Assembly: GCA_016874795.1 (NCBI GenBank)
Contig: VGTG01000041.1
Span: forward strand, 1-40,056
Direction: 5' to 3'
DNA: 40,056 nucleotides
Origin: Deltaproteobacteria bacterium
GTDB taxonomy: Bacteria; Desulfobacterota; Binatia; UBA12015
Below are positions 1-40,056 of the stretch, piece after piece. The position numbers and the translations under genes were made by a program. The stretch's first letter is position 1; every line of letters starts with the position of its first letter. The notes below the pieces were generated by a model. That model did not search any database and was not told the origin of the DNA. It was given only the letters and a program-made list of their open reading frames with translations.

Positions 1-47
1 CTCGCTCGTCGTCAACCGATTCCATCATCACCCCTCCTTGGTCAGGG

Positions 48-93
48 GGGTGGGGAGATTTCGATTACCACGGGTGGGGAGAATTGCGTTACC
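48..93. repeat. two imperfect 22-base direct repeats
   Basis: Bases 48-69 and 72-93 are near copies (18 of 22 positions agree), each beginning GGGTGGGGAGA and ending TTACC, with a 24-base period. They lie directly before the first readable part of the broken integrase. They may be remnants of an element end or of repeated integrase-binding sites; this is a guess, since only two copies are visible and the left context is missing. Confidence 0.45.
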
Positions 94-98
94 GCTGA

Positions 99-969
99 CA
101 GTTCGGCAAGAAGCTCGTTACCGACTTCGCACCGGAGGACATCGCGGCTCTCCAGCGCCGTCGCCTCGCGGAGAAGCTCGGGAACCGCCGCATCAACTTC
201 GAGGTCACGGTCCTGCAGATGATCCTCCGACGTTTCCGCTGCTGGGCGCCCATCGCAGACGGCGTCGACCGCCTCGCCGAACGCCACGACGCGGGAAAGG
301 CCCTCTCTCGGGATGAGGAAGCCAAGCTCCTCGCAGAGGTGAGCCAGACGGGCTCTCCTGCCCTTCTGCCGCTCTTCGTGGTGTCCCTCGACACGGGCAG
401 CGAGCGAGGTCCGCTCCTTACGGCAGCGTGACCTGACGCTGGAGTGGGATTCCGGGGTGATCGCCTCCGGCCATCTCGTCGTCTCGAAGTCGAAAACCGC
501 CGCCGGAACCGGCCGGGTCGTCCCGTTGACTCAGCGCGCGTGCGGAGCGCTCACGCTGTGGCTCGCCCGCTTTCCGAACGCAGCGCCGGAGTCGTACGTC
601 TTCCCGCGCCACAAGATCACGCTTGCCGGCGGTAAGAAGCCGCACCTCTACGACATCGCGCTCGACAAGCCGATGGTCGGGTGGAAGCGGGCGTGGCGAA
701 GCGCTCTCAAGGATGCAGGAATGACGCTTCGGTGGCATGACCTGCGGCACACGTTCGTGACGCGGCTCTGCGAAAGCCCGCGCGTGAGCGAGCAGACGAT
801 CCGCAGCCTCGCGGGTCACGTCTCGCAGCAGATGCTTCAACGGTACAGCCACGTCCGCAACCAAGCGAAGCTCGACGCGATCGCGGAGCTGGAACGGACC
901 CTCGAAGGGGAAGAGGGGGTACAAAAGCGGGCACAGTCCCCGGAGGACGTGCCCGCTTTGCCGAACTGA
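99..969 (+). pseudogene. tyrosine recombinase (phage-type integrase), truncated and frameshifted
   Basis: The reading frame is open from 99 to about 398 and encodes part of a core-binding domain (FAPEDIAALQRRRLAEKL region) ending in LPLFVVSLDTG. The sequence then continues one frame over, from about 400 (ASEVRSLRQRDLTLEWD) to the stop at 969. Joined, the two parts read as a normal integrase around the first catalytic Arg region, so a small net indel of a few bases near 398-400 has removed part of the usual TGxRxSE motif. The C-terminal half keeps HDLRHTF (His/Arg box), the LAGH motif and the nucleophile region RYSHV. A stop at 96-98 and the lack of a usable N-terminus show 5' loss. The 3' end points at tRNA-Lys 27 bases away, as expected for an integrase at its tRNA attachment site. 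Probably inactive. Confidence 0.8.
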
Positions 970-996
970 TCGGAGAAAAACCCGCGAGAACTCTAC

Positions 997-1069
<73 letters not shown>

Positions 1070-1176
1070 GAGGTGCTTCCTCTACCGGGTCACTTTTCGG
1101 GACGCAACGTGACTTCCACGTTCGCGCGAACGCGAAGCCGGCCGGCGCTCGCAGAGAGGCCGGCCGGCCGCAGACG

Positions 1177-1249
1177 GGTGAGTGGTGGGCTTTGAACCCA
1201 CGACCCCCGGAGCCACAATCCGGTGCTCTACCCCTGAGCTACACCCACC
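1177..1249 (-). tRNA. tRNA-His(GTG)
   Basis: Minus-strand cloverleaf with acceptor GTGGGTG/CACTCAC (one G-U pair), anticodon loop TTGTGGC (GTG, His) and T-arm GTGGG-TTCAAAG-CCCAC. The extra 5' G (position 1249) opposite the discriminator C (position 1177) is the histidine identity element. CCA is not encoded. The 289 bases that follow, up to the gene at 1539, show no coding or RNA feature I can support. Confidence 0.97.
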
Positions 1250-1538
1250 GTGGTCGCGCTTCCTGATAGCGACCCGTGCGCGCGTGATCCAGTGCCGCGC
1301 CGACGCCGGACGCAGGAGGATCAGGCAACGGGGCCGGAGACTCGGAGGAGGGACGAGTGGGCTTTTGGGGGCGATTCCGGCGCCCGTTGCACCGATCCAT
1401 CTCCTCGGACGCCCGGGGAGAGTCGGCCAAGGCGAAGCGGAGAGGAGGTTGGTCGATGGAAGAGACGCGCCCTGGAGCGGCTTCTTTCACGAAGCCGTCG
1501 CTTGCTCGGCCGGAGTCCCGCTGGCAAGGAGACAGCCC

Positions 1539-1988
1539 ATGACCGAACCTTCGACGGCGACCGGCGAGCAAGGCCCGGCGACGGGCGAGCGCGGCGCCGC
1601 GCTCACGGTGTTCGCGATCCTCTTCGCGCTTCTCGCGATCTCGAACTTCCTGAAGCCGCTCCAGCTCCTCGGCGGGGAGACCGGCTTCGTTCTCTTCGGC
1701 ATTCGTCTGACCGGTCTCGCCAACACGATCTTCGGACCGCTCTTCGGCGCCTACCTGGCGCTCTACGCGTGGGGCATCTGGAACATGCGCCGCTTCGCGC
1801 TGCCGATGGGCCACTTCTACGCGACCTACGTCGTGCTGAATCTCGCGATGTTCAGCCTCGTCGCGCCGAAGCCGGCCGACGCGGGCGCGGGCTACCAAAT
1901 CTTCATCTTGCTGTACGCGGTGATCGCGATCGGCGTCTCGGTCGGCGCCGCCGTCCTCCTCACGCGGCGAAAGGCGGAGCTCCGCTAG
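1539..1988 (+). CDS. small integral membrane protein, unknown function
   Basis: 149 residues. The ATG at 1539 follows a strong AAGGAGA ribosome site (about 1525-1531), which decides the start over upstream in-frame codons. The first 20 residues are polar (Thr, Glu, Gly), followed by about four hydrophobic segments: roughly residues 20-40, 48-80, 88-108 and 116-140. It ends with a basic tail (TRRKAELR), consistent with a cytoplasmic C-terminus. I do not recognise the family. It stands alone between tRNA-His and the convergent rmuC gene (39 bases between stops), so context says nothing about its job. Confidence 0.8.
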   Translation: MTEPSTATGEQGPATGERGAALTVFAILFALLAISNFLKPLQLLGGETGFVLFGIRLTGLANTIFGPLFGAYLALYAWGIWNMRRFALPMGHFYATYVVLNLAMFSLVAPKPADAGAGYQIFILLYAVIAIGVSVGAAVLLTRRKAELR

Positions 1989-2027
1989 ATCTTCGCGCGG
2001 CACCTCGCCCGCGGAGCCGCAGCGCCC

Positions 2028-3371
2028 TCACGAGCGCACGATCCGGATCGGGGACGCGGTCCGCGACCGGACCGTGTCGTCGTCCACGTCCTCGAGCAGG
2101 AGCCCCGCCTCCGCGGACGGCAGCTCCTCGACGCCGCGCAGCTTCCGCTCGATCGTCCGCGACTTCCGCGCCGCGTCCTCCATCGTGCTCGACGCCTGAT
2201 CGAGCTTCTTCTTGACGCCGTCGAGGAGGTCGCCGAACTTGCCGAACTCGGCCTTCACCGCGCCAAGGAGCTTCCACACCTCGCTCGAGCGCTCCTGGAT
2301 CGCGAGCGTGCGAAAGCCCACGCGCAAGCTGTTGAGCAGCGCCGCAAAGGTCGACGGACCCGCGACGACGACGCGGTGGTCGCGCTGCAGCGACTCGACG
2401 AGCCCGTTCCGGCGGACGATCTCGGCGTAGAGCCCCTCCGTCGGCAGGAAGAGCACGGCAAAGTCCGTCGTCGCCGGCGGATTCAGGTACTTCTCGGCGA
2501 CGTCCTTCGCGCAGCACGTGACGACGCGCTCGAGCGCCTTCGCGGCGGCCTCGACCTGCTCGGCGTCGCCCGTGCAGCTCGCGTCGACGAGCCGCTGGTA
2601 GTCTTCGAGCGGGAACTTCGAGTCGACCGGGAGCCAGACGACGTCGCCCCGGTCACGTTGATCGGAACTGGGTCCGGGAAGCTTGATCGCGAACTCGACG
2701 ACCTCGTTCCGTCCCTCGCGCGTGCGGACGTTCCGCTCGTACTGCTCGGGCGAGAGGATCTGCTCGAGGAGCGCGCCGAGCTGTACCTCTCCCCAACCGC
2801 CGCGCACCTTCACGTTCGAGAGGACGCGCTTCAGGTCGCCGACGCCGGTCGCGAGATTCTGCATCTCGCCGAGGCCCTGGTGGACGCGCTCGAGACGGTC
2901 GGAGACCTGCTGGAAGGACTCGCCGAGACGCCGCTCGAGGGTGCCCTGCAGCTTCTCGTCGACCGTCGCGCGCATCTGCTCGAGGCGCTCCGCGTTGTCT
3001 CGCTGGATCAGCCCGAGACGGTCGTCGACAGCCGTGCGGAGGCCTTCGAGCTTCGTCTCGTTCACCTGCGTCAGCTTCGCGAACATCTGGGCCATCTCGG
3101 CCATCCGCGTCTGCAGCGAGTCGCCGAAGCCCTTGAGGGAGGAGGCGAGCTCGGTGCGGGCGTGCCGCGCGGAGTCCGTCGCCTCGGTGCGGCTACGACC
3201 GAGCTCTTCGCGAAGCGCGCGCTCGCTCCGCTGCTGCTCGCTCCCGAGGCGGTCGATCCGGGTCACGACGTCCGTCAGATCGGGCCGCCGGAACCGGCCG
3301 ATCAGGACGGCCAACGCGGCGAAGAGACCGATCTGGAGCGCGACGACGATGTAGAGAAGGACCTGGCTCAC
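2028..3371 (-). CDS. rmuC: DNA recombination protein RmuC
   Basis: 447 residues, typical of the family. Residues about 4-25 form a transmembrane anchor (LLYIVVALQIGLFAALAVLI). Residues about 30-150 are a long heptad-like coiled coil with an ERLEQMR-type segment, and residues about 165-410 are the RmuC domain, with LLEQIL, the nuclease-like DSKFPLEDYQRL segment, FLPTEGLYAEI and ERSSEVWKLLG. RmuC proteins limit inversions at inverted repeats and carry a predicted PD-(D/E)xK-like nuclease fold; membrane anchoring with a cytoplasmic nuclease domain is the family pattern. It starts at GTG (3369-3371) behind a GGAGG site. It is monocistronic, transcribed away from the tRNA-Arg/tRNA-Pro pair. Confidence 0.93.
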   Translation of the reverse strand: MSQVLLYIVVALQIGLFAALAVLIGRFRRPDLTDVVTRIDRLGSEQQRSERALREELGRSRTEATDSARHARTELASSLKGFGDSLQTRMAEMAQMFAKLTQVNETKLEGLRTAVDDRLGLIQRDNAERLEQMRATVDEKLQGTLERRLGESFQQVSDRLERVHQGLGEMQNLATGVGDLKRVLSNVKVRGGWGEVQLGALLEQILSPEQYERNVRTREGRNEVVEFAIKLPGPSSDQRDRGDVVWLPVDSKFPLEDYQRLVDASCTGDAEQVEAAAKALERVVTCCAKDVAEKYLNPPATTDFAVLFLPTEGLYAEIVRRNGLVESLQRDHRVVVAGPSTFAALLNSLRVGFRTLAIQERSSEVWKLLGAVKAEFGKFGDLLDGVKKKLDQASSTMEDAARKSRTIERKLRGVEELPSAEAGLLLEDVDDDTVRSRTASPIRIVRS

Positions 3372-3501
3372 GAGACACCTCCAAAGGTTGAGGTGCCGAC
3401 GCTACCAGTGCCGGAATGTCAGCCGTTGTCCGGCGGAACGAGGATCCCCAGGACGTCGGGAGATCGCTGGAAACCGTCCGTGCGATCGCTGCGAGGGAGA
3501 C

Positions 3502-3575
<74 letters not shown>

Positions 3576-3625
3576 AAGGACTCGCGCGGCCTCGCCGGAG
3601 CGAGGCCGCACGATCCACCGAAACG

Positions 3626-3699
3626 TCGGGGCGAGAGGATTTGAACCTCCGACCCCCTGCGCCCAAGGCAGGTGCGCTACCAGGCTGCGCTACGCCCCG
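3626..3699 (-). tRNA. tRNA-Pro(TGG)
   Basis: Minus-strand cloverleaf: acceptor CGGGGCG/CGCCCCG, D-arm AGCGCAGCCTGGTAGCGC, anticodon stem CCTGC/GCAGG with loop CTTGGGC (TGG at positions 34-36, Pro), T-loop TTCAAAT, discriminator A. The C1-G72 first pair is the usual bacterial proline identity feature. CCA is not encoded. Confidence 0.96.
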
Positions 3700-3793
3700 T
3701 CGGTGGCCAAGTGCGGGTCATTAGAGGGTTCGGAAACCCGCGTGTCAACGCCGCCGCTCGCGAGGAAACGGCGGCCGCCGTATGTTGGGCCGG

Positions 3794-5132
3794 ATGAGCG
3801 CCCCGCCCCGCCGTCTGGCGCTCCGCCTCGTCCCGTTCGCGATCGTCGCGATCGCGGTCGCACTGGCGCTCGCGGCGGCCGAGCCGAGGCGGCCGGACGT
3901 CATCCTGATCGCGATCGACACGCTCCGCGCGGACCACGTGAGCGCGTACGGGTACGAGCGCGAGACGACGCCCTTCCTCGACGCCTTCGCGCGCGAGAAC
4001 CTGAAGTTCGACTTCGCGATCGCCTCCGCGCCGTGGACCGCGCCCTCGATCGCCTCGATGTTCACCGGGCTGTACCCGACCGCGCACGGCGTCGTCGCGC
4101 ACGTCCCCGAGGGTCTCGACGAGAAGATGAACGTCGAGGCGGCGGTCCTCGCCGCGGATCTCGAGACGCTCGCGGAGATCCTGCAGAAGCGCGGCTACGA
4201 GACCGCCGGCATCACCGCGAACGCGTGGATCGCGGACTATCTCGGTTTCGCGCAAGGCTTCGCGAGCTTCCAGACGCTCGACTACGCGAACGCCGACGAC
4301 GTGAATCGCGCGGCGTTCGAGGTCGTCGAGCGGCTCGCCGTTCTTCCTCTACCTCCACTACATGGACCCGCACCATCCCTACGATCCGCCGAAGTCCGAC
4401 AAGTTCCAGGGCGCCTTGACGTCGCGCGCGTATCCCGAGCGGACCCAGCGGAAGATGAATCGGTACGACGGCGAGATCCGCTTTCTCGACCGGCAGATCG
4501 GGGCGCTGTTCGCGTTCCTGCGCGAGCGCGGGCTCTACGACGACGCGGTGATCGTCATCGTCGCGGACCACGGAGAGCAGTTCCGCGAGCACGAGAAGCA
4601 AGGCCACGGCTACTCCCTCCACAACGTCGAGATCCACGTGGCTCTCCTCCTGAAGGCCGGCGGCCGGCGAGGCGAGGTCGAGAGGACCGTGAGCATCACG
4701 GACATCTTCCCGACGATCCTCGAGCTTGCCGGGGCGGGCCCGCGCGCCAACCACGGCGAATCTCTTCTCGATCCGTCGCCGCAGCGGCTCGCCGTGCTCT
4801 CCGAGCAGGTCGGGTTCTCGCTCGAGCGCGGGAACCAGAAGGCGATCGTCGATCGGCGGGGGCGGAAGCTGATCCTCGGCTATGGCGAGGACGACTGGAG
4901 CGCCGTCGCGCCGGAGACCGAGCTCGGCACGGTCGGGATGTACCGCAGCCGCTCCGATCCTTTCGAGGAGAAGCCGATCCTCGACCTCGGCCTCGAAGCG
5001 CGCCTCCGCGCGCGATTCTACGAGGCCTACGGCAAGGTCGCCGAGCGCCGGAAGGGCCGCGACGTCCCGAAGGTCACGCTCGAGGAAGCGACCGTCGAGC
5101 GGCTCCGCATGCTCGGCTACGTCGGAGAGTAG
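3794..5132 (+). pseudogene. sulfatase / alkaline-phosphatase superfamily hydrolase, frameshifted
   Basis: The first frame (from ATG 3794, or 3782) gives a signal-anchor (LVPFAIVAIAVALALAAA), then the metal-site segment ILIAIDTLRADHVSAYGY and the nucleophile region APWTAPSIASMFTGLYP. At about 4335 the coding passes into another frame, which reads FFLYLHYMDPHHPYDPP and continues to 5132 with the second metal site (IVADHGEQFREH), a GHGYSLHN motif and the usual C-terminal LRMLGYVG. At the junction VVERLA runs straight into PFFLYLHY, so roughly 10-20 residues plus a frame-changing number of bases appear to be missing. A sequencing or assembly indel cannot be excluded. In the nucleophile box the usual Cys/Ser is Thr and the following Arg is Ile, so formylglycine could not form; a Thr nucleophile, as in NPP-type members, is possible. 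Confidence 0.8.
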
Positions 5133-5141
5133 TGCACCGCA

Positions 5142-5327
5142 CTAGCCTGCATTTCTCACCAGATCACGTCGCGAGGCGGTCGAGAGTGCCGAAGATTCGC
5201 GAGCCTCGGACCGGAGGGCGACGCAGGCGTACTTGAACAGTACGTCGAGGAGCCCGGAGGGAGAAGCTCGCGAAGATTCGGTGCTATCGGCCGCCGCAGT
5301 AGGGATCTGGTGAGAAATGCAGGCTAG
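5142..5327. mobile_element. MITE-like quasi-palindromic element, 186 bp
   Basis: Perfect 24-base inverted repeats end the element: 5142-5165 (CTAGCCTGCATTTCTCACCA...) and 5304-5327. The interior is itself a degraded palindrome centred on a GTACT-TGAAC-AGTAC hairpin, with matching arms around GCCGAAGATTCGCGAGC on the left and GCTCGCGAAGATTCGG on the right. The outermost CTAG on each side may be a duplicated YTAR-type target of the kind used by IS5-family transposases; if so, the true terminal repeat is 20 bases. It encodes no protein. It lies between two convergent disrupted genes, and its right-hand CTAG supplies the stop codon of the minus-strand glycosyltransferase gene. Confidence 0.8.
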
Positions 5328-6493
5328 CGAAGCTCGGCGATCACCGCGAAGCCGCGTGCGAGGAGCGGGTACGCGACCGTCGCGACGACGAGCGCCGCCC
5401 AGGCCGCCACACACGCCACGCGCGGGCCACGCGCGCGGATCTCGAGCAGCCTCTGCAGCGGCAGAACGAGCCCGAACGCCGCGAGGAGGAGCGGCGTCGC
5501 GTACATCGGATAGCCCCAGCGCCGCCAGTGCAACGCGAGCGCGGACAGCAGCACCCAGTAGAGAAGCCCGAAGAAGAGCGGCAGCGCGGGCTTCCCGTAC
5601 CTCTCGAGCGCCGCGTACGCGCCGACGGCCGCGAAGAGCAGCAGCGGAACGTTCGTCAACGCGAGAAGATCCCCGACGTAGTACTGCAGGTTCCCGCCGA
5701 AGCCGAGGATCTCCATCCCCGCCTGGCGCCCGCGCGTCTCGCGCCGGAACACCTCGAGCAGCAGCGGGAAGCGCAGGAAGAGATAGGGCGCCGAGCCGAA
5801 CAGCGCGGCGAGGAACGCACCGGCGGAAATCGCCGTCTCGCGCAGCAGCGAAGCCCCTCGCCCCGGATTCCGCAGCACGATCGCGGCCGCGACGAGGAGG
5901 CAGTTGAACGCGCCGGGATACTTCGCCGAGACCGAGAGCCCGGCACACGCGGCGGCAACGATCAGCGCGCGCACGCCGCCATGCTTCAGGTAGCGGACCA
6001 GGAAGAGAACGACGAGCATCGTGAACAGCAGATGCAGGTCGTCCGAGCGCGCGATGTGCGCGTCGTGGACGTAGAGCGGGTTCACCGCGAAGAGCGCCGC
6101 CGCGACGATTCCGATCCGGCGATCGAACTCCGCGCCGATCAGGAACGCGACGACGATCACGAGCGTGCCGTAGACGGCGGTGAGGAAGCGCGCGGTTTCG
6201 TAGTAGACCATGCCCTCCGCGAAGGTCGGCGGTAGAAGACCCGTCCCGTGCCACCAGTTCACGACCGAGAACGCGATCGCGTTCGCGTAGACGCCGAAGT
6301 GGTTCGGGTGGTTTTAGAAGGTCGGCTCCAGCGAGCCGCGCTCGATCAGGTCCGCCGCCGCCTGGACGAGCGCCGGCTCGTCGACGTGGCCGGGGACGAA
6401 GACCGAGTGGCCGGTCACGCGCGCGAAGAAGCCGAACCCGACGATCGCGAGAAGGATTCCGAGCGTCCACGGCGAACGCCGGACCGTGGTCAC
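5324..6493 (-). pseudogene. GT-C (PMT/ArnT-type) glycosyltransferase with in-frame stop
   Basis: The frame runs from GTG 6493 for 389 codons but is interrupted by TAA at 6314-6316 (codon 60). Before it comes MTTVRRSPWTLG, a first membrane span and VPGHVDEPALVQAA, the acidic DE motif of the first periplasmic loop in GT39/ArnT-type lipid-phosphate-sugar transferases. After it the frame continues with NHPNHFGVY and about eight more hydrophobic spans. The context LEPTF-stop-NHPNHF matches the family's usual TFYxHP-like segment, so a single TAC-to-TAA change explains the stop. An intact protein restart at 6262 (312 residues) would lack the DE motif. The GTG overlaps the rdgB stop by 4 bases, so it is the last gene of the rph-rdgB operon. 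The natural 3' end may have been replaced by the MITE. Confidence 0.75.
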
Positions 6494-7137
6494 GTCGCCG
6501 TCCGATCGGAAGGACGGAGCTTCGCGAGAAGCGCGTGCATCGCAGCGGCGCGATGCGAAAGCCGGTTCTTCTCGGCCTCGTCGATCTCGGCGAGCGTCCG
6601 CCCGCCGTGCGACGCGACCGCGAACACCGGATCGTACCCGAAGCCGCGCGCGCCGCGCGGCTCGCGCGTGATCTCGCCTTCGAGGAAGCCTTCCGCCGAG
6701 AGCCAACCGTCGCCGTCCGCGAGGACGAGGACGCAGACGAAGCGCGCACGCCGGCTCGAGGACGCGATCTCGGAACCGGAAAGCGCTTCGAGGAGAAGAC
6801 GGCAACGTCCCGCGTCGTCGAGACCGGGACCGCCGTAGCGCGCGGAGCGCACGCCGGGCGCGCCGCCGAGCGCCTCCACCTCGAGACCCGAATCGTCCGC
6901 GAGCGCGGGCGCACCCGTGAAGCGCGCGATCGCCTGCGCCTTCGCGAGCGCGTTCTCGAGGTAGGTCGAGCCGTTCTCCTCGACCTCGGGCGCATCGTCG
7001 GGCGCGAGGCGGAGATCGAGCACGCCGCGACCGAGCGCTTGCAGCTCGGCGAGCTTGCCGCGATTTCGCGACGCCAGCACGACCGGACCGCGAGCTCCGA
7101 GCTCCGCGACCCAAGCCGGCGCGCGCGACTCGGTCAC
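6490..7137 (-). CDS. rdgB: RdgB/HAM1 non-canonical purine NTP pyrophosphatase
   Basis: 215 residues, near the usual 195-210. The enzyme hydrolyses dITP, XTP and ITP to the monophosphates and so cleans the nucleotide pool. Visible family motifs in order: VLASRNRGKLAEL (substrate-binding N-terminal loop), ENALAKA, ADDSGLEVEALGGAPGVRSARY, GFGYDPVF and SHRAAA. The GTG start at 7137 overlaps the rph stop by 4 bases (GTGA), and its own stop overlaps the next GTG in the same way, so translation of the three genes is likely coupled. rph-rdgB adjacency is common in bacteria. The N-terminus is about 15 residues longer than in E. coli, ahead of the first strand. Confidence 0.95.
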   Translation of the reverse strand: MTESRAPAWVAELGARGPVVLASRNRGKLAELQALGRGVLDLRLAPDDAPEVEENGSTYLENALAKAQAIARFTGAPALADDSGLEVEALGGAPGVRSARYGGPGLDDAGRCRLLLEALSGSEIASSSRRARFVCVLVLADGDGWLSAEGFLEGEITREPRGARGFGYDPVFAVASHGGRTLAEIDEAEKNRLSHRAAAMHALLAKLRPSDRTAT

Positions 7138-7901
7138 CGCTTCTCGCGTTGCGCGGCGGCCCAGTCGTCGAAGGCGCGCCGCTGCAGCGCGTGGAATCCC
7201 GAGATCGTGCTCCACGCCGCGTCGAGCATCCGCCCGAGGTCGGCACGATCGAACACGCGGCCCTCCGCCGTCCCCTGCACCTCGACCATGCCGCCGGAAC
7301 CCGTCATCACGAAGTTCGCGTCGACCTCCGCACGGCTGTCCTCGCTGTAGGCGAGGTCGACGAGCAGCTCGCCGTCGACGAGCCCGACGCTGATCGCACC
7401 GACCGGCTCGCGCAGCGGCGAAGAAGGAAGCAACCCCTTTGCGACGAGGTGGTGCAGCGCCTGTGCGACGGCGACGTACGCACCGTTGATCGCGGTCGTC
7501 CGCGTGCCGCCGTCCGCCTGGAGGACGTCGCAGTCGACGTAGAGCGTCCGCTCCCCGATCCGGTCGAGGTCGAGGACGGCGCGGAGGCTCCGGCCGATCA
7601 GGCGCTGGATCTCGTGCGTCCGCCCGCCGATCTTCCCGCGGGTCGACTCGCGCTGCGATCGCGTGTGGGTCGACCGCGGCAGCATCGCGTACTCCGCCGT
7701 GAGCCAGCCCCTTCCGCTGCCGCGGAGGAAGTCCGGCACCCGCTCCTCGAGGCTCACCGCGCACAGGACCCGGGTCTGCCCGGCGGTCACCAGGACCGAG
7801 CCCTCGGCGTGGTTCAGGTACCCGACCTCGAGCTCCAGGCGGCGGGGCTCGTCCGGCCGGCGGCCGTCGAGGCGGCCCTTCAGTTGCTGGTTGGATCCCA
7901 T
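7134..7901 (-). CDS. rph: ribonuclease PH
   Basis: 255 residues, close to the family length of about 240-255. RNase PH is a phosphorolytic 3'-5' exoribonuclease that trims tRNA 3' ends, acting as a hexamer in the cytoplasm. Diagnostic segments are GRGWLTAEYAMLPRSTHTR, GRTHEIQRLIGRSLRAV, the phosphate-binding GGTRTTAINGA, and SVGLVDGELLVDLAYSEDS. The ATG at 7901 (MGSNQQLKGR) fits the family N-terminus. It is the first gene of an overlapping three-gene operon, separated by 121 bases from the divergent sigma-54 activator gene. None of the nearby tRNA genes encodes CCA, which fits a need for 3' processing. Confidence 0.96.
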   Translation of the reverse strand: MGSNQQLKGRLDGRRPDEPRRLELEVGYLNHAEGSVLVTAGQTRVLCAVSLEERVPDFLRGSGRGWLTAEYAMLPRSTHTRSQRESTRGKIGGRTHEIQRLIGRSLRAVLDLDRIGERTLYVDCDVLQADGGTRTTAINGAYVAVAQALHHLVAKGLLPSSPLREPVGAISVGLVDGELLVDLAYSEDSRAEVDANFVMTGSGGMVEVQGTAEGRVFDRADLGRMLDAAWSTISGFHALQRRAFDDWAAAQREKR

Positions 7902-8022
7902 GTTCGTGCTCCGGACCGATATCAGGCCCGCGGGTAGCAACCCCAACGGGGTACGGCAATTTCCCGCCGCGGCAGTTTCTCGTCGAAAACCGCTAAAGAA
8001 ACGGCGCCGAACGATCGAGGGT

Positions 8023-9114
8023 ATGGGAGGGCAGCCGACCGTCCGGATTCTCCGGCTGCTCCACGACCCTATGGGATATTCGAGGCCCGCGTACGGCGAT
8101 CGGGGCGGCTCCGATCGGCAGTCGACAGGTGTGACGCAGCTGATCGGCCAGCACCCATTGATCCAGCGGGTCCACGGCCTGATCACGCGCGTCGCCAAGA
8201 CGGATGCGACCTGCCTCGTCCTCGGCGAGAGCGGCACCGGCAAGGAGCTCGCGGCGCGCTCGATCCACGGGCAGAGCAAGCGCGTCGACAAGCCGTTCAT
8301 CCCGGTCAACTGCGGCGCGATCCCGGCCGAGCTCCTCGAGTCCGAGATGTTCGGGCACGAGAAAGGTTCCTTCACGGGTGCCGTCGGTTCCCGTGCGGGA
8401 ATGTTCCAGCTCGCGAACGGCGGGACGATCTTCCTCGACGAGATCTCCGAGATGAATCCCGTCCTGCAGGTGAAGCTGCTGCGCGTCCTACAGGACCAGG
8501 AGCTTCGCCCCGTCGGCGCCGACCGCTCGATGAAGGTCGACGTGCGCGTGATCGCGGCGACGAACAAGGATCTCTCGATGCAGGTCGAGCGCGGGCTGTT
8601 CCGCGAAGACCTGTACTACCGCCTCGAGGTCATCCCGATCAATCTTCCGCCTCTGCGCGAGCGGCGCTCCGACGTTCCGCTCCTCGTGCGCCACTTCCTC
8701 GATCGTCACAATCAGAAGCGCCCGGAAGGCCACGTCTCGATCACCGAAGAGGCGATGGTGCACCTCTGGGAATACGACTGGCCGGGCAACGTCCGCGAGC
8801 TCGAGAACCTGCTCGAGCGACTCGTCATCCTGTCCGAGGACGGGATCATTCGCGTCGAGAACCTGCCGGCCGGCATTCGCTCGTTCATCTCCGAGAAGAA
8901 GATCCCGAAGCCGGTCATGTCGGAGGAGGGTCTCGACCTCACGCACGCCGTCGAGGAGTTCGAGAACCGACTGATCGACGAAGCGCTCCGCCGCACCAAG
9001 GGCAACAAGCAAGCGGCGGCGCGATTGCTCGGGCTCAAACGTACGACTTTGGTGGCGAAGCTACGCCGACGCCGTGGCGGACCGATCGCGGCCGGTGGTA
9101 TGACGGAATCATGA
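8023..9114 (+). CDS. sigma-54-dependent transcriptional activator lacking a receiver domain
   Basis: 363 residues. After about 37 residues with no recognisable sensor, an AAA+ domain begins (TQLIGQHPLIQRV). Walker A is GESGTGKE (68-75), the sigma-54 contact loop is GSFTGA (115-120) instead of the usual GAFTGA, Walker B is GTIFLDE (134-140), followed by the sensor I segment VRVIAATNKDL, the arginine segment GLFREDLYYRLEV and WPGNVREL. A Fis-type helix-turn-helix closes the protein (NKQAAARLLGLKRTTLVAKL). It should remodel RNA polymerase-sigma-54 at enhancer-driven promoters. The chosen ATG 8023 has only a weak GAGG; 8071 is an alternative. Its stop overlaps the start of the receiver gene by 4 bases (ATGA), suggesting that phosphorylation input comes in trans. 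Confidence 0.92.
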   Translation: MGGQPTVRILRLLHDPMGYSRPAYGDRGGSDRQSTGVTQLIGQHPLIQRVHGLITRVAKTDATCLVLGESGTGKELAARSIHGQSKRVDKPFIPVNCGAIPAELLESEMFGHEKGSFTGAVGSRAGMFQLANGGTIFLDEISEMNPVLQVKLLRVLQDQELRPVGADRSMKVDVRVIAATNKDLSMQVERGLFREDLYYRLEVIPINLPPLRERRSDVPLLVRHFLDRHNQKRPEGHVSITEEAMVHLWEYDWPGNVRELENLLERLVILSEDGIIRVENLPAGIRSFISEKKIPKPVMSEEGLDLTHAVEEFENRLIDEALRRTKGNKQAAARLLGLKRTTLVAKLRRRRGGPIAAGGMTES

Positions 9115-9563
9115 AGCCGTTGAGCGAGAGCGTGACCGCTTCTCTGGGCAGCGTGCTGGTCGTCGACGACGACGAGGACTCTCGGCGCCTCCTGTCGCAC
9201 CTGCTCGAGCGACGCGGCTACTCCGTGGTGCTCGCCGACGGCGGACCTTGCGCTCTCGAGCTCCTCGAGGAGATCGAGGTGGACGTCGTCCTCCTCGACG
9301 TGATGATGCCGGGCATGGACGGCTTCGCCGTCTGCCGCGAGCTGAAGAGGTCGCCGCGCACGGAGAACGTGCCGGTGATCCTCCTCACCGCGCGCGACGA
9401 CATGGAGACGCGCGCGACCGGCATGAACCTCGGCGTGAGCGAGTTCCTCGCGAAGCCCGTCAACAAGGACGAGCTCTTCCTGCGCATCCAGACGCAGGTC
9501 GAGGCGCGCCAGCGCGGCCGCCAGCTCGACCAGGCGCAGCGCCGCGCCGACCGGATCTGTTGA
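9111..9563 (+). CDS. stand-alone response regulator receiver protein (CheY-like)
   Basis: 150 residues. A complete receiver domain covers residues about 13-135: acidic pocket VVDDDED (D19-D21), phospho-acceptor D63 in LLDVMMPGMDG, switch Thr T93 in ILLTARDD and the invariant Lys K115 in FLAKPVNKDEL. A short basic, Gln/Arg-rich helix follows (ARQRGRQLDQAQRR) with no output domain. Its ATG overlaps the stop of the sigma-54 activator, and no histidine kinase lies in the window. The pair looks like an NtrC-type regulator split into two chains in reversed order. A hairpin (9566-9587) begins three bases after the stop. Confidence 0.92.
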   Translation: MKPLSESVTASLGSVLVVDDDEDSRRLLSHLLERRGYSVVLADGGPCALELLEEIEVDVVLLDVMMPGMDGFAVCRELKRSPRTENVPVILLTARDDMETRATGMNLGVSEFLAKPVNKDELFLRIQTQVEARQRGRQLDQAQRRADRIC

Positions 9564-9565
9564 AA

Positions 9566-9587
9566 GCGAGGGGCGCCGCCCCCTCGC
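9566..9587 (+). terminator. hairpin after receiver gene (GGGGCGCCGCCCC family)
   Basis: Eight-base stem GCGAGGGG/CCCCTCGC with loop CGCCGC, starting three bases after the TGA. No U-tract follows. The same core follows the stops at 14919 and 19849. Confidence 0.5.
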
Positions 9588-9635
9588 CGAGACTGCGGCA
9601 AAGCCGCGGCCTCTCCACTCCCCCGCTCGCCCTCC

Positions 9636-9662
9636 GCTCGGCCGCGGGCTTCGCGCGCGGAG
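9636..9662. repeat. 27-base hairpin-bearing repeat, copy 1
   Basis: This stretch matches 13227-13253 at 26 of 27 bases. Its core is a GC-rich inverted repeat around GGCTTCGCGC. Both copies are intergenic. It may be a dispersed palindromic element or a terminator-type sequence. Confidence 0.4.
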
Positions 9663-9716
9663 ATTCTCGAAGCGATCTTGCTTGACTCGACGGCATCCGG
9701 CGTGATTGCGAAGGGC

Positions 9717-10835
9717 ATGCGCAAGCTCGACTCGTTCGCTCTTCGCTTCTTCGCCGTTTCGCTGGCAGCTTCGGCCGTCTTCGCGGCCTGTTCCGGAAGC
9801 GACACGGATACCGACGTCATCGTGTTCAACGGCGAGGGGAATCGCCTGAACGCGTACGCTCCGTACCAAGGCGACGTGAAGCAGACGGTCATCGAAACGC
9901 GCGCCCTCGATCCGGACGGCTGGGACATCAACGCGCAGATCTGCTTCGACCCGAGGGCACCCCGGAATCCGCGCATGATCGTCGGCGAGGACACGGGACA
10001 GCCGACCCCGCCGCCGGGTTGGGGCTACTTCGAGCTCGAAGGAAACGAGGTCGGAGCGCTCTCGGCGCGGCGCATCGGCAAGCTCACGCCGACCTACCAG
10101 ACCGGCGACGACAACGCGGAGAACTACGGCTGCGGATTCCTCTCCGACGGCACGCTCGTCACGAGCGACGTCGGCAACCAGGCGGCCGGCCCCGGCACGG
10201 GGCAGCTCCTCCTCTGGTTCCCGCCGTTCGACTTCGACGTCGCGTACTGCAAGCTCGACGTCGAGATCGGCACCGCGGGACAGATCTACGTCGACGAGAA
10301 CGACAACATCTACATCGCGAGCGCCCGCGTCGCGCCGGGGATCTACCGCTTCTCGCCGCCGTATCCGAGGTCGAACACGGCGGCCGGAGGCTGCGGCCGC
10401 CTGGACTCGACCGGGGCGCCGCTCGCCGACATGGTGCAGAAGGAGCTTTTCATCCCTTCGAGCGCCGACATCCCGACGCCGAACGGCATCGTCTCGAACG
10501 GCACCGGCGGCTACTACGTCTCGAGCGTGATCAACGGCGTCATCGCCGAGTTCGAGGGCGACGGACGCTACGTGCGGAGGGTGCTCGAGCCGCCCGCGGG
10601 CGAGACGCTCGGGCTCGTTCCGTACTCGACGGGGACGCCCTTCGGCCTCGGCGTCGACTCGAACGGGACGCTCTACTACGCCGACATCGGCATCATCGTG
10701 ACGAGCGGCGGGATCGGCCCGGGACCGCGACGCGGCACCGTTCGGAAGATCCACTTCTCCGACGGGCGGCCGCTGCCGCCGGTGACGATGGACAGCGGGC
10801 TCAACTTCCCGGACGGCCTCGGCATCCTGGAGTGA
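9717..10835 (+). CDS. exported lipoprotein with NHL/SMP-30-like beta-propeller
   Basis: 372 residues from ATG 9717. The N-terminus is a lipoprotein signal: basic MRKLDSFALR, a hydrophobic stretch, then the lipobox VFAAC with lipid-modified Cys at about residue 25. The mature part contains repeated strand-rich blades with Asp/Gly turns, such as DENDNIYIASARV, TPNGIVSNGTGGYYVS and GLGVDSNGTLYYAD, which resemble SMP-30/gluconolactonase or NHL propellers. It ends FPDGLGILE, a typical closing strand. Several Cys pairs suggest disulfides and an extracytoplasmic location. The substrate is unknown. An upstream in-frame ATG at 9678 would put 13 residues before the signal and is less likely. Confidence 0.8.
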   Translation: MRKLDSFALRFFAVSLAASAVFAACSGSDTDTDVIVFNGEGNRLNAYAPYQGDVKQTVIETRALDPDGWDINAQICFDPRAPRNPRMIVGEDTGQPTPPPGWGYFELEGNEVGALSARRIGKLTPTYQTGDDNAENYGCGFLSDGTLVTSDVGNQAAGPGTGQLLLWFPPFDFDVAYCKLDVEIGTAGQIYVDENDNIYIASARVAPGIYRFSPPYPRSNTAAGGCGRLDSTGAPLADMVQKELFIPSSADIPTPNGIVSNGTGGYYVSSVINGVIAEFEGDGRYVRRVLEPPAGETLGLVPYSTGTPFGLGVDSNGTLYYADIGIIVTSGGIGPGPRRGTVRKIHFSDGRPLPPVTMDSGLNFPDGLGILE

Positions 10836-11068
10836 GTCCGGGAGGCCGCCCGCGCTCCTGCCGTTGCTGCGCGGGCCGTGAGTGCAAAAAGGGGGTGAAA
10901 CTTCCGTCCAGTGGCAGGGGGGATCGAGGTCGGCGGGGTGCCTGGGGGCTGATGACTACCGTATGACCAGGCATGTGTTGCAAAGTTGGTGCCTTGGGAT
11001 GCATCCGGATCATGCGTAGAACCCACCGAAAAGGCAGGAGTTTCACGGAGGCTCCCGAGAACCGCTTC
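10836..11068. other. intergenic region with a long-range inverted repeat
   Basis: No convincing ORF or RNA. GTGAAACT at 10895-10902 is the reverse complement of AGTTTCAC at 11039-11046, just upstream of the next gene. A regulatory leader is possible but not shown. Confidence 0.25.
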
Positions 11069-11542
11069 GTGGCGTGCCCGCACGAGACCTCCTCCCCTCG
11101 CAGCCGTGCAAGGGTCCCATGGTCTCTGGCGGCGCTGATCTGGCTCCTCGGACACGCGAGCGGTCCCGGCCTCGGAGTCGCCTCGGCGGCTTCCCCGCGG
11201 GAGGAGTCGGCGACGAGGCCGACGTCGAAGCCCCAGCCGACGCCGATCGTGCTGCGCGGCGAGGTCGTCGACACCGCCTGCTTCGTCATGGGCGGCCGGA
11301 AGGGCCTCGAGCACAAGCAGTGCGCGATCGCGTGCGCGCGCTCGGGCCAGGATCTCGGCATCCTCGACGAGAAGACGAAGACGCTCTACGTCGCGGTGAT
11401 CGATCGCCGCGAGGAGCACGCGAAGAACCCGCTCCTCCCGTACGTCGCGGACCGCGTCCAGGTCCGCGGCACGCGCGTCGACCGCGGCACGCTGCCCGCG
11501 GTCGTCGTCCGCAGCGTCGAGCGGATCTCGGGCGCGCGCTGA
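11069..11542 (+). CDS. exported small protein with conserved Cys/His motif
   Basis: 157 residues from GTG 11069; ATG 11012 or 10973 would lengthen a cytoplasmic tail in front of the signal sequence. A hydrophobic segment (WSLAALIWLLGHASG) ends near VASAASP, a plausible signal peptidase site. After a Thr/Pro-rich linker comes the core: GEVVDTACFVMGG, then GLEHKQCAIACARSGQDLGIL, then KTLYVAVIDR and a basic OB-like C-terminal half (VADRVQVRGTRVDRG). The Cys...His-x2-Cys-x3-Cys pattern could bind a metal (copper or haem are guesses) or form disulfides. I recognise the motif as recurrent in uncharacterised periplasmic proteins but know no function. It converges on trmJ with 7 bases between stops. 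Confidence 0.75.
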   Translation: MACPHETSSPRSRARVPWSLAALIWLLGHASGPGLGVASAASPREESATRPTSKPQPTPIVLRGEVVDTACFVMGGRKGLEHKQCAIACARSGQDLGILDEKTKTLYVAVIDRREEHAKNPLLPYVADRVQVRGTRVDRGTLPAVVVRSVERISGAR

Positions 11543-11549
11543 GAAGACG

Positions 11550-12314
11550 TCAGCGGCGCGCCTCACTCCGGCTCGCCGACCAGAGCACCTGACGCGCGAT
11601 CCCCCGCCACACGCGCACGTCGCGCTGGGTGAGCCCGGCTCTCCCGAGGAGCGCGCGGACGTCGCGCATGATGTGCGCCGGGTTCTGCTTCTGGAGGAAG
11701 CCGATGCGCGCCAGCGCCTCCTCGAGATGCTCGAAGAGAGCCTCGCGCTCGGCACCGGTCGCGGGCCGCGCCTCCGCGTCGCGCTCCTTCCCGCGTCGGG
11801 TCGCCTTCCGCTTCGGCGACGCCGGCTCGATCTCGGCGGCGAGGTGGATCTCGTACGCGCAGAGGAGCACGGCCTGCGCGAGATTGAGCGAGCCGTACGC
11901 GGGGTCGGCGGGAATGCGGAGGAGCGCCTGGCAGCGGTCGAGCTCCGCGTTCGAGAGCCCGTGATCCTCCGGTCCGAACACCAGTGCGACGCATCCCGTA
12001 CGCGCTGCGGCGCGCATCGTCGCGGCGAACGCGCGCGGCGTCTCGATGCGCCGCGTGGAGGCGATCTCCCTCCCGATCGTTCCGACGGCGAGCGCGACGT
12101 CCGCGAGCGCCTCGTCCAGCGTCGCGACCGCGCGGCAGCCGCGCAGCACGTCCTCCGCGTGCACGGCCATGTGGCGCGCGCTCGCACCGAGGCGCGCGCG
12201 CGGCGCGACGAGGACCAGGTCGCGCAGACCCATGTTCTTCATCGCGCGCGCGACCGCGCCGACGTTCCCGCCGCGCCGCGGGCGGACGAGCACGACTCGG
12301 ATGCGGGCGCGCAC
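11550..12314 (-). CDS. trmJ: TrmJ-type tRNA 2'-O-ribose methyltransferase (SPOUT)
   Basis: 254 residues, matching the family (about 245-260). TrmJ methylates the 2'-OH of nucleotide 32 in tRNA anticodon loops using SAM. Seen: VVLVRPRRGGNVGAVARAMKNMG (SPOUT motif 1 with the catalytic Arg), VFGPEDHGLSNAEL (motif 2) and IPADPAYGSLNLAQAV (motif 3, trefoil-knot SAM site). The C-terminal LEEALARIGFL and RDVRALLGRAGLTQRDVRVWRGI region is the dimer/tRNA-binding helical extension of TrmJ. Between them is a Lys/Arg-rich insert (PKRKATRRGKERDAEARP). It starts at GTG 12314, only 25 bases from the divergent VOC gene. Confidence 0.93.
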   Translation of the reverse strand: MRARIRVVLVRPRRGGNVGAVARAMKNMGLRDLVLVAPRARLGASARHMAVHAEDVLRGCRAVATLDEALADVALAVGTIGREIASTRRIETPRAFAATMRAAARTGCVALVFGPEDHGLSNAELDRCQALLRIPADPAYGSLNLAQAVLLCAYEIHLAAEIEPASPKRKATRRGKERDAEARPATGAEREALFEHLEEALARIGFLQKQNPAHIMRDVRALLGRAGLTQRDVRVWRGIARQVLWSASRSEARR

Positions 12315-12339
12315 TGCCTCGGGTATAGCAGCTCGACTC

Positions 12340-13221
12340 GTGAAGCTCCGCGTCGACCACTTCTCGATCGCCGTCCACTCGATGGAGCGCGCGCTCGATT
12401 TCTTTTCGCGCTACCTGCCGGTCGAGATGAACGTAGCACCGCGCGAGGGCTACACGGACGACTTCCGCTGGTGCGATTTCTTCGTCGGACACGCGAAGAT
12501 CGAGCTGATCGAGAGCACGCGCCCCGGCAGCTTCGTCGAGCGGTTCCTCGAGCGTCGCGGCGAAGGCATCCATCACCTGTCGTTCGAGATCGACGAGCTC
12601 GATCCGCTGACCGAGCGGATGGAAGCGGAAGGCCTCCGCGTCGTCGACCGCTTCGACGCGGGGAACGGCGAGAAGACGGCCTTCCTCTCGCCGCGCTCCG
12701 CGCACGGGATGCTGATCCAGTTCTGGCAGGTGAAGCACGATCCGCACGCCGCGCCGAAGCGGCCGCGGCTCGTCGACATGAAGGTCGGCGACGTCAAGCT
12801 CCGCTTCGATCATCTCTCGGTCGCCGTGCGGGATCTGACGGCCGGGACGGAGTTCTTCCGGCGCTGGTTCCCCGTCGAGAACGAGGCGCCGTCGCACCGC
12901 GGCTACGCCGGCGACTTCGACCTGAAGCAGTTCGACGTGCACGGCTACCGGATGGAGCTGATCGCCGACGCGAGCGGCAAGAGCTTCGTCACGCGCTTCC
13001 TCGCGAAGCGCGGCGAGGGCTTCCACCACGTGTCGATCGACGTCGCCGACATCGAGCCGGTGCTCGAGCGGATGAAGGCGGACGGCGTCCGCATCGTCGA
13101 CGAGACGAACCTCGGCGGCGGCTACAAGACCGCCTTCGTGTCGCCGCGCTCGGCGCACGGAGTACTGATCCAGTTCTGGCAGGTTCCGGACCTGGAGAAC
13201 CCGCGCGGCGTGACCGGCTGA
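12340..13221 (+). CDS. tandem-duplicated VOC (glyoxalase/4-HPPD-like) protein
   Basis: 293 residues made of two homologous VOC units, 1-130 and 150-281, that share RGEG(I/F)HH, KTAF(L/V)SPRSAHG and LIQFWQV. The likely metal ligands are H7, E55, H78/79 and Q127 in the first half and H158, E206, H229/230 and Q278 in the second, so the position usually held by a C-terminal Glu is Gln in both. Length and His-rich segments recall 4-hydroxyphenylpyruvate dioxygenase-like and methylmalonyl-CoA epimerase-like proteins, but the exact reaction cannot be assigned. GTG 12340 is chosen because the first strand begins at once (KLRVDHFSIAV). It shares a 25-base divergent gap with trmJ. Confidence 0.85.
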   Translation: MKLRVDHFSIAVHSMERALDFFSRYLPVEMNVAPREGYTDDFRWCDFFVGHAKIELIESTRPGSFVERFLERRGEGIHHLSFEIDELDPLTERMEAEGLRVVDRFDAGNGEKTAFLSPRSAHGMLIQFWQVKHDPHAAPKRPRLVDMKVGDVKLRFDHLSVAVRDLTAGTEFFRRWFPVENEAPSHRGYAGDFDLKQFDVHGYRMELIADASGKSFVTRFLAKRGEGFHHVSIDVADIEPVLERMKADGVRIVDETNLGGGYKTAFVSPRSAHGVLIQFWQVPDLENPRGVTG

Positions 13222-13226
13222 CGTCG

Positions 13227-13253
13227 GCTCGGCCGCGCGCTTCGCGCGCGGAG
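13227..13253. terminator. hairpin between convergent genes; copy 2 of the 27-base repeat
   Basis: CCGCGCG (13233-13239) pairs with CGCGCGG (13245-13251) around CTTCG. It lies between the VOC stop (13221) and the stop of the minus-strand gene (13256), so it could end transcription from both sides. It matches 9636-9662 at 26 of 27 bases. Confidence 0.5.
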
Positions 13254-13255
13254 GG

Positions 13256-13504
13256 TCAGTAGCTCCGGCGGACGACGATCTCGATCTCGTCCTCGGTCGA
13301 GGCGCCGCGATTGCGCACGTGCGCAGCCCAGCCGGGCGAAGCGCGCAGGGCATCGAAGACCGCGCGGACGACGGCGGGCTTCACTCCCTTCTCCCACTCA
13401 CCGCGCCACGCGCGCTCGTCGAAGTCGTCGTCCTCGAGGCGCTCCGCGGGGATGTCGACCTCGAGGCTGAAGCGCACAAGGAAGGTCCCTTCGATTCGTT
13501 CCAT
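13256..13504 (-). CDS. small hypothetical protein, 82 aa
   Basis: 82 residues, acidic, with no signal or membrane segment. The ATG (13504) has a good GGGGAG site about 6 bases upstream. The sequence alternates beta-like ends (GTFLVRFSLEVDIP at the start, EDEIEIVVRRSY at the end) around a helical middle with several Trp (RAWRGEWEKGVKPAVVRAVFDALRASPGW), suggesting a small ferredoxin-like alpha/beta fold. The family is not recognised. It is divergent from the propeller lipoprotein at 13579 with 74 bases between. Confidence 0.7.
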   Translation of the reverse strand: MERIEGTFLVRFSLEVDIPAERLEDDDFDERAWRGEWEKGVKPAVVRAVFDALRASPGWAAHVRNRGASTEDEIEIVVRRSY

Positions 13505-13578
13505 GAATCTCCCCGAAGTTCTTCGTGCGAGCCGCGCAACCTCGACAGCGGCACTCCCCTCCGATATACCCCGCCGCG

Positions 13579-14919
13579 ATGTCGCTGCCGAGGCTCCGCA
13601 CCTCCGGGCTTCTGCTCTGTCTCCTTTCGGCGTGCCTGGGGATCTGGGGCTGCCCCGACGGCCAGAGCAGCTTCATTCCGCCGCAGCCGACGGCTCCGCC
13701 GAGCGGCAGCAACATTTACGTGTATTCCGCGGAGGCGACGAACCCGGACGTCGGCACGCTCGGCGGCGCGGTGAGCGCCTACCGCGTCGGCGCGGACGGG
13801 TTCCTCGAAGGAGATCCGATCTCCACCGTCGAGGTCGTCAACCCGCGGCGGCTCGCCGTCCACCCGGATCTGAACGTCCTGTACGTGGCCACGTTGAACC
13901 AGGTGATCGCGTTCGACATCTCGACGGGCTTCCTCGTCTCGATGTGCGGCGACGGCGGAGCCGGGCTCGCGCCGCCGTGCGCGACCAATCCGTCGCTGGG
14001 CAGCGATCCCACGGACATCGCGGTCGCGAGGAACGCCGACGGCAGCCACACGCTGTATCTCGCCGAGGGCGGCGGCAGCACTCCGGTCAACGTGCTGAGC
14101 CGCATCGCGGCGTTCCCGCTCGGTCCGAACGGCGAGCTGCCGGGCTTCCCGACCTCGCAGGGCCGCGCCTTCGACACCGCTTCCTACTTCAGCGTGGCGA
14201 CGAGCCCGCTCTTCGTCTGGGCCGCGGACGCACCGATCCAGCGGATCAACCGCTTCCCGCGCGAGGACGACGGCAGCTTGCCCTACGAGGCGCCGACGCC
14301 GACGCCGATCAACCAGCAGTCGCCGACGCCGAGCCCGACGCCGACGCCGGGTCCGACCGTCACGCCGACTCCTTCTCCCGTCCTCTACCTGGTGAACTTC
14401 CCGGGCCGCATCGCGATCTCGGGCATCCCGGGAGCGCCCGCGCCGACACCGCAGACCTTCTTCGCGGTCGAGCAGGGCGCCAACCGGATCGGCTCGTGGG
14501 TGCTCGACTCGTTCGAGAACCTGCCGTTCAGCCCGACCGCGGAGACCGGCCTCGTCGGCTTCTACAACGCGATCCTGCTGTCCCCGGATGCGTCGCACCT
14601 CTACGCGGCCGCCTTCCAGGTCGGACGGATCGACGACTGGTTGATCGACGCGACGACCGGGAACCTCGTTGCGTCGAGCCAGAACTCGACGTTCGAGAAT
14701 GCCGCCGCGTACCCGACGGGCCTCGCGTGGCTCACGTTCACGAACTCGAGCGGCCAGACCCAGAATGTCCTGTACGGCTCGTTCGGCGGCCTCGCGCGGA
14801 TCGACGGCTACCAGGTGCTCGAGAACGGAGCCCTCGACTCGCGGCCGTTCACGAGCACGACGCCGCGGGACTCGACGTTCCCCGCGGACGTCGCCGTCAA
14901 GGTCCTGCCGGTACCGTGA
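13579..14919 (+). CDS. lipoprotein beta-propeller with Thr/Pro-rich insert
   Basis: 446 residues. The signal (LPRLRTSGLLLCLLSACLGIWGC) ends in the lipobox GIWGC with the lipidated Cys at about 24. A Pro/Ser linker leads into strand repeats typical of lactonase/YVTN-type propellers: NIYVYSAE, RLAVHPDLNVLYVAT, TDIAVARNADGSHTLYLAEGG and LSPDASHLYAAAFQ. A low-complexity TPTP insert at about residues 236-270 interrupts the propeller and is encoded by near-repeated CCGACGCCG units. Start 13579 is preferred over 13525, which would add 18 residues before the signal. Probably surface or periplasmic; ligand unknown. A hairpin follows three bases after the stop. Confidence 0.8.
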   Translation: MSLPRLRTSGLLLCLLSACLGIWGCPDGQSSFIPPQPTAPPSGSNIYVYSAEATNPDVGTLGGAVSAYRVGADGFLEGDPISTVEVVNPRRLAVHPDLNVLYVATLNQVIAFDISTGFLVSMCGDGGAGLAPPCATNPSLGSDPTDIAVARNADGSHTLYLAEGGGSTPVNVLSRIAAFPLGPNGELPGFPTSQGRAFDTASYFSVATSPLFVWAADAPIQRINRFPREDDGSLPYEAPTPTPINQQSPTPSPTPTPGPTVTPTPSPVLYLVNFPGRIAISGIPGAPAPTPQTFFAVEQGANRIGSWVLDSFENLPFSPTAETGLVGFYNAILLSPDASHLYAAAFQVGRIDDWLIDATTGNLVASSQNSTFENAAAYPTGLAWLTFTNSSGQTQNVLYGSFGGLARIDGYQVLENGALDSRPFTSTTPRDSTFPADVAVKVLPVP

Positions 14920-14921
14920 GA

Positions 14922-14942
14922 GCGAGGGGCGCCGCCCCTCGC
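14922..14942 (+). terminator. hairpin after propeller lipoprotein gene
   Basis: GCGAGGGGC pairs with GCCCCTCGC around a short CGC centre, starting three bases after the TGA at 14919 and ten bases before the convergent TPR gene ends. The same core occurs at 9566 and 19857. Confidence 0.55.
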
Positions 14943-14951
14943 CCCCTTCGG

Positions 14952-16661
14952 TCAGAACGTCGAGGAGCGGAGCTCGACGTCGGCACGCGACCAGGCGGTC
15001 GTGAACTCCGACTTCGCCTTCGCCGCCTCGTCGTTCTTGCCCTGCGCGCGCAGGCTCTCCGCGAGCCCGTACAGCGACCAGCCGTTTCCCGGGTTGATCT
15101 CGAGGTCTCTTCGGTAGACGACCTCCGCGTCCGCCGGGCGGTTCGCCGCGAGCAGCGCCGCACCGAGCGACTGGCGGACGGGGTAGTAGAACGGCGGCGG
15201 CTCCATGTAGCGGAGCTGGTCCTGCAGCGCGACCGCCTGCTCGAGCTTCGCGATCGCCGGCGCAGAGTCACCGCGCGCGGCCGCGAGCTCCGCACCGAGA
15301 ACGGCGGACTGGACGTCGAGGATGGCGCGCGCCGAGTTGACGATCTGGATCGTCCGCTCGGGCGGCGTCCTCGCGATCACGGCGTCGAGCGCCGCGAGCT
15401 CCTTCTGCGCCGCGCCCTGCTGATTCTTCCGCACGTACGCGAGGCCGCGCGCGTAGTGCCAGCTCCCCGTCGCGAAGGGCAGGTCCGCGGGCGGCGCCGG
15501 CTCCTTCAGGATGTCGTCCCAGCGCCCAAACCGCGCGAGGACGGAGTGCGGCGCGACCATGCCCGCTTCCATGTCGACCATCTGACGGACCATGTCCGCG
15601 GGCGTCGCCTTCTCGAGGTCGCGCGCCGCGCGGAGCGACTCCGCGGAGCGGCCCTCCATGCTCGCCGCGAACCAGAGGAAGTCGATGTTGTGCGGGTAGT
15701 ACATCGCGCGGTACTCGAAGCTCGGCTCGGCCTTCTCGAAGTACTCGTGATCCGCGGCGATCGCCTTGACGTTCGCCTCCGACGCCTGCGCGTAGCGGCC
15801 CGTGCGCACGTAGATGTGCGCCGGCATGTGTACGAGGTGACCCGCGCCGGGGACGAGCTTCGTCAAGCGGTCGGCGGCCCCGAGCGCGCGGCCGGGATCC
15901 TTCGAGGCTTCGACCGCGTGGATGTAGAGGTGGTTCGCACCGGGATGGTTCGGCGCGCGCTCGAGCACGCCTTCGAGCGTCGCGACGATCTCCGTCGTGT
16001 TCGGCTGCGGCTCGCCCTCGAGCGTCCAGAGGTCCCACGGACGGAGGTTCATCAGCGACTCGGCGTAGAGCGTCTGCGCGTCGACGTCGTCGGGATGGTT
16101 CGCCGCGAGCTTCTTCATCGCCGCGGCGAACGCCTCGTCGAGCGCCTTCCGGTCGCGCTTCGGATCGCTCGAGTAGCGCGTCGCGAGCGCCGCGACGAAA
16201 TCTTGCTCGACGGGGCTCGCCTTCGGCGCGAGCGCCACCGCCTTCGCGGTCGCCGCGACGGCGCGCTGGTTCCGCTCGTCGTCGATCGGGCTGTTGTAGT
16301 TCGGCCCCGCGGCGAGAGCGATGCCCCACCACGCCATCGCGGCGTTCGGGTCGAGCCGCGCGGCTTCCTGGAACGCGCGCGTCGCCTCGTGCAGGTTGAA
16401 GCCGTAGTAGAGGCGCATCCCCTGGTCGAAGTACTTCTGCGCGCGTTCGGACGAGGTCGTGATCTTCCGCTCGTGCGAGCCGAGGTTGTCGAAGAGGACG
16501 CGCGGATCCGTCGAGGCGGGAGCGGTGCTCGGTCCGCCGTGCGCGTGCTTCGGCGGATCCTGCGCCGTGGATGCCGCGAGCGGCGAGAGCAGGATCGTGC
16601 ACGCGGCGAGTGCCGCGCCTCCGGTCGTTCGTCGCACTCCGGGACGTGCTCTCTTCGTCAT
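14952..16661 (-). CDS. exported tetratricopeptide-repeat protein
   Basis: 569 residues. The N-terminus is a signal sequence with a twin-Arg near the start (KRARPGVRRTTGGAALAACTILLSP, cleavage near AASTAQ), then a His/Pro/Thr-rich spacer. TPR units are visible at FDQGMRLYYGFNLHEATRAFQEAARLDP, across residues about 165-300, and near the C-terminus (LGAALLAANRPADAEVVYRRDLEINPGNGWSLYGLAESLRAQG). A conserved HLVHMPAHIYVRTGRYAQASEAN segment with three His sits mid-protein (about 270-292) and is a signature of this unnamed family. It is probably a periplasmic scaffold; no partner is evident. The gene ends convergently beside the propeller lipoprotein gene. Confidence 0.85.
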   Translation of the reverse strand: MTKRARPGVRRTTGGAALAACTILLSPLAASTAQDPPKHAHGGPSTAPASTDPRVLFDNLGSHERKITTSSERAQKYFDQGMRLYYGFNLHEATRAFQEAARLDPNAAMAWWGIALAAGPNYNSPIDDERNQRAVAATAKAVALAPKASPVEQDFVAALATRYSSDPKRDRKALDEAFAAAMKKLAANHPDDVDAQTLYAESLMNLRPWDLWTLEGEPQPNTTEIVATLEGVLERAPNHPGANHLYIHAVEASKDPGRALGAADRLTKLVPGAGHLVHMPAHIYVRTGRYAQASEANVKAIAADHEYFEKAEPSFEYRAMYYPHNIDFLWFAASMEGRSAESLRAARDLEKATPADMVRQMVDMEAGMVAPHSVLARFGRWDDILKEPAPPADLPFATGSWHYARGLAYVRKNQQGAAQKELAALDAVIARTPPERTIQIVNSARAILDVQSAVLGAELAAARGDSAPAIAKLEQAVALQDQLRYMEPPPFYYPVRQSLGAALLAANRPADAEVVYRRDLEINPGNGWSLYGLAESLRAQGKNDEAAKAKSEFTTAWSRADVELRSSTF

Positions 16662-16735
16662 GGCGGCCCCCTTTCGATCGCGAGTCTATCGCGACGCGCG
16701 ACGATCCCGAAGGATTTTCGCGGTCGGGCGATCCC

Positions 16736-18328
16736 CTACAGCGGCGCGCCGAGGCCGCTCGAGAGGAGCTCGCCGATGCGGCGGCCGAGAGCCATCACGG
16801 TGAGCTGCGGGCTCGGACCGATCGACGCCGGAAGCAGAGACGCGTCCGCGACGTAGAGATCGCGAAGGCCATGGAGCTGCCCGGTCGCGTCGGTCACGCC
16901 TTTCTTCGGGTCGTCCGCCATGCGCGCGGTGCCGATCGGGTTCCAGCCCTCGAGCGCCAGATCGCGCGCGGGCGTGCGCGCCCCGGCGAGGGAGCGCGCT
17001 TCATCCGGCGTCGAGAGACGCGGCAGCGAGCGGATGCCCGGATAGACCTCCTCCGCGCCCGCGGCGAACGCGATCTCCGCGGCGACGCCGATCGCGCGAA
17101 GAAGACGTCGCCGGTCCGCCTCGCGCAGGCGATAGCGGATCGTGCTCGCGCGGCGCCGGCTCGCGCGAACTCGGCCGCTCGGCTCGTCGCGGATCGTCGC
17201 GGTGAACGAGGCGAGGCGTGCGATCCGGCTCATCGCTTCCTTGTGCAGCTCGCCGACGCCCGGGATCGCGGGAGCGAGGTCCTCCGGGCGCGGGAAGTGG
17301 CTGCGGATCGAGATCCCTTCCGGCTCGAGCGCGCGCACCGCGTACGCCTCGGGAACGCCGGCCCAGCCGCGTACCTCGCCGGGAAAACGTGCCGTGACGC
17401 GCGCGGTCGGATGGAGACGCAGATGTCGTCCGAGGTGCGGTCGTCCGCCGGCGAGCCCGCTTCGCGCGAGCAGCATCGGCGTGAGGAGCGACCCGCAAGC
17501 GACCACGACGCGCTCGGCGACGACGCGCAGGCGCCGGCCCGTCGGATTCCCGGCCGCGTCGACGAGCGCGCACGTGACGCCGAACGCACGGCCCTGCGAG
17601 ATCAGGAGCTCCGTCGCGCGCGCGCGCGTGTAGAGCGAAGCGCCCGCGTCGAGTGCGTCGGGAACGAAGCTCACGTGCATCGCCTGCTTCGCGTCCTGCG
17701 GACAGCCGAGGTGGCAAACGCCGGAGCCGAGGCAGCCGAGAGCCGCTCTCTTCACGCGCTCGCCCGCGTGGCCCGCGCTCTTCGCTCCGAGCTCGAGGAG
17801 CTCGCCGTTTCGTCCGAACGTCGCGTCCGGAACCGACGCGACCCCGAGCTCCTGCTCGATGCGATCGAAGTAGGGCTGGAGCGCCGCGGCGTCGAGACCC
17901 GCGAGATCGTGCTGCACCGGCCACGCGTCGAGCGCCTCGTCGGGAGGCCGCTCGCACGTCCCCGCGCCGAGGACCGTCGTGCCGCCGACGCAGCGGCCGA
18001 CCTTCAAGCCGATTGCCGTGCCGTGCGCGCGTCCGAGCGCCGCGGGCTCGCGCGCGACCGCCGCTTCCGGCTCCGCTTCGAACCCGAGGTCGCCGCCGAG
18101 ATGGTAGCCGCCCTCCTCGATCAAGATGACCGAGTGCCCGCGTCGCACGAGCTCGAATGCGGCCGAGGCGCCGCCCGCGCCGGTTCCGATGACGCAGACC
18201 TGCGCGCGATCGGACACGTCGCGCTGCAGCTCCGCGCCGTCGTGCACGCGCTCGGACGACGCGACCGCGCGCAAGCGCTCCGCACTGCGATTCGACCCCA
18301 CCCCCACACCACCTCCGAGAACCGTCAT
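16736..18328 (-). CDS. GMC-family FAD oxidoreductase (FAO/cholesterol-oxidase-like)
   Basis: 530 residues. The Rossmann FAD motif is VCVIGTGAGGASAAFELVRRG (about 44-64), followed by GRCVGGTTVLGAGT (112-124). A Cys-rich segment GCLGSGVCHLGCPQDAKQ (198-215) is shared with long-chain alcohol oxidases and related bacterial GMC proteins. The C-terminal domain has GWNPIGTARM (461-470) and LYVADASLLP...GPSPQLTVMALG. In GMC enzymes the first segment normally carries the catalytic His (HPxGT) and the second an Asn or His; here they are N463 and S506, so alcohol oxidation by the standard mechanism is doubtful. ATG 18328 overlaps the stop of the upstream membrane partner by 4 bases, so they are almost certainly made together. 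Confidence 0.88.
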   Translation of the reverse strand: MTVLGGGVGVGSNRSAERLRAVASSERVHDGAELQRDVSDRAQVCVIGTGAGGASAAFELVRRGHSVILIEEGGYHLGGDLGFEAEPEAAVAREPAALGRAHGTAIGLKVGRCVGGTTVLGAGTCERPPDEALDAWPVQHDLAGLDAAALQPYFDRIEQELGVASVPDATFGRNGELLELGAKSAGHAGERVKRAALGCLGSGVCHLGCPQDAKQAMHVSFVPDALDAGASLYTRARATELLISQGRAFGVTCALVDAAGNPTGRRLRVVAERVVVACGSLLTPMLLARSGLAGGRPHLGRHLRLHPTARVTARFPGEVRGWAGVPEAYAVRALEPEGISIRSHFPRPEDLAPAIPGVGELHKEAMSRIARLASFTATIRDEPSGRVRASRRRASTIRYRLREADRRRLLRAIGVAAEIAFAAGAEEVYPGIRSLPRLSTPDEARSLAGARTPARDLALEGWNPIGTARMADDPKKGVTDATGQLHGLRDLYVADASLLPASIGPSPQLTVMALGRRIGELLSSGLGAPL

Positions 18329-19365
18329 CGTGGCAACGGCGCTCCCGTCCGGATCAAGCGAAGCGGCGACGGACCGTCCGCGGGCTCCGCGCGCGTCATG
18401 CTGGGCTGAGCCGGCGTCGCCGCCGAGGACTCTCCTTCGCGCGACTCGCGCGACTCGCGCGTTTCGCGCGCTCCGCGCTCGACGAGCCGCGCGCGATGCG
18501 CTTCGCGGTTCGGTCCCTCCTCGAGCCGGCGCTCGAGGTGACGGCGGTCGAAGCCGATCGCGTCCTGCACGCCGTCGTCGGCGTAGAACGCGGCGAGCGT
18601 CACGTCCCTCCAACGGCGCGCGAGAGAGCGGAGCGTGACGAAGCGCGAGCCGAGGAGCCGCTCGAAAGCGCGCGCGCGGACGTCCGGCGAAGCCGTCGCG
18701 AGCGCCTCGCCGCCCTCGAGGCGGCTCGCGAGGTCGAGCGTGCGAAGCTCGAGGCGGATCCGCACCTCGCTCGCTGCACGGTCCGGACGCCGCGCGAGGA
18801 TGCGCTCGCGGAGACGCGCGTCGGCGGCTCCGATCGGAATTGCGCCGCCCTGCGGAACGATCGTCTCGAGAAGCGCCATCAAGATCGCCTCGTCGCGCTC
18901 CTCGCGCACGTCGCCCGGCGTCGCGGCGAGCCAGAGGCGAAGCCATGCGCCCGAGAAGAGCGCCGCTCCTGCGAGATCGAGAGCTGCTCCGGCGAGCGCG
19001 AGACGATCGGCTTCTCCGCCTGCGTCGTTCGCCCACGGCGAGACGATCGGCACGAGCAGCGCGATACCGGACGTCGCCGCGCCGAGCGCGAGGACCGGCA
19101 TCAGGAACGTCTCGCGGCGCGGAGCGCGCGCAATCTTCGCTGCGAGAACGGCCGCGACGACGCCGTATCCGGCCGCGAGCGGCGCCCAGCGCTCCGCTCC
19201 CGCGCCGAGATCGAGCACTCCGCCCGTCGAGCCGGCGAGCACGAGCGGGATCCCGATCGCGAAGAGCGCGAACGTCGCGGCGGCCGTTCCGAAGAGCCAG
19301 CGCAGGCGTCGTTCCAGAGCGTCGCGCACGCGCCGTCCTACCACGAAAGGCCGCCGGTTGACCAC
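18325..19365 (-). CDS. membrane-anchored partner subunit of the GMC oxidoreductase
   Basis: 346 residues from GTG 19365 (GTG 19344 is also possible). Four transmembrane segments occur in the first 150 residues (LFGTAAATFALFAIGIPLVL; APLAAGYGVVAAVLAAKIA; FLMPVLALGAATSGIALLV; LALAGAALDLAGAALFSGAW). A soluble domain (about 160-280) begins EERDEAILMALLETIVPQGG and includes FERLLGSRFVTLRSLARRWRDVTLAAFYADD. This resembles the helical domain that precedes the flavin domain in fatty-alcohol oxidases and gluconate dehydrogenase subunit 3. A low-complexity Arg/Glu/Ser tail (ARETRESRESREGESS) follows. It overlaps the GMC gene (ATGA) and should tether it to the membrane. Confidence 0.75.
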   Translation of the reverse strand: MVNRRPFVVGRRVRDALERRLRWLFGTAAATFALFAIGIPLVLAGSTGGVLDLGAGAERWAPLAAGYGVVAAVLAAKIARAPRRETFLMPVLALGAATSGIALLVPIVSPWANDAGGEADRLALAGAALDLAGAALFSGAWLRLWLAATPGDVREERDEAILMALLETIVPQGGAIPIGAADARLRERILARRPDRAASEVRIRLELRTLDLASRLEGGEALATASPDVRARAFERLLGSRFVTLRSLARRWRDVTLAAFYADDGVQDAIGFDRRHLERRLEEGPNREAHRARLVERGARETRESRESREGESSAATPAQPSMTRAEPADGPSPLRLIRTGAPLPR

Positions 19366-19417
19366 GGTTCGCCCCGCTCGTAAAGCTCGCGACGAACCTA
19401 CCGAGAGGAGAGATGGG

Positions 19418-19849
19418 ATGGAAAGCGTCGGTGCACTCGCGGCGGACTCGGGGTTTCTCGTCTTCGCGCGCTTCGCGGTGATCGCCTTCTTCGCGATCGT
19501 TTTCTTGCAGTCGGGCCTGAACAAGGTCGCCGACTCGGACGGAAACCTGGCGTACCTGCAAGACCAGTTCAAGCAGGCGCCGACGCTCCAGAGCATGATC
19601 GGGTCGCTCTTCTGGGCCCTGACGGCACTCGAGCTCGTCGCCGGGGTCCTCTGCGGTCTCGCGCTGATCACCTTCAGCTTCTGGTCGGGCGGGTTCTTCG
19701 CGCGCTGGGGGATCCGCTTCGCGGTGCTGGCGCTCCTGGCGCTGCTGTTCGGCCAGCGGATGGCGAAGGACTACGCGGGGGCGGCCGTCGTCGCCTCGTA
19801 CTTCGCGGTCGCGCTGATCGGGCTCGTCGTCTTCGCGATCGGTCGTTGA
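19418..19849 (+). CDS. DoxX-like four-helix membrane protein
   Basis: 143 residues with about four hydrophobic helices: FARFAVIAFFAIVFLQSGLNK, SLFWALTALELVAGVLCGLALI, GIRFAVLALLALLFGQRMA and AAVVASYFAVALIGLVVFAI. The FLQSGLNKxxD motif at the end of helix 1 is typical of DoxX/SURF4-type proteins, which are often linked to quinone or redox chemistry. ATG 19418 follows GAGAGGAGAG closely; the overlapping ATG at 19413 is out of frame. It is divergent from the GMC operon across 52 bases, so the two units may share a promoter region; a joint redox role is inference. Confidence 0.8.
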   Translation: MESVGALAADSGFLVFARFAVIAFFAIVFLQSGLNKVADSDGNLAYLQDQFKQAPTLQSMIGSLFWALTALELVAGVLCGLALITFSFWSGGFFARWGIRFAVLALLALLFGQRMAKDYAGAAVVASYFAVALIGLVVFAIGR

Positions 19850-19856
19850 GGCGAGC

Positions 19857-19869
19857 GGGGCGCCGCCCC
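19857..19869 (+). terminator. short GGGGCGCCGCCCC hairpin after DoxX-like gene
   Basis: The 13-base palindromic core follows the TGA at 19849 by seven bases and precedes the convergent DUF2333 stop at 19873. It shares the core seen at 9566 and 14922 with a weaker outer stem. Confidence 0.45.
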
Positions 19870-19872
19870 TCT

Positions 19873-20760
19873 CTACTTCTCGAGCTCCTCGCGGATCGAG
19901 TAGAGCTTCTGGCGGCCCTCGGTGACGTAGGCGTCGAGGTTCCGCCTCTGGTTCGCGATGGGGCTCGTGTCGCCGCCGTTCAGCACGAGGATCGGCTTCA
20001 TCGTGGCGCAGCGGAGAAGCGGCGCCTCGGTCTCGTCGAACAGCGTCTGGAGAACCGGGCGCGAATCGAGCTCTTGACGGTACTCGATCTGGATCGCGGG
20101 GATCATGTGCGCGATCACGTGGCAGTAGCCGGTCGTGCGGTAGAAGACGTCGTCGACCTGGAACCAGCCGACGTCGTCGCGAAGAAGATCGGCGTGCGCG
20201 TCGCCGAGCATGTCGCTCCACGCCTGGATCAAGCGGATCAGCTCGACGTTGCGTGCATTGATCGGACGTGACTTCGGCGGCTCGGCCCGGAGGCCCTCCA
20301 CGTACGCCTGCAGGCGCTCGACCGCCTCACGATAGCGGCTCTCGGCCGACGGGAACGCCCACTTGTCGGGATCGTTCCGCAGGAGGTTCTCCGCCTCGAC
20401 GAGGTTTCGGTCGTACTGGTCGCTCGAGACCTTCGTCAGGTGATCCTTGAAGACGCGCGTCGTCTCGCGCAGGGCCTGCAGGATGCCGAGCTGCCGGCTC
20501 GCGTTGTTGTCGGCCATCAGCGTCGGACCCCAGATCACGAGGTCGTTCGGACGCCAGCCGGTCGTCCCTTCGAGCTCGTTGCCCATGATCGCGGCGACGC
20601 CGCTGGCGTACGAGGTACCGAGCTTGGAGCCCTCGGGCGCGAGCTGCGCGTAGTCGAGCGAGAGCTCGTTGTGCGACTTCTGTCCGAAGTGCAGCACGAG
20701 CGGGATCAGGAGGACGGCGACGAGCGCCGCCGCGACGGCGATGGGCAGAAGTCGTTGCAT
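19873..20760 (-). CDS. DUF2333 family protein
   Basis: 295 residues. One N-terminal membrane anchor (LLPIAVAAALVAVLLIPLVLHF), then a soluble domain with the family's signature GWRPNDLVIWGPTLMADNNASRQLGIL (about 68-94). It continues with KDHLTK, DKWAFPSAESRYREAVERL and a C-terminal region with HVIAHMIPAIQIEYRQEL and RRNLDAYVTEGRQKLYSIREEL. The family occurs in gamma- and delta-proteobacteria; its function is unknown and its topology suggests a periplasmic or inner-membrane role. ATG 20760 sits behind GAAGGGAT. It diverges from the SDR pair across 102 bases. Confidence 0.9.
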   Translation of the reverse strand: MQRLLPIAVAAALVAVLLIPLVLHFGQKSHNELSLDYAQLAPEGSKLGTSYASGVAAIMGNELEGTTGWRPNDLVIWGPTLMADNNASRQLGILQALRETTRVFKDHLTKVSSDQYDRNLVEAENLLRNDPDKWAFPSAESRYREAVERLQAYVEGLRAEPPKSRPINARNVELIRLIQAWSDMLGDAHADLLRDDVGWFQVDDVFYRTTGYCHVIAHMIPAIQIEYRQELDSRPVLQTLFDETEAPLLRCATMKPILVLNGGDTSPIANQRRNLDAYVTEGRQKLYSIREELEK

Positions 20761-20862
20761 CCCTTCCAGTTCTCTCTTGCTTGGAGCTTGGCTTCAAGGC
20801 CTGCAAAAACCTGCGCCGCTGCACGTTTGCGGACGGCGGAACCGGTCCATAGAAGGCGATCC

Positions 20863-21813
20863 GTGGAGAAGATGCTCGAAGGACGGGTCGCCGTCGTCAC
20901 CGGAGCGGCTCGCGGCATCGGCCGCGGCATCGCGATGTTGATGGCGGCGGAGGGCGCGCGCGTCGTCGTCGCCGACTACGGCGTGCAGGGAGACGGCACC
21001 GAGCCGTCGAGCGAGCCCGCGAACGAGGTCGTCGCGGAGATCGTCGCCGCGGGCGGAGAAGCGAAGGCCGTCGCGGACACGGTCGCGACGATGGCGGGCG
21101 CCGCGCGCATCGTCGGAACCGCCGTCTCGACGTGGGGCAGGATCGACATCCTCGTCACGTGCGCCGGCTTCCTCCGCGACCGGATGGTCTTCAACATGGC
21201 GGAGGAGGATTTCGACGCGGTCGTCGGCGTCCACCTGAAGGGAACGTTCGCGTGCGCGCGCGCCGCGGTCGGCCCGATGCGCGAGCAGGGATACGGAAGG
21301 ATCCTCACCTTCACGTCGGGCGCGGGTCTCTTCGGCAATCCCGGCCAGACGAACTATGGCTCGGCGAAGAGCGCGATCGGCGGCTTGACGAAGGTGCTCG
21401 CTCGAGACCTCGGCAAGTACGGCATCACGTGCAATGCGATCTCGCCGGTCGCGGGAACGCGCATGACGCTGACGGACGCGTACTTCAAGGCGCGCGAGAT
21501 CCGGAAGCAGCAGGGCATCGTGCGCGAGGAGCGCGGCGTCGCGGCGGTCGAGGACCTCGATCCGAACGACGTGGCGCCGCTCGCGGTCTATCTCGCCAGC
21601 GAGGAAGCGGGCGGAGTGAACGGGCAGATGTTCCTCGCGACGGGAACGTCGTACGCGCTGATCGCGCCGCCGCGGCCGGTGTCGACGATCTGGAAAGAGG
21701 GCCGCTGGACCGTCGACGAGCTGATCGCGACGGTGCCGGAGACGCTGATGCTCGGCGTCGCGAATCCCGCTCCTGCGCGCGCCGAGGGCGCCGACTCTTC
21801 GAAGGGCGGGTGA
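20863..21813 (+). CDS. short-chain dehydrogenase/reductase, MFE-like, copy 1
   Basis: 316 residues from GTG 20863 (AGAAGG 6 bases upstream); ATG 20872 is the other candidate but its purine site is too close. NAD(P) motif TGAARGIGRG, an Asp-containing second strand (VVVADYG), DxV segment, and catalytic Ser-Tyr-Lys (FTSGAG ... NYGSAKSA). The structural NNAG motif reads TCAG (ILVTCAGFLRDRM), an unusual substitution. The LRDRMxFNMxEExxDAVVGVHLKG segment is typical of the hydroxyacyl-CoA dehydrogenase-like SDRs of multifunctional enzyme type 2. The C-terminal 60 residues are an extension with WKEGRWTVDEL. It is 7 bases upstream of its paralogue, in one operon. Confidence 0.9.
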   Translation: MEKMLEGRVAVVTGAARGIGRGIAMLMAAEGARVVVADYGVQGDGTEPSSEPANEVVAEIVAAGGEAKAVADTVATMAGAARIVGTAVSTWGRIDILVTCAGFLRDRMVFNMAEEDFDAVVGVHLKGTFACARAAVGPMREQGYGRILTFTSGAGLFGNPGQTNYGSAKSAIGGLTKVLARDLGKYGITCNAISPVAGTRMTLTDAYFKAREIRKQQGIVREERGVAAVEDLDPNDVAPLAVYLASEEAGGVNGQMFLATGTSYALIAPPRPVSTIWKEGRWTVDELIATVPETLMLGVANPAPARAEGADSSKGG

Positions 21814-21820
21814 GGTCGTC

Positions 21821-22735
21821 ATGCCGAAGAACCTGAAGGGCAAGGTCGCCGTCGTCACGGGTGCGGGACGCGGCATCGGGCGCGGCATCGCTTTGTTGCT
21901 CGCGCAGGAAGGCGCTTCGGTCGTGGTGAACGACCTGGGCTGCGACGTCGACGGCTCCGGGCAGGAGGTTCGTGCCGCGGACGAGGTGGTCGACGAGATC
22001 CGCGCCGCGGGCGGCACCGCGGTCGCGAGCCACGATTCGGTCGCCGACTTCGCGGCGGCCGAGCGCATCGTCGCCACGGCCGTGCGCGAGCTCGGGCGGA
22101 TCGACGTCCTGGTCAACAATGCCGGCATCCTCCGCGATCGCATGTTCTTCAACATGAGCGAGGAGGAGTGGGACGCGGTCGTCGGCGTGCATCTGAAGGG
22201 GAGCTGGAACTGCACGCGCCACGCGTCGCGCCGCATGCGCGAGCAGAAGAGCGGCCGCATCATCTCGATCACGTCGACTTCGGGCTTGTATGGGAACGCG
22301 GGCCAGGCGAACTACGGCGCGGCGAAGGACGGCATCGCCGGCTTGACGCGCGTCGTCTCCCGCGAGCTCGGCAAGTACGGCATCACGGCGAACGCGATCT
22401 CGCCGGCCGCGCAGACGCGGATGATCGCGACGATCCCGGGAATGTCCGTGAAGCCGGGCGACGCGAAGGCGCCGCGGCGTCCGCGACGCCCGATGGTGAA
22501 CGACCCGGAGGACATCGCGCCGATGGTCGCCTACCTCGCGACCGACGCCGCGGCGAACGTGAACGGCCAGATCTTCCACGTGCAGAGCGGGATGATCGCG
22601 AGGCTCTCGGATCCGGCGCCGGTGCGCACGATGCAGAAGCGGGAGAGATGGACGCCGGCGGAGGTGGCGACGATCTTTCCGCGGACGCTCGGGATGGATC
22701 TGGTGAACCCGGCGCCTCCGCGGGCGAAGGCGTAG
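21821..22735 (+). CDS. short-chain dehydrogenase/reductase, MFE-like, copy 2
   Basis: 304 residues; ATG 21821 follows a GTGAGG site. Standard SDR features: TGAGRGIGRG, VVVNDLG, VLVNNAGILRDRMFFNM, SITSTSGLYG and NYGAAKDG (Tyr/Lys), then KYGITANAISPAAQTRM. It resembles the preceding gene along its length, including the C-terminal REREWTP-like extension (KRERWTPAEVATIFPRTLGMDLVNPAP), so the pair arose by tandem duplication. In this copy all canonical motifs are intact. The likely reaction is NAD(P)-dependent 3-hydroxyacyl (or steroid-side-chain) oxidation. The two products may form a heteromer in which only one partner is fully active. Confidence 0.92.
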   Translation: MPKNLKGKVAVVTGAGRGIGRGIALLLAQEGASVVVNDLGCDVDGSGQEVRAADEVVDEIRAAGGTAVASHDSVADFAAAERIVATAVRELGRIDVLVNNAGILRDRMFFNMSEEEWDAVVGVHLKGSWNCTRHASRRMREQKSGRIISITSTSGLYGNAGQANYGAAKDGIAGLTRVVSRELGKYGITANAISPAAQTRMIATIPGMSVKPGDAKAPRRPRRPMVNDPEDIAPMVAYLATDAAANVNGQIFHVQSGMIARLSDPAPVRTMQKRERWTPAEVATIFPRTLGMDLVNPAPPRAKA

Positions 22736-22853
22736 GCTCGCCGACGCGCGCCGCTTGACTGCCCAGGAGCCGGGCCATTCCCTCGTCGCACGAACGCAGC
22801 CTACCATCTCGACATCGCACCGTCAAGCTAACAAATCGTTGCGATGCCTGCGG

Positions 22854-22870
22854 GCGGCGTTCGGCGCCGC
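22854..22870. terminator. hairpin between convergent genes
   Basis: GCGGCG-TTCG-G-CGCCGC, a six-base stem in the 168-base gap between the SDR stop (22735) and the esterase stop (22904). The gap is noticeably more AT-rich than its surroundings (CAAGCTAACAAATCG). Confidence 0.45.
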
Positions 22871-22903
22871 GAAGAACAAAGGATGCGAAGTAAACACCAA
22901 CCC

Positions 22904-24265
22904 TCACTCCTCGTGCAGCACCACCAACCCCGGATACGGTACCGGCAGGAAGAACGGCTCGAGCCCCTCCACCCCTCGCGCGTAGCGCTCGACGAACGGG
23001 ATCACCCACTGGAGCACCGCCGCGTGCGCCTCCGCCTGCGTCAGCGTCACCGGCGGGTTGCAGTCGTTCCCCGCGAAGCAGTTGTTCGACCACGCGTAGT
23101 GGCCCGCGCTCCCGATCTCGACGAAGGTCTTCGGCGCCGAAGAGCGCTCGTAGGCGTCGAGCGTCGCGGCGTTGTTCACGACCGAGTCGACCTCGCCGAC
23201 CATCGTCAGCGACGGCACCGTCAGCTCCGACGTCGGCGAGGCCGCGGGCGCGAAGGGCATCGCGGCGATGATGCGCGGCTCGAGCGCCTGCGTGAGATAG
23301 GTCGTCAAGCCGCCGAACGAGTGCCCCGACATGACGATGCGCGTCGGATCCACCATTCCGAAGAAGTCCGACTCGGGATCCGCGTTCTCCGCAAGGATCT
23401 GGTCGAGCACGAAGATCATGTCGCGCGGACGCTCCTGCACCGACGCGACCTGCGCCTGGAACGAGCCGCACGCCGCTCCGTCCGAGAGCGTGTTCCCGGG
23501 ATGCGGGGGCGCGACGACGATGTAGCCGTGCGTCGCGAGGTGGTTCGTCAAGAACGTCGACTGGTTCGGAAAGCCACACGAGCCGTGCGAGAACAGGACG
23601 ACCGGATACGGCGCCCCCGCAGGATCGACCGGCTTCGGTGTGCCGGGGGCGCTCGCCGCCGGATACGTCACCCACGTGTTGAGGACACGGTCTTGCTCCG
23701 GATCGACCTGCGACGGCTTCGTCCACACGAACTGCCGCTGCGAGTACGAGTACGGCCCCGGCTCGTTCGGATCGAAGCAGGTCGCGGCCGTCGCCGAGAC
23801 GACGTCCGAGCAGTGGGTCTCCTCCGCGCAAACCGTGGACTCGACCTTCGCCGTGTCCCGGCAGCCCGCGGACGACGTGATCTTGCAGCCGAGCGGCTTC
23901 TTCGCCGACGTGGCCTTGTATCGACCGCACGCGATCAGGTCGGAGCCGCACGTTGCATCCTTGTAGGCCTTCGTCGCGATCTTCTTGCAGTCGCTCCGGA
24001 GGTCACCGCCCGCGAGCGCCGCTTCGACGACGCCCTTCGCGCAGGACCGGTGGCCGCTCCGGCTCGCCGCCGAGGCGCACGGACAAGCGCTCTCGATTGC
24101 GTCCGCGACCTCGGCGAGGTCGCGCTGGTCGCCGAGCACCGCGGTCCCTTCGAGACATTGCGCGGCCGCGTTCGTCGGCGAGAGCCCCAGCACGAGGAGC
24201 GAGACGAGCGAGACGGCGAGCGAAGCGACGAAAGAGGCGACGACGGACGCAACGACACGTGACAT
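22904..24265 (-). CDS. secreted alpha/beta hydrolase (PAF-acetylhydrolase-like) with Cys-rich N-terminal module
   Basis: 453 residues. A signal peptide (to about NAAAQ, residue 36) precedes a Cys-rich module at 37-163 with about a dozen Cys, likely disulfide-linked. The hydrolase domain follows: VVLFSHGSCGFPNQ (oxyanion region), GYIVVAPPHPGN, nucleophile S316 in SGHSFGG, probable acid D360 (GEVDSVV) and H389 (GSAGHYAW). This order resembles PAF-acetylhydrolase/dienelactone-hydrolase-type lipases and esterases. The Cys-rich module with CGSD and CxxxxG units is a recurrent add-on in secreted proteins of some delta-type lineages (from memory, not tested). The 188-base gap to the divergent transporter gene probably holds both promoters. 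Confidence 0.85.
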   Translation of the reverse strand: MSRVVASVVASFVASLAVSLVSLLVLGLSPTNAAAQCLEGTAVLGDQRDLAEVADAIESACPCASAASRSGHRSCAKGVVEAALAGGDLRSDCKKIATKAYKDATCGSDLIACGRYKATSAKKPLGCKITSSAGCRDTAKVESTVCAEETHCSDVVSATAATCFDPNEPGPYSYSQRQFVWTKPSQVDPEQDRVLNTWVTYPAASAPGTPKPVDPAGAPYPVVLFSHGSCGFPNQSTFLTNHLATHGYIVVAPPHPGNTLSDGAACGSFQAQVASVQERPRDMIFVLDQILAENADPESDFFGMVDPTRIVMSGHSFGGLTTYLTQALEPRIIAAMPFAPAASPTSELTVPSLTMVGEVDSVVNNAATLDAYERSSAPKTFVEIGSAGHYAWSNNCFAGNDCNPPVTLTQAEAHAAVLQWVIPFVERYARGVEGLEPFFLPVPYPGLVVLHEE

Positions 24266-24453
24266 GGGCGATCCTCCCGAGCTGACCGCCTGTAACCCGA
24301 TTCACGTCCGGGAGAGAAGCGTCTTCCCGGCGGCCGGTCGGCGAATCGGCCGAGCGGACCGAGAGAAGCCTGCGACCGTCCGCGGAGCGCGCCGCCCCTT
24401 GCAGGCCCGGCCGGCACCGGTAAGGCTCGGTCGTCGCCGGATCGCCTCGTCAC

Positions 24454-26199
24454 ATGGATCAACCGGAAAGCAGCGGAGCGCTCCTCGATCGGCTCCTCCT
24501 CGGCGCGGGCGTCGCCCTCGCTGCGACGAACTTCGTCGTCGCTTCCACCGTGCGCCCGGGCATCCGGGCGGAGCTCGCAAACGGCCCGACGGAGTTCGCG
24601 CGCGTCTTCTCCGCGCACGTGCGCCTCGGCGACGTCGTGATCCTGCCGCTTTTCGCGGCAACGCTGATCCTCGGGCTGATCGTGCTGATCCGCGAGGGCA
24701 TCGGCGGTTCGCAGCGCGGACGCCTACGGCTCGCCGCGATCGTCTTCCTCTTCTTGACGATCTTCGTCGGCGTCCTCGCGACGGACCCCCTCGAGACGCA
24801 GATCGCCGCGGCCGCGGCCACCGCGACCGCGAGCGCGACCCCGACTGGAAGCGGAGCGGTGGGCGGGCTCTCCGACCTCCCCGACCTCGTCGCGTGCTGG
24901 GTCCGCTGGCAGTGGGTCGGCGTCTCCCTGACCATCGTCGTCGGCGCCTCGCTCGTCGTCGCGCATCGCGCGCCGAAGCCCGCCCTGGACGAAGGCGAGG
25001 ACGCGCTCACGCCGCGGCACCGGACGCTCCTCTTCCTCCTCGGCACCGCGACGCTCTTCGAGGGCTACGACCGCTTCATCGTCTCGCTCGCCCTGCCCTA
25101 CATCGGAAAGGACCTCGGGGCCGGCGAGGCTTCGCTCGGGTGGGCGCTCTCGGCGATCCGCTTCGGCGCGCTCGGCTCGATCGTGCTCGGCCGCCTCGCG
25201 GATCGACGCGGACGTCGCGGCGTCCTCCTCCTCACCGTCCTCGGATACACGGTGATGACCGCGGTGACCGGCCTCTCGCGCGGCATCGACGACTTCGTCC
25301 TCTTCCAGCTCCTCGCCACGATCTTCCTCGTGTCGGAGCTGGCGCTCGCGCAGGTCGTGATCGCGGAGGAGTTCCCCGCTTCGCGCCGCGGCATGGGACA
25401 GGGGCTCCTCGGCGCGTTCGTGGCGCTCGGCGGCGGGATCGCAGCCGTCCTCTTCCCGATCTTCCAGAACACGGAGCTCGGCTGGCGCGGCCTCTACTTC
25501 GTCGGGATCCTGCCCTTGCTCCTCATCGCGTGGCTCCGTCGCTCGCTCCCGGAGACGACGCGGTGGCAGCAGTCGCTCGAGGAGAACGCCGCGAAGGCGG
25601 TGCAGGGCGAGCTCTGGCGCGCGCCGCACGGGATGCGGCTGGGAGTCCTCGTCGGCCTCGCGTTCGCGGCGGCCGCGGCGGGCGCCTCCGCGCTCGGCTT
25701 CGTCTCCTTCCGCGCGACGCACGCCTTCGGCTGGACGCCCGCGCAGGTGAGCGGGATGCTGCTCTCCGCGGGCGGGATCGGGTTCAGCGGCTGGTTCGTG
25801 TTCGGCCGCGTCGCCGACCTCTTCGGACGGCGCGCGACGGGTGCGCTCGGCCTCGTCCTCCTCGCTGCGGGGATCGCGCTGTTCTTCCGCACGGAGCATC
25901 TCTTCCCGGCGATCGCGGCGATGGTGTTCGCGGAAGCGGCCGTGCAGATCGCGATCAACTCGCTCGGGACGGAGCTCTTCCCGACGCGGCTTCGCGCGAC
26001 CGCGAAGTCGTGGATCACGAACGCGGGGATCATCGGTGCGATGTGCGGCCTCGCGACGGTCGGCGAGTTCGCGGAGCAGCTCGGCGGCGCGGAGATCGTC
26101 GTGTCGTGGCTCGCCGTGCTGCCGTTCGCGGCGGCGCCGGCGCTCTATCTGCTGCCGGAGTCGACCGGGCGGACGCTGGAGCAGCTCGCGGACGACTGA
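24454..26199 (+). CDS. fusion of a four-helix DUF1772-like domain with an MFS transporter
   Basis: 581 residues. Residues about 1-175 hold four hydrophobic spans (LLLGAGVALAATNFVVAS; VILPLFAATLILGLIVLI; LRLAAIVFLFLTIFVGVLA; WVGVSLTIVVGASLVVA) with GPTEFARVFSAHVRLGDVVILPL and a CWVRWQW segment like DUF1772/anthrone-oxygenase-type proteins. Between spans 3 and 4 is an Ala/Thr-rich stretch (AAAAATATASATPTGS). From about residue 190 an MFS transporter starts, with FEGYDRFIVSLALPYIGKDL and the loop-2 motif GRLADRRGRRG, repeated in the second half as GRVADLFGRRATG, and the sugar/aromatic-acid-type PESTGRTLEQL at the end. One continuous frame with no internal start needed; the MFS half alone would have a normal length of about 390. 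Confidence 0.85.
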   Translation: MDQPESSGALLDRLLLGAGVALAATNFVVASTVRPGIRAELANGPTEFARVFSAHVRLGDVVILPLFAATLILGLIVLIREGIGGSQRGRLRLAAIVFLFLTIFVGVLATDPLETQIAAAAATATASATPTGSGAVGGLSDLPDLVACWVRWQWVGVSLTIVVGASLVVAHRAPKPALDEGEDALTPRHRTLLFLLGTATLFEGYDRFIVSLALPYIGKDLGAGEASLGWALSAIRFGALGSIVLGRLADRRGRRGVLLLTVLGYTVMTAVTGLSRGIDDFVLFQLLATIFLVSELALAQVVIAEEFPASRRGMGQGLLGAFVALGGGIAAVLFPIFQNTELGWRGLYFVGILPLLLIAWLRRSLPETTRWQQSLEENAAKAVQGELWRAPHGMRLGVLVGLAFAAAAAGASALGFVSFRATHAFGWTPAQVSGMLLSAGGIGFSGWFVFGRVADLFGRRATGALGLVLLAAGIALFFRTEHLFPAIAAMVFAEAAVQIAINSLGTELFPTRLRATAKSWITNAGIIGAMCGLATVGEFAEQLGGAEIVVSWLAVLPFAAAPALYLLPESTGRTLEQLADD

Positions 26200-26208
26200 A
26201 AGCAGTCC

Positions 26209-27381
26209 TCAGACTTCCGACGGCACGTCGAAGTACGCCTGGTACATGCGAGCGCGCTCGCGCCACTCGCCGACGTCGAGCCCCGTGTCCGCGAACGTGT
26301 ACTTGTGGAGTCCGTGCTTGTCCTGCGGGTTCGCGGCGAAGAACGTGCGCATCCGCGACTCCGCCTCCGAGGTGAGCTCGAGGTCGAGGCGATCGTAGAT
26401 CTGCCGGATCGTCACGAACGGGTCCTTCATGAAGGACGCGAATTGCAGGTCGACGACGCGGTCGGCCGAGACGGCGCCGTCCTGGCGCGCGATCAGCGAG
26501 CGATCGAGGCCCTCCTGGATGTACTCGCCGAACTCCGGCGCGATCTCGGGGATCGACGTGTGGTCGGTCGCGAGCTTCCGCAGCGTCGCGATCAGCGACG
26601 ACACCGAAGCGATGATGCGCAGCGGATCGCGGTGCGTCTGCACGAGGAGCGCGTCCGGATACTCGGCGAGGAGATCGCCGAGGCACCACACGTGTCCCGG
26701 CGACTTCAGCACCCAGCGCTCGCGGTGATGCCGCGACTGCAGCACCTGCAGGAAGCGGCGGTGGTAGCGGTACGCGGAATCCATGTCCGCTTCCTCGAGG
26801 AGCCACTTTGCGTACGACGGGATCCGGTACTGCGTCGGGAAGATCATGCTGCGGAAGTCGCCGCCGGTGATCCGCACGCACTCCTGGGCGAGCTGCGCGC
26901 CCATCGGGTGCATCTGGCGGAGCCCGGGGATGACGAGATCGACCATGTCGAGCTGCGCCTGCACCTGCGCGATGCGTGGGTCGGTCTCGTACGTCGCCGT
27001 CTCCGGCGGCGGGAGCGGGTGGTCGACCTCCCACGTCAGCGGGACGCGGTGCGCCGGGTCCTGCGCGAGGAGGTCGTAGAGGATCGTCGTTCCCGTGCGG
27101 CCCTGCCCGACGATCACGATCGGCGGCTCGACGTCCGCATGCGCGAGCTCGGGATGCTTCTTGTGCCAGTCGACGATCCGGAGACGGCTCTCGAGGTAGC
27201 CGCGGAGCTCGCCCTCGGCGACGGTGACCCCGAGCTCGTTGAGACGCGCCTCCTCGTCGAGTGACGCAGTGAGTCGCTCGCGGCCCTCCTCCCAGGAGCC
27301 TTCGCCGAGGTCGCTGAGGCCGGTCGCTTCGCACGCGTTCTGGTGCAGTCGTTTGGGATCGAGCGCGTGCGAGGTCTTCAT
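26209..27381 (-). CDS. sulfotransferase family protein
   Basis: 390 residues, cytoplasmic, no signal. The PAPS 5'-phosphosulfate loop is VGQGRTGTTILYDLL (91-105), with the usual Arg-Thr-Gly-Thr-Thr core, and the 3'-phosphate region is VLKSPGHVWCL followed by LVQTHRDPLRIIASVSSL (about 220-262). The family transfers sulfate from PAPS to hydroxyl groups of small molecules, lipids or sugars; the acceptor is unknown. The N-terminal 85 residues are helical and charged, as in the bacterial sulfotransferases of about 380-400 residues. It is convergent with the fused transporter (9 bases between stops) and divergent from the amidohydrolase (133 bases). Confidence 0.9.
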   Translation of the reverse strand: MKTSHALDPKRLHQNACEATGLSDLGEGSWEEGRERLTASLDEEARLNELGVTVAEGELRGYLESRLRIVDWHKKHPELAHADVEPPIVIVGQGRTGTTILYDLLAQDPAHRVPLTWEVDHPLPPPETATYETDPRIAQVQAQLDMVDLVIPGLRQMHPMGAQLAQECVRITGGDFRSMIFPTQYRIPSYAKWLLEEADMDSAYRYHRRFLQVLQSRHHRERWVLKSPGHVWCLGDLLAEYPDALLVQTHRDPLRIIASVSSLIATLRKLATDHTSIPEIAPEFGEYIQEGLDRSLIARQDGAVSADRVVDLQFASFMKDPFVTIRQIYDRLDLELTSEAESRMRTFFAANPQDKHGLHKYTFADTGLDVGEWRERARMYQAYFDVPSEV

Positions 27382-27514
27382 CGAGAGATCTTCCGATTCG
27401 AAGGGAGAGCGCTACCAGATGGACCGTGCATTTCACGCGAGCTAAGACCCCGACAAGCGCGCTTTGCCGCTTTGCTTGCGCCCGACGAGCCGTCGCGGGC
27501 GAAAGGAGTCGTCC

Positions 27515-29227
27515 ATGAAAGCCGATCTCGTGATCCGTGGCGGAACGATCGTCGATGGAAGCGGAGGCGCGCCGTACTCCGCCGACGTCGTCGTCGAGGG
27601 CGACCGCATCGCCGCGATCGGCAAGTACGACGGAGCAGCGAGCGACGTCGTCGACGCGCGCGGCAAGATCGTCACGCCGGGGTTCGTCGACGTGCACACG
27701 CACCTCGACGCGCAGATCACATGGGATCCGCTCGGGTCGCCTTCGAATCAGCACGGCGTCACGTCGGCGATCCTCGGCAACTGCGGCGTCGGCTTCGCGC
27801 CGTGTCGTCCCGCGGACCGCGACTACCTGATGTTCCTGATGGAGGGCGTCGAGGACGTGCCGCGCGCCGCGATGAAGGAAGGCGTGCCCTGGGAGTGGGA
27901 GAGCTTCTCGGAGTACCTCGGCGCGATCGCGCGCCGGCCGCTCGGCATCAACGTCGGCGCGCACGTGAGCCACGCGCCGCTCCGCATCTACGCGATGGGC
28001 GAGCGCGGCGCGACGGACGCGGCGGCTTCGGACGCGGAGCTCGCGACGATGCGTCAAGCCCTCCTCGACGGGATGCGCGGCGGAGCGCTCGGCGTCGCGA
28101 GCGGCCGGACGACCGTGCACCGCACGCCGGCGGGCGATCCCGTCCCGGGCACGTTCGCGGATCGCCGGGAGCTCAACACGCTCGCGGGCGCGCTCGCGGA
28201 GTTCGGCACGGGCGTCTTCGAGCTCGTGACGCTCGGCGGCGGCGGCGAGGACCCTCGCGGATTCGACACGGATCACGAGTGGATGCTCCCGGTCGCGCTG
28301 CAGACGGGACGTCCGATGAGCTTCGGCCTCGTGCAGTGCCTCGCCTACCCCGAGGTGTGGAAGAGCGTGCTCGAGAAGGTCGAGGCGTCGACGCGCATGG
28401 GGGCGCGCATCGTGCCGCAGGTCGCGGCGCGAAGCGTCGGCTTGCTGATGGGCTTCGGCATCTCGGTGTCGCCGCTCTGGATCTTCCCCGCTTCGGGCGA
28501 CCTGTCGTCGAAGCCGATCGAGGAGCAGCGCCGCGCGCTCGGCGACGCCGCGTTCCGCGCGAAGCTCCTCGAGAGCGTGCGCGAGGCGGACGGCCAGGTG
28601 CTCGGCGGGATGGCGACGGTGCAGCACGTGTTCCTGCTCGAGGGGCGCGGCATCCACGCGTACGACCTCGGTCCGGACCGGAGCGTCGCCGCGATCGCGA
28701 AGCGGGAGGGCAAGCACTGGGGCGAGGTGATCCTCGACTTCATCGTGCGGACGGACCTTCGCGGCTTCTTCATCGTGCCGCTCTTCAACCCGGACCTCGA
28801 CGCGGTCGGCGAGATGCTCGCGCATCCGAACACCGGGATCGGTCTCGGCGACTCGGGCGCGCACACGAGCCAGACGTGCGACGCGAGCTACGCGACGTTC
28901 GTCCTCGCGTACTGGGTGCGCGAGAAGAGGCGGCTCTCGCTCGAGCAGGCGGTGCGGAAGCTCGCATTCGATCCGGCCTTGATGTGGGGCCTGCACGGGC
29001 GCGGCCTGCTCCGGCAGGGCTCGTTCGCGGACTTGAACGTGATCGACCTGGACCGCCTCGACCTCGAGCTGCCGGAGCTGAAGCACGAGTTCCCGACCGG
29101 CGCGCCGCACCTGTCGCAGAAGGCGGTGGGTTACGAGGCAACGGTGGTGAACGGCAAGGTGCTGATGCGCGGCGGCCAGCACACCGGCGCCTTCCCCGGC
29201 ACGGTCCTCCGAAACGAGCTGTATTAG
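27515..29227 (+). CDS. D-aminoacylase / N-acyl-D-amino-acid deacylase-type amidohydrolase
   Basis: 570 residues; ATG 27515 has a strong AAAGGAG site. The N-terminal strand motif DLVIRGGTIVDGSGG starts the composite beta-sandwich. Metal ligands H61 and H63 lie in VDVHTHLDAQ; the Cys ligand is C90 in ILGNCGVGF, as in D-aminoacylase; D446 in GLGDSGAHT is the catalytic Asp. The C-terminus returns to the sandwich (GSFADLNVIDLDRLDL...). The enzyme class removes acyl groups from N-acyl-D-amino acids or related amides; the natural substrate cannot be read from sequence. Its TAG stop is the first element of an 85-base hairpin. Confidence 0.88.
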   Translation: MKADLVIRGGTIVDGSGGAPYSADVVVEGDRIAAIGKYDGAASDVVDARGKIVTPGFVDVHTHLDAQITWDPLGSPSNQHGVTSAILGNCGVGFAPCRPADRDYLMFLMEGVEDVPRAAMKEGVPWEWESFSEYLGAIARRPLGINVGAHVSHAPLRIYAMGERGATDAAASDAELATMRQALLDGMRGGALGVASGRTTVHRTPAGDPVPGTFADRRELNTLAGALAEFGTGVFELVTLGGGGEDPRGFDTDHEWMLPVALQTGRPMSFGLVQCLAYPEVWKSVLEKVEASTRMGARIVPQVAARSVGLLMGFGISVSPLWIFPASGDLSSKPIEEQRRALGDAAFRAKLLESVREADGQVLGGMATVQHVFLLEGRGIHAYDLGPDRSVAAIAKREGKHWGEVILDFIVRTDLRGFFIVPLFNPDLDAVGEMLAHPNTGIGLGDSGAHTSQTCDASYATFVLAYWVREKRRLSLEQAVRKLAFDPALMWGLHGRGLLRQGSFADLNVIDLDRLDLELPELKHEFPTGAPHLSQKAVGYEATVVNGKVLMRGGQHTGAFPGTVLRNELY

Positions 29228-29311
29228 GGGGTCCGGTTCGTTATCGCCTATCTGCACCCAGGCTCGTTCATCGAGCCTGGGTGCAGATACGGCGTAACGA
29301 ACCGGACCCCC
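29227..29311. repeat. 85-base inverted repeat (long hairpin)
   Basis: Arms run inward from GGGGGTCCGGTTCGTTA (29227-29243) and CCCCC at 29307-29311, broken only by an unpaired TCGCC/CGGCG bubble. An inner 18-base perfect stem (TATCTGCACCCAGGCTCG and its complement) closes on a TTCAT loop. It starts on the last base of the amidohydrolase stop codon and contains the minus-strand 3' end of the thermonuclease gene. It could serve as a bidirectional terminator or be an inserted palindromic element. Confidence 0.8.
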
Positions 29312-29816
29312 TTCTTCGGAAGTCCCACGGGGGCTCGGGGTTCTTCTCGCTCCAGAGCCCGCGGTGCGCGCTTCGCGCTTTTTTCTCGAGGGCCGCGATC
29401 TCCGCGTCGTTCGAGTAGCGCTTGTACTGCCACGCGAGGCCTTCGCCGACCATGAGCCCGGCGAAGCTCCGCCCGTCGTCCAGCCGCACGTCGCCGACGA
29501 CGCGTCCGTAGCCGTCGCGCCCGCGCTCGACGAGCACGAGAACGTCCTCACCGACGAGCAGCTCGCGTGCGCGCGAGCGCGCGCGGTCAGACCAGGGCTG
29601 CGTCTTCTCCGGCGCGTCGATCCCGAACACGCGCACCTCGATCTTCCGCGAGCCGCTCTTCATCACGAACGAGTCGCCGTCGAACACGTGCACCACCTCG
29701 CCGTGGATCGTCGCGGACTTCTTTGCGCGGGCCGACTCGGCGAATGCCACGCCGCTCGGCAGAGAGAGCGCGAGCGCGATCGAGACGACGAGAGCGAGGA
29801 CGGAGCGGCGGTTCAT
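29268..29816 (-). CDS. exported thermonuclease (SNase-fold nuclease)
   Basis: 182 residues from ATG 29816. Signal peptide NRRSVLALVVSIALALSLPSGVAFA, cleaved near residue 26. The SNase domain follows: DGDSFVMKSGSRKIEVRVFGIDAPE (with Arg and Glu equivalents of R35/E43 of the staphylococcal enzyme), DGYGRVVGDV (Arg equivalent of R87), AGLMVGEGLAWQYKRYSNDAEI and ARSAHRGLW. It would cut DNA and RNA outside the cytoplasm in a calcium-dependent way. The last 12 or so residues (GSGSLRRICTQAR) are encoded by the 85-base hairpin and look unnatural, so the native C-terminus was probably replaced. Divergent from a small ORF with 21 bases between. Confidence 0.9.
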   Translation of the reverse strand: MNRRSVLALVVSIALALSLPSGVAFAESARAKKSATIHGEVVHVFDGDSFVMKSGSRKIEVRVFGIDAPEKTQPWSDRARSRARELLVGEDVLVLVERGRDGYGRVVGDVRLDDGRSFAGLMVGEGLAWQYKRYSNDAEIAALEKKARSAHRGLWSEKNPEPPWDFRRRGSGSLRRICTQAR

Positions 29817-29837
29817 GGTGGAATTGCCGCTTCTATC

Positions 29838-30017
29838 ATGAAACGGTCCATGGTGAAGCGCCCGCCAGAGATTCACGCCGCGGATCCAATCCGGGAGCTC
29901 GCCGGCTTCGTGAAGGAGGGCCTCCCAGAGGATAGGAGCACTCGATTCGAGGAGTATCTCGACGAGGCGTTCGACGAGAAGCCTTCCTCGAAGAGCCCCG
30001 AGTCACCGCGCCGCTGA
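29838..30017 (+). CDS. small hypothetical protein, 59 aa
   Basis: 59 codons from ATG 29838 (ATG 29850 is an alternative), no clear ribosome site. The product is charged, begins basic (KRSMVKRP), has an amphipathic middle (DPIRELAGFVKEGLPE, TRFEEYLDEAF) and ends in a Ser/Pro/Lys tail. No family recognised. It fills the space between the thermonuclease and manC genes and could be real or chance. Confidence 0.4.
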   Translation: MKRSMVKRPPEIHAADPIRELAGFVKEGLPEDRSTRFEEYLDEAFDEKPSSKSPESPRR

Positions 30018-30079
30018 CGTTCGATCCGCACGCGGCAAGTCGGACTTGCGGGGCGGGCGGGGAAACGCGACGAAGAGGG

Positions 30080-31198
30080 ATGCGGCGCGTCGCGGTGATC
30101 ATGGCCGGAGGCTCCGGCGAGCGCTTCTGGCCGGCGAGCCGGCGGGCGCGGCCGAAGCAGCTTCTCCGCTTGACCGATCCGGATCGCTCGATGCTCGAGG
30201 AGGCGATCGATCGCATCGCGCCGCTGATCCCGCGCGAGAACGTGCTGATCGCGACGAGCGCGCTCCTCGCGGAGCCGATCCGGAAGGCGCTCCCGAACCT
30301 CCCACCCGAGAACGTGATCGGCGAGCCGGAGAAGCGGAACACCGCGGCGTGCCTCGCTCTCGCGGCGGCGCACCTCGAGCATCGCTTCGGCGATCCGGCG
30401 AACGTCGCGATGGCCGTCCTCACGGCGGATCACCAGATCGGCGAGCCGGACCGCTTCCGCGCGACGGTCGCGGGAGCGCTCGAGTTCGCCTTCACGAAGG
30501 ACGCGCTCGTGACGATCGGCGTCCGTCCGACGCGCGCCGAGACGGGCTACGGCTACGTCGAGGTCGCGGAGGCGATCCCCGGGAACGAGACGCGGTCCGA
30601 CGCAGTGCCAAGCGTGCGTCCCGTCCTCCACTTCCGCGAGAAGCCCGACCGCGCGACTGCGGAAACGTATGTCGCTTCGGGGAAGCACCTCTGGAACAGC
30701 GGGATGTTCTTCTGGAAGGTGTCGACGTTCCTCGACGGGCTGTCGAAGAGCATGCCGGACCTTCGCGAAGCGACGCGCGGCATGGTGCGCTCACTCGAAG
30801 ACTCGAAAGCGCCTTCGATCGCGGAGATCTTCGGCCCCCTCGCCGACGTCTCCATCGACTACGGCCTCATGGAGCGCGCGCCGAACGTCCACGTCATCCC
30901 CGCGAACTTCTACTGGGACGACGTCGGCGCGTGGGACGCCCTCACGCGAACGCGCAGAAAAGACGCGGCAGGCAACGTCTCCGGCGACGAGGCGGTCCTG
31001 ATCGATGCGAAGGACTGCATCGTCTACGACGAGCACGACGCGTCCGGCGGCGAGCGCGCGATCGCGGTGATCGGCCTCTCCGACATCATCGTCGCCTCGA
31101 CGCCCGACGGCATCCTCGTCTGCCGGAAGGACCGCGCGCAGGACGTGAAGCTCGCCGTCGCGGAGCTGCGGCGGCGCGGCCGCGAGCACCTCACGTGA
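30080..31198 (+). CDS. manC: mannose-1-phosphate guanylyltransferase
   Basis: 372 residues. It makes GDP-mannose from mannose-1-phosphate and GTP, for polysaccharide and glycolipid synthesis. The nucleotide site is IMAGGSGERFWPASRRARPKQ (positions 7-27); other hallmarks are GEPEKRNTAACLALAAAHL, LTADHQI, GYGYVEV, FREKPD and LWNSGMFFWK. The length is that of the single-domain enzyme: the C-terminal mannose-6-phosphate isomerase domain of bifunctional ManC/AlgA (about 470 residues) is absent. No sugar operon surrounds it here. Short repeats begin exactly at its stop codon. Confidence 0.93.
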   Translation: MRRVAVIMAGGSGERFWPASRRARPKQLLRLTDPDRSMLEEAIDRIAPLIPRENVLIATSALLAEPIRKALPNLPPENVIGEPEKRNTAACLALAAAHLEHRFGDPANVAMAVLTADHQIGEPDRFRATVAGALEFAFTKDALVTIGVRPTRAETGYGYVEVAEAIPGNETRSDAVPSVRPVLHFREKPDRATAETYVASGKHLWNSGMFFWKVSTFLDGLSKSMPDLREATRGMVRSLEDSKAPSIAEIFGPLADVSIDYGLMERAPNVHVIPANFYWDDVGAWDALTRTRRKDAAGNVSGDEAVLIDAKDCIVYDEHDASGGERAIAVIGLSDIIVASTPDGILVCRKDRAQDVKLAVAELRRRGREHLT

Positions 31199-31233
31199 GC
31201 CTCAGTGAGGAGCCTCATCTGAGCCTCACGTGG
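31193..31233. repeat. GAGCCTCA reiteration at the manC stop
   Basis: Starting with the manC TGA, the octamer GAGCCTCA and variants recur three times in 40 bases, interleaved with inverted parts (CCTCAC/GTGAGG; outer CACGTG on each side). It may fold as a terminator but has no U-tract. Confidence 0.45.
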
Positions 31234-31312
31234 AAACACCGTCCGTTTAGAACCTCGATCACGAGAACGTAACGGGGCTGTCACTCGGTCGCCGCAAAGG
31301 ATAGTCTGCGGC

Positions 31313-32962
31313 ATGGGCGATCACCCCAAAGTCCCCCGCGCGGCCCAGACGATCCGCGCCCGCGCGGCCGAGGTGATCGAGAAGCAGCGCGACAAGATGC
31401 GCAAGACCCTGGGGTCCGCCATCGAGGGTCGCGACCCCGAGGGCGTCCATGACATGCGCGTCGCCTCGCGGCGTCTTCGTGCGGCCCTCGCGGTCTTCGA
31501 GCCGTGGCTCGAGGGCGATCGCGTGCGCGAGTCGAGACGCGCGCTCCGCACCGTGACGCGTGCGCTCGGGAGCGTGCGCGAGCTCGACGTCATGCGGATC
31601 CGGCTCGCGAAGCTCGGCGAGCGCGCGAGCCCCGAGCGGCGGATCGCTCTCGAGGTCGTCGACAGCCGCGTCGCGAAGCAGCGCCTCCGCGCGCGCGCCC
31701 GCATGATGCGCAAATTCGCATCGGTCGATCTCGACCATCTCGACACGCGCCTCTGCGCTCTGACCGGCAGCACGCCGGACTGGGCGCCCTCGGACGGCAA
31801 CGGCGACGTCCCCGAGCCGCGCGCGGACGCCGCGTACGACGAGCCGATCGTGAACCTCCTCCATGCGCTCGCGCCGGGGGTCGTCGAGGCCGCCCGTCAG
31901 ATCACCGAGTCTCCCCTCCCCGACGAGCTCGGGACCGCGGAGTCGGCGACGGCCCTGCACGAGGTGCGGATCCGCGCGAAGAAGCTCCGCTACCAGCTCG
32001 AGATCGTCGCGCCCCACCTGCGACGTCGCGGCGCGCAGCTCGTCGACACGCTGAAGGACCTGCAGGACCGGCTCGGCGACTACCACGACGACAGCGTGCT
32101 CGAGGCGGCGCTGCAGGAGAGCGTCGAGCGCCAGACGGCGCGGCGGCGGCCGCTCCTCGTCCACGAGCTGCGCCGGCTGCGCAACTCGCGCCGGGCGGCG
32201 CTGCGGCGCGACGAGCGCGCGTGCCGGGCGGCCCTCGACACCCTTCGAGTCGAGGGATACGCGGACGCGATCGCCGACGCGCTGATCCACATCGGCGCGC
32301 TGACGCCGTCCGGTCCTCCGGGGACGCCGGGGACGCAGCCGGCGGAGGAGACGACGGTCACGTCGCCGCTCGCGGAGGAGACGACGGTCACGTCGCCGCT
32401 CGCGGCGGTGATCGAGTCCACACCGTCGAGCGACCCGGGCTACGCGTCGATCGCGCCGCCTCCGGTGCAGATCGCGGATCCGATCGTGCCGCCTCCGGTG
32501 CAGATCGCGGATCCGACCGCGCCGCCTCCGGTGCAGATCGCAGATCCGATCGCGCCGCCTCCGGTGCAGATCGCGGATCCGACCGCGCCGCCTCCGGTGC
32601 AGATCGCACATCCGATCGCGCCGCCTCCCGTGCAGATCGCGGATCCGATCGCGCCGCCTCCGGTGCAGATCGCAGATCCGATCGCGCCGCCTCCGGTGCA
32701 GATCGCGGATCCGATCGCGCCGCTTCCGGTGCAGATCGCACATCCGACCGCGCCGCCTCCGGTGCAGATCGCGGATCCGACCGCGCCGCCTCCGGTGCAG
32801 ATCGCACATCCGATCGCGCCGCCTCCGGTGCAGATCGCAGATCCGATCGCGCCGCCTCCCGCGGCGACCTTGCCGGACCTCGAGCTCGAGCCGGCGCCGG
32901 ACCTGAGCTTCACCGCGGCGGTCGCCGGTTCGCGCGCGTCCGGCAGCGGCAGCCAGGACTAA
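31313..32962 (+). CDS. CHAD-domain protein with 11-residue tandem repeat tail
   Basis: 549 residues. Residues about 10-325 form a CHAD domain, a helical fold with conserved His and basic residues that binds polyphosphate: VHDMRVASRRLRAALAVFEPWL and, in the second half, ALHEVRIRAKKLRYQLEIV are its two repeated signature helices. Then comes a Pro/Gly linker, two copies of EETTVTSPLA, and twelve copies of an 11-residue unit xPPPVQIA(D/H)P(I/T) (residues 381-512), before a final PDLELEPAPDLSF segment. CHAD proteins associate with polyP granules; the Pro-rich tail may be an extended linker or a binding array. No CYTH or ppk gene is nearby. Confidence 0.88.
   Translation: MGDHPKVPRAAQTIRARAAEVIEKQRDKMRKTLGSAIEGRDPEGVHDMRVASRRLRAALAVFEPWLEGDRVRESRRALRTVTRALGSVRELDVMRIRLAKLGERASPERRIALEVVDSRVAKQRLRARARMMRKFASVDLDHLDTRLCALTGSTPDWAPSDGNGDVPEPRADAAYDEPIVNLLHALAPGVVEAARQITESPLPDELGTAESATALHEVRIRAKKLRYQLEIVAPHLRRRGAQLVDTLKDLQDRLGDYHDDSVLEAALQESVERQTARRRPLLVHELRRLRNSRRAALRRDERACRAALDTLRVEGYADAIADALIHIGALTPSGPPGTPGTQPAEETTVTSPLAEETTVTSPLAAVIESTPSSDPGYASIAPPPVQIADPIVPPPVQIADPTAPPPVQIADPIAPPPVQIADPTAPPPVQIAHPIAPPPVQIADPIAPPPVQIADPIAPPPVQIADPIAPLPVQIAHPTAPPPVQIADPTAPPPVQIAHPIAPPPVQIADPIAPPPAATLPDLELEPAPDLSFTAAVAGSRASGSGSQD
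32453..32848 (+). repeat. twelve 33-bp tandem repeats inside the CHAD gene
   Basis: Unit GCGCCGCCTCCGGTGCAGAT plus 13 bases, twelve copies in frame with few changes (GAT/CAT for D/H, ATC/ACC for I/T, one CTT), and a partial thirteenth. A BamHI-type GGATCC recurs at most unit ends. Near identity at third positions indicates recent expansion. Confidence 0.95.
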
Positions 32963-32995
32963 CCAGAACGAGCCGGCGAGCCCTGCGAGCCAACG

Positions 32996-33604
32996 CTAGC
33001 GTCGCAGCACTCCCGCGCGGGCGAGCCCCGCGCGCACCTCCTCGGGCCCCTTTGCCCGAAAGGCATGCAGCCCGGCCGCGACCGCGCCGTCGACGTTCAT
33101 CTGATTGTCATCTACGAAGAGCACGCGCTCGGCCGGGCAGCCGAGCTCGCGGACGACGCGCTCGAAGATCTCCGCGTCGGGCTTCAGCGCGCCGAGCTCG
33201 TGCGACGAGAACGGGTGATGGAACACCTGGCCGAGCGCCAGGTCGTCGATGTAGCGGCGCCAGTGCAGCTCGTTGCAGTTCGTCAGGCAGCCGACGCGGT
33301 AGGTCTCGCCGAGTGTGCGCAGAAGCTCGTACATCCCCGGGTAGATCCCCTTCGGCCAGGCGAGGAAGTGGCGCAGGAACTCGTCGCCGTCGATCGAGAG
33401 GCCGAGCTCGCGGACGATCTCGTCGCAGAACTCCGCCGAGGATCCCCGGCCGCTCTCGAAGCGGCGCACCGCGGTCGAGTGGATCCAGCGGCGCCAGACC
33501 TCGGTCTCGTCCTGCTCGCTCGTCCAGGCGGCCCGGATCGGCGGGCCGTCGAGCTCGATGACGACGCCGCCCAGGTCGAAGAGGATCACGTCGAATGGGG
33601 CCAC
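32996..33604 (-). CDS. HAD-superfamily hydrolase, subfamily IA (YihX-like)
   Basis: 202 residues from GTG 33604 (APFDVILFDLGGVV). HAD motifs: nucleophile D10 in FDLGGVV, where the usual second Asp is Gly as in YihX-like members; Thr in CLTNCNELHW; Lys in ALKPDAEIF; and the acidic pair in VLFVDDNQMNVDGA. A small helical cap sits between motifs 1 and 2. The likely activity is a sugar-phosphate or other small-molecule phosphatase; the substrate is not inferable. Divergent from the SnoaL-fold gene across 140 bases. Longer upstream in-frame readings add sequence with no HAD similarity and were not used. Confidence 0.9.
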   Translation of the reverse strand: MAPFDVILFDLGGVVIELDGPPIRAAWTSEQDETEVWRRWIHSTAVRRFESGRGSSAEFCDEIVRELGLSIDGDEFLRHFLAWPKGIYPGMYELLRTLGETYRVGCLTNCNELHWRRYIDDLALGQVFHHPFSSHELGALKPDAEIFERVVRELGCPAERVLFVDDNQMNVDGAVAAGLHAFRAKGPEEVRAGLARAGVLRR

Positions 33605-33744
33605 GGCCGATGATCCTGTCGGCCGGGTCCGTAACACGCAAGGGCCGCTTGCACGACTTGCCACGAGGGCGCGGATTCTGGTGTAGAAGAACGCCCGCGG
33701 GCCTCGGCCCATCGCGGAAGCCCCGGAACGAAAGGAAGAAGCGG

Positions 33745-34413
33745 ATGAGCCCGTTCAGCCGTGAAGAGGTGAAGTTTGCGATCGATCGCTTCACCGAGGC
33801 CAACGTCAAGGCCGAGCAGGAGCGCAACTGGGCGCAGCTCGCCGACTTCTACACCGACGACGCGACGTACACCTACGTCGGCCTCGCGGCGGGCGGCCTC
33901 GTCGAGGCGTGCGGCAAGGAGGAGATCCGCAAGATCGTGATGGGCCGGGACATGGAGGACTACGCCGGCTGGACGTTCCCGTTCGAGTGGGTCGCGATCG
34001 ACGGCGACCGCGTGATCACGCGCTGGTGGAACCGTGCGCCGGGAGCGCGGGGCGACGGCTCGCTGCTGCAGTGTCCGGGGATGTCGGTGCTCGAGTACGC
34101 GGGCGGCGGCAAGTTCAAGAGCCAGTTCGACCTCTACGACCGGCTCTCCGTGCAGGAAGTGAAGGACGAGTCGGAGAAGGCCGCGAAGAAGGCGAAGAAG
34201 GCGCGCGCGAAGAGCGAGAAGAAGGCGGCGAAGGAAGCGCGGAAGCTGGAGAAGAAGGCTCGCAGCGCGGCGAAGAAGCAGGCGAAGCAGGAGAAGGACG
34301 CCGCCAAGGACGCGGCGAAGCAGGCTCCGAAGGAGCCGAAGCCGCCCAAGCCGCCGAAAGCGCCGAAGCCGCCGAAGGCCGCGAAGAAGGACGACGGGAA
34401 GAAGGGGAGCTGA
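33745..34413 (+). CDS. SnoaL/NTF2-fold protein with Lys/Ala-rich histone-like tail
   Basis: 222 residues; ATG 33745 with AAAGGAAG upstream. Residues 1-135 read as a SnoaL-like domain: EVKFAIDRFTEANVKAEQERNWAQLADFYTDDATYTYV, a GKEEIRKIV segment, WTFPFEWVAIDGDRVITRWWNRAP and FKSQFDLYDRLSVQEV. Residues about 140-222 are almost wholly Lys, Ala, Glu and Pro (KAAKKAKKARAKSEKKAAKE, then KEPKPPKPPKAPKPPKAAKK), like the tails of histone H1-like bacterial proteins. The fold family includes hydratases, isomerases and limonene-epoxide-type enzymes; the tail could bind nucleic acid, polyphosphate or a membrane surface. Followed after 37 bases by the amidohydrolase gene, probably one operon. Confidence 0.85.
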   Translation: MSPFSREEVKFAIDRFTEANVKAEQERNWAQLADFYTDDATYTYVGLAAGGLVEACGKEEIRKIVMGRDMEDYAGWTFPFEWVAIDGDRVITRWWNRAPGARGDGSLLQCPGMSVLEYAGGGKFKSQFDLYDRLSVQEVKDESEKAAKKAKKARAKSEKKAAKEARKLEKKARSAAKKQAKQEKDAAKDAAKQAPKEPKPPKPPKAPKPPKAAKKDDGKKGS

Positions 34414-34450
34414 TGCTCGCGCCGATGCTCGCTCGGATCGAGGAGTGCGC

Positions 34451-35875
34451 GTGAGCGGCGGCTCGAGCGCGCGGCGGATCCGGGAGCGGCTCGGCCACCC
34501 CGTGATCGACTCGGACGGCCACTACATCGAGTTCCTCCCCGAGGTGAAGGAGCGCGTTGAAGCGCTCGGCGGAAAGTCCACACGCGACGCGTTCGAGCGC
34601 ATCGTGCACGGCGCGCAGATCGCGCGCCAGCTCGATCCGGCGATGCGGCGCCAGCTTGGCCTCGTGCGGATCCCGTTCTGGGGCCTCCCCGCGCGGCAGA
34701 CGCTCGACCGCGCGACGGCGATGCTGCCCAAGTTGCTGCACGAGCGGCTCGACGAGATCGGCCTCGACTTCGCGGTGCTGTACCCGACGTACGGACTCCT
34801 GGGAATCCACCTACGCGAGGACGAGCTGCGTCGCGTGCTCTGTCGCGCGTTCAACGAGTGGGTCGCGGACGCATTCGCGCCGTATCGCGATCGTCTCGCT
34901 CCCGTCGCGGCGATCCCGATGCACACGCCGGAGGAGGCGCTCGCCGAGCTCGAGCACGTGACGGGCACGCTCGGCTTCCGCGCGGTGATGCTCGCGGGCT
35001 ACGCGATGCGTTCTTTCGAAGGAGAGAATCTCCCACGCGGCGCGTTCTGGCTCGACACGTTCGGGATCGACTCGCCCTTCGATTACGACCCGGTGTGGAA
35101 ACGGTGCGAGGAGCTCGGCGTGTCGCCGACGTTCCACTCGACGGGGATGAGCTGGGGAAGCCGCGTCTCGACGACGAACTACGTGCAGAACCACATCGGC
35201 AACTTCGCGACGGCGGGAGAAGGCACGTGCCGCGCGCTCGTGATGGCGGGCGTGCCGTGGCGGTTCCCGCGTTTGCGCTTCGCGTTTCTGGAAGGCGGCG
35301 TGAACTGGGCGCGCGGGCTCTACGCGGATCTGATCGGGCACTGGGAGAAGCGGAATCGGGAGCACATCGCGCACTACGATCCGGCGAACATCGATCGTGC
35401 TGCTTTGCTTTCGCTTTTCGAGCAGTACGGGTCTCCTTCTTTCCGAGCGCGCATGGACCGGCTCGACGAGGCGCTGCACATGCTCTCGGAGCCGGACGAG
35501 GACCGGAGCGCCGTCGACGACTTCGCGCGCTGCCCGATCGAGCGGCCGGAGGACATCCGCGACGTCTTCGAGCGGTTCCACTTCGGCTGCGAGGCGGACG
35601 ATCCGATGAACGCGGCCGCGTTCGACACGCGCACGACGCCGCTCGGCATGCGCTTCCGGGCGGTGTTCAGCTCGGACATCGGGCACTGGGACGTGCCCGA
35701 CATGAGCGAGGTGCTCGAGGAGGCGTGGGAGCTCGTCGAGGACGGGATCTTCAGCGAGGAGGACTTCCGGGACTTCGTGTTCCGGAATCCGGTGTCGCTG
35801 TGGTGCGGGACGAACGCGGAGTTCTTCCGCGGGACGGCGGTGGAGAGCGCCGTCCGCGCGGTGCTGGCCGAGTGA
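34451..35875 (+). CDS. amidohydrolase-2-type metal-dependent hydrolase (TIM barrel)
   Basis: 474 residues. GTG 34451 sits about 6 bases after GAGGAG; GTG 34445 is too close. The N-terminal metal segment is VIDSDGHYIE, the DxDGH form used by a subgroup in which the first His of HxH is replaced. TPTFHSTGMSWG (about 235) supplies a metal His, FAFLEGGVNWA resembles the substrate-proximal strand, and FSSDIGHWDVPDM (about 405) carries the catalytic Asp. Enzymes of this family hydrolyse or decarboxylate aromatic and amide substrates. The gene lies downstream of the SnoaL protein, probably in one operon. Its stop codon is part of the first unit of a tandem array. Confidence 0.85.
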   Translation: MSGGSSARRIRERLGHPVIDSDGHYIEFLPEVKERVEALGGKSTRDAFERIVHGAQIARQLDPAMRRQLGLVRIPFWGLPARQTLDRATAMLPKLLHERLDEIGLDFAVLYPTYGLLGIHLREDELRRVLCRAFNEWVADAFAPYRDRLAPVAAIPMHTPEEALAELEHVTGTLGFRAVMLAGYAMRSFEGENLPRGAFWLDTFGIDSPFDYDPVWKRCEELGVSPTFHSTGMSWGSRVSTTNYVQNHIGNFATAGEGTCRALVMAGVPWRFPRLRFAFLEGGVNWARGLYADLIGHWEKRNREHIAHYDPANIDRAALLSLFEQYGSPSFRARMDRLDEALHMLSEPDEDRSAVDDFARCPIERPEDIRDVFERFHFGCEADDPMNAAAFDTRTTPLGMRFRAVFSSDIGHWDVPDMSEVLEEAWELVEDGIFSEEDFRDFVFRNPVSLWCGTNAEFFRGTAVESAVRAVLAE

Positions 35876-36063
35876 GCTCTCGCGTGAGCTCGCTTGTGAG
35901 CTCTCTCGCGAGCTCGCTTGTGAGCTCTCGCGTGAGCTCGCTTGTGAGCTCTCTCGCGAGCTCGCTTGTGAGCTCTCGCGTGAGCTCGCTTGTGAGCTCT
36001 CTCGCGTGAGCTCGCTTGTGAGCTCTCTCGCGTGAGCTCGCTTGTGAGCTCTCTCGCGAGCTC
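35872..36063. repeat. 24-26 bp tandem array at the 3' end of the amidohydrolase gene
   Basis: Eight units begin at 35872, 35896, 35920, 35944, 35968, 35992, 36018 and 36044. Two 24-base forms alternate (A: GTGAGCTCTCGCGTGAGCTC, B: GTGAGCTCTCTCGCGAGCTC, each ending GCTT) as ABABA, then two 26-base A/B hybrids and a partial B. Every unit has two GAGCTC palindromes. The array fills the gap between convergent genes and its first unit includes the upstream stop codon. Confidence 0.95.
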
Positions 36064-36069
36064 CGCGCT

Positions 36070-36471
36070 CTAGGCCTGCTTCGGCGAGGACTGCGAGCCG
36101 GAGGCGGCCGACGGCTGCGAGGACTGTCCGCCCTGCACCGGCGTCGGGACGCTCGTCGGCATCTGCACGGCCTTGGGCTGCGCGGAGCCGGCCGGCTCGA
36201 CGTCGAGGAGCGTCGTCAGCGAGCGCTTGATCTGATCGAATTCGGCGCGGCGGTTTCGCTCGGTCTCCTGCGCTTTCTGCAGGGAGTCGCGCGCGAGCTT
36301 CACTTTCTCGACGGCGTCCTCGAGGAGGCTCCGGCTGTTCCAGTACTCCTTCCAGCGCCGCTCGACGTCGCTGCCGCCCTTGCCGCCGGCTTTGGGCGCG
36401 GTCGCTTTCGCGCCCTTCCCTGCTCCGCTCGCCGCCGCCTTCTGCTTCTTCGTCTGGACTTTACGCGCCAT
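36070..36471 (-). CDS. small Lys-rich coiled-coil protein, unknown function
   Basis: 133 residues; ATG 36471 with GGGGAGGGG upstream. Residues 1-35 are Lys/Ala/Gly-rich (RKVQTKKQKAAASGAGKGAK), the middle (about 38-92) is a charged helix likely to form a coiled coil (RRWKEYWNSRSLLEDAVEKV, then LARDSLQKAQETERNRRAEF), and the end is a Gln/Ser/Pro-rich tail. It resembles small DNA-associated or structural proteins in composition but matches no family I know. It is divergent from the LLM oxidoreductase gene and ends beside the tandem array. Confidence 0.7.
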   Translation of the reverse strand: MARKVQTKKQKAAASGAGKGAKATAPKAGGKGGSDVERRWKEYWNSRSLLEDAVEKVKLARDSLQKAQETERNRRAEFDQIKRSLTTLLDVEPAGSAQPKAVQMPTSVPTPVQGGQSSQPSAASGSQSSPKQA

Positions 36472-36603
36472 GAGCCCCTCCCCTGCGGTTGCGGAGGGCA
36501 TGGTACCGCCGACTCGGGGCCAGGTCGAACGGCACGGGGTGTGGCGGCCCGGTCGTGGCTGTCCCGCTCTGCGTGCCGCGGTCGGACCTGATAGGACCGG
36601 CCC

Positions 36604-37704
36604 ATGCACTTCGGGATCACGTTTCCGTCCTACGTCGACTCCTGGCGCGACTGCGAGGTCGCCGAGGCGGCGGGTTTCTCGCACGCGTGGTTCTACGACA
36701 CGCAGCTCCTCTGCTCGGACGTGTACGCGACGATGGCGCTCGCGGCAGAGCACACGAAGACGATGGTGCTCGGCACGCTCGTCGCGATCCCGAGCAACCG
36801 CATCGCGCCGGTGACGGCGAGCGCGATCGCGACGATCAACGCGATCGCGCCGGGGCGAGTGATCCTCGGTCTCGGGACGGGCTTCACCGGGCGGAACACG
36901 ATGGGCTTGCCGCCGCTGCCGGTTTCTTCGCTGATCGAGTACACCCGTCAAGTACGAGGGCTTCTCGCGGGCGAGGATGTGCTGTTCCGCGAGGGCAAGG
37001 CGGAGCGCTGGATTCGGTTGCTCAGCGCCGATCGTCGCCTCGGCTGCGTGAACCTCGACGACCCGATTCCGATCCACATCGCGGCGAACGCGCCGAAGGC
37101 GCTCGCGGCGGTCGGCGAGGTGGGGGACGGATGGATCACCGCGTCGCAGCCGTCCGAGGCGATCGGTCCGTCGCAGGAGCGGATCGTCTCCGCGGCGCGC
37201 GAGGCGGACCGGTCGTTCTCGTTCGATGGCCCCGGCGGTCGTCCGTACACGACGCTTCTCACGACGGCATGCGTGCTGCAGCCGGGTGAGGCGGTGAGCT
37301 CGGAGCGCGTTCTGCGCCGAGTCGGTCCGGTCGTCGTCGTCGCGGCCCACGCGATCTGGGAATCCTCGCGCGACGGCTTCGGCTTCGGCATCAAGAATGA
37401 CGAGGTGGCGTCCGCGTACGACGCGTTCCTGGAGGAGTACGCCGCGAAGCGCGGCTCGCCGCGCGACCGCCGCTACCTCGAGGCCCACGAGGGCCACATG
37501 ATGTATCTGAAGCCCGGCGAGGAGGCGTTCGTGATCCCGGAGCTGATCCCGGCGATGTCGCTCACGGGGGACGCGGGGGAGGTGCGGGAGAGGGTCCGCG
37601 CGCTGGCGGACGCGGGCGTGGACAACCTGGCGGTGCAGGTGATCCCGGGGCTGGCGCGGGAGCTGATCGAGGAGTTCGGGCGCGAGGTGATCGGGCGGGT
37701 GTGA
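36604..37704 (+). CDS. LLM-class flavin-dependent oxidoreductase
   Basis: 366 residues. Bacterial luciferase-like TIM barrel: MHFGITFPSYVDSWRDCEVAEAAGFSHAWFYDTQ at the start, MVLGTLVAIPSNRIAPVTASAIATINAIAPGRVILGLGTGFTGRNTMG (flavin/F420 phosphate region), IPIHIAANAPKALAAVGEVGDGWI and a C-terminal SLTGDAGEVRERVRALADAGVDNLAVQ. This pattern fits F420- or FMN-dependent methylene-H4MPT-reductase-like members. A loop at about residues 230-330 is longer than in short members. It is probably cytoplasmic oxidation or reduction of a small molecule. It stands alone between divergent and tRNA neighbours. Short GACGTTTC reiterations start at its stop codon. Confidence 0.88.
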   Translation: MHFGITFPSYVDSWRDCEVAEAAGFSHAWFYDTQLLCSDVYATMALAAEHTKTMVLGTLVAIPSNRIAPVTASAIATINAIAPGRVILGLGTGFTGRNTMGLPPLPVSSLIEYTRQVRGLLAGEDVLFREGKAERWIRLLSADRRLGCVNLDDPIPIHIAANAPKALAAVGEVGDGWITASQPSEAIGPSQERIVSAAREADRSFSFDGPGGRPYTTLLTTACVLQPGEAVSSERVLRRVGPVVVVAAHAIWESSRDGFGFGIKNDEVASAYDAFLEEYAAKRGSPRDRRYLEAHEGHMMYLKPGEEAFVIPELIPAMSLTGDAGEVRERVRALADAGVDNLAVQVIPGLARELIEEFGREVIGRV

Positions 37705-37811
37705 GACGTTTCCCGTGACGTTTCGCGTGGTTGCCCGGTCGGCGTTTCTCCTCGGTTCAACGCCTCGAAGACGTTGCCGCCGCCGCCCGCGTCCGGTACC
37801 CAGACGCCCAG

Positions 37812-37884
<73 letters not shown>

Positions 37885-38024
37885 CTCTGGAAGTCTAGCT
37901 TTTTCAGCGAGTTACACAGAATAGCAACTTCGTCGGGGAGACATGCACGAACTGGGTGTGCCCATGGTGTGCCAGATTTTGAAGATCTCGCGATTGATGG
38001 GCACGTATCAGAAGGAGTGATGGC

Positions 38025-38126
38025 ATGAAGGCGGTGGCTGTCCTGCTGGCGGGAGAGTTCTACGCTTGCGTGCAGGCGACCTGCGGCATCAAGCTCCGGG
38101 AAGCGCCTCCATCGTTTCTACGGTGA
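38025..38126 (+). CDS. short ORF, 33 aa, probable gene fragment
   Basis: ATG 38025 follows a good AAGGAG (spacing about 8), and the product starts KAVAVLLAGEFYACVQATCG before ending at 38126 inside the 3' end of the opposite-strand HD gene. It may be the 5' stub of a gene cut by rearrangement. The preceding 140 bases (37885-38024) are relatively AT-rich and hold no other feature I can support. Confidence 0.25.
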   Translation: MKAVAVLLAGEFYACVQATCGIKLREAPPSFLR

Positions 38127-38694
38127 GCCCAAGCTCCGCCGCCAGATGCTCCGGCCCGCCGCGCGCGAACTCCGCAGCGAGCGCGCGGTAGTACCACAGC
38201 GTCCCCTCCCGCTTGCCGGTGAACCGCTCGAAGAGCGCCGGACCCATGACCCTGAGGTCCGCGACGATCGCCCGTGCGTTGTGCAGCTTGTCGGCGCAGG
38301 ACACGAGGCGCACCGCGGCCGGGGCATGGGCCAGGTGCGCCAAGTACGCCTCCTTCCGCGGCCGCCAAGGCGGCTTGGGGTCGATGTCGGCATCGGTGCA
38401 GCCCTCGACGATCGCCAGCACCGCCGGCCCGAACTCGCGCTCGAGGTCGCGCTTGAGCTGCGCCCGCCCGCCCGGATAGTCCGGCGGACAATCCTCGATG
38501 GCATCGTGCAGCAGCCCGGCGATCGCCTGGTCGCGGCCGCCGCCGTGCTCGAGCACCAGCCCCGCCACCGCGATCAGGTGGGAGACGTACGGGATGTCCG
38601 TCTCCTTGCGCACCTGCCGCGCGTGCAGCCGTGTCGCGAATCCGAGCGCACGCTCGAAGTCGCCGTGGAAGGCCTCCCGTTCCGCGTGCTTCAT
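38089..38694 (-). CDS. HD-domain hydrolase, Mesh1/SpoT-hydrolase-like
   Basis: 201 residues. Residues about 10-140 match the (p)ppGpp-hydrolase-type HD fold: FATRLHARQVRKETDIPYVSHL (first His, H39), LLHDAIED (H63-D64) and VSCADKLHNARAI (distal Asp, about D135), the four metal ligands of RelA/SpoT hydrolase and Mesh1. The synthetase domain is absent, so it could be a small alarmone hydrolase or another nucleotide phosphohydrolase. ATG 38694 overlaps the stop of the upstream gene, so it is the second gene of a two-gene unit in the mobile region. That position hints at a stress, toxin-antitoxin or defence role (inference). Confidence 0.85.
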   Translation of the reverse strand: MKHAEREAFHGDFERALGFATRLHARQVRKETDIPYVSHLIAVAGLVLEHGGGRDQAIAGLLHDAIEDCPPDYPGGRAQLKRDLEREFGPAVLAIVEGCTDADIDPKPPWRPRKEAYLAHLAHAPAAVRLVSCADKLHNARAIVADLRVMGPALFERFTGKREGTLWYYRALAAEFARGGPEHLAAELGLTVETMEALPGA

Positions 38695-39073
38695 GCCACC
38701 ACCTCCCTCACGACACCCGGCCCTTCGGGGCGTCCCGCCCGCGCTTCCTCGATCGCCACCAGGCGCGCCTGCTCCGCCCGCCAGGTCTGGGCCACGCACG
38801 CCATCCCGTAGCGCCGCACCAGGATCTCGTCCAGCCGGTCGGCGACATCCGAGGCCTCGAAGTACCCGTACACAATGATCTTCGCCACCGTCAGGTGCGT
38901 CTCGACGTCCCGCATCAGGGCCGCGATCTCCGCTGCATAGAATCCGCGCCAGCCGTCGAGGCAGGCGATCCGGTAGCGGTCCGGCTCGAGCGCGCGACCC
39001 GCGGTCGCGGGCTTCTCCCGCAGCGCCCAGCGATAGTAGGCCGCGATGTGCTCGTAGTGGCACTGCAGCAGCT
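38691..39073 (-). pseudogene. truncated gene of unknown function, upstream partner of the HD hydrolase
   Basis: The frame reads LLQCHYEHIAAYYRWALREK through to GRPEGPGVVREVVA at 38691, where its TGA overlaps the HD gene start. Its 5' end is lost at about 39073, where the IS66 remnant begins; the longer open frame beyond is antisense to IS66 sequence. The remaining 125 or so residues look mostly helical (YRIACLDGWRGFYAAEIAAL, VETHLTVAKIIVYGYFEASD), with no recognised domain. Overlap with the HD gene suggests a co-translated pair before truncation. Confidence 0.55.
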
Positions 39074-39130
39074 GGCTTCGAGCGCAGCGCACTCGTGGAG
39101 CTGCTAGACGTCCTCGAGGCGCGGCGATGA
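39071..39130 (+). pseudogene. IS66 family TnpA-type ORF, 3' remnant
   Basis: The frame reads AGFERSALVELLDVLEARR and ends at TGA 39128-39130, overlapping the ATG of the next ORF. This matches the C-terminus of the first accessory ORF of IS66-type elements (xxxLxxLLDVLEARR) and its usual ATGA overlap with tnpB. Everything upstream is gone. Confidence 0.65.
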
Positions 39131-39273
39131 TCCCCTCGCACGTACGGATCTTCGTCTGCACAGAGCCGGTCGACATGCGCCGCTCGTTCGACGGGCTGGC
39201 ACTCGCGGCGCGCGAGCGGCTCGGGAAAGATCCACGCGAGGGCGGGCTCTTCATTCGCCTGGCAGGGGCGTAG
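39127..39273 (+). pseudogene. tnpB: IS66 family TnpB (ORF2) 5' fragment
   Basis: 48 codons from ATG 39127: IPSHVRIFVCTEPVDMRRSF, then DGLALAARERLGKDPREGGL, the classic N-terminus of IS66 Orf2 (PF05717; full length about 115). After GGLFI the family sequence stops at about 39255 and the frame ends in unrelated residues (RLAGA). Only about 200 bases of IS66 remain, cut on both sides, probably by the arrival of the IS91-type element to the right. Confidence 0.8.
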
Positions 39274-39414
39274 GTGAAAGTGGGCACCGGCCGGCACCCG
39301 GGAGGAGGTGCGCTCACCCGGTGCAACGGATCTGCACCCGCCGAAACCTCGCGCACGCGAGTGAAGCGTCGCGTTTCCTCGGCCTCGGTCGCGGCGGGTC
39401 GACGCTCATCGGGA

Positions 39415-40056
39415 ATGCCGAGTGCAGATCGTCGCGCCTGTCCCGAGCCGGCCGCGGCATGCTCTCCGCTTGCGCAGGCCCGCGTGGACGACGCCGCGAC
39501 TGCTTCGCCCGACTCTGCGCCGCGCGAGCGCGAGCGTCCGGGCGGGACCGGAGCCGTCTGTCTCGGGTGGCGTCACTATATGCCGCGCCGGCCCGAGCAA
39601 GGCGTCCTGCACCGCGTCGTCCGCGAGCACCTCGAGACGTTCCTCGCCGAAGCACGCTCGTGCGGTGACGGCGACGGCCTCCCCGGCTTCGTCGAGCGGG
39701 AGCTGCGCGAGTTCCTCACCTGCGGCTCCCTCGCTCGCGGCTTCGCGCGCCTTCGCTGCGAAACGTGCAAGCTCGAGCACCTGGTCGCCTTCTCGTGCAA
39801 GGGACGCGGCTTCTGCCCGAGCTGCTGCGGGCGGCGCATGGCCGAGGGCGCAGCCGATCTGACCGATCGCATCCTGCCGCGTGTCCCGATCCGGCAATGG
39901 GTGCTGACGCTGCCGCACCGCCTGCGCTACCTCCTTGCTTGGGACCACGACCTCTGCCGGGCCGTGCTCGCGGTCTACGTGCGCGCGCTCCTCGGCTTCT
40001 ACCGGCGCCGGGCCGCGTGCGGCAGCGTCCGGGGCGGGCGCAGCGGCGCCGTCACC
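39415..40056 (+). CDS. IS91-family transposase, N-terminal part (runs off the window)
   Basis: An open frame without stop continues to the window edge: 214 codons from ATG 39415, or from ATG 39580. From 39580 it reads PRRPEQGVLHRVVREHLETF, then FVERELREFLTCGSLARGFA, a zinc-binding module (RCETCKLEHLVAFSCKGRGF, then CPSCCGRRMAE) and QWVLTLPHRLRYLLAWDHDL. This is the start of the IS91/ISCR-type transposase (Transposase_Zn-bind, then the HUH Y2/Y1 catalytic part beyond the window). Cys pattern CxxC...C...CxxC is intact. IS91-type elements move by rolling circle and can carry adjacent DNA. The 141 bases before 39415 hold only GC-rich inverted motifs (GGCACCGGCCGG). Confidence 0.88.
   Translation, partial: MPSADRRACPEPAAACSPLAQARVDDAATASPDSAPRERERPGGTGAVCLGWRHYMPRRPEQGVLHRVVREHLETFLAEARSCGDGDGLPGFVERELREFLTCGSLARGFARLRCETCKLEHLVAFSCKGRGFCPSCCGRRMAEGAADLTDRILPRVPIRQWVLTLPHRLRYLLAWDHDLCRAVLAVYVRALLGFYRRRAACGSVRGGRSGAVT

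Follow-up and report, generated by a model that had tools for sequence, protein, structure and literature searches.

Gene Layout of the Pair

The window analyzed here, meaning the whole stretch of DNA, is 40,056 nucleotides long. It contains a pair of genes on the minus strand. The upstream gene (18,325–19,365) encodes a 346-amino-acid partner protein, from a GTG start at 19,365 to a stop codon ending at 18,325, with a predicted four-helix membrane anchor and a helical domain resembling a subunit-3 (hitchhiker) protein. The downstream gene (16,736–18,328) encodes a 530-amino-acid GMC-family flavoprotein, with an ATG start at 18,328 and a stop codon ending at 16,736. The stop codon of the partner and the start codon of the flavoprotein share the sequence ATGA (18,325–18,328, minus strand), an overlap of 4 bases that may reflect translational coupling. 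The initial annotation placed both genes and the overlap at exactly these ORF coordinates.

Gene order is the same in the orthologous pairs, and 11 of 14 have the 4-base overlap. With the start codons chosen, the exceptions are G001 and G044a, which have a gap, and G107, which has a 1-base overlap. Because order and overlap are retained to this extent, the layout is not a product of chance. No signal peptide was apparent by eye on the flavoprotein. In NCBIfam, the flavoprotein had no match near the cut-off and the partner had no match at all.

Domains and Cofactor Motifs of the Flavoprotein

The flavoprotein is a GMC superfamily member by its N-terminal and C-terminal domains (PF00732, E 7.1e-42; PF05199, E 6.8e-22), its glycine-rich FAD motif, and its fold. 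The FAD-binding motif, GTGAGGA, spans residues 48–54 (18,167–18,187, minus strand). Gly48, Gly50, Ala51, and Gly53 of this motif are invariant among the 16 sequences aligned. The Cys199-x5-Cys205-x3-Cys209 triad (17,702–17,734, minus strand) contains the predicted ligands of a [3Fe-4S] cluster. In two family profiles, these residues align in position and spacing with Cys212, Cys218, and Cys222 of PDB entry 6a2u, which hold a [3Fe-4S] cluster in that structure (PMC6719666). None of the 16 full-length orthologues has lost any of the three cysteines. The FAD motif and the Cys cluster had been described as intact, and both are present. The AF2 model of the flavoprotein has a pLDDT of 77.3 and is of low confidence at loop 74–121 and at the cluster loop, 200–217, and therefore provides no test of the cluster.

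Closest Solved Relatives

The closest solved structure depends on the query. When the window protein alone was compared with the PDB, choline oxidase (E 9.1e-10) and cholesterol oxidase (E 2.6e-9) were the best matches, while 6a2u matched at E 5.1e-4 over residues 40–73. With a 16-row family profile, the best match was 6a2u_B (E 4.9e-53), followed by fructose dehydrogenase (E 1.6e-42) and choline oxidase (E 1.7e-36). This profile includes eight relatives that lack the Cys triad (L104–L111) and that may bias it towards 6a2u. A control profile of 11 rows, composed only of relatives bearing the triad, still ranked 6a2u first (E 1.1e-27), with choline dehydrogenase nearly level (E 1.3e-26). In this control, fructose dehydrogenase (E 4.5e-21) ranked below choline oxidase (E 2.6e-22).

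Structure comparison was likewise divided. Foldseek ranked fructose dehydrogenase first (2.5e-27), with 8grj and 6a2u also ahead of choline oxidase. VIA-align ranked choline oxidase first (Z 32.4), followed by fructose dehydrogenase (Z 29.4) and 6a2u (Z 28.5). With the rankings divided in this way, the iron-sulfur reading leans mainly on the Cys triad.

The Partner and Its Predicted Membrane Anchor

The AF2 model of the partner (mean pLDDT 77.7, pTM 0.57) has four long N-terminal helices at residues 11–43, 57–80, 88–108, and 118–148, followed by more helices. This agrees with its earlier description as a membrane protein. The soluble domain appears Gluconate_2-dh3-like, weakly so in the window protein. 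PF13618 matches the window partner at E 0.13, below the cut-off, and is found at E up to 1 in 8 of the 12 aligned partners (window counted), with a best E of 4.8e-6. In G045, G032, and G052, a second GMC protein has a homologous domain as an N-terminal fusion. The one scanned of the three, from G045, passes the Pfam cut-off (24.8 versus 23.4 bits). A fused arrangement of this kind, with a subunit-3-like domain joined to a GMC protein, is also that of eukaryotic long-chain alcohol oxidases (FAO), the enzymes named for comparison in the initial annotation. No hitchhiker chain was present among the matches from structure and profile searches with the partner, which were common helical bundles or chance matches.

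The orientation of the anchor was considered using charged residues. Over the 12 aligned partners, the mean number of Lys and Arg is 3.25 at the N-terminus, 1.00 in loop 1, 2.83 in loop 2, and 0.50 in loop 3. On this pattern, the N-terminus and the helical domain would both be cytoplasmic. Acidic residues outnumber basic ones in the segment that follows helix 4 (Lys/Arg 2.58, Asp/Glu 3.42), which leaves the topology call to the other loops. The small subunit of a periplasmic complex would carry a Tat signal; this partner has four membrane helices instead. An RRPFV sequence is located near the start of the window partner and is absent from the other 11, a count of 1 in 12 in which at least two aligned rows begin inside the protein. 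Given this sequence, Tat export may apply to the window partner alone.

Haem within the membrane helices of the partner was rejected, since no conserved His that could act as a ligand is located there over the 12 aligned partners. No CxxCH motif of the cytochrome type was found in the 197 ORFs of 60 amino acids or more in the 40-kb window, and a multi-haem cytochrome c subunit is not encoded nearby within this window.

A search of 148 genomes of the class at E 1e-5 gave partner matches, some of them partial, in 15, which belong to families f1, f8, f13, and f15. The partner profile was matched in 20 of 395 sampled genomes of the phylum. Among the 26 places listed from the phylum sample, the whole profile is spanned in the window only; a match in G235 covers profile positions 6–132, and the others listed start at position 103 or later. 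A different arrangement is present at 7 of 7 Bacteroidota loci (L104, L105, and L107–L111), where the gene immediately upstream of the GMC gene is small and its product has a twin-Arg start. Two of these small genes were scanned and have no PF13618 match, and the GMC proteins of these loci lack the Cys triad.

Residues at the Catalytic Positions

The active site of GMC proteins has a conserved His and a second residue that is usually Asn or His. The window protein departs from this at both positions. Asn463 (codon AAC, 16,940–16,942, minus strand) occupies the position of the catalytic His, and Ser506 (codon AGC, 16,811–16,813, minus strand) that of the catalytic Asn. Both placements, made in the initial annotation, are confirmed by phmmer and by two family profiles. 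In the phmmer alignment, W-N463-P-I-G-T-A-R-M pairs with Y-H-P-V-G-T-V-R-M of choline oxidase, and S506 pairs with an Asn of the same enzyme. We take this His and this Asn to be the catalytic residues of choline oxidase. In the two family profiles, N463 aligns with His476 and S506 with Asn519 of the Burkholderia FAD-glucose dehydrogenase 6a2u, and His476/Asn519 is the catalytic pair of that enzyme (PMC6719666).

One or both substitutions could be assembly or consensus errors, as the draft genome is in 360 contigs and is 96.7% complete, and these codons are known from one genome of the species. This is very improbable. Two errors falling precisely on the pair of catalytic codons would be an unlikely event, and other replacements at the same positions in related species indicate that the sites truly vary.

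The Catalytic Pair across Orthologues

Seven genes, those of the window, G001, G002, G003, G005, G006, and G010, share the same gene neighborhood and are therefore positional orthologues. In G006 and G010 they are divided between contigs. These seven same-family genes contain four different pairs: Asn/Ser in the window, His/Asn in G001 and G003, Tyr/Asn in G002, and His/Ala in G005, G006, and G010. Among the six other than the window gene, the His is present in five, the Asn in three, and both in two. The family clade has support of 100/100 in the tree, and the three His/Ala genes group at 97/96. The fewest changes on this tree are two at position 463 and two at position 506.

Outside the family the pair is far more uniform. 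The other families of the class have His/Asn in 10 of 10 orthologues, one of which (G050) has no partner by BLAST. In a wider set of 81 GMC proteins (of 82 matches, with G015:C56 left out), His is kept in 73 and His/Asn in 64. The eight proteins without His have Gln (five), Asn (one), Tyr (one), or Ala (one). The Asn/Ser pair is present in none of the other 80. In the window genome itself, inspection by eye shows His and Asn in five other GMC C-terminal domains that match along their length, and two further partial GMC matches have Asp and His at the second position.

A conserved Asn/Ser signature is ruled out by the four pairs found within the family. It had been proposed that orthologues retaining His/Asn would count against a change in chemistry. 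This holds in part: G001 and G003 keep both residues, while the other four same-family orthologues do not. Given the retained residues, Asn/Ser is not a conserved, re-tooled pair. Because the relatives examined keep at least one catalytic residue, the window version looks like a locally drifting or re-purposed form of a known electron-passing enzyme.

The change in the pair is part of a wider change at conserved positions. Among 62 columns that are invariant in 13 outside sequences, 21 differ in one or more of the six family sequences, so a change at any single column is unsurprising. The number of changed columns per sequence is 11 for the window, 9 for G001, 9 for G002, 11 for G003, 4 for G005, and 15 for G010, and the window sequence is no outlier. 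Both positions of the pair are among eight columns with two or more types of replacement. The probability of this by chance is approximately 1.5% (28/1891), a post hoc count in which three of the eight columns (92, 93, and 96) sit in a gappy stretch. Asn121 is replaced by Gly in 6 of 6 family sequences, and columns 122, 126, 340, 342, 460, and 462 are also changed. These seven columns probably line the active-site pocket.

Some of the altered positions are candidates for a substitute base. The protein could be an ordinary dehydrogenase that carries out classical alcohol oxidation using another polar residue, for example His344, Glu126, or Glu/Asp460, all of which differ from the residues in the 10 other-family orthologues. 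For cholesterol oxidase, the proposed base is Glu361 and not the conserved His (PMC5722936). G001 and G003, in which His463 is retained, also have His344 and Glu126, so these two residues did not arise as replacements for that His. A substitute base of this kind is quite unlikely.

Selection and Gene Integrity

The reading frame of the window GMC gene is intact. In Tajima relative-rate tests, it was compared with each of three sister species using four outgroups (12 comparisons), and showed no acceleration. The smallest p value was 0.075, in the direction of a slower window gene. In a codon branch model (518 codons, five species), the window branch (G000) has an omega of 0.115. A value of 1 is rejected for this branch (2dlnL 5.0, p about 0.025), and equality with the background is not rejected (2dlnL 2.3). 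Branch lengths show synonymous sites to be near saturation, so the evidence for purifying selection is modest. The species with Tyr at the His position (G002) has an omega of 0.0065, which is unreliable because its branch length reached the limit set in the script. A pseudogene is unsupported by the relative-rate and branch-model results, of which the codon test is weak. With modest evidence, the gene is under purifying selection and is no obvious pseudogene.

These results bear on early functional decay, whereby activity would have been lost in the window species, and perhaps also in its Tyr-bearing sister, with the gene persisting as an inactive or structural protein. Both catalytic positions are changed in one lineage, and AAC and AGC are each one base from the codons of the relatives (CAC and AAC). 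Tyr at the His position of the sister and the 21 of 62 altered columns in the family also fit decay. The replacement of His by Asn in cholesterol oxidase (H447N) lowers kcat 4400-fold, and H447Q is 140-fold slower (PMC5722936). Insect GMC homologues with Ala, Leu, or Tyr in place of the C-terminal His are reported as inactive as hexenal isomerases (PMC13076199). Set against these are the intact frame, the absence of acceleration, the rejection of omega = 1 on the window branch, within the limit of saturation given above, and the unchanged FAD and Cys motifs. The omega of the Tyr species, unreliable as it is, is also low. Overall, decay is rather unlikely.

Comparison with Known Enzymes

The FAD-dependent glucose dehydrogenase of Burkholderia cepacia consists of a catalytic alpha subunit, a hitchhiker gamma subunit, and a tri-haem beta subunit (PDB 6a2u, PMC6719666). 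The small subunit is a Tat hitchhiker (PMC6719666, PMC9727119). The window pair shares with this enzyme a GMC catalytic subunit, the Cys-x5-Cys-x3-Cys spacing, and, apparently, a subunit-3-like partner, and 6a2u is its best profile match. It differs in having Asn/Ser rather than His476/Asn519, in a partner with four membrane helices and no conserved twin-Arg start, and in having no haem protein among the window ORFs. Cys213 of the B. cepacia enzyme, which forms a bridge to gamma, corresponds to Leu200 in the window protein.

The partner of fructose dehydrogenase is a multi-haem membrane protein. The large subunit of the Gluconobacter enzyme (PDB 7w2j, 8k6k, and 8k6j) is the best Foldseek match and its Cys triad aligns, although it falls below choline oxidase with the Cys-bearing profile. 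The titles of these entries point to Asn1146/His1147 in the motif, so the His is kept, unlike in the window protein.

Unusual residues at the catalytic positions have been described elsewhere in the superfamily. CtFDO of Chaetomium thermophilum (His-Ser) has Ser at the second position, as in the window protein, and its authors reported finding no substrate; unlike the window protein, it is a fungal glycoprotein that keeps the His (PMC8171062). Pyridoxine 4-oxidase (PDB 3t37) has a His-Pro pair, in which the second residue is neither Asn nor His, as here, and the His is kept, unlike here (PMC8171062). Among homologues of lepidopteran hexenal isomerase, some naturally carry Ala, Leu, or Tyr in place of the C-terminal His. 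In the active isomerase, H521A retains reduced activity and N559A loses activity. These are insect proteins, the activity is that of a non-redox isomerase, and the homologues without His are inactive in that assay (PMC13076199). Natural loss of the His thus has a precedent.

Membership in the FAD/3Fe-4S dehydrogenase complexes (FAD-glucose, fructose, and gluconate dehydrogenase) was considered and rejected. The pair has neither a small subunit with a Tat signal nor a haem subunit encoded in the window, the small-subunit match is weak in the window protein and better in some relatives, and the catalytic His is gone, so it was not filed with them. It resembles these complexes, but an anchored subunit appears to stand in for the Tat hitchhiker. 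Among the open-access literature matches listed, from queries that did not use the exact phrase, none described a hitchhiker subunit with a membrane anchor.

Proposed Function

The preferred reading, with a probability of roughly 0.5, is that the pair forms an FAD/iron-sulfur dehydrogenase tethered to the membrane. It would operate in the manner of bacterial FAD-glucose dehydrogenase, with substrate chemistry that is altered or slowed. This reading builds on the gene layout, the GMC domains and fold, the FAD motif, the Cys triad, the tandem partner, and the residue changes. The cluster, docking, topology, and acceptor are its predicted parts. The helical domain of the partner would dock next to the cluster in the way seen for the hitchhiker subunit of 6a2u. 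The four N-terminal helices would replace the Tat signal and hold the enzyme at the membrane, probably at its cytoplasmic face. Electrons would pass from substrate to FAD, to the [3Fe-4S] cluster, and to a membrane acceptor, either quinone or another carrier. The earlier suggestion that the pair passes electrons to the membrane draws some support from the Cys triad and the similarity to FAD-glucose dehydrogenase; the absence of haem ligands in the partner helices and of CxxCH in the window ORFs speaks against it.

In the family as a whole, conserved positions that probably lie at the active site have been remodelled, and His and Asn are no longer strictly kept; the window species has Asn/Ser. 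Judging by the losses in H447N and H447Q, the window enzyme should be a very poor catalyst of classical alcohol oxidation unless some other group assists. As the gene is still under some selection, the protein is most likely still a redox flavoprotein, with a substrate or rate that would be independent of the classical His base. The non-standard chemistry suggested in the initial annotation may apply. It is also conceivable, though unlikely, that the GMC/Fe-S module of the family has abandoned His-dependent hydride transfer and now serves as another flavin/iron-sulfur device, with different chemistry or as an electron relay, leaving the pair free to vary while the cofactor sites are fixed.

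This is a natural lineage in which the catalytic pair has changed repeatedly (at fewest four changes), while both cofactor motifs (FAD and Cys) and the neighboring partner have been retained. Orthologues with His/Asn, His/Ala, Tyr/Asn, and Asn/Ser, all from the same genomic position, offer a ready comparison of what the pair is needed for. If the preferred reading is true, an anchored hitchhiker-like subunit would be another means of bringing an enzyme of this type to the membrane, probably to its cytoplasmic face.

Gene neighbourhood of the anchored pair

The GMC flavoprotein gene of the window overlaps its four-helix membrane partner gene by 4 bases. A small gene (about 19418-19849, forward strand) adjoins this pair and is divergent from it. 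A Pfam scan of this small gene gave no match at an E value of 0.001. Among same-family genomes with positional orthologues of the GMC gene, the small gene is kept beside the pair in G001, G002, G005, G006, and G010, and the G003 contig stops at its place. On the other side, a TPR-repeat gene (14952-16661, reverse strand) separates the GMC gene from the next gene that is conserved. In G001, that same conserved gene has the GMC gene immediately after it.

Three genomes encode a subunit-3-like domain fused with GMC in one protein (L039, L040, and L041), and each also holds a separate anchored pair.

Variation at the catalytic His and Asn positions

The catalytic pair was examined in 81 GMC proteins. 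One of these, L143, has His/Asp.

A group of GMC proteins from family f6 (L024, L025, L027, L047, L157, and L038), of the same class as the window, has Gln (five of six) or Ala (one of six) at the His position and Pro at the Asn position. The Cys triad, the predicted [3Fe-4S] ligands, is retained in all five complete proteins. This deviating pair is found repeatedly in different genomes, whereas the Asn463/Ser506 pair of the window protein is not. The f6 group may be a stronger case than the window protein for unusual GMC chemistry.
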